A stretch of 64,000 nucleotides of DNA from Meiothermus cerbereus DSM 11376. GTDB taxonomy: Bacteria > Deinococcota > Deinococci > Deinococcales > Thermaceae. The notes beneath the pieces were generated by a model. That model was not told the origin of the DNA. It searched no databases and saw only the letters and a program-made list of their open reading frames with translations. A program made the translations under genes and the position numbers. Shown piece by piece: positions 1 through 64,000 of this stretch (its first letter is position 1; every line of letters begins with the position of its first letter). The stretch lies in contig NZ_KK211061.1 in assembly GCF_000620065.1 (NCBI RefSeq), positions 44,585 to 108,584 of the forward strand, in the 5' to 3' direction.

Positions 1-111
1 GGTTTCAATCCTCACTCGAGCTTTCGCCCGAGTGCAACAGGGCGGCGGCCATCGCCATCGCCGAGGCCATCGAGGTTTCAATCCTCACTCGAGCTTTCGC
101 CCGAGTGCAAC
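1..111 (-). CRISPR. End of a CRISPR array: two 37-nt repeats, one 36-nt spacer
   Basis: Two identical 37-nt repeats lie at 2-38 and 75-111 around one spacer at 39-74; the array continues off the left edge. Read on the minus strand the repeat ends in ATTGAAAC, the usual crRNA 5' handle of type III and several type I systems, so transcription runs right to left and the 75-111 repeat is leader-proximal. In that orientation the repeat folds into a 9-bp stem, CACTCGGGC with GCTCGAGTG (one G-U pair), closed by a GAAA tetraloop. The spacer can be read as an open frame rich in Ala, Ile and Glu. No cas gene is in the window, so the type is not assignable from this sequence. Confidence 0.95.
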
Positions 112-117
112 GGCCTC

Positions 118-147
118 ATTCTAGCGTGCGTGCTGGACGGGGTTCAA
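118..147 (-). promoter_or_regulatory. Promoter of the CRISPR array
   Basis: On the minus strand a -35 box TTGAAC (147-142) and a -10 box TAGAAT (123-118) are separated by 18 nt. Initiation about 7 nt past the -10 box would fall on the first bases of the first repeat (111), so the pre-crRNA would have almost no 5' leader. The boxes are seen directly; use as a promoter is inferred. Confidence 0.6.
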
Positions 148-294
148 GGGGGGGTTTGCGCGAACCCCCCCAAAAGTGCTTCCGACGCGGGGTGGCGCGG
201 GGTGAGGCAAATGCGGGTTTTCAATGTCCCCTGGCCGATTTCTCGGCTTGCGCGAACCCCCCTGGGTTTTGGCACTTGCTTGGGGTTCGCGCAG
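142..294. repeat. CRISPR leader with repeated TGCGCGAACCCC boxes
   Basis: The motif TTGCGCGAACCCCCC occurs at 156-170 and again at 248-262, and its inverse GGGGTTCGCGCA lies at 282-293. The first copy sits in a hairpin made of a G-run at 148-154 and a C-run at 165-171. The second and third copies form a 12-bp inverted repeat (249-260 with 282-293). No credible gene lies between the array and the peptidase gene at 368, so this is the array leader. Confidence 0.6.
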
Positions 295-367
295 TTTCTT
301 AGGGTGTAGGGTACACCAACCTGCCTAAACTGTGCGTGCTTATCCGAACTGCTGGCGGTGAAGGGTT

Positions 368-2188
368 TTACCCCACCAGCCGCTCGAGCTCGTCCACCAT
401 GCTTGCAAGTACGGCAAAACCACGCTCCACCGGCTCGGGGCTGGTCATGTCAATCCCGGCAATCCTGAGTGCCTCCAGCGGATACACCGAGTCGCCGGCC
501 TTGAGGAAGTCCAGGTAGCGCTTGGCAGCGGGCTCGCCCTGCTCGAGCACATCGCGGGCCAGGGCGTTGGCAGCCGCGATGCCGGTGGCGTACTGGTAGA
601 CGTAAAAAGGGCTATAGAGGTGCGAGAAGTTCATCCAGCCTGCCCCCAGCCGCTCTTTGTCCAGCTCCACCTCGCCGCCGTACCCCTCGGCGAAGAGCTC
701 GGCCAGTCGTTCGATCAGGAAAGGGGCGGTCAGGGCCCCGCCCTTCTCGATGCGCTGGTAGAGCTCGAGCTCGAAGCGGGCCAGGGTGGGCATCACGAAC
801 AGGTAGCGGTGGAAGTTGCTGAAGGCTTCCTCCAGCACCGCTAGTTTATGTTCCGGGGTCTGGGCCTCGCGCAAGAGCATGGCCCGCACCAAAGCCTGGT
901 TGAAGTTCGAGGCCACCTCGGCGATAAACAGGCTGTAGCGGGCATAGATGATGGGCTGGGTCTGGCGGGTGAAGTAGCTGTGCATGGAGTGGCCCAGCTC
1001 GTGGGCCAGGGTGCTCAGCGAGAAGATATCGTTCGACCAGCTCATAAAAATATAGGGGAAGGTGCCCTTGAGGCCCGAGGAGAAGGCCCCGGCCCGCTTG
1101 CCCTGGTTCTGTCCCCAGTCCACCCAGCGCTCCTCGAACAGGCCCCGCCGCATGGGTTCTACGTACTCGGGCCCCAGCGGCGCCATGCCCCGGCAGATAA
1201 TTTCGGCGGCCTCCCAGAAGCTGATTTTAGGGCTTGGCACCAGGGGGGCGGGCGCGTCGTAGATCGGCGCGTCGTAGCTATGCAGCTTGCCGCCCAGGGC
1301 CTTTTTGCGGATGCGCCAGAAGCGGTGCCAGGTGGGCAGGTGGGCCTGGAAGGTGGCCAGCAGGTGGTCGTACACCGTTCTGGGGATGTTGTCGCCGCAG
1401 GTGCGGCTTCCGGCCAGGGCCATCTCGAGGCTGTCCTTATAACCCCTCGTACGCGCTTGAAAAACAAAGCTCTTGATGCTGCCCTGCAGGGTGTGGGTGA
1501 GGGTGTTCTTGAAGGCCAGATGTCCGTCGGCATACGACTCCCAGGCGGCTTTGCGTACCTCGGGGCTGGGGTGAACCAAAAGTTCGCCGATGGTGCTGTG
1601 CGAGACGGGGAGGCTCTGGCCCTGGTGCTCAACTGCTCTAAACTGCATGTCGGCGTTGGTGGCTGCGTTGGCGGTGGCGGCATGGGCCCCCAGGGGGTCG
1701 GAAGCTGCGGCCAGCACCGCCTCTACCTCGCCGCTCTGTATGTGGGGTTGGCGGATTTGCAGGGCTTCGAAGTAGTGCCGGTAGATTGCCAGCCTTGGCT
1801 CGGCTTCAATGAAGCGCTCGAGGGTCGCTTGGGGTAGGCTGAGTAGCTCGGGCTCGAGGTAGGCCCCTGCTGCGGCGAGCTCTGCGACCACCGCCCGGGC
1901 CTCGCCCACCATGCGGGTAAAGTTGGGGTTGGTGCCCTCGGTGGCGAGCTGCAGCGAGGCGTACTGAAGCACTTTCATGGCCTCGAGCATCCGGTTTTGG
2001 TGGATTTCCAGGGCCTCGAGCAATACTTGGGGCGATTCCCCCAGCCGTCCGGCAAAGGGCCTGACCGCTTCTACGCCTCGAGCGGCCTCTTCCAGGGCTT
2101 TTCGCCACTCAGCTTCCGAGGCAAACAGGGCCTCGAGGTTCCAGGTTTGTTCCTTGGCTAGTTCGGTGCGCTTGGGTAGGGTACTCAT
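368..2188 (-). CDS. pepF: M3-family oligoendopeptidase F-like metallopeptidase
   Basis: A 606-residue cytoplasmic zinc peptidase of family M3, expected to cut short peptides during peptide turnover. The zinc motif HELGH is at residues 396-400, and the downstream segment with IAEVASNFNQ carries the third-ligand Glu region typical of the family. The length fits oligoendopeptidase F. I place the start at 2188 (MSTLPKRTE): a TAGAAT box lies 7 nt upstream with no Shine-Dalgarno, the leaderless pattern seen across this window. The open frame runs further upstream only by overlapping the beta-glycosidase gene. A perfect 8+8-bp palindrome touches the -10 box, so local repression is plausible. Confidence 0.92.
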   Translation of the reverse strand: MSTLPKRTELAKEQTWNLEALFASEAEWRKALEEAARGVEAVRPFAGRLGESPQVLLEALEIHQNRMLEAMKVLQYASLQLATEGTNPNFTRMVGEARAVVAELAAAGAYLEPELLSLPQATLERFIEAEPRLAIYRHYFEALQIRQPHIQSGEVEAVLAAASDPLGAHAATANAATNADMQFRAVEHQGQSLPVSHSTIGELLVHPSPEVRKAAWESYADGHLAFKNTLTHTLQGSIKSFVFQARTRGYKDSLEMALAGSRTCGDNIPRTVYDHLLATFQAHLPTWHRFWRIRKKALGGKLHSYDAPIYDAPAPLVPSPKISFWEAAEIICRGMAPLGPEYVEPMRRGLFEERWVDWGQNQGKRAGAFSSGLKGTFPYIFMSWSNDIFSLSTLAHELGHSMHSYFTRQTQPIIYARYSLFIAEVASNFNQALVRAMLLREAQTPEHKLAVLEEAFSNFHRYLFVMPTLARFELELYQRIEKGGALTAPFLIERLAELFAEGYGGEVELDKERLGAGWMNFSHLYSPFYVYQYATGIAAANALARDVLEQGEPAAKRYLDFLKAGDSVYPLEALRIAGIDMTSPEPVERGFAVLASMVDELERLVG

Positions 2189-2195
2189 CCCAGCC

Positions 2196-2220
2196 ATTCT
2201 AACTGACCCGCTGGTCAGTT
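2196..2220 (-). promoter_or_regulatory. pepF -10 box with overlapping palindromic operator
   Basis: AACTGACC (2201-2208) and GGTCAGTT (2213-2220) form a perfect inverted repeat with a 4-nt spacer. It contains the stop codon of the upstream glycosidase gene and shares one base with the pepF -10 box TAGAAT (2201-2196, minus strand). Its size and symmetry resemble TetR-family operators. There is no T-run, so it is not a typical terminator. Confidence 0.5.
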
Positions 2221-3555
2221 GGCCAGGAACTCGCCAAACCAGCGCCCAGAGTCCTTTAGGATGCGCTTCTGGGTGGGGTAATCCACATACACCAGCCCAA
2301 AGCGGGGCCGGTACCCCTCGGCCCACTCGAAGTTGTCCAGCAAGCTCCAATAGAAGTAGCCCTCTACCGGCACGCCCTCGCGCTTGGCCCGCAAAACCTG
2401 GGCCAGGTGGTCTTGAATGTACTTCAAGCGTTGGGGGTCGCTGACCCGCTCGCCCTGGGGGGTGTCGGGGAAGGCGGCCCCGTTCTCGGTGATGAGGATG
2501 CGCTTTACCCCTTTGTAGGCGCTAAACTGCCTGAGCAACAGGTAGATGTTTTCTGGCCAGACCTCCCAGCCCATCTCGGTCAGCTCGCCTCCCCGCTCAG
2601 CATGGGGTATCTCGCGGGCAAATGTGCCCAGGGCCAGCGGATCGAAGCGCACCTGCTGGCGGAAGTAGGTTTGGAGCCCGATGAAGTCGAAGTCGAAGGC
2701 CAGCTTTTCCATATCGCCAGGGCGGATGTAGCGCTTTAGGGCCAGCAGGAAGGGTGCTGCTTTCCAGGGGTAGCCCAGCCCCAGGGCGGGTTCGATGAAG
2801 AGCCGGTTCACCACCGCATCGTAGCTGGCTGCTGCAGCGCGGCTGAGCCAGGTGGGGCCAGCGGCCTCTACGTAGGAGGCCGAGAAGGTGGTGCCAATCT
2901 GGGCATCCTTTACATTAGCCCGCAAAATGCGCCCTCCTTCGGCCTGGGCCATAGCAGCATGGTGGACAGCGGGCAGGAAGTTGCCAAGGCCCTTGCGGCC
3001 AGGGGCATGTTTACCTTGCATATAGCCCAGCGCAGTGAACACGGTAGGCTCATTGAGCACCATCCAGTGCTTAACCTTGTCACCAAAGGCGCGAGCGCAC
3101 ACCTCCACATACTCGCCAAACCAGCTCACAATTTCGCGGTTGGTCCAGCCCCCTTTATCTTCTAGAACCTGCGGTAAGTCCCAGTGGTACAGGGTCACCC
3201 AGGGCTTTAGGCCCAGTTCCAGCGTCCGGTCAATCACCCGATGATAGAAGTCCAGCCCTTTGGGGTTAACCGGCCCGGTTCCACCCGGCAGGATGCGGGG
3301 CCAGGCCAGCGAAAAGCGGTGAACCTGCATGTTCATCTGGCGGATAAAGGCGATGTCGCCCTGGTAGCGGTGGTAGAAGTCGCAGGCCACATCGCCGTTC
3401 TCGCCGGTTTTGATCTTGCCGGGGGTATGCGAGAAGGTGTCCCAGATAGAAGGGCTGCGCCCGTCCTCGCTCACCGCGCCCTCAATCTGATAGGCCGAGG
3501 TAGCCACCCCCCAGGAAAAGCCAGGGCCGAAGTCGCTTTTGCTGAAGGCTGTCAC
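2215..3555 (-). CDS. GH1 family beta-glucosidase/beta-glycosidase
   Basis: A 446-residue retaining glycosidase of family 1, expected to hydrolyse beta-linked disaccharides and aryl-glycosides in the cytoplasm. The N-terminal signature FSWGVATSAYQIEG is present. The acid/base Glu is E169 in the NEP motif and the nucleophile is E357 in ITENG. Length is standard for the family and there is no signal peptide. The start is GTG at 3555, preceded by TAGATT with a 6-nt gap and no Shine-Dalgarno. The pepF gene follows at once; the two may be partly co-transcribed, although pepF has its own -10 box. Substrate preference (gluco, galacto or fuco) cannot be read from the sequence. Confidence 0.95.
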   Translation of the reverse strand: MTAFSKSDFGPGFSWGVATSAYQIEGAVSEDGRSPSIWDTFSHTPGKIKTGENGDVACDFYHRYQGDIAFIRQMNMQVHRFSLAWPRILPGGTGPVNPKGLDFYHRVIDRTLELGLKPWVTLYHWDLPQVLEDKGGWTNREIVSWFGEYVEVCARAFGDKVKHWMVLNEPTVFTALGYMQGKHAPGRKGLGNFLPAVHHAAMAQAEGGRILRANVKDAQIGTTFSASYVEAAGPTWLSRAAAASYDAVVNRLFIEPALGLGYPWKAAPFLLALKRYIRPGDMEKLAFDFDFIGLQTYFRQQVRFDPLALGTFAREIPHAERGGELTEMGWEVWPENIYLLLRQFSAYKGVKRILITENGAAFPDTPQGERVSDPQRLKYIQDHLAQVLRAKREGVPVEGYFYWSLLDNFEWAEGYRPRFGLVYVDYPTQKRILKDSGRWFGEFLAN

Positions 3556-3617
3556 GCTTTCAATCTACCCGATAATAGCAGTTTCACTAAGATGGCCCGG
3601 GCTGGGCGTGGGTTCGT

Positions 3618-4397
3618 CTACAGGGGCACAACTTCTACACTGGCGCCGTTGGGGTCGCTCAAGCGCTGGGCGGGGCGGCCCCTTAGGGCCAGCTGGTAGC
3701 CCAGCAAGCCGGTGGTATGGGGTGGTGCTGTACGACCTCGAGCCCACAGGTTGATGCCGATGTGGTGGTGGTAGCCATCGGCGGCCAGGAAGCGGGCGCC
3801 GGGATAATCCCCCTGCATAAGCTCCATGCCAAGACCCTCGAAGAAGGCCTGGGCTTCGTCCAGGTCGCGCACGTGAAGGTGCAGATGCCCCAGGCTGGTC
3901 TGGGGGTCGAGGCCTTCGCTGCCCTCGGCTTCAGCCAAAAGGGCCTCCAGGTCAAGCGGCTTGGTAACCATGGCCAGCCGATCGCCTATAAAAGGCCAGT
4001 CCGTTCTGGGCCGGTCGCGGTAGAGCTCGAGCCCGTTTCCCTCGGGGTCGGCCAGGTAAAGTGCCTCCGAGACCCCGTGGTCGGAGGCCCCCTGAAAATG
4101 GGGATAGCGGGCTTCGACCAGCCGCCGGAAGACTTTGGCTAGGGCGGCTCGGCTGGGTAGCAACAGGGCAAAGTGGTACAGCCCCAGGGTGGGCTGGGGG
4201 CGCAGCGGAGCGCTGGGCTCAGGCTGCAAGGTGAGGGTGAATCGACGGCCTGGAAGGGCCAGTTCGGTCTCTTGCTGCTGGCTACGGATTACCTCGAGGC
4301 CCAGCAGATCGCGGTAAAAGGCCAGTTGGCGCCCTATGTTCTGTACCCGCAGGGTCAGCCCGGTAAGTGCCAGGGTTGAGTTTGCGCTCTGCAACAT
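3618..4397 (-). CDS. Two-domain VOC protein, catechol-2,3-dioxygenase (CatE)-like
   Basis: A 259-residue protein of the vicinal oxygen chelate superfamily with two glyoxalase-type modules (about 10-130 and 165-257). Metal-ligand candidates include His in LYHFALLL, Glu in GNGLELYRD, His in HLHLHVRDL and Glu in GASVEVVPL. The arrangement resembles CatE-type extradiol dioxygenases, but the true substrate is unknown. The start at 4397 is preceded by TAACAT with a 6-nt gap (leaderless pattern). It is divergent from the pantothenate kinase gene, with about 125 bp between the two starts. A function in aromatic-ring cleavage is family inference. Confidence 0.8.
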   Translation of the reverse strand: MLQSANSTLALTGLTLRVQNIGRQLAFYRDLLGLEVIRSQQQETELALPGRRFTLTLQPEPSAPLRPQPTLGLYHFALLLPSRAALAKVFRRLVEARYPHFQGASDHGVSEALYLADPEGNGLELYRDRPRTDWPFIGDRLAMVTKPLDLEALLAEAEGSEGLDPQTSLGHLHLHVRDLDEAQAFFEGLGMELMQGDYPGARFLAADGYHHHIGINLWARGRTAPPHTTGLLGYQLALRGRPAQRLSDPNGASVEVVPL

Positions 4398-4523
4398 GGC
4401 TTTATGTTATCCAAAGCGCTATAATATGTAAAGTTTACAGCAATCCATGAGGGATGGCCGCTGGGGTCTAAAGTGGCTCCAAACCCCCCACAATCCTGGA
4501 TCGGGCAGGTTATCCTGGGCTTC

Positions 4524-5351
4524 ATGCTGAAGCTTGGCGTAGACTTTGGGCTTTCCAATACCGATGTGGTGCTGGTTGAAGATGACAGCATAGTGGCCAA
4601 GCAGACGCTCAAGACCGGGCCTGCCCGTGCGGAAGCTCTGGCTGCCGTGCTGCAAAGCCTGGGTGTGGGGCCGGCCCAGCTGGGGGCCATTGCCAGCACA
4701 GGCGGGCTGTCCCGTTTGCTGCCCGAGGTCTTCGAGGGGATACCTGTTCAGAAAATCGGTGAGGTTCAGGCGGTGGGACGTGGTGCGCTGGCCCTCACCG
4801 GGCTGCGGGAGGCGTTGGTGGTCTCGGCGGGCACCGGTACGGCTATGGTGCTGGCGCGAGGGGCCGAAGCCCAGCACTTCACGGGTTCGGCGGTGGGGGG
4901 CGGAACCCTGCTCGGCTTATCCAGGCTGCTGTTGGGTACGGCCGATCCCCTCGAGGTAGCCCGCCTAGCTGCCCAGGGCAACCCCAGCGGTGTGGACTCC
5001 ACGCTGATGGACGTGATTGGAGGGGGCATAGGGCACCTGCCGCCCAACGCCACCGCGGTCAACCTGGGCCGGTTGGTAGAAGTGACCAGCCCCAGCCGTG
5101 AGGATCTGGCAGCGGGCCTGGTCACGCTGGTGGGCCAGGTAATCGCCACCCTGGCCATCAATGCGGCGCGGGCTGCAGGGCTATCCCAGATTGTGATTGT
5201 GGGGCACCTGCCCGACCTGGAGCCCATCCGTCAGGCCTTCGAGCGGGTCTGGTATTTCTACCAGCTCGAGCCCAGGCCCCTTATTGCCCCTATGTCTGGT
5301 TGGGCTACGGCCTATGGGGCGGCGCTTTGTGCAGAGGGACGTTTGACATAA
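4524..5351 (+). CDS. Type II pantothenate kinase-like protein (Fumble family)
   Basis: A 275-residue ASKHA-fold kinase. The N-terminal phosphate loop GVDFGLSNTDVV, the VSAGTGTAMV segment, the glycine-rich GSAVGGGTLLGLS and the C-terminal IVIVGHL strand match type II pantothenate kinases, which phosphorylate pantothenate as the first step of CoA synthesis. I start it at ATG 4524, because TATCCT lies 7 nt before it and an upstream ATG at 4473 would only add an unconserved extension. It stands alone rather than with other CoA genes. Related ASKHA sugar kinases are the main alternative. Confidence 0.8.
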   Translation: MLKLGVDFGLSNTDVVLVEDDSIVAKQTLKTGPARAEALAAVLQSLGVGPAQLGAIASTGGLSRLLPEVFEGIPVQKIGEVQAVGRGALALTGLREALVVSAGTGTAMVLARGAEAQHFTGSAVGGGTLLGLSRLLLGTADPLEVARLAAQGNPSGVDSTLMDVIGGGIGHLPPNATAVNLGRLVEVTSPSREDLAAGLVTLVGQVIATLAINAARAAGLSQIVIVGHLPDLEPIRQAFERVWYFYQLEPRPLIAPMSGWATAYGAALCAEGRLT

Positions 5352-5374
5352 ATAGTCTGTCGTACACTGAAGCC

Positions 5375-5809
5375 ATGAAACCCCCCGAGGGCTTCTGGGC
5401 CCACCTGGAAGACGACAACAATTACGACAACCTCAAGCTGGTTTTGTCGGATGGGGTCGGGGAGGAAGAGCTGTGGCTTTCGGCGCTCGAGCTGGCCGGG
5501 GGCCTGGCCCACCTGGAAGAAGACGAGCTGCTCGACCCCAACGAGTCGGCCTGGTCGCACGAGGCCGTGGAGGTGCCCGAAACACAGGTCTCCCCCTATG
5601 GCCTGACCCAACGCCACCCCCGGCCCCGGCTCGAGGGGGCCTATCGGGCAGCCCAGGTAGAGCTTTACAACCCCCTGGGTCTTCTGCTCTTGCGCCGGGT
5701 GGTAGAGGACGGCGGCGATCTGCTGGAGATCACCACCCCCAACGGCTCGGTCTACACCTTCGACTACGACCAGATCCGGACTTACCTGCGCCCGCTGCTG
5801 CCCCACTGA
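5375..5809 (+). CDS. Conserved-looking hypothetical protein, acidic
   Basis: A 144-residue protein of no family I recognise. It is strongly acidic in the first 70 residues (runs such as EDDNNYDN and HLEEDELLD) and ends in a compact segment with an ITTPNGSVYTFDYDQIRTYL core. No signal peptide or membrane segment is visible. The start at 5375 is preceded by TACACT with a 6-nt gap, and a TTGACA lies further upstream at 5343, too close for a canonical spacer. It lies 23 bp after the pantothenate kinase stop, so it could also be read through from that gene. Confidence 0.75.
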   Translation: MKPPEGFWAHLEDDNNYDNLKLVLSDGVGEEELWLSALELAGGLAHLEEDELLDPNESAWSHEAVEVPETQVSPYGLTQRHPRPRLEGAYRAAQVELYNPLGLLLLRRVVEDGGDLLEITTPNGSVYTFDYDQIRTYLRPLLPH

Positions 5810-5836
5810 AGCAGGCCGGGCTTGCCTGGGCCGACC

Positions 5837-5870
5837 AAAAAACCGACCGATAATGTCTACCGGCCGGTTT
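5837..5870. terminator. Bidirectional terminator between convergent genes
   Basis: AAACCGACCG (5840-5849) pairs with CGGCCGGTTT (5861-5870) at 9 of 10 positions around an 11-nt loop, with an A-run on the left flank and a T-run on the right. It lies between two convergent genes ending at 5809 and 5884, as expected for a terminator serving both. Confidence 0.55.
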
Positions 5871-5883
5871 GCGCCCTTGCGAG

Positions 5884-6726
5884 CTAGGGTTGCGGGTACA
5901 GCCCAAAAGCGGCGAGCCAGTCCAGGTCGTCTTTTCTGTCTACGCGATAGACACCGCCCGTACCGGCGCAGTTGCCGTTTTTACCGAACGAAGTGACCCC
6001 GCCAATGACGTTGCTGCTGCCGATGAAATTGGGGCCGCCCGAGTCACCAAAGCAAGTGCCACCGGTGCTAGCGTTATTCGATAGCAAGATGGAGAAGTCG
6101 CCGGTTTGGCCTGGTACGTTGATCTGCACCAGGTGCGGCCTTGCCAGCATGCGGACACGTGCAGCTTCTACAAAAACCGGGTTGATTTGCTGCAAGCCGT
6201 AGCCCACTGCTGTAAAGGTGACGTTTTTCAGGCCGCGACGGCGGGCCAGGTCGTCGAGCACGTCCTGTTTGGGTAGGGCGCCGTACTGGCTCATGTACAT
6301 AGGCCGGTTGGCGTCGAGTACGACCACTCCCAGGTCGTAGAGGAAGAAAGCGTTGGGGTTGTACTGCGGATGGGTGTAGGGCGTGCCCCCGGTCTGGCCG
6401 GTGAAGGGGAAGCCATTGCCGGGCCTGCCTGCGTCTACGTCGGCGTCAAACCAAATCTCCACCTTGGCGGCGGGGGGTTCGGTGCAGTGACCGGCGGTAA
6501 GGAAGATGGTGGGTGACATCAGCGTTCCGCTGCAACGCCACAGCGGGTTTCCATCCGCGTCTTGGGCTACCATCAGGCCCACATAGGGGTGGCGGTTGCC
6601 GTCAAGTTCGCCATAGGTGATTTGCGCCGAGACCCCCTCACCTGAGACGTTCTGTACCGAGCTACCACAGGCCGCCAGGGCCAGGGTTAGCGCTGCCAAT
6701 ATAGCGGGCTTACCGAGTTGCTTCAT
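5884..6726 (-). CDS. Trypsin-like (S1 family) serine protease, lipoprotein
   Basis: A 280-residue secreted protease. The N-terminus is a lipoprotein signal with the lipobox ending at C20 (LAAC), so the protein should be membrane-anchored outside the cytoplasm. The catalytic triad is visible: H80 in TAGHC, D131 in YDLGVVVLD and S229 in TCFGDSGGP. Additional Cys residues could form the disulfides usual in chymotrypsin-fold enzymes. The start at 6726 has a good ribosome site (GGAGG) upstream. The physiological substrate is unknown; extracellular nutrition or envelope protein turnover are both possible. Confidence 0.93.
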   Translation of the reverse strand: MKQLGKPAILAALTLALAACGSSVQNVSGEGVSAQITYGELDGNRHPYVGLMVAQDADGNPLWRCSGTLMSPTIFLTAGHCTEPPAAKVEIWFDADVDAGRPGNGFPFTGQTGGTPYTHPQYNPNAFFLYDLGVVVLDANRPMYMSQYGALPKQDVLDDLARRRGLKNVTFTAVGYGLQQINPVFVEAARVRMLARPHLVQINVPGQTGDFSILLSNNASTGGTCFGDSGGPNFIGSSNVIGGVTSFGKNGNCAGTGGVYRVDRKDDLDWLAAFGLYPQP

Positions 6727-6927
6727 AAGTCCTCCGGATCAATTGTCCCTACGTCTGGAAGGGCAATTCAAAGATATACCCAACGGGGCCGTATTAACGA
6801 GAAATTACATCATTATCTGGTGTTACGTACCTTGAAGTTCAGATTACTGAATCCACCCATGCATCTCCAGCCTCCAGCCAGGGGTTGGGTTTAGTGCCGA
6901 CGTGCAGGGTTGGTTTAGGATGAGCCC

Positions 6928-7728
6928 ATGCGCATTACCTCCACGGCAAACCCCCGTATTAAAGCTGCGGCACTTCTCAAGGAGCGCAAAGAGCGGGAGC
7001 GAACAGGGCTGTTTTTGATCGAGGGCTCGAGGGAGGTTGAGCGGGCCTTAGCGGCGGGCCTCGAGCTCGTCGAAGCCTACTGTGCCGAGCACCAGAGCCC
7101 CGCCGAGGCCAGGGTGCTGGCCGACCTGGGGCGCGTCGAAGGCCTGAGCATAATCGAGGTTTCCGAGCCGGTGCTCAAAAAGCTCAGCAGCCGCGAAAAC
7201 CCGGCAGGGGTGGTGGTGGTGGCCCGCAGGCCCAACCCCTCCCTTGCCCACTACAAGCCGCCCAAAAATGCCCTGCTCTTGGTATCGGTGGGGCTGGAAA
7301 AACCCGGAAACCTGGGGGCCTTGCTGCGCTCTGCCGATGCCGCCGGGGCCGACGCGGTGCTGGTGGCGGGTGGGGTAGACCTCTATAGCCCCCAGGTGGT
7401 TCGCAACTCCACAGGCGTGATTTTTTCGCTGCCCACCTTTGTTGCCAGCGAGCAAGCTGTTCTGGACTGGCTGGTGCAGCACCAGATACCCATGCTGGCC
7501 ACCACCCCGCACAGCGACCTAACCTACTGGGACGTGGACTTGCGAGGGCCGGTGGCTATCGTGATGGGTACGGAGCACCAGGGGTTGAGCCAGGTGTGGC
7601 TCGAGCGAGCCACACAAAGGGTCAAGATTCCCATGCAGGGCCAGGCCGACAGCCTCAACGTGTCGGTAACGGCAGCCCTGATACTGTACGAGGCAAAAAG
7701 ACAGCGCTGCCCTCCTGAAACCGAATAG
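6928..7728 (+). CDS. SpoU/TrmH-family RNA 2'-O-methyltransferase
   Basis: A 266-residue SPOUT-fold enzyme that should transfer a methyl group from S-adenosylmethionine to a ribose 2'-hydroxyl in rRNA or tRNA. The N-terminal substrate-binding domain (about 1-95) precedes the SpoU domain. That domain shows LEKPGNLGALLRSADAAG, the IVMGTEHQGLS loop and the C-terminal IPMQGQADSLNVSVTAALILYE motif that builds the trefoil knot. The start ATG 6928 has TAGGAT 6 nt upstream and no Shine-Dalgarno. The exact RNA target cannot be told from the sequence. The gene precedes groES but is separated from it by a regulatory region. Confidence 0.93.
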   Translation: MRITSTANPRIKAAALLKERKERERTGLFLIEGSREVERALAAGLELVEAYCAEHQSPAEARVLADLGRVEGLSIIEVSEPVLKKLSSRENPAGVVVVARRPNPSLAHYKPPKNALLLVSVGLEKPGNLGALLRSADAAGADAVLVAGGVDLYSPQVVRNSTGVIFSLPTFVASEQAVLDWLVQHQIPMLATTPHSDLTYWDVDLRGPVAIVMGTEHQGLSQVWLERATQRVKIPMQGQADSLNVSVTAALILYEAKRQRCPPETE

Positions 7729-7846
7729 GGTCTACCCTATGCACTGGGGTTTGCCCAGGTGCTTTGGTGGGCGGTTTGGGAGCAGGTCGAAGAATCGCTT
7801 GCATGGCTTCAGCTGCGGCGCTTTTTGCGGCAGCCGGAATGCCCAG

Positions 7847-7867
7847 CTTGATATGAGTAGACTCAAC
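7847..7867 (+). promoter_or_regulatory. HAIR-like HspR operator upstream of groESL
   Basis: The half-sites CTTGATA (7847-7853) and ACTCAAC (7861-7867) are separated by exactly 7 nt. They match the HspR consensus CTTGAGT-N7-ACTCAAG at 5/7 and 6/7 positions. The same arrangement with the same left half-site occurs upstream of lon in this window. HspR is a heat-shock repressor known in actinobacteria and Deinococcus; binding here is inferred. Confidence 0.6.
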
Positions 7868-7894
7868 TGTCTTGGGTCTTACAGCCCAGCCCTC

Positions 7895-7924
7895 TTGACA
7901 TTCTTCTGGAAAGACCCGAATAAT
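7895..7924 (+). promoter_or_regulatory. groESL promoter
   Basis: A perfect -35 box TTGACA (7895-7900) is followed after 18 nt by AATAAT (7919-7924), five of six matches to the -10 consensus. A second TTGACA lies at 7936-7941, so a tandem promoter is possible. The segment is flanked by an inverted repeat: GTCTTGGGT (7869-7877) and ACCCAAGAC (7948-7956). Confidence 0.7.
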
Positions 7925-7987
7925 ATAGAGCTGGGTTGACACTCTAAACCCAAGACTGTCAATAAACCGCAATAAGGAGGAAATTCT

Positions 7988-8284
7988 ATGGCAACAGCAA
8001 CCATGCTCAGACCCCTCGGTGACCGTGTGGTGGTCAAGCGCATCGAAGAAGAAGCCAAGACCAAAGGGGGCATCGTGCTGCCCGACACTGCCAAGGAAAA
8101 GCCCCAGAAGGGCAAAGTAATTGCCGTGGGTAGCGGGCGGGTGCTGGACAACGGTACCAAACTGCCCCTGGAAGTGAAAGAGGGCGATACCGTGGTCTTT
8201 GCCAAGTACGGCGGTACCGAGATTGAGATTGACGGCGAAGAGTACATCATTCTCTCTGAGCGCGATCTACTGGCTGTGCTGTAA
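7988..8284 (+). CDS. groES: Co-chaperonin GroES
   Basis: A 98-residue co-chaperonin that caps the GroEL cavity. The N-terminal [16 protein letters not shown], the mobile-loop stretch around [15 protein letters not shown] and the C-terminal [15 protein letters not shown] are all standard. A strong ribosome site (AAGGAGG) precedes the start. It is the first gene of the groES-groEL operon. The upstream region holds a strong promoter and a HAIR-like operator, which suggests heat-shock derepression. Confidence 0.98.
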
Positions 8285-8312
8285 GAAGCCTGAGGCTGTT
8301 AGCCCGTTTTAA

Positions 8313-9983
<1,671 letters not shown>

Positions 9984-10004
9984 AAATCCCCCTAACTTTC
10001 GAAT

Positions 10005-10031
10005 CCCCTCTCCTTCGCTAAAGGAGAGGGG
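10005..10031 (+). terminator. groESL terminator
   Basis: CCCCTCTCCTT (10005-10015) pairs perfectly with AAGGAGAGGGG (10021-10031) around a 5-nt loop, 22 nt after the groEL stop. A TTTT run follows at 10037-10040. Confidence 0.75.
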
Positions 10032-10039
10032 GTGGCTTT

Positions 10040-10133
10040 TAGAACGCTCTTCGCAGTTATTGAAGCACTCAAAAACTTGTTTGCGTTGTACTGCATAGCA
10101 CAGTGGCCTCCTGGATGGGAGGCCAGGTCTGTG
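10040..10133 (+). repeat. Dispersed intergenic repeat, family 2, copy 1
   Basis: The segment begins TAGAACGCTCTT and ends in GTCTGTG after a hairpin, GGCCTCC (10105-10111) with GGAGGCC (10118-10124). It shares its head, the TTG..TTGT.CTGCA..GCACAG core and the hairpin with the copy at 62106-62180. The head and core also occur inverted at 39072-39126. The rest of the 298-bp gap to 10281 shows only a short palindrome (GTACAA 10252-10257, TTGTAC 10264-10269) and no credible gene. Confidence 0.65.
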
Positions 10134-10281
10134 AAGATGTGATAATCCCAGCTTTGCTCACCTGGACTCCAAGCCACAGCGAACCGCCCGACCCCAAGGT
10201 TTGTGTGATAGTGCCGCGCACACCTGCGCGCCCTGCAAGACAAATTGCCCAGTACAACGTTTTTTGTACCGGACATCGTTT

Positions 10282-10584
10282 TCAGGGGGCTGTGCTTTCC
10301 CAACGGGCAAGGGCCTCGAGGGCAGGTTTTAGCGCCTCGCCCCTGGGGGTTAGGGCATACTCAACGCGCGGTGGAACCTCCTGGTACTCGGTTCGGCTAA
10401 TCAGGCCCATCTCCTCGAGCTCTTTCAGGCGCAACGACAGGCTTCTTGGGGGCAGGGCAGTGGCTTGCTGTAATGCGCCAAAACGCAACGCACGCTGCTC
10501 TAGCGAGCGCAATATGGTATACACCCCGCGTTGACCCAATACTTCCAGCACATCTTCGAGGTGCAGCGGTTTAGATTTCACCAT
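10282..10584 (-). CDS. HxlR-family transcriptional regulator
   Basis: A 100-residue winged-helix DNA-binding protein of the HxlR (MarR-like) type. The helix-turn-helix region covers about residues 20-60 (TILRSLEQRALRFGALQQAT through SLSLRLKELEEMG). It is followed by the wing and the YALTPRGEAL segment found in nearly all HxlR proteins. There is no cysteine, so unlike its neighbour it is unlikely to be a thiol switch. The start at 10584 has TAGGCT 6 nt upstream (leaderless pattern). Target genes are unknown; the adjacent HxlR gene and the detoxification run to the right are candidates. Confidence 0.88.
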   Translation of the reverse strand: MVKSKPLHLEDVLEVLGQRGVYTILRSLEQRALRFGALQQATALPPRSLSLRLKELEEMGLISRTEYQEVPPRVEYALTPRGEALKPALEALARWESTAP

Positions 10585-10742
10585 AATCCTAGCCTATCCA
10601 AGGCCTTTCCAACCCAGGTATATTGGCGCTACAAAGCAACCATACGGTCGGTTTGGAAATGATTCTAACAAATACAACCGAACCAACACCGGCAAGGGTA
10701 CAGCTTGCCAAGCAAGTGCGGATGGCTCGACCAACCGATTGA

Positions 10743-11093
10743 TTACTCGACTGGCCCAGGAAGGTACTGGCGCCCCCAGCGGTCTATGGCCTCTATAACG
10801 GCCTGTAAAGCCTGCCCGGCCTCCGTTAGGGCATAGCTGGTTCGTGGGGGCATGGTGGAGTGAATGGTTTTGGAAATGATGCCCAGATGCTCTAGTTTTT
10901 CAAGGCGCTGGGCCAGGGTTGCCGGGTTGCAGCCGCCGACCGCCCTGGATAACTCATTAAAGCCTTTGGGGCCATTCAATAAACTACGAATAATATGCAA
11001 AGTCCATTTCTCCTGTAATACGTTAATCGCTTCGTAAACAGGACAAAAGTTGTGGTCTGCCTCTGTGGCTTCTGAAGCGACAGCTTTAGCCAT
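10743..11093 (-). CDS. HxlR-family regulator with two cysteines, candidate redox/electrophile sensor
   Basis: A 116-residue winged-helix regulator. The family core CPVYEAINVLQEKWTLHIIR and the terminal YALTEAGQAL segment are clear. It has two cysteines, C17 just before the core and C55 in AVGGCNP. The spacing is close to that of the 2-Cys redox sensor HypR of Bacillus (recalled as Cys14 and Cys49), so disulfide-based sensing is a reasonable hypothesis. The gene is divergent from yceI and the ring-cleavage dioxygenase and carboxylesterase genes, the kind of targets controlled by HxlR/MarR quinone sensors. A TATCAT box lies 9 nt before the start. Confidence 0.88.
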   Translation of the reverse strand: MAKAVASEATEADHNFCPVYEAINVLQEKWTLHIIRSLLNGPKGFNELSRAVGGCNPATLAQRLEKLEHLGIISKTIHSTMPPRTSYALTEAGQALQAVIEAIDRWGRQYLPGPVE

Positions 11094-11125
11094 ACTTGGC
11101 TAATGATAGCACACTTATTGCTTTT

Positions 11126-11168
11126 TTTGCCCAAATGCTTGACAAAACAAAGCGCTATATAATAACAT
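11126..11168 (+). promoter_or_regulatory. Divergent promoter region of the yceI operon
   Basis: A TTGACA lies at 11139-11144 and a perfect TATAAT at 11158-11163, but only 13 nt apart. Either the TTGACA pairs with TAACAT (11163-11168, 18-nt gap) or the TATAAT works with help from an activator. AGCG and CGCT sequences flank the TATAAT symmetrically, as a repressor site might. This is the likely target of the divergent HxlR regulator. Confidence 0.45.
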
Positions 11169-11219
11169 ACGCTAGCTGATCCGAAATGACCCAGCAGATC
11201 GAAGCAGGAGGAGCCTTAT

Positions 11220-11756
11220 ATGAAATGGAATCTGGATAGCAGCCACACCACCGTTGCCTTCGCTGTAAAGCACATGGGCTTTTTTACCGTACGCGGCCAG
11301 TTCAAAAAAGTTGCTGGTACTGTTTTGACAGACGAACAGGGTGCCCCGAGCAAAATTGAAGTGGCGATTGATGCCGCCAGCATTGAAACAGGTGACGCCC
11401 AGCGTGACAATCACCTGCGCTCACCCGATTTTCTGGATGCCGAGCAATACCCCGTAATACGCTTTGAAAGCAGCCAAATTGAAACACTGGGCCAGAATAA
11501 GTACAAAATTCACGGCCTGCTGACGATTCGTAATACTACCCGGCCGGTGGTGCTCGAGGCCGAGGTGAGCCCTGCCATCAAGGACCCCTGGGGCATGACC
11601 CGTATCGGCGCGACAGCTTCGGGGGTCATTAACCGCAAGGACTGGGGGCTTACCTGGAACCAGGTGCTCGAGTTCGGGGCATTGCTGGTGGGGGAAGAGG
11701 TGAGGTTCGAGATCGAAGTCGAGGCGGTTGCGGCCCAGTCTGAGGTTGCTGCGTGA
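11220..11756 (+). CDS. YceI family protein (cytoplasmic form)
   Basis: A 178-residue lipocalin-like beta-barrel of the YceI family, whose members bind polyisoprenoids such as long-chain quinones. Family marks are [26 protein letters not shown] at the start, [22 protein letters not shown] and the [15 protein letters not shown] stretch. There is no signal peptide, in contrast to the secreted YceI at 34529. A strong ribosome site (AGGAGG) precedes the start. It opens a run with a ring-cleavage dioxygenase and a carboxylesterase, divergent from a two-Cys HxlR regulator, which fits a role in quinone or electrophile stress. Confidence 0.9.
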
Positions 11757-11847
11757 TATTCTGGCCGGTTGCTGTGGGTCTCACCTCATTCCAGGGCCAA
11801 GAACAAGGGGGCTCATGCTTGTTTACCTCCATGCGAAAGGAGCTGGA

Positions 11848-12828
11848 GTGAAAACCGTTAGCGGACTTCACCACATCACCGCTATCGCCAGCAAGGCCCA
11901 GCGCAACCTGGATTTTTACGCGGGGGTGTTGGGGCTGCGCCTGGTCAAGAAGAGCGTAAATCAGGATGACCCGGGCACCTACCACCTTTTCTACGCCGAT
12001 GCAGAGGGGCGTCCTGGCACCGACCTGACCTTTTTCCCCTGGGAAAGTATGGCCCCCACCCGCAAAGGCACCGGGCTTGCGGTGGAAGTGCAGCTCGCAG
12101 TACCGCAAGGAAGCCTGGCTTTTTGGGAGGCCCGCTTACAGGGTTATGGGGTGCGGCTGGGGGCTGCCGAGGAGCGCTTTGGCGAGAAGGCCTTGCCCGT
12201 GCGCGACCCGGATGGCCTCGAGCTGGCCCTGGTCGAGACCGCGCCCCGTCCCTTTAGCCCTTGGGAACGTACCGATGTGCCGGAAAACCGCCAGATTATG
12301 GGCCTGCACGGTGCTCGGCTGTGGCAGCAGGCCCTGGCCCCCAGTGCCGATTTTCTGACCCAAGTGATGGGGTTTGAGTTTGCCGGACACCAGGCGGGCT
12401 GGAGCCGCTATACGGTAGCGGGCGGCGGCTCGGGAAAATTTGTGGACATCAAAGAACTGCCCCACCTTCCCAAGGGCCAGTGGGGAACCGGTAGCATTCA
12501 CCACCTGGCCTGGCGCGTAGATGACACCACCCACGAGATGGAGGTGCGCAAACGGATTCTGGCCGCGGGAATCCCGGCCACCCGACAGATCGATCGCTTC
12601 TGGTTCAAGTCGGTTTACTTTAACGAGCCAGGAGGTGTGGTGTTCGAGCTGGCCACCGATGGCCCAGGTTTTACCGTGGACGAAGACCCCGCCCAACTGG
12701 GGGAAGCGCTGGTGCTGCCCCCCTGGCTGGAACCGCAGCGCCCGCAAATCGAGGCGGTGCTGCCCAGGCTCGAGGCCCCCAACCCGAGCGCGTTCAGAGA
12801 TGAAAGCCCCTCCCGACGGTTTGCATGA
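11848..12828 (+). CDS. Ring-cleaving VOC dioxygenase, MhqO-like
   Basis: A 326-residue two-domain glyoxalase/extradiol dioxygenase. The N-terminal GLHHITAIA carries the first metal His, and later motifs include SIHHLAWRVDD and GGVVFELATD. The protein resembles MhqO/LinE-like (hydro)quinone dioxygenases, proposed to open hydroquinone rings in a metal-dependent reaction. I choose GTG 11848, with AAAGGAG 5 nt upstream; the open frame runs further up without a ribosome site. Its stop overlaps the next start (ATGA), so it is translationally coupled to the carboxylesterase. In Bacillus, mhqO and mhqD are likewise adjacent. Confidence 0.88.
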   Translation: MKTVSGLHHITAIASKAQRNLDFYAGVLGLRLVKKSVNQDDPGTYHLFYADAEGRPGTDLTFFPWESMAPTRKGTGLAVEVQLAVPQGSLAFWEARLQGYGVRLGAAEERFGEKALPVRDPDGLELALVETAPRPFSPWERTDVPENRQIMGLHGARLWQQALAPSADFLTQVMGFEFAGHQAGWSRYTVAGGGSGKFVDIKELPHLPKGQWGTGSIHHLAWRVDDTTHEMEVRKRILAAGIPATRQIDRFWFKSVYFNEPGGVVFELATDGPGFTVDEDPAQLGEALVLPPWLEPQRPQIEAVLPRLEAPNPSAFRDESPSRRFA

Positions 12829-13442
12829 CATCCCTATCCTTTGTCCATCATTTTGAGGCTGGAACCCTAGCCAGCACGCTGTTGTTGCTGCACGGCAGCG
12901 GCGGCAACGAACACGATCTGTTGCCGATGGCGCACCAACTGGCACCCGGTGCGGCGCTTCTTTCTCCCAGAGGTAAGGTGCTGGAGAACGGTGCTCCGCG
13001 TTTTTTTAGGCGCCTGGCCATGGGCGTTTTTGACGAAGAAGACCTCAAAGCCCAGGCCGCCGACCTGGCCCAGTTTGTTTGGGAGGCCACCCGTCGCTAT
13101 GGCCTAGATGCCAGCCAGGTATATGCGCTCGGGTATTCCAATGGCGCAAACATGGCCGCGGCCCTGATGCTCTTGCACCCGGAGGTACTGGCCGGGGCGG
13201 TTTTGCTGCGTCCGGTGTTGCCTTTGGAGGTATCGCCACTTCCCAATCTGACCGGGAAAACCGCCTTTCTGGCCGCCGGAACCCAGGACGCCTGGTCGCC
13301 TGTGGCACGGGTGCAGGCCCTGGCAGACCGCTTGGGAAAAGCCGGTGCGCGGGTACAGCTACGCTGGCAACAGGGGGGCCACCAACTCCATCCGGAGGAA
13401 TTGTCGGCAGCCAAAGCCTGGCTGGAGCAGAACCTGGCCTGA
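12825..13442 (+). CDS. Alpha/beta-hydrolase carboxylesterase, MhqD-like
   Basis: A 205-residue esterase of the phospholipase/carboxylesterase family. The nucleophile Ser is in GYSNGAN, the acid in GTQDAWSP and the His in GGHQLHPEE; LLHGSGGNEHDL gives the oxyanion region. Length is typical. Its start overlaps the stop of the upstream dioxygenase by 4 bp. By analogy with Bacillus MhqD it should act with the dioxygenase on quinone adducts or ring-fission products, but the substrate is unproven. Confidence 0.9.
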   Translation: MTSLSFVHHFEAGTLASTLLLLHGSGGNEHDLLPMAHQLAPGAALLSPRGKVLENGAPRFFRRLAMGVFDEEDLKAQAADLAQFVWEATRRYGLDASQVYALGYSNGANMAAALMLLHPEVLAGAVLLRPVLPLEVSPLPNLTGKTAFLAAGTQDAWSPVARVQALADRLGKAGARVQLRWQQGGHQLHPEELSAAKAWLEQNLA

Positions 13443-13498
13443 GCTGATGCGGCCTTTCGTCAACACGAATAGCAAAATGCCGCGCATTTATGGTCGCC

Positions 13499-14302
13499 CT
13501 ATGGCCCCTTGCGCCTGGCTCCGGTATTCCAGGCCAGGTGTTCGGCGAGCCGAGGGAGCCAGCGGGCCAGCAGGTCGAAGGCGTAGAGCTGCCAGGGCAC
13601 AAACATAATCCTGGCCTCGAGCTCGATGGCCCGCGCGATGCCTAAGGCGGCCTGGCGTGAGGTGATCTCGGGAATAAACCGCCCCACTTTGGGGATGCGG
13701 TTTTCGCTATGGGTGTTGCGGACGAAATACTCGCTATCGCTAATTTTGCCCGGAAAAAAAGCACAAACCTTGAGATTGCTGTGATACAAATCGGCCCGCA
13801 GGGCCTCGGTAAGGCCATGCAGGGCCCAGCGGGCAGCCACGTAACCGGTAGCCCCCGGCCAGACCAACCTGCTGGCGGGCGAGCAGACCGAGAGAATGAA
13901 GCCCTGGTTTCGTTTCAGCATGGCCGGCAGAAAAACCCGGGTCAAATAGGCTGCGGCAAAGTAGGGGGTGTCCATCAGGCGCTGTAGGTCTTCTATGGGG
14001 GTTTCGTCCAGAAAGCGCCACTCACCTGCCCCGGCGCTGTGAATCAGAATATCGGGGGCGCCCAGTTCCCCAAGTATCTGTTCGCCCAGACGGACTGCCT
14101 CCTGGGGTTTGCTCAGGTCGGCGGGAAAAGCCCAGGCCGCTCCACCTGCCGAGACGATTTGAGCGGCAAGCTGCCCCAACTCGGCTTCTCGGCGGGCCAC
14201 CAGCACCAGCCGGGCTCCGCGTGCGGCGAGCTCGAGGGCCGCGGCTTTGCCAATGCCACTGCTGGCCCCACTGACGACGCACAGTCTTCCGGTGATGTTC
14301 AT
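13499..14302 (-). CDS. Short-chain dehydrogenase/reductase with Arg in place of the catalytic Lys
   Basis: A 267-residue classical SDR. The cofactor motif GASSGIG (about 12-18) and the HSAG motif are present. The catalytic Ser lies 13 residues before the Tyr as usual, but the Tyr is followed by VAAR, so YxxxK has become YxxxR. The DNA supports a CGC Arg codon. The C-terminal 40 residues contain a hydrophobic WQLYAFDLLARWLP stretch that could touch the membrane. Its start overlaps the stop of the phosphoesterase gene (ATGA), so the two are co-transcribed. Substrate unknown; activity may be altered or lost. Confidence 0.88.
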   Translation of the reverse strand: MNITGRLCVVSGASSGIGKAAALELAARGARLVLVARREAELGQLAAQIVSAGGAAWAFPADLSKPQEAVRLGEQILGELGAPDILIHSAGAGEWRFLDETPIEDLQRLMDTPYFAAAYLTRVFLPAMLKRNQGFILSVCSPASRLVWPGATGYVAARWALHGLTEALRADLYHSNLKVCAFFPGKISDSEYFVRNTHSENRIPKVGRFIPEITSRQAALGIARAIELEARIMFVPWQLYAFDLLARWLPRLAEHLAWNTGARRKGP

Positions 14303-14925
14303 AGCTCGATCAGCGTGTACTCAAAGGCGTTGATGACCCGTACCCCCTCGGGGCTGGTGTACTCACGCCTGGGCTGGGCTTCGTAGAGGTGAATATGGCC
14401 ATGTACATGTATTTTGGGCCGGTAAAGGCGGTGGAACAAGCCCAGGGCCGTGCTGCCCCGGTGGGCAAAGTCGGATCCGGCGTGAGGCCCCGGGGGTGGG
14501 GCGTGGCTAAGCAGGATATCTACCCCGTGCCCCGTGCGCAAACGGCGTGGCAGCAAGACCGGATACCAGGACAAAAACCGGGCTTTAGCGTCGATTTCGC
14601 TGTACTGGCCGATGTCGCGGTCGTTGTAGCGTGGGCACCCCCCCCAGCCGGCAATCCTGACCCCCGCCACCTCCACAATGCGCCCATGGGCCTTGATGGC
14701 GCCACCCGGAGGCGTTAGGTTGCCCAGGTAATCCTGGACGTACTCTTCTTTGTGGTTGCCATGCACATACACCACCGGAACCCGCACCTTGGTGGCCACA
14801 AACTCGATAAAACTGCCCGGAAGGTCTCCAGCCAGTAGCACCAGATCGAAAGCGGGCAGGTTGTAGGGAAAGCGCTCCTGGTAGATAAATGGATGAACCT
14901 GGTCGGAGAGCGCTAAGATACGCAT
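14299..14925 (-). CDS. Calcineurin-like metallophosphoesterase
   Basis: A 208-residue dimetal phosphoesterase. The motif blocks appear in order: SDQVHP, AGDLPG, VHGNHKEE, LLSHAPPPG and VHGHIH, giving the expected Asp, Asn and His ligands. I choose ATG 14925 because an AGGAGC ribosome site lies upstream; a longer open frame reaches 15063 without one. It is followed by, and overlaps, the SDR gene. Such small phosphoesterases act on diverse phosphomono- or diesters, and the natural substrate cannot be inferred. Confidence 0.9.
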   Translation of the reverse strand: MRILALSDQVHPFIYQERFPYNLPAFDLVLLAGDLPGSFIEFVATKVRVPVVYVHGNHKEEYVQDYLGNLTPPGGAIKAHGRIVEVAGVRIAGWGGCPRYNDRDIGQYSEIDAKARFLSWYPVLLPRRLRTGHGVDILLSHAPPPGPHAGSDFAHRGSTALGLFHRLYRPKIHVHGHIHLYEAQPRREYTSPEGVRVINAFEYTLIEL

Positions 14926-15184
14926 TGCGGGATGCTCCTGTTGCAGTCTGCTATTTTTGCCGACGCCAGCGACAAAAAACCTTGGCCGCAGAGCAATTGC
15001 ACCTTTGTGGCCTTGCGGCGTTTTCTCTGAAAACCATTCTAAAATGCGGGGCTCGAAAGGCAATCGGTTTCACAAATAGACCCAAACATAGACCAGCATC
15101 GTTGGGTTTGTCAAATCTCGGTACGGGGCGGGATTGGTGCATTTGGCCTGCTGGTTGGGTTTGCGAGGCTGTAGTATCGGCAGC

Positions 15185-16150
15185 ATGAAACATACTGTGG
15201 TAGACCTCGAGGCCAAACCAGTGCAGCGGGTCTGGGGAGGAACCCGCATTGCTGAGCGGCTTGGCCTGCAAACCCAAGACCCCATTGGGGAGCTCTGGTT
15301 GGCTTACGACCAGAACCGCATTCGCTCAGGGCCGCTGGCGGGAAAAACCCTAGTGGAAGTTTTGCCAGAACTTGGCGCCGACTTTATCGGTCAGGCCGCT
15401 TACAGCAAGTATGGCCTCGAGCTCCCCCTGCTGGTCAAATTCCTCGATACGGCCGAGTGGCTCTCGGTGCAGGTACATCCCGATGATGCCTATGCCCATA
15501 CCGTCGAGGCGGCCAGTGGCTTTCACGGCAAGACCGAGGCCTGGTATATCCTCGAGGGCGAGGGGGAAATTGTCTATGGCCTGCGCGAACCCTTGGCACG
15601 CCAAAGCCTGGCCCAGGCGGCCCAGGACGGCACCCTCTGGGACTGGCTGCAGCGCGAATGGGTGACATCGGAGCAGGTGATCCCCGTGCCAGCAGGAACC
15701 ATTCACGCGCTGGGGCCCGGTCTGCTGCTCTACGAGGTGCAGCAGCGCTCCGACCTGACCTACCGCCTCTACGACTACGGGCGGCCCCGCGAACTGCATT
15801 TGGAGAAAGGGCTTGATGTGGCCAAGCTCGAGCCTACCCCAGTTCCGCACCTCACCCCGCTACCTGCGCACCACAAAGAAATCCTGCTGGCCTGCGCGGC
15901 GTTTGTGCTCGAGCGCTACCAGCTACGTGGCCGACTTACCCTGCGGGCACCCGAGGATAGCTTTTTGCTTTTGACCCTGGTAGCGGGGGGCGCAGAGTGG
16001 CTGGAAGGTTCGCTCTCCTGGGGGGATACCTTGCTGATTGGGGCCGGGGAGGCCATTGAACTGACCGGTCAGGCCCAGTTTCTGGGTACGTTCGTGCCCT
16101 CATCGGACTGGCTCGAGGGGTATCCAAACTCGGTGCGGATGTTTCAATAA
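15185..16150 (+). CDS. manA: Class I mannose-6-phosphate isomerase (phosphomannose isomerase)
   Basis: A 321-residue zinc enzyme that interconverts mannose 6-phosphate and fructose 6-phosphate and feeds GDP-mannose and glycan synthesis. Cupin motifs are clear: FLDTAEWLSVQVHPDD and GKTEAWYIL contribute metal ligands, and PAGTIHALGPG is the second characteristic block. The length is that of the short bacterial form. The start at 15185 is preceded by TAGTAT with a 7-nt gap and no Shine-Dalgarno. No other sugar-nucleotide gene is adjacent. Confidence 0.93.
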   Translation: MKHTVVDLEAKPVQRVWGGTRIAERLGLQTQDPIGELWLAYDQNRIRSGPLAGKTLVEVLPELGADFIGQAAYSKYGLELPLLVKFLDTAEWLSVQVHPDDAYAHTVEAASGFHGKTEAWYILEGEGEIVYGLREPLARQSLAQAAQDGTLWDWLQREWVTSEQVIPVPAGTIHALGPGLLLYEVQQRSDLTYRLYDYGRPRELHLEKGLDVAKLEPTPVPHLTPLPAHHKEILLACAAFVLERYQLRGRLTLRAPEDSFLLLTLVAGGAEWLEGSLSWGDTLLIGAGEAIELTGQAQFLGTFVPSSDWLEGYPNSVRMFQ

Positions 16151-16194
16151 GCACACGTTATTTCTTTGGTTGTGAAGTTTGCTAGCATTAAACC

Positions 16195-16761
16195 ATGCTG
16201 CAGTATGACCAACTATCCTTGGGTGCGGGCCTTATTGAGGCGGAGCTGCCCGATCTTTCGGGCCAGACTGTGCGGCTTTCGGCCTTTGGCGAGCCGTTTT
16301 TGGTGGTGATGTTCATCTGCAACCACTGCCCTTACGTCAAGGGCTCTATCCGAGAAATTGTTGCGCTGGCCGAAAAATACCGGGGTAAGGTGGCTTTCGT
16401 GGGCATCAACCCCAACGATTACGAGCGCTACCCCGAAGATTCACCGGAGGCCATGCAGACCTTTGCCACGGCGCACAACTTCAACTTCCCCTACCTGCTC
16501 GACCGAACCCAGGCCACCGCAAAGGCCTATAAAGCCCTGCGTACCCCAGAAGTCTTCGTCTTCGACCAGAGCCGTAAGCTCCGCTACCATGGGCGGGTCA
16601 ACGACGCCCCTAAAGACCCCTCCAGCGTGCGAGAGCATACCCTGGACCTGGTGTTAGCGGCCCTAGTACAGGGGCAGGAGCCCCCCGTTACCGAAGCCAA
16701 CGCCATTGGCTGTACCATCAAGTGGAAGCCCGGCAACGAGCCTAGCGTGACCATTGGCTGA
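16195..16761 (+). CDS. Thioredoxin-fold redoxin (AhpC/TSA-like) with CNHC motif
   Basis: A 188-residue thioredoxin-fold protein. The active-site motif is C42-N-H-C45 within [12 protein letters not shown], typical of a cytoplasmic thioredoxin-family group close to peroxiredoxins and often annotated redoxin. There is no signal peptide. Features of the group include [18 protein letters not shown] and the late cis-Pro segment RTPEVFVFD. The start has TAGCAT 6 nt upstream (leaderless pattern). A strong terminator follows the stop. Partner and substrate are unknown. Confidence 0.9.
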
Positions 16762-16775
16762 AGGCAGCGCACTGG

Positions 16776-16806
16776 AAAAGCGGCGACCCGGGCCGCCGCT
16801 TTTTTT
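16776..16806. terminator. Strong intrinsic terminator, probably bidirectional
   Basis: AAAAGCGGCG (16776-16785) pairs with CGCCGCTTTT (16794-16803), followed by more T residues. The A-run on the left serves the minus strand, so it can stop both the redoxin gene and the convergent small gene ending at 16820. Confidence 0.85.
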
Positions 16807-16819
16807 CTTTGTCGCTGCA

Positions 16820-17011
16820 CTACTCGTGGTTCAGGTCGTAGGTTTCGATGGCCTCACCCCAGGCCCTATTCATGCGGAAGCCATCCCAGATGGCCTTCAC
16901 GGAGCTCTTGGTGGGGGGGCGGCTGAGAATCAGGCGTGCAGGACGGATCAGGCGGCTCGAGCCCTGGTACTGCGTCATTGGGGTGTTGCTCTGGGTCAGG
17001 GTGGTCTCCAT
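16820..17011 (-). CDS. Small hypothetical protein, 63 residues
   Basis: I do not recognise the family. The protein is 63 residues long, without signal peptide or membrane segment, and has a basic middle part (SSRLIRPARLILSRPPTKSSVK) followed by IWDGFRMNRAWGEAIETY. I treat it as real because a near-perfect ribosome site (AAGGAGGGA) lies 6 nt before the ATG and an intrinsic terminator follows the stop. An AT-rich promoter region lies upstream, with TTGTGT and TATAAG 17 nt apart on the minus strand. It could bind nucleic acid, but that is speculation. Confidence 0.7.
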   Translation of the reverse strand: METTLTQSNTPMTQYQGSSRLIRPARLILSRPPTKSSVKAIWDGFRMNRAWGEAIETYDLNHE

Positions 17012-17282
17012 GGTATTCCCTCCTTGGATACCAGGTTAGGTAAGGTGTGTCATTTATGTAAGCGCAAACTCGAATACTTATACACAGCAAGCAAAATATA
17101 CACAAAAAATACAACACAAAAGTTATTGTAGAAACCAATGCACTACACAAAAATCGGCCTAAAATGGTGTAACCAGACCTACTGCTACTCGAATTGCTGC
17201 CGTACTTGCCCTGGGTGTACTCAGAAATACCAGCCGACCACATGAAAGGCGGCTGGACGGGTGGGGTCTGCGTGGAAGCGGG
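17012..17282. other. AT-rich intergenic region
   Basis: The stretch at about 17041-17170 is far richer in A and T than its surroundings, with repeated ATACACAA-like words. It probably holds the promoter of the 63-residue gene. I see no gene, tRNA or convincing RNA structure in the remaining part up to the ispG stop. Confidence 0.4.
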
Positions 17283-18506
17283 TTAGGCCATCTGCTTGCC
17301 AAAGCGCTTCTGAATGTATTCCTCCACCATACCCATAAACTCCTCGGCGATATGGTCGCCCTTGAGGGTGGTGACCAGCTGCCCGTCGATATACACAGGA
17401 GCGCGGGGGGCCTCGCCGGTGCCGGGCAGCGAAATTCCGATGTCGGCGTGCTTGGACTCACCAGGGCCGTTGACCACGCACCCCATTACCGCTACCTTGA
17501 GGTTTTCGACGCCAGGGTACTGGTTTTTCCAGACCGGCATCTGGGTGCTCAGGCGGGTGGAAACCTGCAGGGCCAGCTCTTGAAAGAAGGTGCTGGTGGT
17601 GCGTCCGCAACCAGGGCAACTGGCTACGCTGGGGGTAAACTGCCGTACCCCAATGGATTGCAGGATTTCCAGGGCTACTTCTACTTCCTTAGTGCGGGGT
17701 TCGCCGGGGGCCGGGGTAATGGAGACCCGAATGGTATCGCCGATGCCTTCGGCCAGCAGGGGAACCAGGCCCGCGGTGCTGGTCACGATGCCGCTCACGC
17801 CCATACCGGCCTCGGTTAGCCCTAAATGCAGCGGCGCATGGGTACGCCGGGCTAGTTCGCGGTAGACCCACCAGAGGTCGGGTGCATTTGAAATCTTGGC
17901 CGATAGGATGATTTTATCTTCGCTGAGGCCATACTTCAGGGCCCATTCGTAGCTACGAACCGCCGACTCTACGATGGTCTCGAGCGTGACCTGGTGGGCA
18001 TCTTTGGGTTCGGAGCGGGCGGCATTGGCGTCCATCATCTCCTCGAGCAAGCCTGCGTCCAGCGAACCCCAGTTCACCCCAATCCGCACCGGCTTGCCGT
18101 ACTCCACCGCCACCTCGCACATGGTGCGAAAGTTGGGGTCCTGTTGTTTGCCTTTTCCCACTGTTCCGGGGTTGATGCGGTACTTGTCCAAGGCCAGCGC
18201 CATCTGGGGGTACTTGCGCAACAGAATATGGCCGTTGAAGTGAAAATCGCCCACCAGGGGCACATCCACACCCAGGTCGGCCAGGCGACGCTTGATTTCA
18301 GGTACGGCCAGAGCAGCTTCGTCATTGTTGACGGTCATGCGCACGACCTCGGAGCCCGCGCGGGCCAGGGCCCAGACCTGAGCTACGGTGGCCTCGATGT
18401 CGGCAGTGTCGGTATTGGTCATGGATTGTACCACCACCGGGTGGTCGCCCCCTTTGGGTACTTTCCCCACCCAGACCGTCGGTGTTTTGCGGCGTTTGAC
18501 TACCAT
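17283..18506 (-). CDS. ispG: 4-hydroxy-3-methylbut-2-en-1-yl diphosphate synthase (IspG/GcpE)
   Basis: A 407-residue iron-sulfur enzyme of the MEP isoprenoid pathway that reduces the cyclic diphosphate intermediate to HMBPP. The TIM-barrel N-terminal part includes [19 protein letters not shown] and KYRINPGT. The C-terminal cluster domain has CPGCGRT and [10 protein letters not shown], supplying the Cys and Glu ligands of the 4Fe-4S cluster. Length is standard for bacterial IspG. The start at 18506 has TAGACT 7 nt upstream and a purine-rich GGGAG that might also act as a ribosome site. It stands alone. Confidence 0.97.
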
Positions 18507-18652
18507 ACTCCCAAGTCTAATATCCTCCGGCCAAGCGAATAGTAGACCAGGGCAGGGGTAGGCCCGAACAGCGGCCCATTGGGCGTGTTGGACTGGCGGG
18601 AGCGCTTCCCCTGATACAAGTCACAGACGCAAAAATTGGGTAATCTTGGGCT

Positions 18653-19132
18653 ATGGCGATTCACGTAGGAGACCGTCTACCCGAGGTAACCGTGTTCAAC
18701 ACTTCTGCCGAGCCGGTATCGCTGGCGGGGCTGGCACAAGGAAGGCCGGGGGTATTGCTTTTTTTTCCGGCTGCACACACCCGGGTGTGCGAAAAGGAGC
18801 TGTGCACCTTCCGCGATGGGCTGGCGGAGTACAACCAGCTTGGGGTTGAGGTGTATGGCCTGAGTGTGGACACCCCCTGGACCCTGGCCGCTTATGCCAG
18901 GTCGCTGGGTCTGGCCTTTCCGCTGTTCTCCGATTACAACCGGGAAGCCACCCGGGCCTTTGGGCTCGAGATTAGCCTGCGGGGTCTACCCGGCTTTTCC
19001 CAGCGGGCGGCCTATGTGTTCGAGGCTTCCGGCCGCATCGCCTGGGCCTGGGTGGCCGAGGTGGCGGCCCAGGAGCCCCCCTACCTGGAGGTGGCCGAAG
19101 CGGTGAAGGCCCTGGCCGAGGCCAGGGTTTAA
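18653..19132 (+). CDS. Peroxiredoxin (AhpC/TSA, AhpE/BCP-like)
   Basis: A 159-residue thiol peroxidase expected to reduce H2O2 or organic peroxides in the cytoplasm. The catalytic signature PxxxTxxC is seen as P39, T43 and C46; a second Cys, C51, sits five residues later as in some BCP-type enzymes and may resolve. Length fits the single-domain class. The start has TAATCT 6 nt upstream and no Shine-Dalgarno. The gene is convergent with the DUF1517 gene, only 13 bp between their stops. Confidence 0.9.
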   Translation: MAIHVGDRLPEVTVFNTSAEPVSLAGLAQGRPGVLLFFPAAHTRVCEKELCTFRDGLAEYNQLGVEVYGLSVDTPWTLAAYARSLGLAFPLFSDYNREATRAFGLEISLRGLPGFSQRAAYVFEASGRIAWAWVAEVAAQEPPYLEVAEAVKALAEARV

Positions 19133-19145
19133 TGGCATCCGGTGG

Positions 19146-20123
19146 CTAGAGCAGCTCGAGTTTGGGCCAGCCCAGCAGCAAGTCCTGCTCGGTGAGGGCT
19201 TCGCCCTCGGACTCGGGGGTCCAGGCCACGTAGGCGGCCAGGGTGTTGGTGGGGCTCGAGGAGGCCAGGGCCATTAGGGCCTGGCGCACCCCCTCGCGGC
19301 GCAAGGGGGTGGCTACCGGGGGCAGGCTGCCCCTCACGGCCAGCAACAGCGTTACCAGCAGGTAGCGCCCATCGGGTTCGGCCCTGGGCTGATAAGCGCC
19401 CTGAACCACCTCTTTGCCTTCGAAGTGCCGGTAGGTTTCAACAAACTCCGAGCGGGTCTCGGTCATCCAGGCATCGAACTGCCCCTCGGCTTTGTCCAGG
19501 CTGCCCATCCAAACCTCATACATGCCATACCGCCAGCCAGCCTGCTCGCGCAGCAGCAACACGGCGGTGTTGTCTATCAGGTCGGCCAGCCCCCGCACGC
19601 TCTCGGTATCGGCTACCTCGGCATTGTGGCGCAGGCTGGCCTGCAGCTGGGGGCTGTAGAGGGTGGCTAGTCGAAGCCGGGCCACTGTGCTCTCGAGCTC
19701 GCTGCCTGCTCCAGCGCCAGTTGCGGCCCGTTGCAACCCCCGCACCATCGAGAGGCTGACCACAACGATGCCCACAATGAACACTAGTGCGATCAGGTCG
19801 AAGTTGTAGCCCGCTCCTGGAGTTACAAAAACGGGCGGTCGGGTGCTGGGATAGCCTGGGGCACTGGGGGGGTAGGTGGGGTAGCTGGGATACCGGCGCG
19901 GGGTTGGCAGGGGCAGGGAGGGAGCAGGCGAGGGATTGACCCTGGGAATGGAGGGGCTCGAGCGGGGTGCCGAAAAGCCACCGCGACCGCCCACACCGCC
20001 TCCACTGCGCTGGGCGATGGCACTGCTCCATCCCGGCCCGCCCAGACTGTTACCGGCTGGACTGCTGGGCCAGGAAACCAGGGCCCATAGCAATAGAAGA
20101 ACCCAAACCCCAGTGCGTCTCAT
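19146..20123 (-). CDS. DUF1517-type membrane protein
   Basis: A 325-residue protein. It has an N-terminal signal or anchor ([14 protein letters not shown]), then a Gly/Ser-rich and Pro/Tyr/Ser-rich low-complexity linker (about 30-105). A transmembrane helix follows ([20 protein letters not shown]), then a C-terminal domain. The glycine-rich region followed by this domain resembles the DUF1517 family known mainly from cyanobacteria and plants. I start it at ATG 20123, because TATGCT lies 7 nt upstream, and not at the ATG 12 nt earlier. Function unknown. Confidence 0.75.
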
Positions 20124-20169
20124 CCGTTTCAGCATACGGCATTGTGCTGGGGGTTCTTATTGCCATTGA

Positions 20170-20203
20170 TATAATCAGTAAACTTGATAATAATAGACTC
20201 AGG
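20170..20203 (+). promoter_or_regulatory. lon promoter -10 with HAIR-like HspR operator
   Basis: A perfect TATAAT lies at 20170-20175. Just downstream, CTTGATA (20183-20189) and ACTCAGG (20197-20203) are separated by 7 nt and match the HspR consensus CTTGAGT-N7-ACTCAAG at 5/7 and 6/7 positions. Placed around the start of transcription, this would block the promoter. The left half-site is identical to the one upstream of groES. Confidence 0.65.
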
Positions 20204-20275
20204 GTGCAGACCCACTCGAGAAAAACCCCCAATGGTGGGACTGCCTGTACACTTGCGATAGATATGGAGTTGATT

Positions 20276-22726
20276 ATGAACGACAAAACCGAAAAAAATA
20301 ACACTAACCTTCCCGAGAGGCTCCCGGTATGTCCGGTACGAGGCTCGGTGATTTACCCCAGCATGGTCATGCCCATCGATGCGGGGCGGGCTATATCCAT
20401 ACGGGCCATCGAGGCCGCTTTATCCCAGGAGCGGGTCATCCTGATCGTCAGCCAGCGGGACAAAGAAGTAGAGGAACCCGGCGCGGACGACCTGTACGAT
20501 GTGGGCACCGCCTGCAACATCCTCCGCATGCGCAAAAACGCCGATGGCTCGGTGCAGATGCTGGTACAGGCCTTTGCTCGGGTAAAGGTACAGCAGTATT
20601 ACCAGGCCACCGGCTACCTGGAAGCCAGCGTGATGCGGCTGCCCGAGGTTGAAGGCAAGGCTACCGAGGTGACGGCGCTATTCCGCGAGGTCAAGGAGCG
20701 CTTTGAGAACCTGCTGCGCGAGGGCAAGTATGTCTCGCCCGAAGTGGCGCAGTTTGTGCTGAACCTGGAAGACCCTTCGCAGCTGGCCGATTACATTGCC
20801 TTCCACCTCGACTTCAAGCTGGAAGACAAGCAGCAGATTCTGGCCACCCCCTCGGTGGTGGATCGCCTCAAGCGCATTGCCATCTTGCTGGATGCTGAGC
20901 TGGACCTGGTGGAGACCCAGCGCCGTATTCAGCAGCAGGTGAAAGAAGAAATTGATAAAAACCAGCGGGAGTTTTATCTGCGCGAGCAGATGAAGGCCAT
21001 CCAGCGCGAGCTTCATGGTGAAGAGGGCGAGGTGGAGGTGGAGGAGTTCCGCCAGAAAATTGCCGCTTTGAACCTACCTGCAAATGTTTTGCCTGAAGTG
21101 GAGCGCGAGCTTTCCCGCTTTGCCCGCATGCACCCCGACTCGGCTGAAGCCAGCGTGGTGCGCACCTATCTGGACTGGATCATCAACCTTCCCTGGAACA
21201 CCCGCACCCAGGACCAGATTGACCTGCGGGAAGCCAAAAAAATCCTGGATGAAGACCATTATGGGCTGGAAAAGGTCAAGGATCGGGTGCTGGAGTACCT
21301 GGCGGTGCGCAAGCTGAAGCTCGAGCGCCAGCAGAAGGGCGAAATTCCGCCAGAGGAGGTTTCCAAAGGCCCCATCTTGCTGTTTGTGGGGCCGCCAGGG
21401 GTAGGGAAGACCTCCATCGCCAAGTCCATCGCCAAGAGCCTGGGCCGTAAATACCACCGCATCTCGCTGGGTGGGGCCCGCGACGAGTCCGATATTCGAG
21501 GCCACCGCCGCACCTACATCGGGGCCATGCCAGGACGCATCATCCAGGGCATGCGCCAGGCTGGCAGCAAGAACCCCGTCATCTTGCTGGACGAGGTAGA
21601 CAAACTGGGGGTTTCTTACCAGGGCGACCCGGCAGCGGCCTTGCTCGAGCTGCTTGACCCCGCGCAAAACAAGGAGTTTACCGACCACTACCTGGGCGTT
21701 CCGTTTGACATGAGCGAGGTGCTCTTTATCTGCACCGCCAACTTCCCCGAGAACATTCCCGGGCCCCTGTTCGACCGCATGGAGCTGATCGAGTTTACCA
21801 GCTACATCGAACAGGAAAAGCTCGAGATCGCCAAGCGCTACCTGCTGCCCCGTCAGATGAGCGAGAATGGGCTTAAGGAAAACCAGGTACACATCACCGA
21901 GGCTGCGCTGATGCGCCTGATTACTCACTACACCCGCGAGGCCGGGGTACGCAACCTCGAGCGCGAGATCGGCACCTTGTTGCGTAAGTCCGCTCGCTCC
22001 ATTCTGGAAAGCGGGAAAAAGCGGGTACGCATCACCGAAGCCGACCTGGAAAAATACCTTGGCCCGGCGCGCTTCCAGCCCGAGTCGGAGGCCAGAACGC
22101 CCCAGATTGGGGTGGCCACGGGGATGTTTTACACCCCGGTAGGGGGCGACATCATGTTTATCGAGGTCTCGGTCATGCCGGGCAAAGGCAACCTGATTCT
22201 GACCGGTCAACTTGGCGACGTGATGAAGGAGTCGGCGCGTGCGGCCCTTTCGTACGCCAAGAAAAACGCAGCTCGCTTTGGTATCCCCCTCGAGCGATTC
22301 GATAACTCAGACGTGCATATCCATGTTCCAGCGGGCGCCGTGCCCAAAGAAGGCCCCTCGGCGGGCATTGCCATTACCGCAGCGCTGGTCTCGGCCCTGG
22401 CCGAAATCCCGGTGCGCAACGATGTGGCTATGACCGGAGAAATTACCCTTACCGGGCGGGTGCTGCCCATTGGGGGTGTGAAAGAAAAGGTGCTGGGCGC
22501 TCGCCGTGCGGGAATCCGCGAGGTGATTTTGCCTAAGCAAAACCAGCCCGACCTTTCAGACATCCCTGCTTACCTGCGCCAGAACCTTCAGTTTCACTTT
22601 GCCGAGGCGTTGGACCAGGTGCTGGACTGGACGCTGGTAGGAGGGCTGCGAGCCCTCGAGCACAAGGCAGCGCCCCCCTCGAAGAAGACCCGCCGGGGCA
22701 AAGAACAGCCTGTGGCAAGGGCATAG
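20276..22726 (+). CDS. lon: ATP-dependent protease Lon
   Basis: An 816-residue Lon protease that unfolds and degrades misfolded or regulatory proteins. The order is: N-terminal LON domain (about 10-205), coiled region, AAA+ module with Walker A GPPGVGKT, Walker [10 protein letters not shown], and the C-terminal protease domain with the Ser-Lys dyad (Ser in KEGPSAGIA). I choose ATG 20276, with GGAG 5 nt upstream; another ATG lies at 20264 and the open frame extends even further. The HAIR-like operator upstream points to heat-shock control together with groESL. Confidence 0.97.
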
Positions 22727-22809
22727 TGCGGTCTTCAAAAGGGCTGTCTCAGAGCGGTTTTCATGTGCTGGGTATTCGTGGGAACCGATCTTTAGATCAA
22801 CCGGGTTGG

Positions 22810-23601
22810 TTACGTAGCCTGGGGGCTGGTTTTGGGTCTGGCCCCCACGTAGCGCAGAGCTGTCCAGATCAGTACCCCAGAAAATACCAGCCTAAGCCAG
22901 AACTCAGGTAGCTGGTTGGCTACCAAACCGCCGGCAAAGGCCCCGATCAGAATGCCCACAACCAATCCCGGCACATACTCCTGGGCCAGGTTGCCGTGAC
23001 GGTAGTGGGTATAAGAACCCACCAGCGCCGATGGCACCATAGCCAGCAGGGAAGTGCCCTGGGCTGTGTGCTGCTCGAGGCCCACCAGCAGCACCATAAT
23101 CGGTACCGTAATGGTGCCACCACCCACGCCCAGCAAGCCTGAGGCGAAACCCGCTGCTGCACCCGTAACGATGAGTGGAATAATCTTAAGCCATCCTTGC
23201 AAGGGCTCGTCGACATGGGGGATGTAGGGTTTGAGCAACAGGCTCAGGGCAACCACAACCAGGTACCAGCCGAATATCCGCTTGAGTTTCCACTCTGGTA
23301 GCCGGTTGGCAAAACGTGCACCCCAGTTGGCCGTGAGCATGGCGCTGGGGAAGATGACCAGGGCAGCCAACCAGTCCACTGTGCCCTGGGTGGCGTAGGT
23401 AAAGGCTCCAACCAGGCCTGTAAAAACAACCATTACCAGGCTCGTGGCCACAGCGTGGTGTTGGGATAGCTTTAGAAAGATCGACATCAGCGGGACGGCA
23501 ACTATACCGCCCCCCAGCCCTACCAACCCCCCAAAACCTCCCGCAATCAGGCCGATCCACAGACTAGTGAGATTCACAGCCCCCGTTATACCATGCCCCA
23601 C
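22810..23601 (-). CDS. TauE/SafE family membrane transporter
   Basis: A polytopic membrane protein of about 263 residues with roughly seven to eight hydrophobic helices. The two family repeats begin GLIAGGFGGLVGLGGGIVAVPLM and AAGFASGLLGVGGGTITVPIM, typical of TauE/SafE proteins, which are proposed to export sulfite, sulfoacetate or other small anions. The start is uncertain: GTG 23601 opens the frame, but GTG 23577 nine codons in is also possible; neither has a clear ribosome site. The gene is convergent with lon. Substrate unknown. Confidence 0.88.
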   Translation of the reverse strand: MGHGITGAVNLTSLWIGLIAGGFGGLVGLGGGIVAVPLMSIFLKLSQHHAVATSLVMVVFTGLVGAFTYATQGTVDWLAALVIFPSAMLTANWGARFANRLPEWKLKRIFGWYLVVVALSLLLKPYIPHVDEPLQGWLKIIPLIVTGAAAGFASGLLGVGGGTITVPIMVLLVGLEQHTAQGTSLLAMVPSALVGSYTHYRHGNLAQEYVPGLVVGILIGAFAGGLVANQLPEFWLRLVFSGVLIWTALRYVGARPKTSPQAT

Positions 23602-23628
23602 AAGATTTTAGATTCAAAATCCCGAGCT

Positions 23629-24624
23629 TTAGCCAAGCGCGACTTGTAGCCAGCGCAGCCAGTTCTCGCCAAGGACACTGCGCTGGAAGGGTTCGGGAAC
23701 CAGCCGGGCGATTTTTTGCAGATCGGCGGGCTGGTCCAGCCCATACGGGTTTTCCTTCATGCCAAAGCCGCCATCGAAGTCGGAGCCGATGCCTACCCTG
23801 TCCCAGCCGATTAAACCTGCGGTGTGGGCCAGGTGCTGGCCCACCACTTCCAGCCCCACCCGCTCCATGCCGCGCTTCCAGTTGTGGTCGAGAAAAAACC
23901 CGTACAAAACCGTGCCGATGACCCCCTGGCGTTCGCCAATGGCCCGGATCATGGCGTCGCTCAGGTGGCGGTTGGAGAACTCGAGCCCCTCGCCCCCCAG
24001 CAAGGCCCGGGGGTTGCTGTGGGTAGCACAGACCGGGCCCTCGAATACCTCGAGGGCCTGCCAGAAGGCCTGTTCGTCCATGTGGGAAAAATCGAGGGCC
24101 AGCCGACTTTCGTGCATGGCCTGCAGGAGCTCGAGGCCCAGCTCGCTCAGGCCGCCGGGCTCGCGGGTTCCGCCACAGTAGCGGGTGCGGTTCCAGGCCG
24201 GGCCAATCAGCCGAACCCCTTCCGACTTCCAGAAAGCCACCTCGCCAGGCTCACGGATGCACTCGGCGCCTTCAATCAGGATCAGCAGGGCTGTAATCCT
24301 GTCCTGAGGCCACAACGCCAGATGCCTCGCCAGACTGGCCCGGTCGCGGAGGATGCGCACCCAGCCCTGCTCTTCCCAGCGCAGGTATACCTCCAGCTGC
24401 TTGCGGGCCTGGGCGTGGGCGCTTTGGGGGTCTGTGTACCGGCGCGGATCAACCCACAGGGTGGCGAAGCAGAGGCCCACACCCCCTTCGCGTAGGGCAG
24501 GCAGGGTCACGACCGGTATCTCGGCGCGGGCGTCGCGTGCACGCAGCTCTGCAAGCGGCAGGGTCAGGTCGCGCCCCAGGTCCAGGGCGTTATGGGCCAG
24601 GTCGAGGTGAGCATCTACAATCAT
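23629..24624 (-). CDS. Membrane-type dipeptidase (peptidase family M19)
   Basis: A 331-residue zinc dipeptidase with the renal dipeptidase fold. Metal-site motifs are DAHLDLAHN at the N-terminus, LILIEGAECI, the CATHSNPRAL segment and GIGSDFDGG near the C-terminus. It should cut dipeptides, possibly with D-residues. There is no signal peptide. I choose ATG 24624: TAGTAT lies 7 nt upstream. The open frame runs a further 111 nt into a dispersed repeat, which is clearly not coding. It lies 27 bp upstream of the TauE-type gene on the same strand. Confidence 0.92.
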   Translation of the reverse strand: MIVDAHLDLAHNALDLGRDLTLPLAELRARDARAEIPVVTLPALREGGVGLCFATLWVDPRRYTDPQSAHAQARKQLEVYLRWEEQGWVRILRDRASLARHLALWPQDRITALLILIEGAECIREPGEVAFWKSEGVRLIGPAWNRTRYCGGTREPGGLSELGLELLQAMHESRLALDFSHMDEQAFWQALEVFEGPVCATHSNPRALLGGEGLEFSNRHLSDAMIRAIGERQGVIGTVLYGFFLDHNWKRGMERVGLEVVGQHLAHTAGLIGWDRVGIGSDFDGGFGMKENPYGLDQPADLQKIARLVPEPFQRSVLGENWLRWLQVALG

Positions 24625-24670
24625 GCCTTCAATACTAGCGTGGTTCTGCAACACAGCCAGACGGCTGAGA

Positions 24671-24782
24671 AATGCCTCTGATTTGTTCTTTTTCCGGGGC
24701 CCCCCTGAAGCGCGGGTAGCAGCCTGAAAAACCATGATGCTCCAGCCTGTCGCTAACGCAACGATTCAGGCGGGGTTCATAG
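24671..24782 (+). repeat. Dispersed intergenic repeat, family 1, copy 1
   Basis: The copy begins AATGCCTCTGATTTGTTC and ends GCGGGGTTCATA. Inside are CCTGAAGCGCGGGTAG near the left end and CGATTCAGGCGGGG near the right end, which form imperfect inverted ends. Closely matching copies lie at 35078-35322 (interrupted) and 63884-64000 (inverted), and a divergent one at 39026-39151. This copy separates the divergent dipeptidase and photolyase genes. Confidence 0.8.
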
Positions 24783-24835
24783 GATTTGTAGGTCAGACTC
24801 CTGCAAGCAAAGGCTTTTGCCCTTAAAACCAGGCC

Positions 24836-26155
24836 ATGAATCTTGTCTGGCACCGCGCCGACCTTCGCCTGCACGATAACCCGGCCCTGGTCGAGGCTTT
24901 GAAGTCCGGCCCGGCCCTGGGGCTGGTGGTTTTGGATGCCAACATCCTGCAAAACACCAGCCCGCGCCGACGCGCCTGGTTTTATCAGAACACCGCGGCC
25001 CTGCGTGAAGCCTATAAAAGCCGGGGGGGCGTTCTGCTGATTCGCAGTGGCCTGCCGTGGGTGGTGCTGTCTGAGCTGGTTCGTGAGCTTGGGGTACATC
25101 GGGTTTACGCGGTTCGCAACTCGACCCCCTATGCCCGCTTTCGTGACCAGAAGGTGGAGGAGGCTCTGCCGGGGTGGGTAACCTGGCTGGAAGGGCAGTA
25201 CATCCAGGAACCCGGCAGCATCCTGAAGCCCGACGGGGGCCCTTACACGGTCTTCACACCGTACTCCCGGCGCTGGTGGGCTGCTGGGGTACCGGTTTTG
25301 CTCGAGGCCCCTGCTCACTTTCCGCCCACACGCCTTCCCCCGGGCTTAGACCTGGGCACCATTCCCCAAGAAACCCCGGATGTGCTGCTGCCACCGGCGG
25401 GTGAGGAGGCTGCGCAAAAGGCGCTCGAGGTTTTTTTGCGCGACAAGCTGCCCAGCTACCACCAGACCCGCGATGCGCTGGCCGGTGAGGGAACCTCGAG
25501 GCTCTCCTACTACTTCACCCTGGGGGTGCTTTCACCCCGCCTGGCTGCCCAAAAGGCTTTGCAGATCGGGGGTGAAGGGGCCCGCAAATGGGTTAACGAG
25601 TTGTGCTGGCGTGACTTTAGCGGCGATCTGCTCTACCATCACCCGCAGATGATGACCCAGGCCTTCGACCCCCGCTGGAATGAACTGCCCTGGAACGACG
25701 ATGACGAGCTTTTTGAGGCCTGGCTGTGGGGCCAGACCGGTATACCGGTGGTGGATGCCAGCATGCGCGAACTGCGGGCCACGGGCTTCTTGTCCAACCG
25801 AGCCCGCATGGTGGTGGCGCAGTTCGCGGTCAAACTGGCCCTGCTGCCCTGGCAAAAATGCGAACGGGCCTTCCGCGACCTGCTCTTGGATGGCGATAAC
25901 GCCTCCAACCTGCAGGGCTGGCAATGGGCCGGGGGCTTGGGGGTGGACGCGGCCCCCTACTTCCGCGTATTTAATCTGATTACCCAGGCTGAAACCCACG
26001 ACCCCAGCGGTATCTGGCTAAGGCGCTGGGTGCCCGAGTCGGAGGGCCGGCCCCAGCCCTACCAAAACCCGTTGCTGGATTTGCATCTGGCCCGCAAGCG
26101 CTACCTGGCCGTTGCTGAGAAAATTGCCAAAAAGCCCCTTGTAGAGCGGATGTAG
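24836..26155 (+). CDS. phr: Deoxyribodipyrimidine photolyase (cryptochrome/photolyase family)
   Basis: A 439-residue light-driven DNA repair enzyme that splits cyclobutane pyrimidine dimers using FADH-. The N-terminal alpha/beta domain (from VWHRADLRLHDNPAL) would bind an antenna cofactor. The C-terminal helical FAD domain has WVNELCWRDF, the GQTGIPVVDASMRELRATG block and the DGDNASNLQGWQWAGG signature. It heads a group with the DUF2256 gene and a small membrane protein gene. No Shine-Dalgarno is visible; TTAAAA lies 7 nt upstream. A different, FeS-type photolyase is encoded at 29561. Confidence 0.95.
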   Translation: MNLVWHRADLRLHDNPALVEALKSGPALGLVVLDANILQNTSPRRRAWFYQNTAALREAYKSRGGVLLIRSGLPWVVLSELVRELGVHRVYAVRNSTPYARFRDQKVEEALPGWVTWLEGQYIQEPGSILKPDGGPYTVFTPYSRRWWAAGVPVLLEAPAHFPPTRLPPGLDLGTIPQETPDVLLPPAGEEAAQKALEVFLRDKLPSYHQTRDALAGEGTSRLSYYFTLGVLSPRLAAQKALQIGGEGARKWVNELCWRDFSGDLLYHHPQMMTQAFDPRWNELPWNDDDELFEAWLWGQTGIPVVDASMRELRATGFLSNRARMVVAQFAVKLALLPWQKCERAFRDLLLDGDNASNLQGWQWAGGLGVDAAPYFRVFNLITQAETHDPSGIWLRRWVPESEGRPQPYQNPLLDLHLARKRYLAVAEKIAKKPLVERM

Positions 26156-26196
26156 CCTGGCTGAACCCAGGCTGCGGCTATGTGTAAGGATTGTGT

Positions 26197-26352
26197 ATGC
26201 AGCGCAAAGGTTTTAAGGCCCACCTACCGGTGAAGACGTGCCTGGTGTGTGGCCAGCCCTTCCAGTGGCGCAAAAAGTGGTTGCGCAGCTGGGATGAAGT
26301 GAAGTATTGCTCGGCGCGCTGTAGAAGCCAGGCCAAAGGAGGGCAAAAGTGA
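26197..26352 (+). CDS. DUF2256 small zinc-ribbon-like protein
   Basis: A 51-residue protein, short but clear. [16 protein letters not shown] and [11 protein letters not shown] match the DUF2256 family: two CxxC/CxxxC pairs suited to bind zinc, with a conserved WRKKW core and a basic tail. DUF2256 genes are often found next to photolyase/cryptochrome genes, as here (41 bp after the photolyase stop). A ribosome-site-like AAGGA precedes the ATG. Its stop overlaps the GTG start of the next gene. The biochemical role is unknown; a link to light-dependent repair is inferred only from context. Confidence 0.88.
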
Positions 26353-26717
26353 GCGAACTCGTGGGAGAGCGTATAGCCCAGCAACTCATGCTGTGGGCCC
26401 TGGTGTGCTTGGCAGGCTCCACTTGGGCCTTGTGGCGTACCCAGCATCCCTTCTGGAGGTCGTTTTGGTTTATGACTGGGGTCTGGGCCCTGGTCAATGC
26501 GGCAATTGCCTATGGGGGGTGGCTGGCTGCTGAGCCCGATGCGGCCCAACTACGCCAGTTGCTTTGGATTAACGCCGGTTTGGACGTTTTTTACATTGGG
26601 GCGGGGTGGTTTTTGTGGACGCGCCCCCAGCCAACCCTCAAGGGGTTTGGCCTGGCCGTTGGGTTGCAGGGGTGCTTCTTGCTGGCATTTGACCTGCTCC
26701 ATGCCCTGCAAATATGA
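26349..26717 (+). CDS. Small membrane protein, paralog of the gene at 57179
   Basis: A 122-residue protein with about four hydrophobic helices. It starts at GTG 26349, overlapping the stop of the DUF2256 gene. The region [20 protein letters not shown], then [16 protein letters not shown] and the FDLLHAL end closely match a second protein in this window (57179-57742). I believe this is the DUF6992 type, but I am not certain of the family number. The conserved W..VN, INAGLDV and FD residues suggest a functional core. Function unknown. Confidence 0.8.
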
Positions 26718-26880
26718 ACGTATTCTAGACATACATTGTACTCAGATTGTACATATATGCTTTGCCCTAGAGGTTGCAGAAGGTGGCATGAGTAAATCGA
26801 AAGCCGACGATTATCGGCCAAAGGTTTTCCAGCTACCCATCTTCCAACCCCAATTTTGTAGCTGTACACGGAGGTGGCAT

Positions 26881-27375
26881 ATGAAGATCAAAGCTTTACT
26901 CGTCGCAGGTAGCCTGGCCCTGGCTGTTCTTGGCCTCACCCTCACCAACGCCCAGAGCACCACTCAGAACCAGACCATCACACAGATAGTAGCTACCAAC
27001 CCCAACTTCAGCACCCTGCTGGCGGCAGTACAGGCGGCAGGCCTGGCAGACACCCTTTCTGGAGAAGGCCCCTTTACAGTCTTTGCGCCCACCAATGAAG
27101 CCTTTGCCAAGATTCCAAAAGCCGACCTGGACAAGCTTCTGGCCGACAAAGCGGCCCTCACCAAGGTCTTGACCTACCATGTGGTGGCCGGGCGGGTGCC
27201 CTCGAGCCAGGTGGTTACCCTGAAAGAAGCCAAAACCGTTCAGAGTCAGAGCGTTACTATCCAAGTTAAAGATGGCAAGGTAATCCTCAACGGAAACTCT
27301 ACGGTCACGGCGGTCGACATTCAGGCCAAAAACGGCATCATCCACGTGATCGATACCGTGCTGTTGCCCAAATAG
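26881..27375 (+). CDS. Secreted fasciclin (FAS1) domain protein
   Basis: A 164-residue secreted protein. A signal peptide (residues 1-24, ending in TNAQ) precedes a single FAS1 domain with the H1 and H2 motifs FTVFAPTNEAFAKIP and NGIIHVIDTVLLP, and the YH motif LTYHVVAGR. FAS1 proteins act in adhesion or cell-surface interactions. The start at 26881 has a GGAGG ribosome site. A strong hairpin terminator follows. The 163 bp before it hold two TTGTAC words near 26740 and no other clear element. Confidence 0.93.
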   Translation: MKIKALLVAGSLALAVLGLTLTNAQSTTQNQTITQIVATNPNFSTLLAAVQAAGLADTLSGEGPFTVFAPTNEAFAKIPKADLDKLLADKAALTKVLTYHVVAGRVPSSQVVTLKEAKTVQSQSVTIQVKDGKVILNGNSTVTAVDIQAKNGIIHVIDTVLLPK

Positions 27376-27393
27376 CAAGAATAAAGCCCCGAT

Positions 27394-27424
27394 CCCCTGT
27401 CGCCCGACAGGGGCTTATTTTTTT
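27394..27424 (+). terminator. Terminator of the FAS1 gene
   Basis: CCCCTGTC (27394-27401) pairs with GACAGGGG (27406-27413) around a GCCC loop. The stem is followed by CTTATTTTTTT, a clear intrinsic terminator. Confidence 0.9.
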
Positions 27425-27521
27425 GGGGGGTGTTTGTAATCCAGATGGGTTGCCGGATTGTGCGCTTCGGGTTACGATGCCATAGAAACGAATAACCCTG
27501 TGGTTTAGAAAGGAGAACCCT

Positions 27522-28175
27522 ATGCTGTGGACGAGGTGGATCGCAGGCTTGGTGCTGGTGTTTGGCTTTGCCCTGGCTCAGGACAATACGGCTTACGTGC
27601 GTTTTGCCCACCTGGTGCCCGATGCCCCAGCGGTCGACATCTTAGCGGGTGGGAATAAGGTTTTTGAGGCCCAGACTTTCAAAGATGTAACCTACTACGC
27701 CGAGGTGCCCGCGGGTAGCCTGACCCTGACCGTGCAGACCACCGGGCAGAGCCCGGCTAAGGTAGCCGATGTAAACATTCGCGTACAGGCGGGCAAGTAC
27801 TACACGGTGATGGCGCTTGGCACGCTCTCGACCCTCCAGGCCCGCGTGGTCGAAGACCGCATTGCCCCTGCCGAAGGCGTAGCCAAAGTACGCATTGTGC
27901 ACGCCTCGCCAGATGCACCCGCCGTGGATGTGGCCCTCAAAGGTGGGCCGGTGCTGTTTCGCAATCTGGCCTTCAACCAGGTTTCGGGGTACGGCATCGT
28001 TCCAGCAGGTGCCTACAACCTCGAGGTGCGCCCTACTGGTACCACCAGTGTGGCACTCCCGCTGGAGGGGGTGGCGTTCGAAGGTGGTAAGGTCTACAGT
28101 GTTTTTGCTGTAGGGTTGCTGGCTGGTGAGACCCTCGAGGTGGTCGTGGTGGAAGACTCTTTTGGTAGTCCGTGA
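27522..28175 (+). CDS. Secreted protein with two DUF4397 domains
   Basis: A 217-residue exported protein. The signal peptide ends near FALAQ. Two tandem DUF4397 modules follow, each starting with a copy of the VRFAHLVPDAPAVDI / VRIVHASPDAPAVDV motif (about residues 25 and 122) and each with a VPAG turn. The repeats point to internal duplication of a beta-sandwich. Its place between two hairpin terminators makes it monocistronic, with an AAAGGAG ribosome site. The function of DUF4397 is unknown; a surface role is likely. Confidence 0.9.
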   Translation: MLWTRWIAGLVLVFGFALAQDNTAYVRFAHLVPDAPAVDILAGGNKVFEAQTFKDVTYYAEVPAGSLTLTVQTTGQSPAKVADVNIRVQAGKYYTVMALGTLSTLQARVVEDRIAPAEGVAKVRIVHASPDAPAVDVALKGGPVLFRNLAFNQVSGYGIVPAGAYNLEVRPTGTTSVALPLEGVAFEGGKVYSVFAVGLLAGETLEVVVVEDSFGSP

Positions 28176-28194
28176 GCCAAAACATAGGGTTTTG

Positions 28195-28219
28195 AGGTGG
28201 GCTTCGGCCCACCTTTTTG
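28195..28219 (+). terminator. Terminator with UUCG tetraloop
   Basis: AGGTGGGC (28195-28202) pairs perfectly with GCCCACCT (28207-28214) around TTCG and is followed by TTTTT. It ends the DUF4397 gene. Confidence 0.92.
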
Positions 28220-28267
28220 TGAGCCCAGGTCAAGTTCGAAACCCGATCTGGCCGCAGCATAGAAGTT

Positions 28268-29554
28268 ATGCGCATCTGGATTGTTCTACTGGTTTTGTTG
28301 GGGCTGGGCCTGGCTCAGCCCCTGCGCTGGAACGGCCAGTCCGAGTACCGGGCCATTCCGGGCGCAAGCACAGCGGCAGGCACGGCCCTGGACAGAAGCT
28401 ATACGCTGCTCTACCCGGCCCAGGGAACCCCCCGTGGCACCATCGTGTTTGTTCCGGGTTTTTTGGGTGGTGCAACCAACTTCGACGCTCTGGCCCGCCG
28501 GCTGGTGCTGGCGGCCCCCGGCTGGTCGGTCTGGGCCTGGGATCGGCGGGCCAATGGCCTGGAAGACCGCCAGGGCTTCACCACCGCCGACCCCTGGGCT
28601 TACTACCAGAACTACAAGCTGCCCGATTTTCCCTTTCTGAAGGACTGGGGCCTGAGGGTGCACCTGGAAGATCTCGAGCGGGTGATAGACCAGGCCCGCA
28701 GCGCTGGCCCGGTGGTGCTGGCCGGACACTCGCTGGGGGCCAGCCTGGCCTCGCTGTTTGCCCTGTACCGGGGCGAAAAAATCAGCGGCCTGATTTTGCT
28801 AGATGGAGCACCCCGCCTGATTCCCCTCACCCGCGAGCAGTATTTGCAGGGCAGCGAGGGAAGTTTTGGACGTCTGGCAGGTCTCAATGAACTCCTGGAA
28901 GGCAAAGCCCCCCCTTACATCAACGCTTTCGGGTTGAACCTAGCAGGTTTTGCCCAGGCCGAAGCCCAGGCCTTCATGACCGCACAAAACCCCCTGGCCG
29001 ATGCCCCCCCTGGCTGGGCCCCTTTCCGGGCCAGCCGGCTGGCTGCAGCCCTGTACCGCGTGGATGAGCGCTATGCCCTATCGCCAATTTTCGCGGTCTC
29101 GGTGGGGCAGGCCACTGGGCGCGAAGGCATCAACCTGTTGAGCCTGGTGGTGGGCAGCTTGATTTACACCATTCGCGGGCCGCGGGGGAGCCGGGTGGAG
29201 TGGCGCGATAATGGCGAGGCCACCGACCCCATGGAGTTTATTGGGATGTACGCCAGTCCCACCACCGGCTTTTCGGAATGGTTTTTCCCTTACCGTCTGT
29301 CGCTCGACATCTCGGCCTACGAGGTGGCCATGCCCGAGCTAAAGCCGCGCGCGCTGCCCTACCCGGTACTGGCCCTGGGGGCAGGGCGTGGCTTGCTGCC
29401 CCAGGAAAGCAACTTCCGCAGCGTGGGCGAAACCTTCCCCAATACCCGCACAGACATCCGCATCCTGCCCAACCTGACCCACCTGGACATCCTCACCAGC
29501 CGCAACGGGGACGCGGTAGGCCCCATTGCCCAGTACCTGCATGGGGTGCGTTAG
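28268..29554 (+). CDS. Secreted alpha/beta-hydrolase
   Basis: A 428-residue hydrolase with a signal peptide (WIVLLVLLGLGLAQ). The oxyanion region VFVPGFLGG, the nucleophile elbow GHSLGAS and the late His in LTHLDIL define the fold. It is longer than most family members, with an insert between the nucleophile and the His that probably forms a lid. No lipase or peptidase subfamily is evident. The photolyase-like gene begins 6 bp after its stop, so the two may be co-transcribed. Confidence 0.85.
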   Translation: MRIWIVLLVLLGLGLAQPLRWNGQSEYRAIPGASTAAGTALDRSYTLLYPAQGTPRGTIVFVPGFLGGATNFDALARRLVLAAPGWSVWAWDRRANGLEDRQGFTTADPWAYYQNYKLPDFPFLKDWGLRVHLEDLERVIDQARSAGPVVLAGHSLGASLASLFALYRGEKISGLILLDGAPRLIPLTREQYLQGSEGSFGRLAGLNELLEGKAPPYINAFGLNLAGFAQAEAQAFMTAQNPLADAPPGWAPFRASRLAAALYRVDERYALSPIFAVSVGQATGREGINLLSLVVGSLIYTIRGPRGSRVEWRDNGEATDPMEFIGMYASPTTGFSEWFFPYRLSLDISAYEVAMPELKPRALPYPVLALGAGRGLLPQESNFRSVGETFPNTRTDIRILPNLTHLDILTSRNGDAVGPIAQYLHGVR

Positions 29555-29560
29555 AGACCT

Positions 29561-31057
29561 ATGACCCTCTGGGTACTAGGGGATCAGCTTAACCATGCAG
29601 CGGTGCGGCAGCTTGCCCCAAAACGGGTGTTGCTGGTCGAAGCCTACGAACTAGGGCGTACACCGCCTATGCATCCCCAGAAGCTGGTGCTGTTCTTTAG
29701 TGCCATGCGCCACTTTGCCCAGGAATTGCGCGAGCTTGGCTGGGAGGTTATCTACCTGCAAGCCGAAACCCTGGAAGAAGCCCTGGCACGGTTCTTTGAG
29801 GTGTATCCGGGCGAGACCCTGGCCCAGATGCGGCCTGCGGACTATGGCTTTGCTGAGCGGGTACAGGCCATGGTCGAGCGGGCGGAGGGCCGCTACCGGA
29901 GCTTGCCCAACCCGCTCTGGCTGTTGCAGCCGGAGGAGTTTGACCGCTGGGCGGGCAGCCGCAAAACCTACCGCCTCGAGTACTTCTACCGCTTTATGCG
30001 CCAGCGCACCGGCTACCTGATGCAGGGGGGCCAGCCGGTGGGGGGTGCTTGGAACTACGACGCGGAAAACCGCAAAACCCCTCCGCCGAGCTACCGGCCC
30101 CCGCCGCCTTTGCGTTTTGTCCCCGATGCGCTCACCCGGCAGGCCATCCAGACGGTGCAGGAGAAGTTCACGGGCCATTTTGGGGCCCTGGAGGGGTTCG
30201 ACTGGCCGGTGACACGCCAGGAGGCCCTGCAAGCTCTGGAGGATTTCGTACAGCAGCGACTGGCCCAGTTTGGCCCCTATCAGGACGCTTTGCTGGAGCA
30301 GAGCTGGAGCATGCACCACTCGCTCCTTTCGCCGGCGATTAATCTGGGTTTGCTGCACCCCAAAGAAGTGGTGGAGCGCGTGCTGGCCGAGTACGAAAAA
30401 GGTGGCCTACCGCTGGCGAGCGTCGAAGGCTTTGTGCGACAGGTGATCGGCTGGCGCGAGTACATCTACCACATCTACCGCCGGGAGATGCCGGCGCTGG
30501 CGAACGCCAATCAACTTCAAGCCCACCGGCCCTTGCCCCCACTGTTCTGGGGTGCGCCCACCCGGATGCGCTGCCTATCTACGGTGATTGAGCGCGTCCG
30601 GCAGCGTGGCTACGCCCACCACATCGAGCGGCTGATGGTGCTGGCCAACTTCGCCCTGCTCTTCGGGGTGAACCCCCAGGAACTCAACGCCTGGTTCGTT
30701 GCGGCCTTTGTGGACTCTGCCGACTGGGTGATGGTGCCCAACGTGCTGGGCATGGGGGTGTTTGCCTCGCCGGTGCTCTCCTCCAAGCCCTACGCGGCCA
30801 GCGGGAAGTACATTGCCCGCATGGGCAACCACTGCAAACACTGTGGTTTCCGGGTAGAGGAGACCCAGGGCGAACGGGCCTGTCCCTTCAACAGCCTGTA
30901 CTGGGACTTCATGGCCCAGCACCGCGCTTTGCTCGAGGCTAACCCGCGCTTGGGCGTGCTGTACAAGACCTGGGAAAAGCGCAGTTCAAAAGACCAAGCG
31001 GCGGTTCGACACCAAGCCCAGCAATGGCGTCAGCGTATTGACCTGGGTGAGATTTGA
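29561..31057 (+). CDS. FeS-type bacterial cryptochrome/(6-4) photolyase
   Basis: A 498-residue member of the cryptochrome/photolyase-related family whose known members (PhrB, CryB) carry FAD, a lumazine antenna and a 4Fe-4S cluster, and repair (6-4) photoproducts. The N-terminal LWVLGDQLNH is diagnostic. Four candidate cluster cysteines are visible: one in RMRCLST, two in HCKHCGF and one in RACPFNSLYWDF. Other family blocks are EQSWSMHHSLLSPA and FVRQVIGWREYIY. The gene follows the hydrolase with only 6 bp between. With the classical enzyme at 24836 the cell could repair both main UV lesions. Confidence 0.93.
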   Translation: MTLWVLGDQLNHAAVRQLAPKRVLLVEAYELGRTPPMHPQKLVLFFSAMRHFAQELRELGWEVIYLQAETLEEALARFFEVYPGETLAQMRPADYGFAERVQAMVERAEGRYRSLPNPLWLLQPEEFDRWAGSRKTYRLEYFYRFMRQRTGYLMQGGQPVGGAWNYDAENRKTPPPSYRPPPPLRFVPDALTRQAIQTVQEKFTGHFGALEGFDWPVTRQEALQALEDFVQQRLAQFGPYQDALLEQSWSMHHSLLSPAINLGLLHPKEVVERVLAEYEKGGLPLASVEGFVRQVIGWREYIYHIYRREMPALANANQLQAHRPLPPLFWGAPTRMRCLSTVIERVRQRGYAHHIERLMVLANFALLFGVNPQELNAWFVAAFVDSADWVMVPNVLGMGVFASPVLSSKPYAASGKYIARMGNHCKHCGFRVEETQGERACPFNSLYWDFMAQHRALLEANPRLGVLYKTWEKRSSKDQAAVRHQAQQWRQRIDLGEI

Positions 31058-31207
31058 GTGGCAAGGGGCTTAACAAAAACTCAAGGCTCGTTACACATCG
31101 AGATTTTACGCGCATGGGTTTTGCTGGAAAAACGGTTTTGGTCGGTGTTTACCGACGTAACCGGAGCAGCGCCCTTGGCGTGACCTTGACGCCGGGTGTG
31201 ATTAACG

Positions 31208-31236
31208 TTTCGAGCGAGCGCAATTGTGGGTAAAAT
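31208..31236 (+). promoter_or_regulatory. Possible promoter of the GGDEF-EAL gene
   Basis: TTTCGA (31208-31213) and TAAAAT (31231-31236) lie 17 nt apart, 43 nt before the start at 31280. Upstream in the 222-bp gap are two small hairpins, GTCGGT/ACCGAC near 31145 and GGCGT/ACGCC near 31180. They do not match a c-di-GMP riboswitch that I know. Confidence 0.4.
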
Positions 31237-31279
31237 CACTGGGTGCTGAAACGGCTTTAGCTAGGCAAGCCAGAAGCGC

Positions 31280-33808
31280 ATGTTGGGTTGGCATACGGGA
31301 GACAAAGACTTGTTCACACAGATGACCACCTGGTTGAGGCCGCGCAGGCTCGAGCTGTTCCTGGGCCTGAGCTTCATGCTGATGTATGGGCTGGCTTTTC
31401 CTGCGATGTATCAAAGCCTCAGCCACGGGGCCCTGCTCCTGGTTTTGCCTGGGGTGGCCCTTTTGAGTTGGGCCCTGGGCATCTGGGGCGCGCTGATGGT
31501 GGGCCTAACGTTGCTCCCTTTTTATACCGTATTGCTCAATTCGGTGGGAGCCCCATGGCAGCCGGGCCTGGGGGATGTGGTGTTGGTGGTGGGAGCGGTG
31601 GGGCTTATCACCTGTCTGGTGGTGGGGCTTTTTCGTTTTCAGTACGACCGCCGCTGGGCCGCTGAAGCCGCTATGAGGAAAAGCCAGGCCCAGGCCGAGG
31701 AGCGCAACCTCGAGCTCGCCCTATTTTCCAAAGTGCGCGATGGCCTGGCCCGCGACCTCGAGCCGCTGGCCCTGATGCGCGGGGTGGTAGACGTCCTGCA
31801 GGAGCATCCGCGTTTCGACAGCATTGCCGTCTATCGGCCTGAAGGGGCCTATCTGCGGCTGATATGGTCTGGGGGGAAGCAAACCCTGCCCGAACGCTTC
31901 GAGCCAACCCACGAGATTGTGCACCGGGCTGCCCACCAGGCCGAAACGGTGGTCATGCACAGCACCGAAGAGCGTAGTAAAGCCGGTTTGCTGGGTGAGC
32001 GGAGCCTGGTAGCAGTGCCGTTGCCGGTGAAAGGCAGGGTGTTTGGGGTGCTGGTGGTGGGCAGCACCCACACCGATCTCGAGCAACGGGACGTGCGCTT
32101 TCTGGAGGGGGTGGCGAGCCAGCTTAGCATGGCTATTGACCGTGCCCAGGTTTACGAGGCCCTGCGTGAACAGGAGGCCATCTACCGCACCTTGATGGAG
32201 ACCCTGCCCGATGCGGTGGCGCTTTACGATGGTTCCAGGGTGCTCTACCTCAACTCGGTGGGGCTGCGGGGGCTGGGCTACGAGCGCCTCGAGGAAGTGG
32301 TGGGGCAGCCCCTGAGCCAGTTCGTTCACCCGGACTCACTTCCGCGCGTGGCCGAGCGGATACAGCGCATTTTGGGAGGGGAGCGCGATGCCCTCGAGGA
32401 AATTCGGCTGCTTACCCGCGATGGCCGCGAACTCGAGGTCGAGGCCCAGGGGGTGCGGGTGCAGATTGCAGGCCATGAGCAGGTCTTGATTTCCATTCGT
32501 GATGTGGGTGAACGCAAGCGCCAGCAAGCCCGTATCGAGTATCTGGCCTACCACGACCCCCTCACCGACCTGCCCAACCGCCGCAAGCTGTGGGTGGTGG
32601 CAGAGGAGGTATTTGTGGCCGACCGGCGTAAACGTGAGACCCCGGCCCTGATTTACCTTGACCTCGACAACTTTAAGCTACTCAACGACACCCTCGGCCA
32701 TCAGGTTGGCGACGAACTCCTGCGCCAGCTGGCCCTGCGCATAAAGGAAGTGCTGCGGCAGGGCGACTTGCTGGCCCGAATGGGCGGGGACGAGTTTGCG
32801 GTGCTGCTGCCTTCAGCCGATCGAACCTCAGCTATGGCTACCGCCCGGCGCATTGTCGAGGTGTTCGACTACCCCTTTACGCTGGGCGAGCACGCAATCC
32901 ATGTGCAGGCCAGCCTGGGGGTGGCGCTATTCCCCGAGCACGGCCAGACCCTCGATGCGCTGGCCCGGGCCGCCGATGTGGCCATGTACCAGGCCAAACA
33001 ATCCCAGACCCATATTGCTATCTACGACCCCAGCCAGGACATCAACTCTGTTGAGCGGCTCGAGACCATCCAGCTTCTGCGCAAGACCATCCAGCAGGGG
33101 CGCTTCCTGATCCAGTACCAGCCCATCCTGAACATTGCCGAGCGCTACGTAAACAAATGGGAAGCCCTGGTGCGCTGGGAGCACCCGACCCGTGGGCTGC
33201 TGCGCCCAGCCGATTTTGTACCCCTGGCCGAAGAGTCGGGTTTGATTGGTGAACTGGACCTGGTCGTTTTGAAGCAAGCGGTACAGGATCAAAAAAGATT
33301 GGGCGGCGAGCTAACCATCAACTTTTCGGCTGTAACGCTGGCGCACCCCAACTGGGTGCGGGAGGTGGTGCGAGCGCTGGTGGATGAGGCCATGCAGCCT
33401 GGCCTGTTGTGGCTCGAGATTACCGAGTCGGCCTTATTGCCCGAGCGGCAAAAGTGGTTGGGCGGGCTGGAGGCGTTGCGTGGGCTGGGGGTTCGGGTAG
33501 CCCTCGATGACTTCGGCATGGGCTACTCCTCGCTGGCTCACCTTAAGCAGGTGCCGGTAGACTTGATCAAGATTGATAGGAGCTTCGTGGCGGAGATTGG
33601 ACAGAGCCAGACCGCGGAGGACATTTTGCGGGCCATGCTGCAACTGGCCAGTGCCTTTGGCCTCAAAACCCTGGCCGAGGGCGTCGAGAGCCGCGCGCAA
33701 CTGGAGTGGCTGGCGCATCACGGCTGCCACTACGCCCAGGGCTACTACATCGGCCAACCGATGTTGGTGGAGCAGGCTGCTTCACAGGTGGTTTGCAAAG
33801 TCTTTTGA
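31280..33808 (+). CDS. Membrane GAF-PAS-GGDEF-EAL c-di-GMP regulator
   Basis: An 842-residue sensory protein for cyclic di-GMP turnover. Order: about four transmembrane helices (25-120), GAF domain (about 150-295), PAS domain (about 300-415), GGDEF domain and EAL domain. The cyclase motif MGGDEF is intact and is preceded by an RQGD I-site at the usual distance. The EAL half keeps EALVRW, EITES, DDFGMGYSSL, KIDRSF and LAEGVE, so both activities are possible; which dominates cannot be told. The start is uncertain, as no clear ribosome site precedes ATG 31280. Confidence 0.93.
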   Translation: MLGWHTGDKDLFTQMTTWLRPRRLELFLGLSFMLMYGLAFPAMYQSLSHGALLLVLPGVALLSWALGIWGALMVGLTLLPFYTVLLNSVGAPWQPGLGDVVLVVGAVGLITCLVVGLFRFQYDRRWAAEAAMRKSQAQAEERNLELALFSKVRDGLARDLEPLALMRGVVDVLQEHPRFDSIAVYRPEGAYLRLIWSGGKQTLPERFEPTHEIVHRAAHQAETVVMHSTEERSKAGLLGERSLVAVPLPVKGRVFGVLVVGSTHTDLEQRDVRFLEGVASQLSMAIDRAQVYEALREQEAIYRTLMETLPDAVALYDGSRVLYLNSVGLRGLGYERLEEVVGQPLSQFVHPDSLPRVAERIQRILGGERDALEEIRLLTRDGRELEVEAQGVRVQIAGHEQVLISIRDVGERKRQQARIEYLAYHDPLTDLPNRRKLWVVAEEVFVADRRKRETPALIYLDLDNFKLLNDTLGHQVGDELLRQLALRIKEVLRQGDLLARMGGDEFAVLLPSADRTSAMATARRIVEVFDYPFTLGEHAIHVQASLGVALFPEHGQTLDALARAADVAMYQAKQSQTHIAIYDPSQDINSVERLETIQLLRKTIQQGRFLIQYQPILNIAERYVNKWEALVRWEHPTRGLLRPADFVPLAEESGLIGELDLVVLKQAVQDQKRLGGELTINFSAVTLAHPNWVREVVRALVDEAMQPGLLWLEITESALLPERQKWLGGLEALRGLGVRVALDDFGMGYSSLAHLKQVPVDLIKIDRSFVAEIGQSQTAEDILRAMLQLASAFGLKTLAEGVESRAQLEWLAHHGCHYAQGYYIGQPMLVEQAASQVVCKVF

Positions 33809-33870
33809 AAGAGGGGCGATTTGCTTCTGCCTCACGGTGGAACCCGTGCAAAACCTGTAATCTCAACATC

Positions 33871-34503
33871 GTGAATACGCTCATCACAGGTGCTACAGGG
33901 GGCATTGGACAATCTTTGGCCCATCATCTAGCAGGCCGGGTCGGCCATCTAGCGCTATCCGGTCGCAACGGTCAGATTCTAGCCAGTCTGGCCCGTGAGC
34001 TAGGCGCGTCGGCGGTTCCTGCTGAGATGGGCAACGAGCTCGAGGTTCAGGCGCTGGCCGAAGAGGTGGGGTTGCTGGATCTGCTGGTGTATGCGGCGGG
34101 CGCGGTGCACAAGGCGGGCCTGCGGGAGCAGCACATGGCCGACCTCGAGCGCCTCACCGCCGCCAACCTGGGGGGACTGGCGCTTTTGCTCAAATACGCT
34201 AAGTTCAATCCCAATGCACGGGTGGTGCTGCTGGGGGTGTACCCCGAGTTGATCAGCGTACCGGGTTTGTCGGCCTATGCGGCGAGCAAGCTGGGGGCCG
34301 AGGGCTTGTTGAATGTGGCCCGCAAGGAGTTTCGCCGCGAAGGGGTGCGTTTTTGTTTGGTACGCTTGCCCGCGGTGGCCACCGGCCTCTGGGCACCCCT
34401 GGGCGGCGCTCCAAAAAGCGCGCTGCATCCAGAGCAGGCCGCAGCGCGAATTGTAGAAGGAGTTCTAAGCGAGCCGATGCCTGAGGTTCTGGAAATCAGG
34501 TGA
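33871..34503 (+). CDS. Short-chain dehydrogenase/reductase
   Basis: A 210-residue SDR. The cofactor motif TGATGGIG is at the N-terminus, and the catalytic motif YAASK is complete. The usual NAG motif appears as YAAGAV. It is shorter than classical SDRs, lacking most of the C-terminal extension. I choose GTG 33871, preceded by TAATCT with a 7-nt gap. It follows the GGDEF-EAL gene by 62 bp but probably has its own promoter. Substrate unknown. Confidence 0.85.
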   Translation: MNTLITGATGGIGQSLAHHLAGRVGHLALSGRNGQILASLARELGASAVPAEMGNELEVQALAEEVGLLDLLVYAAGAVHKAGLREQHMADLERLTAANLGGLALLLKYAKFNPNARVVLLGVYPELISVPGLSAYAASKLGAEGLLNVARKEFRREGVRFCLVRLPAVATGLWAPLGGAPKSALHPEQAAARIVEGVLSEPMPEVLEIR

Positions 34504-34528
34504 TGCTTGCCTGAATGGGGGAGATGCT

Positions 34529-35068
34529 ATGAACTATCGCAAATATCTAATCCTTCTGCTGCTTGGCCTGTTCTGGGGTATGTCGCAAGCCCAGACGGCC
34601 CAGTACACCATTGAGGGGCGCGTAACCTATGCCGCCAGCTACACCCTGGGGCGCTGGGAGGGCACCAACACCAGTGTGCGGGGTAGCGTGCGCTGGAACC
34701 CCCAGACGGGCGAGGCTTCGGGCCAGGTGTGCGTGGAGCTGGGCCGCTTCGATTCGGGGAATGCCCTGCGCGATGCCGACGCCAGGGGGGTCTTCAACGT
34801 TGACAAGTATCCCCTGAGTTGCCTCGAGGTCGAACGTATCGACCAGGCAGGTGACGAAACAACGATTAGCGGGAACTTGGAAATTAGCGGAACACGCCGT
34901 CCGGTGCGTATTGCCGGCAAGCTGACCCGCGAAGGCAATACCTACCGTTTTGTGGGGGGGTTCAACACCAGCTTCTCGGAGTGGAAGCTGAGCCCCCCCA
35001 GTCTGCTGTTCCTACGGGTCAACAACCCGGTAGAGGTGCGCCTCGAGGCCCGCGCGGTTTTGCGCTAG
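34529..35068 (+). CDS. Secreted YceI-family protein
   Basis: A 179-residue exported protein. A signal peptide (ending near GMSQAQ) is followed by a YceI-type lipocalin fold: QYTIEGRVTYAASYTLG, GQVCVELGRFDSGNALRDADARGVFNVDKYP and the FNTSFSEWKLSPP end. It is a diverged paralog of the cytoplasmic YceI at 11220. Two Cys residues may form a disulfide outside the cell. The start has a GGGAGA ribosome site 26 bp after the SDR stop. Likely ligands are isoprenoids or lipids. Confidence 0.85.
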   Translation: MNYRKYLILLLLGLFWGMSQAQTAQYTIEGRVTYAASYTLGRWEGTNTSVRGSVRWNPQTGEASGQVCVELGRFDSGNALRDADARGVFNVDKYPLSCLEVERIDQAGDETTISGNLEISGTRRPVRIAGKLTREGNTYRFVGGFNTSFSEWKLSPPSLLFLRVNNPVEVRLEARAVLR

Positions 35069-35077
35069 ACAATAAGA

Positions 35078-35322
35078 AATGTCTTTGATTTGTTCTTTTT
35101 CTGCGGCCCCCGCCTGAAGCACGGGTAGTAATACCGGATTCAAAAAGATAATCTTCAAACAAAAAGCGCTAAGAGGCTATCTTTTTGAATCCTAGAGCAC
35201 TCCCTTCGGTCGGGTTAGTTCGTCACCGTTCGGTGACGAACTAACCGAATCTGGTATAACAACCTGAAAAGCGATGGTGCTCAAGCCTGTCCCTAGCGGA
35301 ACGATTCAGGCGAGGTTCATAT
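35078..35322 (+). repeat. Dispersed intergenic repeat, family 1, copy 2, split by an insertion
   Basis: The outer parts (35078-35131 and 35257-35322) align closely with copy 1 at 24671-24782, from AATGTCTTTGATTTG to GCGAGGTTCATAT. Between GGGTAG and CAACCTGAAAAG, where the other copies are continuous, a 125-bp element is inserted. This copy fills the gap between convergent genes ending at 35068 and 35332. Confidence 0.85.
35132..35256. mobile_element. 125-bp MITE-like element nested in a dispersed repeat
   Basis: Terminal inverted repeats TACCGGATTC (35132-35141) and GAATCTGGTA (35247-35256) match at 9 of 10 positions and are flanked by TAA on both sides (35129-35131, 35257-35259), an apparent target duplication. 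Inside are a perfect 15-bp inverted repeat, GGATTCAAAAAGATA (35136-35150) with its complement at 35178-35192, and a 16-bp perfect hairpin, GGTTAGTTCGTCACCG (35213-35228) with 35231-35246. It has no coding capacity. A 3-bp TNA duplication would fit a parent in the IS5 group, which is inference. Confidence 0.75.
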
Positions 35323-35331
35323 AAAACCACT

Positions 35332-36675
35332 CTAGTCAAAGATCTTGCCGGGATTGAGCAGGCTCTGGGGGTCAAAGAGCTGTTTGATCTGGCGCATCCA
35401 TCCCAAAGCCGGCCCGTGCTCTTGGGGCAGATATTTCTTTTTGCGTAGCCCCACCCCGTGTTCGCCGGTACAGGTGCCCCCCAGGGCCAGGGTGTGCTCG
35501 ACAAGTCGCTCGGAAAAAACTTCTGCCCTGGGGTCGCCTGGTTCACAGACCACCAGGGTGTGAAAGTTGCCGTCGCCCACGTGTCCCAAAATATTGCCGC
35601 TAAGGCCTAGTTCGCGCAGCAGGTGGCTGGAATATGCTACCAGGTCGGGCATTTTGGAGATGGGCACGGCAGTGTCGGTGGCGAGGTAGGCCTTTCCGGG
35701 GAAAAGGTTGACCAAAGCCCAGTAGGCCTGGTGCCGGGCCTCCCACTGGGCGGTGCGCTCCTCCTGGGTACGGGCGGTGTCTATGCGGATGGCCCCGGCC
35801 TCCTGCATCAGCTCGAGGGCTAGGCTCGATTCGGCCTCGAGGGCTTCCTGGGTGGAGGAGTGAAACTCCACAAATAAAGCGGGTTTTTCGGGGTAGCTCT
35901 GGCCCAGGTAGCGATTAATGGCCAGCATACCCACCTCGTCCACCAGCTCGAGCCGCGCCACCGGCAGCCCACTGGCCATAACCGCGTAGGCAGCCTGGGC
36001 GGTGGCGTTCAGGTTTTCGAAGAAAACCCGCAGGGTGTGGATGTGCTCGGGGATGGGGTGCAGCTTTAAGGTCAGGCAGGTGATGATGCCCAGGGTTCCC
36101 TCGGAGCCGATGAACAAGTCCTTGAGGTTATAGCCTGCGCTGCTTTTGCGTACCCCCCGGCCCAGCTCCAATACCTCGCCATTTGCCAGGACTACCTGTA
36201 GCGCCAGGACGTTCTGCCGCATCCCGCCGTATCGCACGGTGGTGGTGCCCGAGGCGTTGGTAGCGGCCATGCCCCCCAGGCTGGCATCCGCGCCGGGGTC
36301 TACCGGAAAGAAGAGGCCGGTGCCTTTGAGAGCCTCGTTCAGGGCCTTGCGGGTCAGGCCTGGCTCTACCACGGCCAGGAAGTCTTCGGGGCGAACCTCG
36401 AGCACCCGGTTCATGCGTGAAACATCCAGCGAGATGGCCGGTCCCTGGGGGATCACATGCCCCTCGAGGCTGGTACCGGCCCCAAAAGGAATTACCGCCA
36501 CGCGGTGGGCACGGGCCCAGCCCAAAGCGGCCTGAATATCCGAAAGGTTTTCTGCAAAGACCACAGCCAGGGGCGGGTTCTGGATGGGGTAGCTCTCGTC
36601 TCTGCCATGGGTATTGAGGTCGGTGGGGGAGGTGCTCACTTTTTGCGGTAGTAGGTTCTTCAGGCTTTCCAGCAT
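35332..36675 (-). CDS. FAD-linked oxidase, D-lactate/glycolate dehydrogenase-like (GlcD superfamily)
   Basis: A 447-residue flavoenzyme of the VAO/PCMH type. FAD-binding motifs include IPFGAGTSLEGH and DPGADASLGGMAATNASGTTTVRYGGM. The C-terminal FAD-oxidase domain contains GHVGDGNFH and ends with the family tail LLNPGKIFD. It probably oxidises D-lactate or another 2-hydroxy acid and passes electrons to the respiratory chain. The start at 36675 has TAGGCT 6 nt upstream (leaderless pattern). It is a paralog of the GlcD-type protein at 57760. Confidence 0.9.
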   Translation of the reverse strand: MLESLKNLLPQKVSTSPTDLNTHGRDESYPIQNPPLAVVFAENLSDIQAALGWARAHRVAVIPFGAGTSLEGHVIPQGPAISLDVSRMNRVLEVRPEDFLAVVEPGLTRKALNEALKGTGLFFPVDPGADASLGGMAATNASGTTTVRYGGMRQNVLALQVVLANGEVLELGRGVRKSSAGYNLKDLFIGSEGTLGIITCLTLKLHPIPEHIHTLRVFFENLNATAQAAYAVMASGLPVARLELVDEVGMLAINRYLGQSYPEKPALFVEFHSSTQEALEAESSLALELMQEAGAIRIDTARTQEERTAQWEARHQAYWALVNLFPGKAYLATDTAVPISKMPDLVAYSSHLLRELGLSGNILGHVGDGNFHTLVVCEPGDPRAEVFSERLVEHTLALGGTCTGEHGVGLRKKKYLPQEHGPALGWMRQIKQLFDPQSLLNPGKIFD

Positions 36676-36789
36676 GGCTTTAGCCTAACCTTAAGGCCAC
36701 AGGTTTAAGCGTTAACCAGAGCCGGCAAAGCGGGTGATATTTGAACCATGAAAGACACTTGAGCGTTACATAAAAGCTGTTGGTGATGT

Positions 36790-37266
36790 ATGCGCCCACC
36801 AAGCCGGCGCAAGCTGCTACCCTGGCTGGTAGTGATGATTGCTTTGACGAACACACACCAACCTGCGCTGCGCGATAACCTGCAACGCCTGCTACGTGAG
36901 GCCTGGGACAAACTAGAACGGCAACCACGGGAATCGGCTGCCCCGGCACGCCGCGCCGAACACCTTGCCCGCTGCTCGGGCGAGAACCGAGCCTGGGCCC
37001 AGAGCCTTTTTGTGTGGGGGGTGGCCAGCCTGTACGAAGGCGATAGCCAGGAAGCCATTGTGCTTTTGTCGAGGGCCCTGGCGGTCTTTCGCTTTTTGAA
37101 TGACGAACAGGGCCAGTGGTCCTGCCTCAAGGCCATTGCCCTGGCCTGGGGTTATGCCGGTGATGCTGTCCAGGCCCTCGAGACCCACTCCATTGCCAAT
37201 ACCTTCAATCGCCAGGCCGAGTTTGCAAGCAAAGCAGGCTGGCTGCGCTGGTTTGTCGCCGAGTGA
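36790..37266 (+). CDS. Hypothetical helical-repeat protein
   Basis: A 158-residue protein I cannot place in a family. The segment SLFVWGVASLYEGDSQEAIVLLSRALAVF followed by LKAIALAWGYAGDAVQALETHS looks like one to two tetratricopeptide-type helix pairs. The N-terminus is basic with a hydrophobic stretch (LLPWLVVMIAL). The start is not secure: ATG 36790 or ATG 36835, neither with a good ribosome site. It is divergent from the FAD oxidase gene. A scaffold or partner-binding role is all that can be suggested. Confidence 0.6.
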   Translation: MRPPSRRKLLPWLVVMIALTNTHQPALRDNLQRLLREAWDKLERQPRESAAPARRAEHLARCSGENRAWAQSLFVWGVASLYEGDSQEAIVLLSRALAVFRFLNDEQGQWSCLKAIALAWGYAGDAVQALETHSIANTFNRQAEFASKAGWLRWFVAE

Positions 37267-37310
37267 CGGGGCGCGCCTGAGCGCAGGGGCCATACACAAA
37301 ACGCGCAAAA

Positions 37311-37335
37311 TGACAGTTGCGGCTTCAAACTGTCA
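37311..37335. promoter_or_regulatory. Inverted repeat in an intergenic region
   Basis: TGACAGTT (37311-37318) and AACTGTCA (37328-37335) form a perfect 8-bp inverted repeat with a 9-nt loop, between two unknown genes. It may be a repressor site for the gene at 37415 or a weak terminator; there is no T-run. Confidence 0.35.
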
Positions 37336-37414
37336 GCCTGTTGCCGGCGTTTTGCCTGTCTAGGACGGGTTATTTGCGCTTGACCGGAGGGCCTGCTATG
37401 TTGCAAGCTGAAGT

Positions 37415-37813
37415 ATGGCAAGTGCTGTAAGACGGGAAGTGTGGCAGGACGTAGAGGTGAACCTGGAGCTTTCGCTCGAGTTCGACCCCGAGGAGTTTTT
37501 GCGGCGTTATCCGGGTCTTGCGCTGGTGCTGGCCGAACTGCTGGTGGGGCCTCCGCGGCGCTGGCGCGACCCTGCCGAGCTGCTGCCGTATGCAGGCTGT
37601 AAGAGCCTCGAGGCCAGGCTGCCCCGCTTGCGCTTTAGCCCCCTGGAAACCCGCTCGTTGGGCCGGGCCTTGGACAAGCTGTTTACGGCCATCGAGTTTC
37701 GCATTGTGGGGCACAAGGTGATTGCGGTTCCGCCGCCGGGTAGGTTTATCAAGCTACCCGAGGGCTGGCGGGCCCAGAGCGGGGTGTGGCTCTGCCATCA
37801 ACCCCTGGCCTAG
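37415..37813 (+). CDS. Hypothetical protein, 132 residues
   Basis: Not recognised. A soluble protein of 132 residues starting MASAVRREVWQDVEVNLELSLEFDPEEFLRR in part, with an alternation of charged and hydrophobic residues, a single mid-chain Cys (YAGCKSLE) and a C-terminal EGWRAQSGVWLCHQPLA. No signal peptide or membrane helix. Reading-frame quality and third-position G+C fit a real gene. The start lacks both a clear ribosome site and a -10 box at 6-7 nt. A compact palindrome lies about 80 bp upstream. Confidence 0.6.
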   Translation: MASAVRREVWQDVEVNLELSLEFDPEEFLRRYPGLALVLAELLVGPPRRWRDPAELLPYAGCKSLEARLPRLRFSPLETRSLGRALDKLFTAIEFRIVGHKVIAVPPPGRFIKLPEGWRAQSGVWLCHQPLA

Positions 37814-37895
37814 CTTTGTGGTTCAGGGGGCTGGGTTCGTCATTTGCTCAAAAATGCCCTAAGCTGGAGAAGCGCGGCCTGGTGCTGCGCTGGTT

Positions 37896-38993
37896 ATGCC
37901 GCAACGAATTCTGCTGGTTTATACAAAGGCGGGGGGTGGGCACTTTGCCCTGGCACAAAACCTGCACAGGTTGCTGACCGAGCTCGAGCCCGAGTCCGAG
38001 ATAAGGCTGTTCAACTTTTTTGACGTGGGGCCGCGCTGGATTGGTCAGGCCATCCAGGATGGTTACAATTTTTCGGTCAACAAACAGCGCTGGCTGTTTA
38101 CAGTCTTTCAAGCTTTCTATCAGACCCGGCCGGCCATTCAGTCCTTTGCACGGGTTCTGGGAATGCGCCTGGCCCCGGCCATTAACGAATACCTGGAGTC
38201 GTTTCGCCCCGACAAGATTATTTACTGCTACCCGGTGAACCACGGCTTTCGCCGGTTGCCGTATGTACGCAAGCACAAGCCCAAAACCCTTACCGTGGTG
38301 AGCGATATTTTTAGCCCGCACCTGTACTGGTTTGTCGACACCAAAGACCAGTACGTGGTGGCCAGTCCCGAAGCCTATAGCCTGGCCCGGCGCTACCGGG
38401 TTCCTGCGGAGAACCTGCACTACTTCCAAACCCTGATTGACCCTAAATACAACCAGCCCCTGAAGCCCGCCGAGGTGGCTCGACTGCGCCAGGAGTGGGG
38501 CTTGACGCACCCCTACACCGTGCTGGTGACGGGGGGTGGTGCGGGCCTGAAAATAAGTTTTGGCCTGGTGCGTGAGCTGCTCAAAATCGAGGGCATCAAT
38601 GTGGTGGTGGTGTGTGGCTATAACCAGAAGCTCTACCGGCAGCTCGAGGCCTTCAAAGAAAAAAACCGCATCTCAAACCTGGTCTTGTTTGGGTTTACCA
38701 AGCAGATGTACGAGCTAATTAATGTTTCCAACGTGGTGGTTACCAAGGCCGGCCCTGCTACCATTGCCGAGGTGCTTTCCCAGGGCAAAGACCTGATCGT
38801 CTGCGATTATGTGTGGCCGCAAGAATATGGCAACGTCGAGCTGATTCGGCATGAAAAGCTGGGGTATTACATCCGTCAACCCCGCAAAATTGCGCAAAAG
38901 ATTCGCGAGCTCAAAGACCGGCCCCCTGAGCGCAAAACCCTCAGCCTGCAGAACGACATCGTGCGGCTGGCCAAGTACATCCTCGAGCTATAG
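37896..38993 (+). CDS. MGDG-synthase/MurG-like glycosyltransferase
   Basis: A 365-residue GT-B glycosyltransferase. The N-terminal motif ILLVYTKAGGGHFALAQNL is that of the MGDG synthase family, which acts on diacylglycerol-type acceptors. The C-terminal half has VLVTGGGAGLK, the VVVVCGYNQKL strand and the nucleotide-sugar pocket KAGPATIAEVLSQG. It probably makes a glycolipid at the inner face of the membrane, in line with the abundant glycolipids of Thermaceae. The start ATG 37896 has no obvious ribosome site. Confidence 0.88.
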   Translation: MPQRILLVYTKAGGGHFALAQNLHRLLTELEPESEIRLFNFFDVGPRWIGQAIQDGYNFSVNKQRWLFTVFQAFYQTRPAIQSFARVLGMRLAPAINEYLESFRPDKIIYCYPVNHGFRRLPYVRKHKPKTLTVVSDIFSPHLYWFVDTKDQYVVASPEAYSLARRYRVPAENLHYFQTLIDPKYNQPLKPAEVARLRQEWGLTHPYTVLVTGGGAGLKISFGLVRELLKIEGINVVVVCGYNQKLYRQLEAFKEKNRISNLVLFGFTKQMYELINVSNVVVTKAGPATIAEVLSQGKDLIVCDYVWPQEYGNVELIRHEKLGYYIRQPRKIAQKIRELKDRPPERKTLSLQNDIVRLAKYILEL

Positions 38994-39025
38994 CCGAACC
39001 TGGATGAACCGCTACTGCTGTTTTT

Positions 39026-39151
39026 GCTGGGGCCTCCCCCTGAAGCACTGGCAGCACTATCACACGCTTCACTGTGCGGGACAAAGCAATCAAGTTTTGA
39101 GCGGCTTAGTGAAGAGCGCTCTAAACGCAGTGCTTCAGGTGAGGCTCATAT
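39026..39151 (+). repeat. Compound dispersed repeat (family 1 ends, family 2 core)
   Basis: The outer ends CCTGAAGCACTG (39039-39050) and CAGTGCTTCAGG (39128-39139) form a perfect 12-bp inverted repeat and resemble the ends of family 1 (GGGGCC...CCTGAAGC and TTCAGG..AGG.TCATAT). The middle (39072-39126) is an inverted copy of the family 2 head and core: on the minus strand TTTAGAGCGCTCTTC and TTGCTTTGTCC.GCACAG. It lies between two convergent genes. Confidence 0.65.
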
Positions 39152-39191
39152 GGTGGGCGTCTTTGCGAAGGCGAGATAGGCCAAGGGCGCT

Positions 39192-40142
39192 CTAGCCCAG
39201 AATTTTCTCGATGCGCTCGAGCGCTTCCTGTGGCAGGTCTACCCCCGCTGCACCCAGGCTTTCCTCGAGCTGTTCAGGTTTGGTGGCACCCGTGATGGCG
39301 CTGCTCACGCCCTTCTGGCGCAGAACCCAGGCCAGGGCCAGCTGGGTACGGGTAAGGCCCAGGTCGGAGGCCACCTTTTTGAGGGCCTTGACCTTCTTGA
39401 CGTTTTCTTCGGTCAGGAAGCGGTTGCCAAACTGGGGGTAGCGCTCGAAGCGGCTGTCTTTGGGTACGCCTTTGTCGTAACGCCCGGTAAGCATCCCCAT
39501 GGCCAGGGGGCTCCAGACCACCATCCCCAGGCCAAAGCGCTCGGTTTCGGGCAGAATTTCCTGTTCCACGCGCTCACGGTAGAGCATCGAGTACTGCGGC
39601 TGCTCGACGGCGGGGGGGTGCAGGCCATTGCTCCGGGCAAACTGCACAGCCTCCACAATGCGGGCTGCCGGCCACTCGGAAGTACCCCAGTAGAGCACCA
39701 GGCCCCGGTCTACCAGGTTGCTCATGGTACCCACGATTTCCTCCATGGGCACCTCGGGGTCGTAGCGGTGGCAGAAATACAGGTCGAGGTAGTCGGTGCC
39801 CATACGCTTTAGGCTTCGCTCGAGGCTTTCCCGCACGTGCTTGCGCGAGAGGCCCCTTCCGTTGGCATCCTCGCTGGTGGGCCAGAAAACCTTGCTCGAC
39901 AGAACCAGTTCGTGGCGGGGGAACTGTTCCAGCAAGGCTTTGCTCATCAGTTCCTCGGCCAGTCCCTTGGCGTACACGTCGGCGTTGTCAAAAAAATTGA
40001 TGCCGCCTTCGTAGGCGATGCGGGTAATGGCCTTGATTCGCTCGAGGTCGTTGACGGCGTCGCCGTAGGTGACCCAGGCCCCCAGCGAAATTTCCGAAAC
40101 CTTTAAGCCCCACTGACCAAGTTTGCGATAGCGCATGGGCAT
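39192..40142 (-). CDS. Aldo/keto reductase, potassium-channel beta-subunit-like
   Basis: A 316-residue NADPH-dependent oxidoreductase with the TIM-barrel aldo/keto reductase fold. The catalytic tetrad appears as Asp and Tyr in FFDNADVYAKG, Lys in LVLSSKVFWP and His in YFCHRYDPE. The C-terminal cofactor segment VSSAITGATKPEQLEE is present. It resembles the YajO/Kv-beta subgroup. The start at 40142 has GGAGG five nt upstream; a second ATG lies six nt inside. Substrate unknown, probably aldehydes or ketones. Confidence 0.93.
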   Translation of the reverse strand: MPMRYRKLGQWGLKVSEISLGAWVTYGDAVNDLERIKAITRIAYEGGINFFDNADVYAKGLAEELMSKALLEQFPRHELVLSSKVFWPTSEDANGRGLSRKHVRESLERSLKRMGTDYLDLYFCHRYDPEVPMEEIVGTMSNLVDRGLVLYWGTSEWPAARIVEAVQFARSNGLHPPAVEQPQYSMLYRERVEQEILPETERFGLGMVVWSPLAMGMLTGRYDKGVPKDSRFERYPQFGNRFLTEENVKKVKALKKVASDLGLTRTQLALAWVLRQKGVSSAITGATKPEQLEESLGAAGVDLPQEALERIEKILG

Positions 40143-40200
40143 AGTATCCTCCGCCCGCCATCATATCGCGGGCAATCCATGTGAATGGAATCTGGGTTGT

Positions 40201-40413
40201 TTATTTGGCCTCGAGTTCGATTACCGCAGCAGGGGCCACAAAGCCCACCGACTTGTGGGTGCCGTCGCAAAAGGGCTTGTTGTTGGAATGCCCGCAGCGG
40301 CACAACGAGACCCTGGGTTTTTCGATAACCACTTCCTGGTCACCCTGACGCAACACGTATTTGCCGCCCGTTTCGATGCCAATGGAGCCGTTTTCGCGGA
40401 ACTCGATTTTCAT
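40201..40413 (-). CDS. CDGSH iron-sulfur domain protein
   Basis: A 70-residue protein of the mitoNEET type. The signature CRCGHSNNKPFCDGTH supplies three Cys and one His ligands for a 2Fe-2S cluster. Length is that of the minimal bacterial form, probably a homodimer in the cytoplasm. The start has TAGAAT 6 nt upstream and no ribosome site. The AKR gene follows 58 bp downstream on the same strand. Roles of bacterial CDGSH proteins are largely unknown; electron or cluster transfer is likely. Confidence 0.93.
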   Translation of the reverse strand: MKIEFRENGSIGIETGGKYVLRQGDQEVVIEKPRVSLCRCGHSNNKPFCDGTHKSVGFVAPAAVIELEAK

Positions 40414-40487
40414 GGCCCAATTCTACCCACCCCGGTCAAAATGAGCGAGGTTTGACCTTTGGGCTTTAGCGTCCCAGAATACTCTGG

Positions 40488-40886
40488 ATGTACACCACCC
40501 GTCTGGCCTACGTTCACCTGACCGTTCGGCAGCTCGAGGCCGCCGTAACCTTTTACACCCGTTTTCTGGATCTACAACTATCCGAACGCTTCGGGAAGAC
40601 CGCGCTGCTGGTCTCATCTGAAAACCCAGCCCACTACGAGCTGGCCCTTAGCGAAGGCCAGCCGCCCAGTTCTATTACGCTTGGTTTTGCTGCTGCCACC
40701 GAGCAAGACTTTAAAGCAGCCCAGGACTTTGTTCGTCTCGAGGGCGTTCCCAGCAAGCTCGAGGATCGGGGCATCGCCCTGGTGCTTTGCCTGCAAGACC
40801 CCGACGGAAACTCGGTTGAGCTGTTTTTTGACCGGCGCAAGCGCGGGGGTCGGGCTTTCTGGCGGGGCGAGAGCGAACTTCTTTGA
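40488..40886 (+). CDS. Single-domain VOC (glyoxalase-like) protein
   Basis: A 132-residue vicinal oxygen chelate protein. RLAYVHLTVRQLEAAVTFYTRFL and the end CLQDPDGNSVELFFDRR are the typical start and finish of one glyoxalase domain, with His and Glu as metal-ligand candidates. It is related in fold, not closely in sequence, to the two larger VOC proteins at 3618 and 11848. TTGACC and CAGAAT lie 17 nt apart, and the -10 box ends 7 nt before the ATG. Function unknown. Confidence 0.85.
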   Translation: MYTTRLAYVHLTVRQLEAAVTFYTRFLDLQLSERFGKTALLVSSENPAHYELALSEGQPPSSITLGFAAATEQDFKAAQDFVRLEGVPSKLEDRGIALVLCLQDPDGNSVELFFDRRKRGGRAFWRGESELL

Positions 40887-41001
40887 GCGCGAACCCCACC
40901 GGATGTGAGCGCTTTTCTTCACACTTCAGGCCGCTTCCCCAAGAAGCAGGCTAAAGCGCACCGTGCAAGGTTTTATACTAGGACCAAAGCAAGGAGGAAC
41001 T

Positions 41002-43341
41002 GTGGGCTTATTGCGTGTTTTGGGGCGTTTGCTGCTGGTGGTTGTTGGGCTGGTGCTGGTTTTGGCGGTGGGCGGCTGGTTCTGGCTGCGGGGCGCAACC
41101 CTTCCCCAGCACCAGGGCAGGCTGGCCCTTAAGGGGCTTTCGGCGCCGGTTGAGATGAGCCGCACCGCAGAGAGGGTGCTGCACATCAAGGCCCAAACCG
41201 ATACCGACGCCTTTTTTGCCCTGGGGGTGGCCCATGCCCAGGATCGCCTGTGGCAGATGGAGTTCCAGCGCCGGGTAGGGGCTGGGCGTCTATCTGAGGT
41301 AATCGGGAAAGCTACCCTGGATCAGGATCGCTTTTTGCGTACCTGGGGCTTTTACCGTGCTGCCGAGCAGGCCTATGTGGGCCTATCGCCTTATGCCAAG
41401 TCGGCGGTGGATGCCTACGTGGCCGGCATCAACGCCTATCTTTCAACCAACCCGCCGCTACCGCTGGAGTTTCGTCTGCTGGGCTTCAAGCCCGAGCCGT
41501 GGAAGCCCGCCGATGTGCTGGTCTGGGCCAAAATGATGTCCTTTGACCTCTCGGGCAACTGGCGCAGCGAGCTACAGCGCCTGCAATGGGCCGCCAAAGG
41601 CATGAGCCCTGCGCGCATGGCCCAGCTCAGACCACCCTATCCCGCCGACGCGCCCACCGTGTTGCAGGCCGAAGACCTGCAACTGCCGCCACCCGCCCGG
41701 CCCGACGGGGAGTCGGCCCGTGCCTTGCTTACCCTGGCCGTCCAGCTACCCAGGGCCCTGCACCTGCCGGGAGAGCTGATGGCCCGTGCCTCCAACAACT
41801 GGGTCATTGGGGGGGGCCGCAGCGTAAGCGGTAAGCCGCTGCTGGCCAACGACCCCCACCTGGGGCTGGGAGCACCTTCGGTGTGGTACCTGGTGCACAT
41901 CGAAGCCCCCACCTACAAGGCCATTGGCACTAGCTTCCCGGGCCTTCCGGCAGTGGTGATTGGCCGTAACGAGCGCATCGGCTGGGGCGTGACCACGGTA
42001 GGCGCGGACGTGCAGGATCTGTACGTGATGGAAGAGGTGGCGGGAGGCTACCGCTACAGGGGGCAGGTCGAACCCTGGCGCATCCGCAACGAGGTTATCA
42101 AGATCAAAGGTGAGCCCGACGTAACCCTGCAGGTGCGGGAAAGCCGCTATGGGCCGGTCATCAACGATGTGGTCAAGAACCCCGGCGCCAGGCCGCTTTC
42201 GTTGCGCTGGACCAGCCTCGAGCCCACCGACCGCACCATAGAAGCCTTTATTGGCATTGCCAAAGCGCAAAACTGGGAGCAGTTCAAAGCCGCCCTGGCC
42301 AACTACAACGCACCCAGCCAGAACTTTGTTTATGCCGATGTGGACGGCAACATCGGTTACATGGCCCCAGCCCGCTTTCCCATCCGTAAACCCGGCCACT
42401 CGGGCCTGATGCCAGTTCCGGGCGATGGCAACTGGGACTGGCAGGGCTACCTGCCCCAGGACCAGTGGCCCCAGGTCTACAACCCTAAAGAGGGCTTTAT
42501 CGTTACCGCCAACAACAAGGTAACCCCAGCCAACTACCCCCACACCATCTCGCTGGAGTGGGAGGAACCCTACCGGGCTCAGCGCATCCGTGAGCTGATT
42601 CTGGCCAAGGACAAGCTTTCTGTGGAAGATATGCAGGCCATGCAGCAGGACATCACCAGCTTGCTCTACCGCGAGTTTAAGCCTGTTCTGGAGATGCTCA
42701 ACCCACTTTCGGAAAACGCGCGCCAGTGGAAGGCTCGCCTCCTGGCCTGGGACGGGGCAATGCGGGCCGAGCAGGTAGAACCCACGGTATTCCAGGCCTG
42801 GTACACCGAGCTTAGCCGCCTGCCCAGCAAAGAGGTGGAGCAGGAGTTCTGGGAACAGCCCCGCTACCTGCTGGCGGCCATGCGCCAGGGTGACCCGGCC
42901 TGCCAGACCTCCGATACCCAGACCTGCCTGGACTACGCGGCCCTTGCCCTGGATAAGGCCCTCGACCGCTTCAACAACAACCCCCCACCCTGGGGCCAGG
43001 TTCACCAGGCCTCTTTCCCACACGCCATCCTGACCAATGTTTCGCCACTGAACCGCCTGGCCGACCGGGCCATACCCCACGGCGGCGACCGCTACACCCT
43101 GAACCGTGCTTCTTACGACCCCAGCACCTTCCGCATGACGGTGGGAAGCAGCTACCGGCACATTCTGGATTTTGCCGACCTCGAGCGCTCTTTATTTATC
43201 ATTCCCATGGGCCAGTCTGGGGCCTTGCTTTCGCCCAGCTACGATAGCCTTCTACGCAAATGGGCCAGCGGGCAGTACCTGCCCATGCGGATGAACGAGA
43301 CCCGCTTCACCACGCGCCAGACCCTCGAGCCTCAGCGCTAG
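41002..43341 (+). CDS. Penicillin acylase family (S45) amidohydrolase, membrane-anchored
   Basis: A 779-residue Ntn-hydrolase precursor. A hydrophobic N-terminal anchor (LLLVVVGLVLVLAVGGWFWL) leads to the A-chain with GVAHAQDRLWQMEF and GAGRLSEVIG. The B-chain would begin at S264 in ARASNNWVIGG, which is the autocatalytic nucleophile, followed by KPLLANDPHLGL. Family members cleave amide bonds of penicillins, acyl-homoserine lactones or other N-acyl compounds. I choose GTG 41002, with AAGGAGG four nt upstream. A paralog lies at 54816. The physiological substrate is open; quorum-signal degradation is only one possibility. Confidence 0.92.
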   Translation: MGLLRVLGRLLLVVVGLVLVLAVGGWFWLRGATLPQHQGRLALKGLSAPVEMSRTAERVLHIKAQTDTDAFFALGVAHAQDRLWQMEFQRRVGAGRLSEVIGKATLDQDRFLRTWGFYRAAEQAYVGLSPYAKSAVDAYVAGINAYLSTNPPLPLEFRLLGFKPEPWKPADVLVWAKMMSFDLSGNWRSELQRLQWAAKGMSPARMAQLRPPYPADAPTVLQAEDLQLPPPARPDGESARALLTLAVQLPRALHLPGELMARASNNWVIGGGRSVSGKPLLANDPHLGLGAPSVWYLVHIEAPTYKAIGTSFPGLPAVVIGRNERIGWGVTTVGADVQDLYVMEEVAGGYRYRGQVEPWRIRNEVIKIKGEPDVTLQVRESRYGPVINDVVKNPGARPLSLRWTSLEPTDRTIEAFIGIAKAQNWEQFKAALANYNAPSQNFVYADVDGNIGYMAPARFPIRKPGHSGLMPVPGDGNWDWQGYLPQDQWPQVYNPKEGFIVTANNKVTPANYPHTISLEWEEPYRAQRIRELILAKDKLSVEDMQAMQQDITSLLYREFKPVLEMLNPLSENARQWKARLLAWDGAMRAEQVEPTVFQAWYTELSRLPSKEVEQEFWEQPRYLLAAMRQGDPACQTSDTQTCLDYAALALDKALDRFNNNPPPWGQVHQASFPHAILTNVSPLNRLADRAIPHGGDRYTLNRASYDPSTFRMTVGSSYRHILDFADLERSLFIIPMGQSGALLSPSYDSLLRKWASGQYLPMRMNETRFTTRQTLEPQR

Positions 43342-43378
43342 CACATAAGGCCGATTGACATTATCACGCTGGCGGGTT

Positions 43379-43402
43379 AGTGTACTATATAGCTAGTGCA
43401 CT
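43379..43402 (+). promoter_or_regulatory. Operator of the GntR(YtrA-type)-ABC operon
   Basis: AGTGTACTA (43379-43387) and TAGTGCACT (43394-43402) form an inverted repeat (8 of 9 bases) with a 6-nt spacer, directly before the ribosome site of the regulator gene. A TTGACA lies at 43355-43360. The outer AGTGTA and TGCACT fit the operator type reported for YtrA regulators. Autorepression is inferred. Confidence 0.65.
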
Positions 43403-43417
43403 AAGGAGGTGGCTCGA

Positions 43418-43792
43418 TTGTGGAACTTGGATGTAGAAGCGGGGCCGATTTATGCGCAGATTGTGCGGGGGGTGGAGCGAATGCTGGCGAATGGGGTGTT
43501 AAAACCAGGCGATAAACTGCCATCGGCACGGGAACTGGCGGCGGCCCTGAAGGTAAACCCCAACACGGTGATTCATGCCTACAGCCAGCTCGAGATGGCC
43601 CAGGTAAGCGAGACCCGGCGGGGCCTGGGTACTTTTGTGCGCGAGGATGTGAACGTCGAAGGCATCCGCCTGCGCATTTTGCAGGAGGCGGCGCAGCGCT
43701 TTTGGTCGGAAGTGCAAAGCCTGGGGCTGGGCCTCGAGGAGGCCCAAAAAGCCCTTCTAAGCCTGAGCTCCAACACCAGGGAGGCCCAATGA
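43418..43792 (+). CDS. GntR-family regulator, YtrA type
   Basis: A 124-residue regulator. The GntR winged helix (about 10-75) is clear: GPIYAQIVRGVERMLANG, GDKLPSARELAAALKVNPNTVIHAY and the RRGLGTFV wing. Only a short helical tail follows, as in YtrA-type proteins that control neighbouring ABC transporter genes. I choose TTG 43418, seven nt after AAGGAGGT; GTG 43409 overlaps the ribosome site. Its stop overlaps the start of the ATPase gene. A matching palindrome lies just upstream. Confidence 0.9.
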   Translation: MWNLDVEAGPIYAQIVRGVERMLANGVLKPGDKLPSARELAAALKVNPNTVIHAYSQLEMAQVSETRRGLGTFVREDVNVEGIRLRILQEAAQRFWSEVQSLGLGLEEAQKALLSLSSNTREAQ

Positions 43793-44472
43793 TGCTGGCG
43801 AAGCTTTCGCATGTGACCAAGCGCTATGGCAAAACCGAGGGGGTGCACGACCTGAGCCTCGAGCTCTACCCCGGTCAGGCGGTTGGGCTTCTGGGCCTGA
43901 ACGGCTCCGGCAAGACCACCACCCTCAAGCTTCTGGCCGGAATGCTGTTCCCCACCGCGGGAAGGGTGGAGGTACTGGGTAAGAACCCCCGTGAAAACCG
44001 AGGTCAGATTGCCTACCTGTCCGATGCCGACAACCTGTACGCCTGGATGACCCCCAGTGATGCCGAGCGCTTCATGCGGGGTCTGTACCCCGACTTCAAC
44101 CCTACCCGCTACCGCGAGCTGCTGGCTTTTTTGGAAGTGCCCAAACAGGGCTACCGCTCGATGTCGCGGGGACAGCGGGCCCGCCTGCGCCTGGCCATGG
44201 TGCTGGCCCGTGAGGCTCGGCTGTTCTTGCTGGATGAGCCCCTTTCGGGCATAGATGTCATCTCGCGCGACCGCATTCTCAAGAGCCTGGTGCTGGAATG
44301 GCGCGAAGAGGCCTGCCTGGTGCTCTCGACCCACGAGGTCAGCGAGGCCGAGGGGATTTTTGAGCGGGTAGTGCTTTTGAAGGAAGGCCGCCTGGCCCTG
44401 GACGCCCAGGCCGAGGACTTGCGGGCCAAAGGGCAAAGCGTGAAGGACGCCTTTATCGAGGTGCTGGCCTGA
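43789..44472 (+). CDS. ABC transporter ATP-binding protein
   Basis: A 227-residue ABC ATPase. Walker A is GLNGSGKTT, the signature is the variant MSRGQRARL (in place of LSGGQ), and Walker B is RLFLLDEPLSGID, followed by the H-loop STHEVSE. It should pair with the membrane protein encoded next. YtrB-type subunits of GntR-controlled exporters have the same layout. ATG 43789 overlaps the regulator stop, so translation is coupled. Confidence 0.93.
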   Translation: MMLAKLSHVTKRYGKTEGVHDLSLELYPGQAVGLLGLNGSGKTTTLKLLAGMLFPTAGRVEVLGKNPRENRGQIAYLSDADNLYAWMTPSDAERFMRGLYPDFNPTRYRELLAFLEVPKQGYRSMSRGQRARLRLAMVLAREARLFLLDEPLSGIDVISRDRILKSLVLEWREEACLVLSTHEVSEAEGIFERVVLLKEGRLALDAQAEDLRAKGQSVKDAFIEVLA

Positions 44473-44515
44473 TGGGCGCATTCGGCTTTTAGACGCACAG
44501 CTTAGGAGGTAACAC

Positions 44516-45274
44516 TTGTTAAACGCATTTTCGACATTGCTATGGCTCGAGCTACGCAAGTTTGGCGTATTCGGGCTGGGGCTAGCGTTGGGCGTGGTGG
44601 GCTGGTTCTTGCTTACCCGGCAGATTTTCGCCTGGAATGGAAGCAACCTCGAGTCGGCCATCGCGGTGTTTACTACCACATCGCTGGTCGCTGTGGGTGT
44701 TGGTGCGGCGCTGTTGGTGGCCCTGGGCCTAGATTTTGGGCGGGAGTACCGGGCTGGGCGCTGGCCACTGCTGCTGGGATCGCCCCAGCCGGCCTGGCTG
44801 CACCTGATGGCCAGGGCGGTGTTTGGAGTGGCTGTTCTGACACTGTTCAACGGTGCAATGTGGCTAATACAGGCCTTTTGGTTGAGCCAGACTGGGATTA
44901 TCCTGCCCTTTGGCCTGGGTGCAGGAATATGGCTTTACCTGCTGGGGGGCTTGGCACTGGTGGTCCCAGCGCTGTTCCTGGGGCTCTGGCTGGCAGCATA
45001 CATCCCTGGTAAAGCGACCTTGATTGCTTTTGTGATGGGTGTGGTGGGCATGGGACAGGTGTTGGAGTGGAGCCTGCGGCTCTTTGGCGGCCAGTTCTAC
45101 CAACTGCTGCCTTTTTGGAGGCTTCCGGCGCCTACGGTTGAGCAGAACCCTGGGGTGCGGGCGCAGTGGGAGAGCTTTCCGGGCCTGCCGACCGAGGGCT
45201 TTGTGCTTTTGCTGGTGCTGACGGGTTTTTTCTTTTTTGTTACCAGCCGTTTGTGGCAGGAAGTGGAGGCCTAG
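44516..45274 (+). CDS. ABC transporter permease
   Basis: A 252-residue integral membrane protein with about six helices, among them VFGLGLALGVVGWFLL, SLVAVGVGAALLVALGL, WLYLLGGLALVVPALFLGLWLAAY and FVLLLVLTGFFFFV. The start is TTG 44516, preceded by AGGAGGT. It belongs to the regulator-ATPase operon and presumably forms the channel with the preceding ATPase. The substrate is unknown; such systems often export lipids, peptides or cell-envelope-active drugs. Confidence 0.85.
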   Translation: MLNAFSTLLWLELRKFGVFGLGLALGVVGWFLLTRQIFAWNGSNLESAIAVFTTTSLVAVGVGAALLVALGLDFGREYRAGRWPLLLGSPQPAWLHLMARAVFGVAVLTLFNGAMWLIQAFWLSQTGIILPFGLGAGIWLYLLGGLALVVPALFLGLWLAAYIPGKATLIAFVMGVVGMGQVLEWSLRLFGGQFYQLLPFWRLPAPTVEQNPGVRAQWESFPGLPTEGFVLLLVLTGFFFFVTSRLWQEVEA

Positions 45275-45275
45275 A

Positions 45276-45794
45276 ATGCCGAACGCACACCTTGGGACAG
45301 TAGAGCTGGTGGTGTTTGGGGGGGTGTTTGTCTGGCTGGCCTATGCCGGCTATCGCTTGTGGACAGCCACCTTTAGCCCGACGGCCCGCTGGGTAGGGGT
45401 AGGCTTCGTAGCCCTGGCTGCTTTGGGGCTTGCCCAGGATCTGTTCGACCTGAACCGCCAGGCGGTTCGTGCCGGGCCGGTTTCGGCCGATAGCGGCGTG
45501 GTGCGTGGGGTGGTGGAGGTTAGTGGCGGGGGGCTTTGTATCGAGTGTGAACGCCGCCTCGAGGGTGGGAAGTACCGCCTGCGGGGTAGCTGGGTGGCGG
45601 GTGAGTACGTCGTGCGCCCGGAGGGAACCCAGCCCTATGCCATTCAATTCCAGCATGGGGAGGTGCGGCTCGAGGACGTTCGCTTAAAGCCCGGCTGCGC
45701 TACCGGCTTTATATCCGAAGAGATGAGGCTGGAGTTTAGCGGGGCCAGTGAGGTTGTGCTCGAGGTCGGCCCTGGGGCAGCATGCACGAATTGA
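45276..45794 (+). CDS. Hypothetical membrane protein in the ABC operon
   Basis: A 172-residue protein I do not recognise. Two N-terminal hydrophobic helices (VELVVFGGVFVWLAYAGY and WVGVGFVALAALGLA) are followed by a soluble domain of about 110 residues with three Cys in CIECERR and KPGCATG, probably outside the membrane. Its start lies one base after the permease stop, so it is part of the same operon and may be an accessory subunit of the transporter. Confidence 0.75.
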   Translation: MPNAHLGTVELVVFGGVFVWLAYAGYRLWTATFSPTARWVGVGFVALAALGLAQDLFDLNRQAVRAGPVSADSGVVRGVVEVSGGGLCIECERRLEGGKYRLRGSWVAGEYVVRPEGTQPYAIQFQHGEVRLEDVRLKPGCATGFISEEMRLEFSGASEVVLEVGPGAACTN

Positions 45795-45923
45795 GCGGCT
45801 GGGCTTTCGCTTGCAAAAGCTAGGGCCAAACCATCAGATTTCGGGCCTTACGTGGCCGGATCCACACCACATCCGACCCTGTTGTTTCAGGTTCGAACCG
45901 GGCACACTGTAAAGAGGTGAGAC

Positions 45924-46541
45924 ATGATGCTGGATGTTTTGTTGCAACCCACAAACTTTTTTCGTGCGCTCTCAGAGCGAAAACCCAACCTGGTGGCTCC
46001 GTTTTTTATCGTGGTGGCCGCAGCCGTGGCGGCCTCGCTGGGGCAGGCTTTGCTAACCCGCCTGCTGCCCAGCCCCATACCGGGGGGTGTGGCGGTGCAG
46101 CTGGTGCTGGCCCTGGTGGGCGGGGTGGTTGGTGGCATGGTGGCCTGGGGGTTAGGGGGGCTGGTGGTTCGCCTTCTGGCCGGGCCGGACAGCCGGGCCT
46201 GGGAGGTGTATGGTTGGGCCAGTGTGCCGGGTTTGCTGGTGGGATTGGTGGCGATTCCCCTTGCGGCCTTGTTTCCTATTACCGGCGACCTGCCCCCTAT
46301 ACCCCCCCTTACCGATGTCGAGGCTTTTCAAGCCTGGCAGCGTGCGTATCGGCAGCTGATCTGGGAAGCCACCGGATTCAGGATTTTGCAGGGATTGGGC
46401 CTGCTGAGTGCGTTGTGGTCGTTCGGGATTATCTGGTCGGCGCTTAAGGTTCTGGCCCCGGCTAAAGCCCTGGTAACCACGCTGGTGATAGCGGCTGTTT
46501 CACTGGCTTTTATGGTCTGGGGCTTGCTGTCGCAGCGTTAG
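45924..46541 (+). CDS. Yip1-domain membrane protein
   Basis: A 205-residue protein with about five transmembrane helices. The N-terminal LLQPTNFFRALSERKPNLVAPFFIVV and the central VYGWASVPGLLVGLVAIPLAALFP match bacterial Yip1 proteins. A GAGGTGAGA ribosome site precedes ATG 45924. It is placed between the GntR-controlled ABC operon and the efflux operon on the same strand, 46 bp before the latter. Function unknown, possibly in membrane organisation. Confidence 0.88.
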   Translation: MMLDVLLQPTNFFRALSERKPNLVAPFFIVVAAAVAASLGQALLTRLLPSPIPGGVAVQLVLALVGGVVGGMVAWGLGGLVVRLLAGPDSRAWEVYGWASVPGLLVGLVAIPLAALFPITGDLPPIPPLTDVEAFQAWQRAYRQLIWEATGFRILQGLGLLSALWSFGIIWSALKVLAPAKALVTTLVIAAVSLAFMVWGLLSQR

Positions 46542-46587
46542 AGCGTGCCCAATCGGGCCAGGCTGTACCCAACTGGAGGCAATAGTA

Positions 46588-47790
46588 ATGAAACGATGGT
46601 TTTGGGTTGTGTTGGTGGTGCTATCGCTGGGCTTGACTTTATTTGGCTTGCTGCGCCCAAGAACCGAGCAGGGCCTCTCGGTAAGTGTGGTGCGGGTTGA
46701 GCTGGGTGAGTTTGTGCGGGAAGTGCGGGCCAATGGCACCGTCGAGGCGCGGGTTTATACCCTGACCTTCCCCAGACCTGGCCGGGTGGCCGAGGTGCGG
46801 GTTCGGGAGGGTGAGTCGGTGGAGGCAGGGCAGGTGCTGGCGCTGCTCGAGACCACCAACGAACAGGCCCAGCTGCGCTCGCTGCAGCAAACCCTGGCCG
46901 CTTTACAGGCCCGGGCCCGGGCTGCCGAGGCGGACTACCAGTCCAACCGCACCCGCCTGCAAAACCAGTTGACCGAGGTGCGGCGCAACCTGCGCCTATC
47001 GCAGGAACTGCTGCGGGTGGGCGGGGTGGCCCTGGGTGAGGTTGAACGCTTGATGCGCCAGGAGAGCGACCTAATGGCCCAGCTGGCCAGCCTGGAGCAG
47101 GCCCGTGCCAGCACCCAGCGCGATCTGGAGGCCCAGCTTCAAGCCCGCCAGAGCGAGATGGCCTCGCTACAGCGCACCGTCGCCCAGGCAACCCTGCGTG
47201 CGCCGGTGGCCGGTACCGTGGCAGCGGTGGGCTACCTGGTCGGGGTCGAGACCACCGCTGGCGCGGCCTCGATTCGCCTGATAGAGGCCGGGAGCCTGCG
47301 GGTGCAGGCCCGCCTGGCCGAGGCCGATGTGCCCGCCGTGTGGCCCGGCCAGCCGGTTCGCCTCGAGCTCGATGCAGCGCCCGAGCAGCCTTTACAGGGC
47401 AGGGTGGACCGACTGGGGGTCCAGGCCGAGGTGGCCGGAAGCGGGGGGAGTGCGGTTTTACCAGTGTTTATACGCTTTGTGGATAAAGAGGCCGAGGCCA
47501 TTGCCAGGCCGGGTTTGACCGTAACTGCCCGCATTACCACCCTGCGCCTGCCCAGGGCCCTCAAGATTCCCCTCGAGGCCCTGGTCGAAGAGCAGGGGCA
47601 GCGCTTTGTGTGGGTGGTGGATCCCCAGAGCCGAACGGTTCGCAAACAGCCCATCGTGCTCAAAGCCCGAAACCTGACCCAGGCCGCGGTGGAAGGGCTG
47701 GCCAACGACAGCATCCTGGTCTCGCTGCCGCCCGAAACCCTTAAGGAGGGCACCAGGGTCAGCTACCGCCTGCCCGAAGGGGGGCGCTGA
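46588..47790 (+). CDS. MacA-like periplasmic adaptor (HlyD/RND-type)
   Basis: A 400-residue membrane fusion protein. An N-terminal anchor (WFWVVLVVLSLGLTLFGLL) is followed by a barrel-sandwich half-motif (GRVAEVRVREGESVEAGQVLALLE). A long coiled-coil hairpin covers about 95-195, then comes the second lipoyl half (LRAPVAGTVAAVGYLVG) and beta-barrel domains. It should link the MacB-type ABC pump of the next two genes to the outer envelope. A GGAGG ribosome site is present. It is the first gene of a three-gene efflux or export operon. Confidence 0.92.
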   Translation: MKRWFWVVLVVLSLGLTLFGLLRPRTEQGLSVSVVRVELGEFVREVRANGTVEARVYTLTFPRPGRVAEVRVREGESVEAGQVLALLETTNEQAQLRSLQQTLAALQARARAAEADYQSNRTRLQNQLTEVRRNLRLSQELLRVGGVALGEVERLMRQESDLMAQLASLEQARASTQRDLEAQLQARQSEMASLQRTVAQATLRAPVAGTVAAVGYLVGVETTAGAASIRLIEAGSLRVQARLAEADVPAVWPGQPVRLELDAAPEQPLQGRVDRLGVQAEVAGSGGSAVLPVFIRFVDKEAEAIARPGLTVTARITTLRLPRALKIPLEALVEEQGQRFVWVVDPQSRTVRKQPIVLKARNLTQAAVEGLANDSILVSLPPETLKEGTRVSYRLPEGGR

Positions 47791-47832
47791 TGCCAGGTAT
47801 CCCGAACCTGCGCTGTTGTTGGGGGGTTGTGC

Positions 47833-48549
47833 ATGACTACTTCCCAGCGTGAAATTGTGCCGGTGGTAGAGATGCGTGGCGTGAGCAAGGTCTACTGCTC
47901 GGGCTCGAGGGCCCGCACGGTGGAGGTGCACGCGCTCGTGGGGGTCGACCTGACCATTTACCCAGGCGAGTATGTGGCCTTAATGGGGCCTTCGGGGTCG
48001 GGTAAGTCGACCCTGATGCACATCATCGGCCTGCTCGATACCCCTACCGAGGGCGAGTACCGCCTGGGAGGGGAGCCGGTGCGGGGCTTAAGCGAGGCCC
48101 AGCTGGCCCGTATCCGCAACCAGCGGGTGGGGTTCGTGTTTCAGGCCTTTTTCTTGCTACCGCGCCTGACCGCGTTGAACAACGTGGCTCTGCCCCTGGT
48201 CTACCGGGGTTTGTCCTCTGCCGAACGCCTGAAGCGTGCAAAGGAGGCGCTCGAGTCGGTGGGCCTGGGCGATCGGCTCGACCACCTGCCCTCCGAGCTT
48301 TCGGGTGGGCAGAAGCAGCGGGTAGCCATCGCAAGGGCCCTGGTGCAGGAGCCCGATTTGTTGCTGGCCGACGAGCCAACCGGCAACCTCGACTCCAGAT
48401 CTTCCCACGAGATTATGGAACTTTTTGAGGCCCTGCACCGCCAGGGTAAGACCATCGTGATGGTTACGCACGAGCCGGATGTTGGGGCCAGGGCCCAGCG
48501 CATCGTGCGCCTGCGCGATGGCCGGGTGGCCGATGGAGGGATGGCATGA
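47833..48549 (+). CDS. MacB-type ABC ATPase
   Basis: A 238-residue ABC ATPase of the LolD/MacB class. Walker A is GPSGSGKST, the Q-loop GFVFQAFFLLP, the signature LSGGQKQRVAIARAL, and Walker B LLLADEPTGNLD. The start is ATG 47833 (a TTG two codons upstream is possible). Its stop overlaps the start of the permease gene. It should drive the MacB-type permease, which works by a mechanical stroke in cooperation with the adaptor. Confidence 0.95.
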   Translation: MTTSQREIVPVVEMRGVSKVYCSGSRARTVEVHALVGVDLTIYPGEYVALMGPSGSGKSTLMHIIGLLDTPTEGEYRLGGEPVRGLSEAQLARIRNQRVGFVFQAFFLLPRLTALNNVALPLVYRGLSSAERLKRAKEALESVGLGDRLDHLPSELSGGQKQRVAIARALVQEPDLLLADEPTGNLDSRSSHEIMELFEALHRQGKTIVMVTHEPDVGARAQRIVRLRDGRVADGGMA

Positions 48550-49799
48550 ACCCGCTCAAACAGGCCTCCACCCCCGCTTCACCGGGCATGAACCCGCTCG
48601 AGAACTTCCGCATGGCCTTCGAGTCGCTGTGGGGCAATAAGCTGCGCAGCTTTCTGGCCTTGCTGGGAATTGTGATCGGGGTATTTGCCGTCACGGCCAT
48701 GATTTCGCTGGGTCAGATGGCTACCGCGGGCATTACCCAGGACCTCGAGGCGGTGGCGGGCCGCTCTATTTTCGTGCAGCCCAACTTCAACGAGGGTCAG
48801 GACTTTAGCACCGCGCCCATCCGCGAAGAAGACCTGCAAGCCCTGCAAGCCCTGCCAGTAACGGTGATTCCCCAGCTTTTTTCCAGCCTTCAGTACGAGA
48901 GTAAACCCGGGCAGCGCCGCTCTATCCAGCTTCAGGGCACCCCAGGGGATCTGCCCAGGCTTGATCCAACCAGCAAGATAGCCAGGGGGCGCTACTTTAG
49001 CGAGGCCGAGGCCCGGGGCGGCCTGGCGGTAGCGGTGCTCTCAGACCGGGCCGCCAAAGACCTTTTCCCAGGCCGCGAAGCCGTGGGCCAGGTGGCCCGC
49101 CTGTACTACCCAGGTGGGGCGCGCCTCGACCTGACGGTGGTAGGGGTTTTGGAGCCCCCCAGCGGGATTTTTGGTGGTTTCGGCTCCGCCGCAACCGTCT
49201 ATGCGCCCATCCAGCTCATCTGGAACACTTCTCCCACGGCCCGCCGAGGAGAGTACGCCTTTGTGATTCTGTCCCTCAAGAAAGGGGCCGATGCTAAGCA
49301 GGTGACAGACCAGGTGCGGCGCATCTTTGAATCCCGTTATGGCAAGGGCCGCTACCAGATTCAGTCCACCGAGAGCTTTCAGGGCACCTTGCAGTCCGTT
49401 ACCCTCATCCTGCAAGCGCTGCTGGGGGCCATTGCCGGGTTGTCGCTGCTGGTGGGCGGAATTGGCATCATGAACATCATGCTGGTCTCGGTGACCGAAC
49501 GCACCCGCGAGATAGGCCTGCGTAAAGCCCTGGGTGCAACCTCGAGCCAGATTCGCCAGCAATTCTTGATTGAAGCAGTGGTGCTAACCCTGGTGGGTGG
49601 CGTCTTGGGGGTGATTCTGGCCGCAGGACTATTGTTCCTGATCACCGCTACGGTTCCCTTCTTCAAGGTGTACATCCTGAGTCCTACTACGGTGGGTCTG
49701 GCCCTGACGGTAAGCGCGCTGGTGGGGCTATTTTTTGGAGTCTGGCCTGCCGCCAGGGCTGCCGCGCTCGACCCCATTGAGGCCCTACGCTACGAATAA
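48546..49799 (+). CDS. MacB-type ABC permease (MacB_PCD-FtsX)
   Basis: A 417-residue permease. One helix near the N-terminus (FLALLGIVIGVFAVTAMISLG) precedes a periplasmic MacB_PCD domain (about 60-270). An FtsX domain with three helices follows, including LLVGGIGIMNIMLVSVTERTREIGLRKALGAT. The end PAARAAALDPIEALRYE is the hallmark of the family. It completes the adaptor-ATPase-permease export operon. The substrate could be a peptide, macrolide-like compound or lipoprotein; nothing in the window decides. Confidence 0.95.
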   Translation: MNPLKQASTPASPGMNPLENFRMAFESLWGNKLRSFLALLGIVIGVFAVTAMISLGQMATAGITQDLEAVAGRSIFVQPNFNEGQDFSTAPIREEDLQALQALPVTVIPQLFSSLQYESKPGQRRSIQLQGTPGDLPRLDPTSKIARGRYFSEAEARGGLAVAVLSDRAAKDLFPGREAVGQVARLYYPGGARLDLTVVGVLEPPSGIFGGFGSAATVYAPIQLIWNTSPTARRGEYAFVILSLKKGADAKQVTDQVRRIFESRYGKGRYQIQSTESFQGTLQSVTLILQALLGAIAGLSLLVGGIGIMNIMLVSVTERTREIGLRKALGATSSQIRQQFLIEAVVLTLVGGVLGVILAAGLLFLITATVPFFKVYILSPTTVGLALTVSALVGLFFGVWPAARAAALDPIEALRYE

Positions 49800-49801
49800 A
49801 A

Positions 49802-49823
49802 CCGAGGGCCTCTGGGCCCTCGG
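49802..49823 (-). terminator. Terminator for the beta-barrel gene, possibly shared
   Basis: CCGAGGGCC (49802-49810) pairs with GGCCCTCGG (49815-49823). The T-run follows the hairpin on the minus strand (TTTTATT), so it mainly ends the minus-strand gene at 49841, though it also lies three bases past the MacB-type permease stop. Confidence 0.7.
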
Positions 49824-49840
49824 CAGGCTGTGGCGTGGGC

Positions 49841-50299
49841 TTAGCGGAAGTACAGGCGAGGCCCAAACTCGACGCCTAAAACAAAGTTGCTGCCACCGCT
49901 AGCAAAAACCAGAGCGGGCTGAAGTTCAACAAAAAAATTGAAGTCGCGGGTAGCGGGAAGTTCCAGGCCAGCCGCACCGTTGATGGCAAAGGTCGTAGTT
50001 CCAGCAGCCACCAGGCCCACACCACCGCCAAAATAGAAATCCAAACTGCTACTCCGGATAAAAGAGAGCACTCCGGCACCAATTTCAAATACCGTGCCGC
50101 CACCCCCGGTTTGCAGGCCGAAGCCACCCCGCAGGGCCAGTGGCCCAAGCGCGTTTTCTGCGCCCATACGGGCAGAGACATTCAGGCCAAAGCCCGGAAC
50201 CAGGCTCATGTTGCCGGTGGCCACCTCACCAAACAGCCGCCCCTGGGCAAAAGCCCCACTCAAGACTGCAACCAGCACGAACAAAAGGAGTTTTTTCAT
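49841..50299 (-). CDS. Outer-membrane beta-barrel-like protein
   Basis: A 152-residue exported protein. The signal peptide KKLLLFVLVAVLSGAFAQ is followed by short alternating strands rich in Gly and aromatic residues (LDFYFGGGVGLVAAGTT, FNFFVELQPALVF). It ends in FGPRLYFR, with an aromatic residue near the C-terminus as in outer-membrane barrels. I choose ATG 50299, with GGAGG upstream. About eight strands would fit an OmpA-like or OmpW-like small barrel. Function unknown. Confidence 0.75.
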   Translation of the reverse strand: MKKLLLFVLVAVLSGAFAQGRLFGEVATGNMSLVPGFGLNVSARMGAENALGPLALRGGFGLQTGGGGTVFEIGAGVLSFIRSSSLDFYFGGGVGLVAAGTTTFAINGAAGLELPATRDFNFFVELQPALVFASGGSNFVLGVEFGPRLYFR

Positions 50300-50396
50300 A
50301 AAAAACCTCCACAGGCAGTATAGCAAAGCCATGCTGCCCAGATTTTGTGCATTAAAGCCCAGGTTTACGGTAAGCTGACAGCACCAAGGAGGACAT

Positions 50397-51428
50397 ATGC
50401 AGCGTTGGCTTGCGGTGTTGGTTGCGCTTATCGGATTTGTGCTGGCACAGGCTTCGACCCAGACTCCTGCGGGTTGGCAGGAAATTCGCCCTGGAGGAGC
50501 GGCGGTTTGTTCGGATGGCTCGCCCTGGCGTTTTTATGTGGCCCAGGGAGCTGCCGACAAAGTTATCATCAACTTTCAGGGGGGCGGGGCTTGCTGGGAT
50601 GCCGCTACCTGCAACCCCCAGTCGCGCCTCTATACCACCCGCCTGCAAATCCAGGACTTACAGGCCGGTCAGGGGGTCTTCAACCGCAACAACCCCGAGA
50701 ACCCCTTCCGCGACTGGACCCACGTCTTTGTGCCCTACTGCACGGCCGACCTGCACTGGGGCAACAACACCGCTCGCTACGGCAACCTGACCATACAGCA
50801 CAAGGGCGCGGTCAACGCCCGGCAAGCGGTGCTGTGGGTCTTCAACAACATTCCCAATCCGCAGAACGTGATGGTCACGGGCTGTAGTGCCGGGGGCTAT
50901 GGCTCCATCATGTGGGCACCCTACTTCATGCGCCGTTATCCCAATGCCAATGTGGTGCAGTTGGGGGATGCGGCCGTGGGAGTTGCGCCAGAATCGTTTT
51001 TCCCGATTGCCTCGGCGGCCTGGGGCATCCAGGGGGCTTTGCCGGGCTGGATTGGCAGCTTAGACCCCACCAAGCTGGGTTCCAACGACCTCTACAAAGC
51101 CTTTGCCCAGGCCTACCCCAACCGTAGCTTTGCCCAGTACAGCACCCTGCTGGATGAGGTACAGATTTTCTTCTACAGCCTGATTCTGGGCCAGCCGCGC
51201 CCCACCCCGGAAATTGCTCAGCAATGGGTGCAGGGCGCGCTGGCGAACCTCGCTTCGATCAAACAATCGGCCCCAAACTTCTATAGCTACCTGGCCCCCG
51301 GCGCCCAACACTGCATCATCGGGCGGCCCGAGTTCTATACCACCAAGGTGGGGGACGTGAGCTTTGCCGACTGGGTGCGGAAGCTGGTAACCGACGGCAA
51401 ACCAGGGGATGTGGCCCCGCCCCGGTAA
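50397..51428 (+). CDS. Secreted pectinacetylesterase (PAE/Notum)-like hydrolase
   Basis: A 343-residue exported esterase. The signal peptide ends near GFVLAQA. Motifs are FQGGGACWD (oxyanion hole), the nucleophile S164 in VTGCSAGGYGS and a late His in APGAQHC, which define the PAE/Notum alpha/beta-hydrolase family. Cys residues are numerous and should form disulfides outside the cell. The ribosome site AAGGAGG precedes ATG 50397. Bacterial members deacetylate polysaccharides or cleave other esters; the substrate here is unknown. Confidence 0.88.
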   Translation: MQRWLAVLVALIGFVLAQASTQTPAGWQEIRPGGAAVCSDGSPWRFYVAQGAADKVIINFQGGGACWDAATCNPQSRLYTTRLQIQDLQAGQGVFNRNNPENPFRDWTHVFVPYCTADLHWGNNTARYGNLTIQHKGAVNARQAVLWVFNNIPNPQNVMVTGCSAGGYGSIMWAPYFMRRYPNANVVQLGDAAVGVAPESFFPIASAAWGIQGALPGWIGSLDPTKLGSNDLYKAFAQAYPNRSFAQYSTLLDEVQIFFYSLILGQPRPTPEIAQQWVQGALANLASIKQSAPNFYSYLAPGAQHCIIGRPEFYTTKVGDVSFADWVRKLVTDGKPGDVAPPR

Positions 51429-51511
51429 GTGGGGAGGCCAAAAGACTAGGGCCGAAAGCCACCGTGCCAAATACTGGTTAGGCTTTTTGCAACCTGCCGC
51501 TGATTGGCCGC

Positions 51512-52327
51512 TCAGGGTCTGTCTCCTAGCTCTGCCCACCTTAGCTTCCCCTTGATTTCCTCGGAATCGAGCGATTTTTGGGGGGCAAAGTTGGTGAACC
51601 AGTCGCGCAGGTCGGGCTCGAGGCCCACCAGCAGCTTATGCACGGTGGCTTTTTTGAGCGGAGCGGCCTCGAGCAGGCCCCGTAGCAAGGCGTCCCCCTT
51701 TTTCTCTACCAGCCGGGCGGCCTCGGTGGTGAACTGGCCCTGAAACCAGAGCTGGTCGGAGAGCCCCTTGGGCCTGGTCTCGTAGGTGCCCAGACTGGGT
51801 TCGCTGGGGGTCAGGTGGGCCAGCAGAAGGCCCCACTGCTTGGCCTTGGGGTATAACTCCGGCAGGGACTGGTGCAGCGCCAGCAGGTAGAGGTAGTTGG
51901 CTAGAAACTCATCCACCCACTTGGTGCGGGTTCGCAGCTTCCAGGCCACCGCTACGGCGTGGGCGTACTCGTGCCCCAGGTTGAGGTCAAGAAACTCGCC
52001 TGGCTGGCCGGGCGGCTTTCCAGCTTTTTTGATGGCCGGAACCAGGGTCTCGCGCAGCCGCCATAAGAAGCGTTCGGGGTAGCGGGCTGGTAAGAACAAA
52101 TAAAGACCTTCTCTCAGGCTGGTGCGCTGGAATGGAAAGCCATAGGGGTGCTTGACCCTGGCTTTCCAGTCGGCTTCGTTCAGCACCAGCAGATGTACGG
52201 GGGGTATTTCAGCATAGCGGATGAGGCCCGCCCGCAAGCTCAGTAAGTAGTCCTGCATGGCCCTGGCCCGCAGCACTGCGCCCTCGGATGCCTGCACCGG
52301 AATGTGGGGATGGGGCAGCGAATGCAC
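51512..52327 (-). CDS. Orphan protein with HExxH zinc-protease motif
   Basis: A 271-residue protein of no family I recognise. The motif H119-E120-Y-A-H123 lies in a predicted helix (LNLGHEYAHAVAVAW), and E140 in KWVDEFLANYL is placed as a possible third ligand of a gluzincin-type zinc peptidase. There is no signal peptide, so it would act in the cytoplasm. The start GTG 52327 has TACAAT six nt upstream (leaderless pattern). The gene is isolated between a PAE-like gene and galE. Whether it is an active protease is unknown. Confidence 0.7.
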   Translation of the reverse strand: MHSLPHPHIPVQASEGAVLRARAMQDYLLSLRAGLIRYAEIPPVHLLVLNEADWKARVKHPYGFPFQRTSLREGLYLFLPARYPERFLWRLRETLVPAIKKAGKPPGQPGEFLDLNLGHEYAHAVAVAWKLRTRTKWVDEFLANYLYLLALHQSLPELYPKAKQWGLLLAHLTPSEPSLGTYETRPKGLSDQLWFQGQFTTEAARLVEKKGDALLRGLLEAAPLKKATVHKLLVGLEPDLRDWFTNFAPQKSLDSEEIKGKLRWAELGDRP

Positions 52328-52443
52328 GTCCTGATTGTACGCACTGCACCGAAGGGTGGTGCGGCTTTATCGCACTCTTTACAGGCGTTGCTTCCTGTGT
52401 GAAGAGCACACTATTTGCCCACCCCTGTCTGGAGATGACTGTA

Positions 52444-53448
52444 CTACTCATACCCCAGGACTTCCTTGCGCTTCTTGCCCCAGGCCAGGGCACTGGCGAT
52501 GCCTTCGTCAATCGAGTGTTCGGCCTTCCAGCCCAAGAGTTCTAGGGCACGGTCGGCGTTGGCGTAGGCCCCGGCCACATCGCCCGGACGGGGTGGGGCT
52601 TCGCGTTTGGGGATGGGCCGCCCGTACACCCGCTCGAAGGCAGCGACCAGTTCCTTGACGGTGACGCCGTGGCCCGTGCCCAGGTTGATCACCACGTAAG
52701 TGTTGCCGGTCTTTTGCAGGACGGTGTCGAACTGCTCCACCGCCTTGACGTGGGCCATAGCCAGGTCCCAGACGTGGATATAGTCGCGGATACCCGAGCC
52801 ATCGCGGGTGGGCCAGTCCACGCCGGTGATGGTGAACTCGGGCAGCTTGCCCAGAGCCACGTCCACCATCTTGCCCAGCACGTGGCTGGGCTCGCGCACG
52901 TGGATGCCACTGCGTAGCTTGGGGTCGGCCCCGATGGGGTTGAAGTAGCGCAGGGCAATACCGCGCAGCCGGGTGGCTTTGGACAGGTCTTGCAGCACCA
53001 TCTCCATCATGTATTTGGTGCGGGCGTAGGGGGAGCTGGGTTTGAGGGGCGAGTCTTCGGTTACCTTGAACCCCGGCACGGCATCGTAGATGGAGGCCGA
53101 GGAGCTAAACACCACCCGGGGGTAGCCGAGCTCTTCCAGGTTCTTGAACAGCTCGAGGCTCTTGCAGACGTTCTCACGGTAGTAGAGGTAGGGCTGCTCC
53201 ACCGACTCCGGCACCACGATGAGGGCCGCACAGTGGATGGTGCTGTGGATCTCGGGGTGCTCCTGAAAGATGCGCTGTAGCAGAGCCCGGTCGGCGATGT
53301 CGCCCTGGTAGAAAATCTTGCCCTCGGTAAAGGCCCTTGGCCCGGTAACCAGGGAGTCGAGCAGTACCGGCACATGCCCGGTGTCGAGAAGTGCGTTGGC
53401 GATGGTGCTGCCGATATAGCCTGCTCCGCCTGTAATCAGAATCTTCAT
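52444..53448 (-). CDS. galE: UDP-glucose 4-epimerase
   Basis: A 334-residue extended SDR that interconverts UDP-glucose and UDP-galactose (or the N-acetyl forms). The NAD motif GGAGYIGS is at the start, and the catalytic Tyr and Lys sit in SPYARTKYMME. GIRDYIHVWDLAMAH and NLGTGHGVTVKELV are further epimerase marks. The start at 53448 has TAGAAT 7 nt upstream. It is divergent from the CoA-transferase gene with only 39 bp between the two start codons. Galactose-containing glycolipids or surface glycans are likely end products. Confidence 0.95.
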   Translation of the reverse strand: MKILITGGAGYIGSTIANALLDTGHVPVLLDSLVTGPRAFTEGKIFYQGDIADRALLQRIFQEHPEIHSTIHCAALIVVPESVEQPYLYYRENVCKSLELFKNLEELGYPRVVFSSSASIYDAVPGFKVTEDSPLKPSSPYARTKYMMEMVLQDLSKATRLRGIALRYFNPIGADPKLRSGIHVREPSHVLGKMVDVALGKLPEFTITGVDWPTRDGSGIRDYIHVWDLAMAHVKAVEQFDTVLQKTGNTYVVINLGTGHGVTVKELVAAFERVYGRPIPKREAPPRPGDVAGAYANADRALELLGWKAEHSIDEGIASALAWGKKRKEVLGYE

Positions 53449-53487
53449 GCTGCCGATTCTACCTGCAAAGGCCTTAGTATCTGGAAC
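53449..53487. promoter_or_regulatory. Compact divergent leaderless promoters (galE and CoA-transferase)
   Basis: On the minus strand TAGAAT (53461-53456) ends 7 nt before the galE ATG. On the plus strand TAGTAT (53475-53480) ends 7 nt before the CoA-transferase ATG at 53488. Only 39 bp separate the start codons, so each -35 region must fall around or within the other gene's 5' end. Confidence 0.65.
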
Positions 53488-54735
53488 ATGGGCGCACTGG
53501 ATGGCCTCAAAGTTCTTGACCTTTCACGTATTCTGGCCGGCCCTTTCTGTACCCAGATGCTGGCCGACCTGGGGGCCGAGGTCTGGAAGATCGAGCCCCC
53601 CAGAGGCGACGACACCCGTAGCTGGGGCCCTCCGTTTGTCAGCGCAAAAGCCTCCGGAGAGCAAGGCTGGGAGGTTGCTACAGCAGGGGAGAGTGCCTAC
53701 TACCTCTCCTGCAACCGGGGCAAAAAAAGCCTGGTGATCAACCTGAAAGACCCCAGGGGCCAGCAGATTGTGCAAGAGCTGGCCCGGCAGGCCGACGTGC
53801 TGGTGGAGAACTACAAAACCGGCGATCTGGCCCGCTATGGCCTGGACTACGCCCGCCTGTCTCAGCTCAACCCCGGCCTCATCTACCTCTCCATCACCGG
53901 CTACGGCCACACCGGCCCCCGCGCCCAGGAACCGGGCTACGACGTGGCGGTGCAGGGCTTGTGCGGCATCATGTCCGTTACAGGTGAGCCGGAAGGCCCC
54001 CCCATGCGGGTTCCGGTGGCCTGGATCGATCTGATGACCGGGATGAATGGGGCCATTGCGGTGCTGGCGGCCCTGCAGGAGCGCTCACGCAGCGGACTGG
54101 GGCAACACCTCGACCTGGCGCTTTTCGATGTGGGCCTGGCGGCCATGGTCAACCTGGCCCAGAGCTACCTGTTGACCGGTCAACTGCCCGAGCGGCTGGG
54201 CAACGCCCACCCCCAGATTGTCCCCTATGGGGCGTTTGAAGCAGCCGATGGCTGGTTCATGCTGACCATCGGCAACGACGAGCAGTACCGGCGGGTCTGC
54301 GAGGCCATCGGGCACCCAGAACTCTGGGAGGACGCACGTTTTCAGAGCAACGCCGGCCGGGTCACCCACCGCGCTGAGCTAGTGCCCCGGCTCGAGGCCA
54401 TCCTGCGTACCCGTCCCCGCCAGGAGTGGCTCGAGCGCTTCAGCAAAGCTGGTGTGCCCGTAACGTCGGTCAACAATCTGGCCGAGGCCCTGGCCGAACC
54501 CCAGGCCCAGGCCCGCGGCCTGCGCCAGCAGGTGCCGCACCCGTGGCTAGGGACGATTCCGCTGCTAGGTTCCCCGCTGAGCCATTTTTCGCGCACCCCG
54601 GCGCAGATTCAGGCCCATCCACCGCTGCTGGGCGAGCATACCCAGGAGGTGCTACAGACTGTGCTGGGCCTGCTGCCAGCGCAGATCGCCGAGCTGGAAG
54701 CGGCCGGGGTAGTCAAAACCTGGCAGCAGCCCTGA
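53488..54735 (+). CDS. CaiB/BaiF (class III) CoA-transferase
   Basis: A 415-residue family III CoA-transferase. The start LDGLKVLDLSRILAGPFCTQMLADLGAEV, the CNRGKKSLVINLKDPRG block and the segment DLALFDVGLAAMVN with its candidate catalytic Asp are typical. It moves CoA between an acyl-CoA donor and a carboxylic acid without a ping-pong enzyme thioester to glutamate. The acyl substrate is unknown. The start has TAGTAT 7 nt upstream; a longer open frame without such a signal is rejected. Confidence 0.92.
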   Translation: MGALDGLKVLDLSRILAGPFCTQMLADLGAEVWKIEPPRGDDTRSWGPPFVSAKASGEQGWEVATAGESAYYLSCNRGKKSLVINLKDPRGQQIVQELARQADVLVENYKTGDLARYGLDYARLSQLNPGLIYLSITGYGHTGPRAQEPGYDVAVQGLCGIMSVTGEPEGPPMRVPVAWIDLMTGMNGAIAVLAALQERSRSGLGQHLDLALFDVGLAAMVNLAQSYLLTGQLPERLGNAHPQIVPYGAFEAADGWFMLTIGNDEQYRRVCEAIGHPELWEDARFQSNAGRVTHRAELVPRLEAILRTRPRQEWLERFSKAGVPVTSVNNLAEALAEPQAQARGLRQQVPHPWLGTIPLLGSPLSHFSRTPAQIQAHPPLLGEHTQEVLQTVLGLLPAQIAELEAAGVVKTWQQP

Positions 54736-54815
54736 GCGCCTGTCCAAACACCCTTCAAGCAGGCCGCCGCGACCCATATACTGAGGCTGCTTTAGCGTAC
54801 TCTGGAGGGCTGACG

Positions 54816-57170
54816 ATGCGCGGACGTCTTTTGTTATTGCTGGGTTTGTCGTTGCTGGTCTCTTGCGTGCCGGTCAACCAGGTACAGCAGGTGCAGGGGC
54901 TTTCGGGGCCGGTGAGCATCACCTTCGACCGCTGGGGGGTTCCGCACATCCGGGCTTTAGCCAGCGATATGGACGTATTCTTTGCCCAGGGCTATGTGCA
55001 CGCCCGCGATCGGCTGTTCCAGATGGAGCTGGGCCGCCGGGCCGCGCAGGGCCGGTTGTCGGAAATTCTGGGTAGTGGAGCTGTTGAGCAAGACCGCTTC
55101 TTCCGTACCTGGGGTTTCTACCGGGCCGCCCAGGCCTCACTTCCCAACCACACCGAGTTCACCCGCCGGGCCCTCGAGGCCTACGCCGCGGGGGTCAACC
55201 AGTTCATCCGCGAGGGCAACCTACCCTTTGCCTTTGCCCTGCTGGGCTTTACTCCCGAGCCCTGGACGCCCGCCGACACGGTAGCCTGGGGCAAGCTGCA
55301 GTCCTACGACCTGGGGCAGGTCTGGCAGGACGAGATTGACAACACCTTTATCCTGAACAGGGTGGGTCTGGAAGGCTTCAACGACCTGCGGGGCGATTAT
55401 CCCCAGGGCTGGCCGACGGTTATACAACCCGAAGACTGGCGCAGCAGCCACAAGCAGGATGTCCACATCCAAGCAGCCCTGCTCTCACCCTCTACCCAGG
55501 CGCTGATGCAGCAGGTGGTTCGCTTCTCGGAGGAGCTTAGCTACGCGCCGCGAAACCTCGAGCAGGGTTCAAACAACTGGGTACTGAGCGGTTTGCGCAC
55601 CACCACCGGCAAGCCCATGCTGGCCAACGACCCCCACCTGCGCCTGCAAAACCCGGCCCTTTGGTACATCGCCGACCTGCAGGGCCCCAGTTACCACGCC
55701 ATTGGGGCTACCATTCCGGGGGTGCCGGGGGTGTTTCTGGGGCGCAACGACCGGGTGGCCTGGGGGGCCACCAACGTGCGACCCGACGTGATGGATTTGT
55801 TTGTGCTGGACCTGGAAGGGCAGTCCTACCACACCCCCGGCGGTTTGGCGCCGCTGCGGATCCGGCAGGAAGTCATCCGGGTGCGGGGGGGTGATGCCAT
55901 CACCCTAACCGTGCGGGAGAGCGAACATGGCCCGGTAATTTCCGATCTGGGGCGGGCTTTTTTGCGGCCAGGCCTAACTGCCGGGGCGGCCATTGCCAGT
56001 GAAAACCAGGCCGTGGCGGTGCGTTGGACCGGGCTTGACCCACAGGACACCACCCTGGACGCCTACCTGGGCATGAACCGCGCTCAGAACGCCGAGGAGT
56101 TCCGCCAGGCCCTCAGGCGCTACGTGGCCCCCATGCAGAACTTTGTGTATGCCGATGTGGACGGTAACATCGGCTATTTTGCGCCGGGCTGGATTCCTAT
56201 ACGTGACTGGGATGGGCGTTTCCCGGCCAGCGCCAGCAAGGGGCAGCAGTGGAAAGGATATCTGGCTTTCGAGCGCTTGCCCCAGGTGGCCAACCCCCGC
56301 GAGAGGTTTGTCTCGAGCGCCAACAACCGGGTGTTGCCGCACGGGGGGCCAGATATCTCTAGCTACACCACCGAGGTCTTCCGCGCCCAGCGCATCCGCG
56401 AGCTGATTTTGGCCACGCCCAAGGCCAGCCTCGAGGACATGGCCCGCTGGCAGGGCGACACCTACTCCATCATCGCCCGGGAGATGTTGCCCGGTCTGCT
56501 GGCCCTGCAACCCCAGAGCGAGGCGGCCCGGCGTCTGCAAAACGCGGTGGGCGGGTGGGATTTGCGGGCCGAGCTGGACTCGGTGGGGGCCACGGCTTTT
56601 GCCTTCTACTACCGAGAGATCTCCCGCATGTTGGAAGATGAGCTCGAGCTGCGCTACCCCCCGGTGCCCTACACCTTCGTCAAGACCCTGCGGGAGGATG
56701 GCCGCTGGTGCAAAAATGCCAGCGCAGGTATCCAGAACTGCGCCCAGTTCATGGCCCAGGCCCTGGAAAAGGCTGGAGCCGAGCTCGAGCGCCGCTTAGG
56801 CCCCGACCCCTCCGGTTGGCAGTGGGGTAGACTGCATCAGGCCAGCCTGACCTCGACACTGGCCTCCACACCCCTCATCGGCGGTATGTTCAACCGCACC
56901 CTCCCCACCCCTGGCTCGATGCACACCGTCAATGTGGCCAACTACAACCAGGACACCTTCCTGCACACCTCGGGGGCCAGCCTGCGTACCCTCTTCGACC
57001 TGGCCGACCTCGACAAGAGCCGGGTCATCTACCCCATGGGCCAGTCCGCCGACCTGTTCAGCCCCCACTTCGACGACCTGCTCTGGCTCTGGCGCGACAG
57101 GCAGTACATCCCCCTCAGCACCCGCCCCGCCGACTGGGGGCGCACCTGGACGCTCGAGCTCAGGCCATAA
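54816..57170 (+). CDS. Penicillin acylase family (S45) amidohydrolase, lipoprotein
   Basis: A 784-residue Ntn-hydrolase precursor, paralog of the protein at 41002. The N-terminal signal LLLLGLSLLVSC is a lipobox, so it is lipid-anchored in the envelope. A-chain marks are FDRWGVPHIRA and GYVHARDRLFQMELGRRAAQGRLSE. The nucleophile is S252 in LEQGSNNWVLSG, where self-cleavage starts the B-chain, followed by KPMLANDPHLRL. ATG 54816 has TGGAGGG upstream; the frame runs further up through the CoA-transferase gene. Its stop is only 8 bp from a convergent gene. Confidence 0.92.
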   Translation: MRGRLLLLLGLSLLVSCVPVNQVQQVQGLSGPVSITFDRWGVPHIRALASDMDVFFAQGYVHARDRLFQMELGRRAAQGRLSEILGSGAVEQDRFFRTWGFYRAAQASLPNHTEFTRRALEAYAAGVNQFIREGNLPFAFALLGFTPEPWTPADTVAWGKLQSYDLGQVWQDEIDNTFILNRVGLEGFNDLRGDYPQGWPTVIQPEDWRSSHKQDVHIQAALLSPSTQALMQQVVRFSEELSYAPRNLEQGSNNWVLSGLRTTTGKPMLANDPHLRLQNPALWYIADLQGPSYHAIGATIPGVPGVFLGRNDRVAWGATNVRPDVMDLFVLDLEGQSYHTPGGLAPLRIRQEVIRVRGGDAITLTVRESEHGPVISDLGRAFLRPGLTAGAAIASENQAVAVRWTGLDPQDTTLDAYLGMNRAQNAEEFRQALRRYVAPMQNFVYADVDGNIGYFAPGWIPIRDWDGRFPASASKGQQWKGYLAFERLPQVANPRERFVSSANNRVLPHGGPDISSYTTEVFRAQRIRELILATPKASLEDMARWQGDTYSIIAREMLPGLLALQPQSEAARRLQNAVGGWDLRAELDSVGATAFAFYYREISRMLEDELELRYPPVPYTFVKTLREDGRWCKNASAGIQNCAQFMAQALEKAGAELERRLGPDPSGWQWGRLHQASLTSTLASTPLIGGMFNRTLPTPGSMHTVNVANYNQDTFLHTSGASLRTLFDLADLDKSRVIYPMGQSADLFSPHFDDLLWLWRDRQYIPLSTRPADWGRTWTLELRP

Positions 57171-57178
57171 CGACCGCG

Positions 57179-57742
57179 CTAGGGCTGCTCGAGGGCCAAG
57201 GCGTTGAAAAGATCGAAGAGCAACAGCCAGCTTCCCTGCAGCACGATGGCCCAGCCCGCCCCCTGGCTGCGGGCGTCGGGTTGCAGGGCCAGCAAGACCC
57301 CGCCTGCGATGTAGAGCACATCCAGGCCGGCGTTGATGTAGAGCAGGTCGCGCAGCCCATTCTTGTCGGGTTCCGGCCCCAGCAAACCCACCAGGGCGAT
57401 ACCCGAGTTGACCGCAGCCCAGACCGAGTTGGTAAGCCAGAAGGATCGCTGCCACGGGTCGTCGCTATAGAGCCCAAGGGTGGAGCCCGCTATGGTCCAG
57501 GGCACGCTCCAGGCCAGCAACCGGGCGGAGATGGCCAGACCCCGGTAGCCCTCCGGGGCCGGGCCAAAGAGCAGCCGATCCCAAGGGGGGCGCTCGAGTG
57601 GGAGGCCCGGCGGCTGGGTCTGTTCAAACGCGAGCGAAGGCTCCGGCGCATAAGCCATCCCCAGCGAGAACGGACTTTGTGCCTGGGCCAGTCCTAGAAA
57701 GACCAGGCCAGCGAGCATAGCCGACCGGATGCACCTACCCAT
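57179..57742 (-). CDS. Exported small membrane protein, paralog of the gene at 26349
   Basis: A 187-residue protein. A signal-like N-terminus ([14 protein letters not shown]) is followed by a region of about 65 residues and then a membrane part with about four helices. [36 protein letters not shown] and FDLFNAL align well with the protein at 26349, which lacks the N-terminal extension. The start may be ATG 57742 or ATG 57718. The family may be DUF6992, but I am not sure. Function unknown. Confidence 0.75.
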
Positions 57743-57759
57743 ACGCTCAGCTTCACCGT

Positions 57760-59187
57760 TCAGTGCGTGGGCGAATTGACCTCAGGCAACACTTTGCCTG
57801 GATTCAAGCGATTGTGCGGGTCGAAGGCGGCCTTGACGCGCCTTAAAGCCTCCAGCGTCTCGGGGTCTACGGCTTCGCTCATGAAGTCGCGCTTCATGAG
57901 GCCGATGCCGTGCTCGCCCGACAATACCCCCCCGTGCTGCAGGGCCACCCGGGCAATCTCGTGCAGAAGCTCCCAGACCTTTTCTTCCGCGTCCACCCTG
58001 GGGTCGTAGAGCACGTTGGGGTGCAGGTTGCCATCGCCAATGTGGCCGAACTGCACCACCTGCAGGCCATACTGCCGGCCCAGGGCCTCGATGGCCCGCA
58101 CCACAGCGGGGAGGCTCGAGCGCGGTACAGCGATGTCCTCGTTCATGCGCTTGGGCTTGATGGCGCCAATCGCGGGCGAGACCGAGCGCCGGGCCTTCCA
58201 GAGCGCCTCGCTCTCGAGGGCACTCTGGGCCACCCGCACGCTGGCCCCGTGCTTCCGGCAGGCCTCGGCCACCCAGTTCAGTTCCTCCTCCACCACCAGC
58301 GGGTCGTCGCCATCGGTGTCCACCAGCAGGATGGCGGCGGCCTGGCGGGGCAGGCCCAGCCGTAGATAGTCCTCTACCGCGTTGATGCAGCCGTTGTCCA
58401 CGAACTCGAGTTTGCTCGGCACCGCACCGGCGGCAATGGCCTCCGAGACGGCCTCGGCGGCCTGCCCCACCTCCTCAAAAATAGCCATCAGGGTGCGGGT
58501 GTAGCGGGGGATGGGCTCGAGGCGCAACCGGGCCTCGGTAATTAGCCCCAGGGTACCCTCGGAACCCACCAACAACCCCACCAGGTCGTAGGCCTCGCGC
58601 CCCAGGCGGTGCACCTCGCCGGCAAAATCTACGAACTCGAGCTCCACCACGTAGTCGCCGGTCACGCCCTTTTTGAAGCACATGGGCCCCCCGGCGTTTT
58701 CGGCCAGGTTGCCCCCGATGGTGCTGGTGCGCAAGGAAGCCGGGTCGGGGGGATACCAGAGGCCGTGGGGCCGGGCCAACTCGCTGATCTGCTGGGTAAC
58801 CACCCCTGGCTGGGCCGTGGCGATACGGGCCTGGGGGTCAATCTGCAGGCCGGTCATGCGGGTAAAGGAAATAACCAGCGATTCCTGTATGGGAACGGCC
58901 CCACCCGACAGGCCGCTGGCGGCCCCACGCGCCACGATGGAGAGCCCCACCCGGTTGGCAAAGCGCACCACCTCCACCACATCGGTGGTGCAGGTCGGCA
59001 GCACCACCAGCAGAGGGGTTACGCCCATGGCGATGCCGTCGTAGGAGTAGTTGCGCCGCTGGGCCAGCTCTAGCAAAACCTTTTCCCTGCCCAGCCGGGC
59101 TTGCAGCTCTTGAGCCGTCTGGGCTGGCTTGGTGTAGGAGGGGCGGGGTGAGGGCTTGAGGGGCTTTTTGCCAAGGTTGAGGGTCAC
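57760..59187 (-). CDS. glcD: Glycolate oxidase-type FAD-linked dehydrogenase (GlcD)
   Basis: A 475-residue flavoenzyme with an N-terminal FAD-binding domain ([25 protein letters not shown] and [20 protein letters not shown]) and a C-terminal oxidase domain ([26 protein letters not shown]). In other bacteria GlcD works with GlcE and GlcF to oxidise glycolate; no glcE or glcF is adjacent here. The start GTG 59187 has TAAGCT 6 nt upstream. It is related to the oxidase at 35332, with a closer match to GlcD proper. Confidence 0.92.
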
Positions 59188-59210
59188 GCTTACAGCTTAT
59201 CAGGGACAGT

Positions 59211-59708
59211 TCAAGGGCAGTTGTCAATCACCGGAATGCCGGGGAAAACCAGCCGGGCCGAGCTGCCGTTGGTGGCAAAGACGGTGAGCTCGAGGCGGGT
59301 GGCGCCAATCTGGCGGGGCTGGGGCACCGGAGTTACCACGATGCCCTGCGGCGATACGCTCAAGGGGGCCGTACCCTGACTCAGAACCCAGTTCACCGTG
59401 ATGCGGTTGTTTAAGTTGGAATAGCCGCCGGTGTCCTTGCTCATGCTTAGGGTATGGGTGGTCTGGCCGGTGGTCTCGCCCACCAGACGCGAGTCCCAGC
59501 GGGCCATGCGGGCAAAGTCGTTGTAGCGGAAGCTGTAGGTGAGGGTGGTGAGTTTGTTGTCGCAAATGTACGAGCGTCCACTAGCGTCGCGGAAGTTGCT
59601 CTCGTAGCGCAGATCGGAGATGAGCAGAGCGTCGGAGGGGTTGGTGCCGATGGGAATGCAGCCTGCCAAAGCCAAAGCCAGTAAAGGGTTTATAAACCAT
59701 CGCTTCAT
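59211..59708 (-). CDS. Hypothetical lipoprotein
   Basis: A 165-residue predicted lipoprotein. The signal RWFINPLLALALAGC ends in a lipobox Cys, and the mature part is beta-rich with Cys residues in YICDNK and at the C-terminus (VIDNCP) that may pair. An Ig-like or similar sandwich fold is possible; no family is recognised. I choose ATG 59708; the open frame continues 84 nt upstream without signal features. It lies 23 bp from the glcD start on the same strand. Confidence 0.7.
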   Translation of the reverse strand: MKRWFINPLLALALAGCIPIGTNPSDALLISDLRYESNFRDASGRSYICDNKLTTLTYSFRYNDFARMARWDSRLVGETTGQTTHTLSMSKDTGGYSNLNNRITVNWVLSQGTAPLSVSPQGIVVTPVPQPRQIGATRLELTVFATNGSSARLVFPGIPVIDNCP

Positions 59709-59838
59709 GGCTACAGGATGGCTCGAGCTAACTCCGGTGGGATAAGCGCTGCCTAAACCGGCGTTTAGATTAGCGGTCTGATACGAACTCATAAAATCTG
59801 ATGCTGACTACAAAATCCAGATATAAACTGTCCGTGTT

Positions 59839-60297
59839 ATGAATTACTGGCTGCTCAAGTCGGAACCCGATGTGTTCGGTATAGACGACCTCAAAAAGCA
59901 GAAAACTACCATCTGGGACGGGGTTCGCAACTACCAGGCGCGCAATTTTCTAAAGGCCATGCAGGTGGGCGACCTGGCTTTTTTCTATCACTCCAGCACC
60001 GAGCCGCCCGGCATCGTGGGGCTATGCAAGATAATCGAAACCAACCTCGCCGACCCCAGCCAGTTCGACCCCAAGTCGCCTTATTTCGACCCCGGCAGCA
60101 CGGTTGACAATCCGCGCTGGTGGACGGTGCGGGTGGGTTTTGTGGAGAAGTTCAAGCGGATGCTCACCCTCGAGCTTTTGCGGCAAAACTTTAGCCCCGA
60201 TGAGCTTATCTTGCTTCGTCGGGGCAATCGGCTGTCGGTGATGCCGGTTGCTACAGACGTTGCCGAGCGGATTATTGCGTTGAAAGCGTCCCGATAA
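59839..60297 (+). CDS. EVE domain protein
   Basis: A 152-residue PUA-like EVE domain that binds modified bases in nucleic acids in known cases. The N-terminal NYWLLKSEPDVFGIDDL, then WDGVRNYQARNFLKAMQVGDLAFFYHS and DNPRWWTVRVGF are the family blocks; it is close to the eukaryotic THYN1 type. TATAAA lies 11 nt before the ATG. Its 3' end overlaps the convergent pilC by 26 bp. EVE proteins are often tied to restriction or modified DNA, but no such gene is near. Confidence 0.93.
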   Translation: MNYWLLKSEPDVFGIDDLKKQKTTIWDGVRNYQARNFLKAMQVGDLAFFYHSSTEPPGIVGLCKIIETNLADPSQFDPKSPYFDPGSTVDNPRWWTVRVGFVEKFKRMLTLELLRQNFSPDELILLRRGNRLSVMPVATDVAERIIALKASR

Positions 60298-61492
60298 TCT
60301 TGAACAGCGGCAGGAACATCCCGGCTACAATCACACCCACAATAAAGCCCAGGAAGATGATCATCAGCGGCTCGATGGCAGCAGTCAGGGCGCTGACGGC
60401 TTCGTCTACCTCGCGTTCGTAGAAGTCGGCAATCTTTTGCAGCATGGTATCCAGGGCGCCCGTCTCTTCACCGATGGCAATCATCGAGCTCACCATGGGG
60501 GGGAAAACCTGCGGGTGGGCCTGGATGGTGGTGTAGACGGGCTCGCCAGCCTGGATGGCAATTTTGGTCTGCTCGAGGATGTCCTCCACGATGGCGTTGC
60601 CGGCGGTGCCTTTGGTGATGTCGAGGGCCTCGACGATATTGACGCCGCTCGAGATCAGCAGGCCGAAAGTGCGCGAAAAGCGGGCCAGCGCGCTTTTCTT
60701 CATCAGGTTGCCAAATACTGGGAGCTTGAGTTTGATCTGGTCGATCTGGTGCCGGCCTTTATCGGTTCGGTAGTAGGCCCGATACGCAAAAAACAGCGCC
60801 ACCACAATCAATACGATGAAAATGGTGCCCTGGCGCAAAAAGTCGGAGATCCCCATCAGGGCACGGGTCAGGAGTGGCAGCTCGGAGCCCAGCCCGGTCA
60901 GGATTTGGGCAAACTGCGGCACGATGCCGGTAAGGAGGAAGTAAGTCACGCCCACCGCAAACACAAACACAATGGCCGGATAGGTCAGGGCCGAGCGAAT
61001 TTTGCCGATTAGGGCCAGCTCGTTTTCCAAGAAGGTAGCCAGCCGATCCAGAATGGCATCCAGCGTACCCGAGGTCTCGCCGGCCCGCACCAGGTTGATG
61101 TAGAGGCGGCTAAAAAGCTTATGCTTACTTAAAGCCTCGCTGAAGTTGGCCCCCCCCTCGACCTCGGTGCGAATTTCTTTGAGAATAGCCTGGAATTTTT
61201 TCTTCTCGGTCTGTTTTTCCAGAATCGCCAGGGCCTGTACAATCGGCAGACCGGCGTTGAGCATGGTGGCAAGCTGGCGGCTGAAGATGGCTAGGTCTTT
61301 GAGGCCGGGCTGGGGCTCCAAACCCGGAAGCTTAATCTCGGCCTGCAAGCCTTTGCCGGGCTCCTTGATTTCGGCGATGAACAGGCCTTTTTCGCGCAAG
61401 TTGCGGGCTGCCGTGCGCATGTCGTCTGCTTCGATGACAGCATTAATCAAGCGACCCTGGCGGTCTCTGGCCTTGTATTGATAGGTTGGCAT
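60272..61492 (-). CDS. pilC: Type II/IV secretion inner-membrane protein PilC (GspF family)
   Basis: A 406-residue polytopic protein of the type IV pilus or competence machine. The N-terminal PTYQYKARDRQGRLINAVIEA, two GspF domains (about 70-195 and 275-400) and three long hydrophobic helices match PilC, which anchors the assembly ATPase at the membrane. Conserved LPIVQALAILE and SSGVNIVEALDI mark the two repeats. I choose ATG 61492 (with AGGGTGAG upstream). No other pil gene is adjacent. In Thermaceae the pilus also serves natural transformation. Confidence 0.93.
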   Translation of the reverse strand: MPTYQYKARDRQGRLINAVIEADDMRTAARNLREKGLFIAEIKEPGKGLQAEIKLPGLEPQPGLKDLAIFSRQLATMLNAGLPIVQALAILEKQTEKKKFQAILKEIRTEVEGGANFSEALSKHKLFSRLYINLVRAGETSGTLDAILDRLATFLENELALIGKIRSALTYPAIVFVFAVGVTYFLLTGIVPQFAQILTGLGSELPLLTRALMGISDFLRQGTIFIVLIVVALFFAYRAYYRTDKGRHQIDQIKLKLPVFGNLMKKSALARFSRTFGLLISSGVNIVEALDITKGTAGNAIVEDILEQTKIAIQAGEPVYTTIQAHPQVFPPMVSSMIAIGEETGALDTMLQKIADFYEREVDEAVSALTAAIEPLMIIFLGFIVGVIVAGMFLPLFKIIGTLSTQ

Positions 61493-61583
61493 ACTCACCC
61501 TAGTATAGCCTTTGCAGGGCCAGGGGTAGGTGAAATAACCACATTGAGCGTATACGACCTGGAGGAGAAGGGGAGGGGGTGTT

Positions 61584-62108
61584 ATGGATCTACAGAATCT
61601 TAAAGCCCAGGTTCTGGCAGTGTTGTTTGCAGCAGGGAGGCCACTGTCCCTGAAAGAGCTGAGCCCGCTGGGTAGCGAAGAGGCCCTCACCCGGGCGGTG
61701 GTGGCCCTCGAGCGCGACCTGGCCGACGGCTGCCTGGGGGTACAGCTCGAGCGGGTAGCGGGCGGCTGGCGGCTGGTAGTGCATCCCCTGCACCTTACGG
61801 CGGTCGAGCAGGTATTGCGCCCTACCCCGCCGCGCATTTCCAAAGCAGCCCTGGAGGTGCTTGCACTGATCGCTTATCAGCAGCCGCTTACTCGAGCCGA
61901 ACTGGAAGCTTTACGCGGCAAGAGCGTGGAGGGGGTGCTCGAGGGGCTGGTAGAGCGCCAGCTGGTTCGGATTGTGGGCGAGAAGGACGCTGTGGGGCGG
62001 CCTAAGCTGTACGGCACCACCGAGCGGTTTTTAGAAATGTTTGGGCTGGAAAGCCTGGCCGACCTGCCCCCGCTGGGGGAGGGCCCGGTGCTGCTTTTGC
62101 GCAGCTAG
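61584..62108 (+). CDS. scpB: Segregation and condensation protein B (ScpB)
   Basis: A 174-residue winged-helix kleisin partner that acts with ScpA and SMC in chromosome condensation. Two wHTH domains are visible (about 5-75 and 82-160). The conserved SKAALEVLALIAYQQPLTRAELEALRGKSVEGVLEGL and GRPKLYGTTERFLEMFGL blocks are typical. A GGAG-rich stretch precedes ATG 61584. The scpA partner is not in the window. Confidence 0.95.
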   Translation: MDLQNLKAQVLAVLFAAGRPLSLKELSPLGSEEALTRAVVALERDLADGCLGVQLERVAGGWRLVVHPLHLTAVEQVLRPTPPRISKAALEVLALIAYQQPLTRAELEALRGKSVEGVLEGLVERQLVRIVGEKDAVGRPKLYGTTERFLEMFGLESLADLPPLGEGPVLLLRS

Positions 62109-62180
62109 AGCGCTCTTGATAACAGCATTGCTTTGTCCTGCACAGCACAGTTGCCACCCGGAAGGGAGGCAACGTCTGTA
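62106..62180 (+). repeat. Dispersed intergenic repeat, family 2, copy 3
   Basis: It starts TAGAGCGCTCTTG directly at the scpB stop, continues with TTGCTTTGTCCTGCACAGCACAG, and ends with a hairpin-like GCCACCCGGAAGGGAGGC and GTCTGT. The order of blocks is the same as in the copy at 10040-10133, with about 17 nt deleted in the head. The remaining gap to 62336 holds no gene I can support. Confidence 0.65.
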
Positions 62181-62336
62181 CGATAAAGCGGTTTCCACCA
62201 AGAGCACAGCGAGCTTATTTCCGCCCCCAGTACCCGCCCTGGGCGGCGCCATAATGCGACGGGCCTGCGTGACGGCGGCCCTTCTATATAATGCCCCAGG
62301 AAGGGTGCGCGATGCACTAAGGGAGGCTATTACGCT

Positions 62337-63071
62337 GTGACGCTTCGGGTAGATTTAGTTCCCAAACCCCCATATCCCCAGCCGGTACTGGTAGTGGACG
62401 TGTTTTATGGCAGCGCGGTGGGTGTTTTACTGGCTGCCGGAGCCCAGGAGGTCTGGGTTGCCAAGAGCGTGCGGGCTGCTTTAGTACTGGCTGAGGGCGG
62501 TGCGCTGCTTCTGGGCGAACAGGAGGGTCTTCCGCTGGAGGGGTTTCATGGCGGAATCTCGTTGCAGAATTTGCCGGGGCTTCGGGTCGAGGGAAAATCC
62601 TGTGTTCTGCTGGCCCCGCCACTGGCCGAGTCGTTGGAGCAGGTGCCGCCGCAGAGCGCCCTGGCTTATTTTCGCAACGCCAGAGCGGCGGTGGCTTACG
62701 TCGCTGAGCAGCACATAGACACCGTGGTTGCCGCAACCCAGGCCCGGCTCGAGCCCAGCCTGGCCAATACCGTTGTGGCAGGTTTTATAGCCAAGCGCCT
62801 GTACCAATCCCTGGGAAAGGAAGGTGCGCTACAGGAAGGCGCCCGGCTGGCTACTGCCCTGCTCAAATCCTTCCCAGACCCGCAAGAGGCGCTGGTGCAG
62901 TCCGACCTGGGTAAACAACTTTACCGTGCAGGCCGTAGTGAAGAACTGGCCCTGGCTAGTTTGGTTAGCGTAGAAGAGGTAGTCCCCAGGCTAAGGCAAG
63001 TACGGCTGCTGGAGGCAAAGCAGTACGGCCTGACCAAAGATCGCTTTGGTTTTTGTTTTCAAGCGAGGTAG
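62337..63071 (+). CDS. 2-phosphosulfolactate phosphatase (ComB)-like protein
   Basis: A 244-residue protein related to ComB, the Mg-dependent phosphatase of the coenzyme M pathway. The N-terminal strand LVVDVFYGSAVGVLLAAGAQEVWVA, the GEQEGLPLEGFHGGISLQNL segment and the C-terminal QSDLGKQLYRAGRSEELALASLVSVEEVVPRL follow the family order. Several usual motif residues differ (for instance FxxGNSP is not exact), so the natural substrate may be another phosphate ester. The start is GTG 62337 with GGGAGG upstream. It lies 3 bp before the next gene. Confidence 0.75.
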   Translation: MTLRVDLVPKPPYPQPVLVVDVFYGSAVGVLLAAGAQEVWVAKSVRAALVLAEGGALLLGEQEGLPLEGFHGGISLQNLPGLRVEGKSCVLLAPPLAESLEQVPPQSALAYFRNARAAVAYVAEQHIDTVVAATQARLEPSLANTVVAGFIAKRLYQSLGKEGALQEGARLATALLKSFPDPQEALVQSDLGKQLYRAGRSEELALASLVSVEEVVPRLRQVRLLEAKQYGLTKDRFGFCFQAR

Positions 63072-63074
63072 GGC

Positions 63075-63827
63075 GTGCGCCGCGTAGAAGTTCTGGGTAC
63101 CCCAGTTGACCTGGTAGACCTCGAGCAAACCCTAAACTGGATCGAAAGCAAAATATCTCATCCTGAGCCCCACTGCGCCCAGATCATCACCACCAACCCC
63201 GAGGCCGTGGTGCGCGCTCAAAGCGAGCCTGCCCTCAAGCAAGCCCTTCAGGAGTGCGAGCTGATTACGGCCGATGGGGTTGGGATTGTCTGGGCGGTGA
63301 GGCTCCTTACGGGGCACCGCCTCACCGACCGGGTGCCGGGTTCGGAGATCCTGCCCGCGGCCTTTGCGCGCTTTGGGCCCCGCTTGCGTGTCTACTTTTT
63401 AGGAGCTGCCCCTGGGGTAGCCTTGCGCGCAGCGCAGAACGCTAAAGCCCGCTGGGGAATCCAGATTTGTGGGGTTCAAGATGGCTTTTTCACCGATGAA
63501 GAGGCCGTAGTGGAGGCCATCCGGCAGGCCCAGCCCGACTTGCTGGTGGTGGGAATGGGCGAACGACAGGACACCTTTATTCATCGTAACAAGGCCCGGC
63601 TGGGGGCCAGGGTGGCCATTGGCGTGGGCGGCATGATTGACGTACTGGCCGGAGAGGTTAAACGGGCTCCTGCCTGGGCACAACGGCTCAAGATTGAATG
63701 GCTGGTGCGCATAGCGCTAGACCGCCGACGCTGGGGCCGGTTTCCCCGGCTGCTGCATTTCGTGCGCCTGGTTTTAGGGGAAAAGCTTTGGCCTCAATCG
63801 GTGGGCAGCAGGGGTAGAGGTGAATAA
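63075..63827 (+). CDS. WecG/TagA/CpsF family glycosyltransferase
   Basis: A 250-residue GT26 enzyme that adds a UDP-N-acetylmannosamine-type sugar to a lipid-linked acceptor in envelope glycan synthesis. The blocks ITTNPEAVVRAQ, LITADGVGIVWAVRLL (with the catalytic Asp), VYFLGAAPGV and VGMGERQDTFIHRNK are characteristic. GTG 63075 has a purine-rich AGGTAGGG upstream, and it is probably co-transcribed with the ComB-like gene. The C-terminal basic tail probably binds the membrane. Confidence 0.93.
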   Translation: MRRVEVLGTPVDLVDLEQTLNWIESKISHPEPHCAQIITTNPEAVVRAQSEPALKQALQECELITADGVGIVWAVRLLTGHRLTDRVPGSEILPAAFARFGPRLRVYFLGAAPGVALRAAQNAKARWGIQICGVQDGFFTDEEAVVEAIRQAQPDLLVVGMGERQDTFIHRNKARLGARVAIGVGGMIDVLAGEVKRAPAWAQRLKIEWLVRIALDRRRWGRFPRLLHFVRLVLGEKLWPQSVGSRGRGE

Positions 63828-63883
63828 AGCCTGGCACTACCCCATAAGTTGCGCCAGGGTAGATTGACAAAACCCGCGGAATG

Positions 63884-64000
63884 ATATGAACCCCGCCTGA
63901 ATCGCTCCGTTAGGGAGAGGTTAGGGCACCATCTTTTTTCAGGCTGTTTCTACCCGCGCTTCAGGCGGGGGCCCCAGAAAAAGACCAAATCAAAGACATT
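63884..64000 (-). repeat. Dispersed intergenic repeat, family 1, copy 3
   Basis: Read on the minus strand this copy begins at the window edge with AATGTCTTTGATTTG, shows CCTGAAGCGCGGGTAG, CAGCCTGAAAA and ACGGAGCGATTCAGGC, and ends GGTTCATAT. It is the uninterrupted form used to reconstruct the insertion site in copy 2. It may continue past the window. Confidence 0.85.

Follow-up and report, generated by a model that had tools for sequence, protein, structure and literature searches.

A recently active family of Thermaceae MITEs with 3-bp TNA target duplications, probably moved by an IS630-type transposase

Between two convergent genes of Meiothermus cerbereus DSM 11376 (the + gene ends at 35068, the − gene at 35332), a family 1 dispersed repeat is interrupted by a 125-bp segment, which raises the question of whether this segment is a transposable element and, if so, what moves it. 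The window analyzed here is the whole stretch of 64,000 nucleotides, taken from a genome assembly of 3.03 Mb in 54 contigs. The features of the locus, in window coordinates, are as follows.

35071–35131, +: family 1 repeat, left part, ending in GGGTAG and the first TAA; joined flanks match element-free stretches
35129–35131, +: target site duplication, left copy TAA (from the sequence)
35132–35256, +: MITE, 125 bp, with 18 identical copies in the genome
35132–35141, +: left terminal inverted repeat TACCGGATTC, invariant in 22 of 22 distinct left ends
35136–35192, +: left stem, 15-bp arms (35136–35150 and 35178–35192) with a 27-nt loop; conserved, with two-sided change in one pair
35193–35212, +: central linker CTAGAGCACTCCC.., where the extra modules of the 156-bp, 195-bp and longer forms sit
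35213–35246, +: right hairpin, 16-bp arms (35213–35228 and 35231–35246) with a 2-nt loop; arms covary, loop found in both orientations
35247–35256, +: right terminal inverted repeat GAATCTGGTA (from the sequence and the end profile)
35257–35259, +: target site duplication, right copy TAA (from the sequence)
35260–35325, +: family 1 repeat, right part (CAACCTGAAAAGCGATGG...), from the joined-flank comparison
63884–64000, −: uninterrupted family 1 copy, reading GGGTAG-AAA-CAGCCTG at the equivalent point (from the sequence)

The first-pass annotation had described an element of 125 bp with 10-bp terminal inverted repeats, a TAA duplication, a 15-bp inverted repeat and a 16-bp hairpin, and this anatomy is confirmed. 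TACCGGATTC and GAATCTGGTA are inverted repeats that match at 9 of 10 positions, with TAA on either side, and the arms of both stems are 100% complementary. The motif TACC[GA]GATTC is conserved at the two ends. Folding is far more stable than that of shuffled sequences, both as RNA (−52 kcal/mol vs −25.9 for shuffles, z −6.7) and as DNA (z −6.3), and coding capacity is absent: direct reading of the 156-bp form shows stops in each of its three forward frames.

A BLAST search of the assembly with the 125-bp query returned 40 near-identical full-length matches, 18 of them at 100% identity, and the terminal pattern was matched 88 times on the forward and 87 times on the reverse strand, compared with 3 and 0 times for a reversed-pattern control. 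Because 18 identical 125-bp copies stand in one genome, and ~88 terminal repeat ends per strand are set against 0–3 in the control, a chance origin is ruled out. The ~88 elements with the same ends yielded 85 extracted copies from 90 stretches, falling into two main size classes (52 of 125 bp and 29 of 156 bp, with one each of 44, 73, 126 and 150 bp). A perfect 3-bp duplication flanks 76 of the 85, and every one reads TNA (TAA 30, TTA 25, TCA 11, TGA 10); among those with an imperfect duplication, contig ends truncate two. Around N the target consensus, S-N-W-S-TNA-S-W-N-S, is symmetric, a pattern to be expected if the transposase acts as a dimer and staggers its cuts by 3 bp. Short, non-coding length (125–156 bp here, up to 474 bp elsewhere), terminal inverted repeats, fixed-length duplications and dispersed near-identical copies with empty sites, by which bacterial MITEs are recognized, are all present.

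A spread without transposition, through recombination or through co-amplification with neighboring repeats, would fit one pair of copies, that of the window and L124, where repeat and element together are 92% identical over 251 bp in the same orientation (C2:15501) and which, judged by that identity, could share descent. Most copies, however, have no sequence in common outside the element and carry a TNA duplication of their own, and empty sites are known, which refutes this explanation for the family as a whole and leaves it next to no probability. Transposition, as proposed in the first-pass annotation, is instead supported by the ~88 copies, their TNA duplications and the empty sites; the mobility, recent expansion and nesting of the MITE are demonstrated.

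To identify empty sites, the two flanks of each of 97 insertions were joined and compared with the loci examined, and several of the insertions proved to have element-free counterparts. For the window copy, ~40 element-free stretches among these loci match the joined flanks, the closest (L178) at 95.7% over 117 bp, and the sequence and the joined flanks together establish that the element interrupts the repeat between GGGTAG and CAACCTG, as had been claimed; the 125 bp is not a regular part of family 1, of which ~30 copies are without it. Family 1 itself is an interspersed element of ~110 bp with arms CCCCGCCTGAA...TTCAGGCGGGG and at least 30 copies in this genome (loci L157–L186). The uninterrupted copy at the end of the window had been cited as nearly equal to the predicted empty site, and its reading of AAA stands, with the refinement that most empty copies have CAA: GGGTAG-CAA-CARCCTG accounts for 9 of 11 exact pattern matches and AAA for 2 of 11. 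Three family 1 copies (window, L011 and L124) were hit at the same three bases, and all read TAA; as the insertion in L011 has the opposite orientation to that in the window, at least two of the three are independent. The presence of TAA in filled copies, vs CAA or AAA in empty ones, is consistent with a strict TNA requirement that selects rare variants. An insertion-coupled base change was also considered, and nothing else favors it. Insertions L028, L029 and L102 lie in copies of other repeats, whose element-free versions have the TNA once. A second dispersed repeat (GTTGCGCCAGGGTAGATTGGCAAAACCCGCGG...) is another landing site of the MITE (L028, L102, L127, L108 and L083).

In relatives, the orthologous interval between the flanking genes measures ~1.1 kb or more and lacks both family 1 and the MITE at this position, and in genome G002 a diverged part of a MITE lies elsewhere within it. 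Both insertions are therefore specific to this lineage, with the repeat first, and the earlier claim that the element is younger than the repeat is upheld for the window copy. The flanking genes are only ~260 bp apart here (35069–35331, filled by family 1 and the MITE), vs ~1.1–2 kb in most relatives searched (L316–L338), and a segment thus seems to have been lost at this locus.

The family extends beyond this genome. It occurs in 20 of the 41 genomes searched, all of them Thermaceae, and is absent from the 16 genomes that represent other families of the order; the virus and phage collections searched held no copies, and the two plasmids that carry copies belong to Meiothermus and Allomeiothermus only. 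Other species have forms of 194–196 bp, and genome G023 has forms of 251–474 bp with up to six central tandem modules of 39 bp. The ends and the two hairpins of the family are constant, and the middle is modular. Its 474-bp member (L218, G023:C1:2065146-2065619) has six tandem 39-bp modules between the hairpins, an array growing within a transposon. No paper on MITEs in Meiothermus was found in the open-access literature searched. The MITE family of Thermaceae is thus real, recently active and ordinary in kind, and undescribed in the open-access literature searched.

The hairpins could suggest another reason for persistence, in which the MITE persists chiefly for a function as RNA or terminator (a processing site, or termination in both directions where genes converge), with its spread a secondary matter. 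They are very stable, the arms of the right hairpin covary, and the window copy does sit between convergent genes. Across 16 diverse copies, 99.4% of right-stem cells are paired, two-sided changes are seen in 8 of 15 pairs and one-sided-only variation in none, a covariation score that no shuffle reached. The variable pairs, however, switch almost only among Watson-Crick pairs, and C.A/A.C mismatches, with 13 cases in 23 distinct hairpins, are as common as G.T, with 7, so that no strand-specific RNA pairing is preserved. The loop also occurs inverted (67 copies have GTTC, and 10 have GAAC, the reverse complement); Rfam gave no match for the MITE, no terminator was called on its hairpins, and 18 identical copies at unrelated sites speak for copying, not site-specific selection. 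We consider a primarily RNA-based role improbable. Homogenization of arms together with inversion of the spacer is a known signature of template switching (PMC8604942), and DNA template switching is, by inference, the better reading of the right hairpin: the internal hairpins would be DNA palindromes in which template switching keeps the arms identical and sometimes flips the loop.

What moves the element is a separate question. The first-pass annotation had advised a search for further copies and for a full-length parent IS; further copies were abundant (~88 here, more in 19 other genomes), but a full-length parent with the same 10-bp ends was not found. The parent search covered the stretches around matches and the contig ends of this genome, in which no autonomous element ending in exactly TACC[GA]GATTC was seen, all perfect ends either pairing at 44–156 bp or belonging to truncated or slightly mutated MITEs. 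In the G023 stretches inspected, the ends likewise pair as MITEs or broken copies. Several longer pairs were rejected as parents. A 1166-bp pair (L059/L187) with matching ends and a TAA duplication proved to be MITE-like sequence into which an IS5-type element has inserted, in a 1289-bp pair (L234) a further IS is nested at the end of a MITE, and a 1304-bp pair (L272) is a 195-bp MITE with an element termed IS-D nested inside. At L232, a 22-bp MITE left end lies beside a decayed IS630, which has its own end, TACCCCTTTTTG, and is a neighbor rather than a parent.

A search for relatives of this decayed IS630 gene led to a group of TACC-ended elements of the IS630 family. These candidate autonomous elements encode IS630 transposases with NF033545, DDE_3 and helix-turn-helix domains. 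IS-A, of 1128 bp, is multicopy in this genome, where it is found at seven or more contig ends; its ends are TACCAAATC.../TACCAACCT... (TACCAAATCTATGTAGATAATA and TACCAACCTTAGATAGATAGTC), and its duplications are TCA/TCA and TTA/TTA. NCBIfam NF033545 assigns it to IS630 (second ORF, 122 bits, cut-off 100), and Pfam gives a match to DDE_3 (PF13358, 65 bits). In one copy (L259 711-1838, G000:C7) the two ORFs overlap at an A8 run, a sequence arrangement suggestive of frameshifting, probably programmed, that joins them. At L025 (G000:C53:1-216), a MITE lies directly beside the right end of IS-A, with a TAA target common to both. The group further includes IS-D (1106 bp, genomes G013 and G010), IS-E (1077 bp, TCA or TGA duplications, Calidithermus chliarophilus) and a TTA-flanked relative of IS-E with TACC ends in Thermus parvatiensis, and TACC ends with TNA accompany IS630 transposases in at least four genomes.

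The nest at L272 fixes the boundary between IS and target. It reads GATAACTTC-[TACC..GGTA]-TTCGGTCGGG, and intact copies of the 195-bp MITE read GATAACTTCGGTCGGG; since these are without TA at the IS-D site, the TA belongs to the IS end. The nest proves that IS-D duplicated 3 bp, here TTC, with TA inside the IS. The TA target and 2-bp duplication known from the best-studied IS630 elements, which duplicate TA only, are not seen, the duplication being 3 bp in the MITE and in the MITE-nested IS-D. The nest as a whole (L272 1209-2512), a MITE flanked by TAA with an entire IS630 inside, is a potential new composite mobile unit.

The ends of these elements were ranked on a profile of 22 distinct MITE left ends (positions 5–25) against 1987 unrelated TACC sites. 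The two ends of IS-A scored p = 0.0005 and 0.0025, and the left end of IS-B scored p = 0.008 on the right-end profile; as ~20 comparisons were made, only the best p survives correction (~0.01). The ends of IS-D and IS-E did not rank on the MITE end profiles. Beyond TACC, the likeness of IS-A to the MITE is modest, with AGATARTY common to both at positions 15–22. Judged by these ends, IS-A or a near relative with better-matching ends would be the likeliest candidate for the driver of the MITE.

An IS5 origin (IS1031 or ISL2 type) has to be weighed here, for members of this family also make TNA duplications, of the 3-bp kind found at the MITE, and are abundant in these genomes. The same genera have IS5-type elements that end in GAGGCTGT/GAGACTGT and are flanked by TGA or TTA duplications, and one of these lies within a MITE-like stretch. 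The IS5-type ends seen here, however, all start with GAG and none with TACC, the sequence in which the MITE ends and which is found with TNA on IS630 transposases instead, and among the loci fetched from seven genomes no IS4/IS5-type transposase (PF01609) had TACC[GA]GATTC ends. An IS5 assignment is disfavored, and we regard it as unlikely. The MITE is probably moved by an IS630-type transposase, although the identity of the transposase and the cut-and-paste chemistry are what we infer. An IS630-family transposase acting in trans would bind and cut the TACC..GGTA ends of the MITE, and the excised element would join a T-N-A target with a 3-bp stagger, repair of which would duplicate TNA; the window copy would have jumped into a family 1 repeat already in place. 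Overall, we hold with good confidence that the 125-bp segment is a non-autonomous cut-and-paste MITE, driven in trans by the IS630 family, duplicating TNA and keeping its hairpin arms identical through template switching.

Among known bacterial MITEs, a close parallel is the 107-bp RUP (repeat unit of pneumococcus), attributed to IS630-Spn1 (PMC2229807), which is likewise short, gene-less, high-copy and hairpin-forming, has ends that start with TA, and inserts into other mobile elements. RUP, however, is attributed to TA insertion, whereas the Thermaceae MITE has a 3-bp TNA duplication and TACC[GA]GATTC ends. ERIC/IRU and Correia/NEMIS, compared by description, resemble it as palindromic bacterial MITEs of 100–160 bp with several size classes and TA-type termini, but differ in ends and hosts. 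The candidate elements have IS630 transposases in common with ISY100 and IS630, but these insert at TA and duplicate TA (PMC2170065), while the duplications of the Thermaceae group are 3 bp long, TNA or TTC. A 3-bp TAA duplication is known from fungal Fot/pogo elements, also members of the IS630-Tc1-mariner group (PMC7386202); these are eukaryotic and use TAA only, in contrast to the TNA with all four N in Thermaceae. In the open-access literature searched, no paper on a 3-bp IS630 duplication in bacteria was found. On balance, we lean toward the view that a distinct bacterial IS630 branch has given up the near-universal 2-bp TA stagger for one of 3 bp at T-N-A, in parallel with fungal Fot, and is the driver, across Thermaceae, of a MITE family that has recently been active. 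Some 'TA' duplications published for such IS630 elements may have been misread, since the IS itself begins with TA.

The copies break draft assemblies, several contigs ending in or near one, and masking them would aid Meiothermus genomics. Since the relationships among the dozens of copies are known, their palindromic arms and flipped loops constitute a natural record of template-switch mutation. As a recently expanded and easily scored MITE/IS pair in a thermophile, the system makes it possible to test on natural material how the target stagger is set in the IS630-Tc1-mariner group, where that of IS630 has been treated as fixed at TA.
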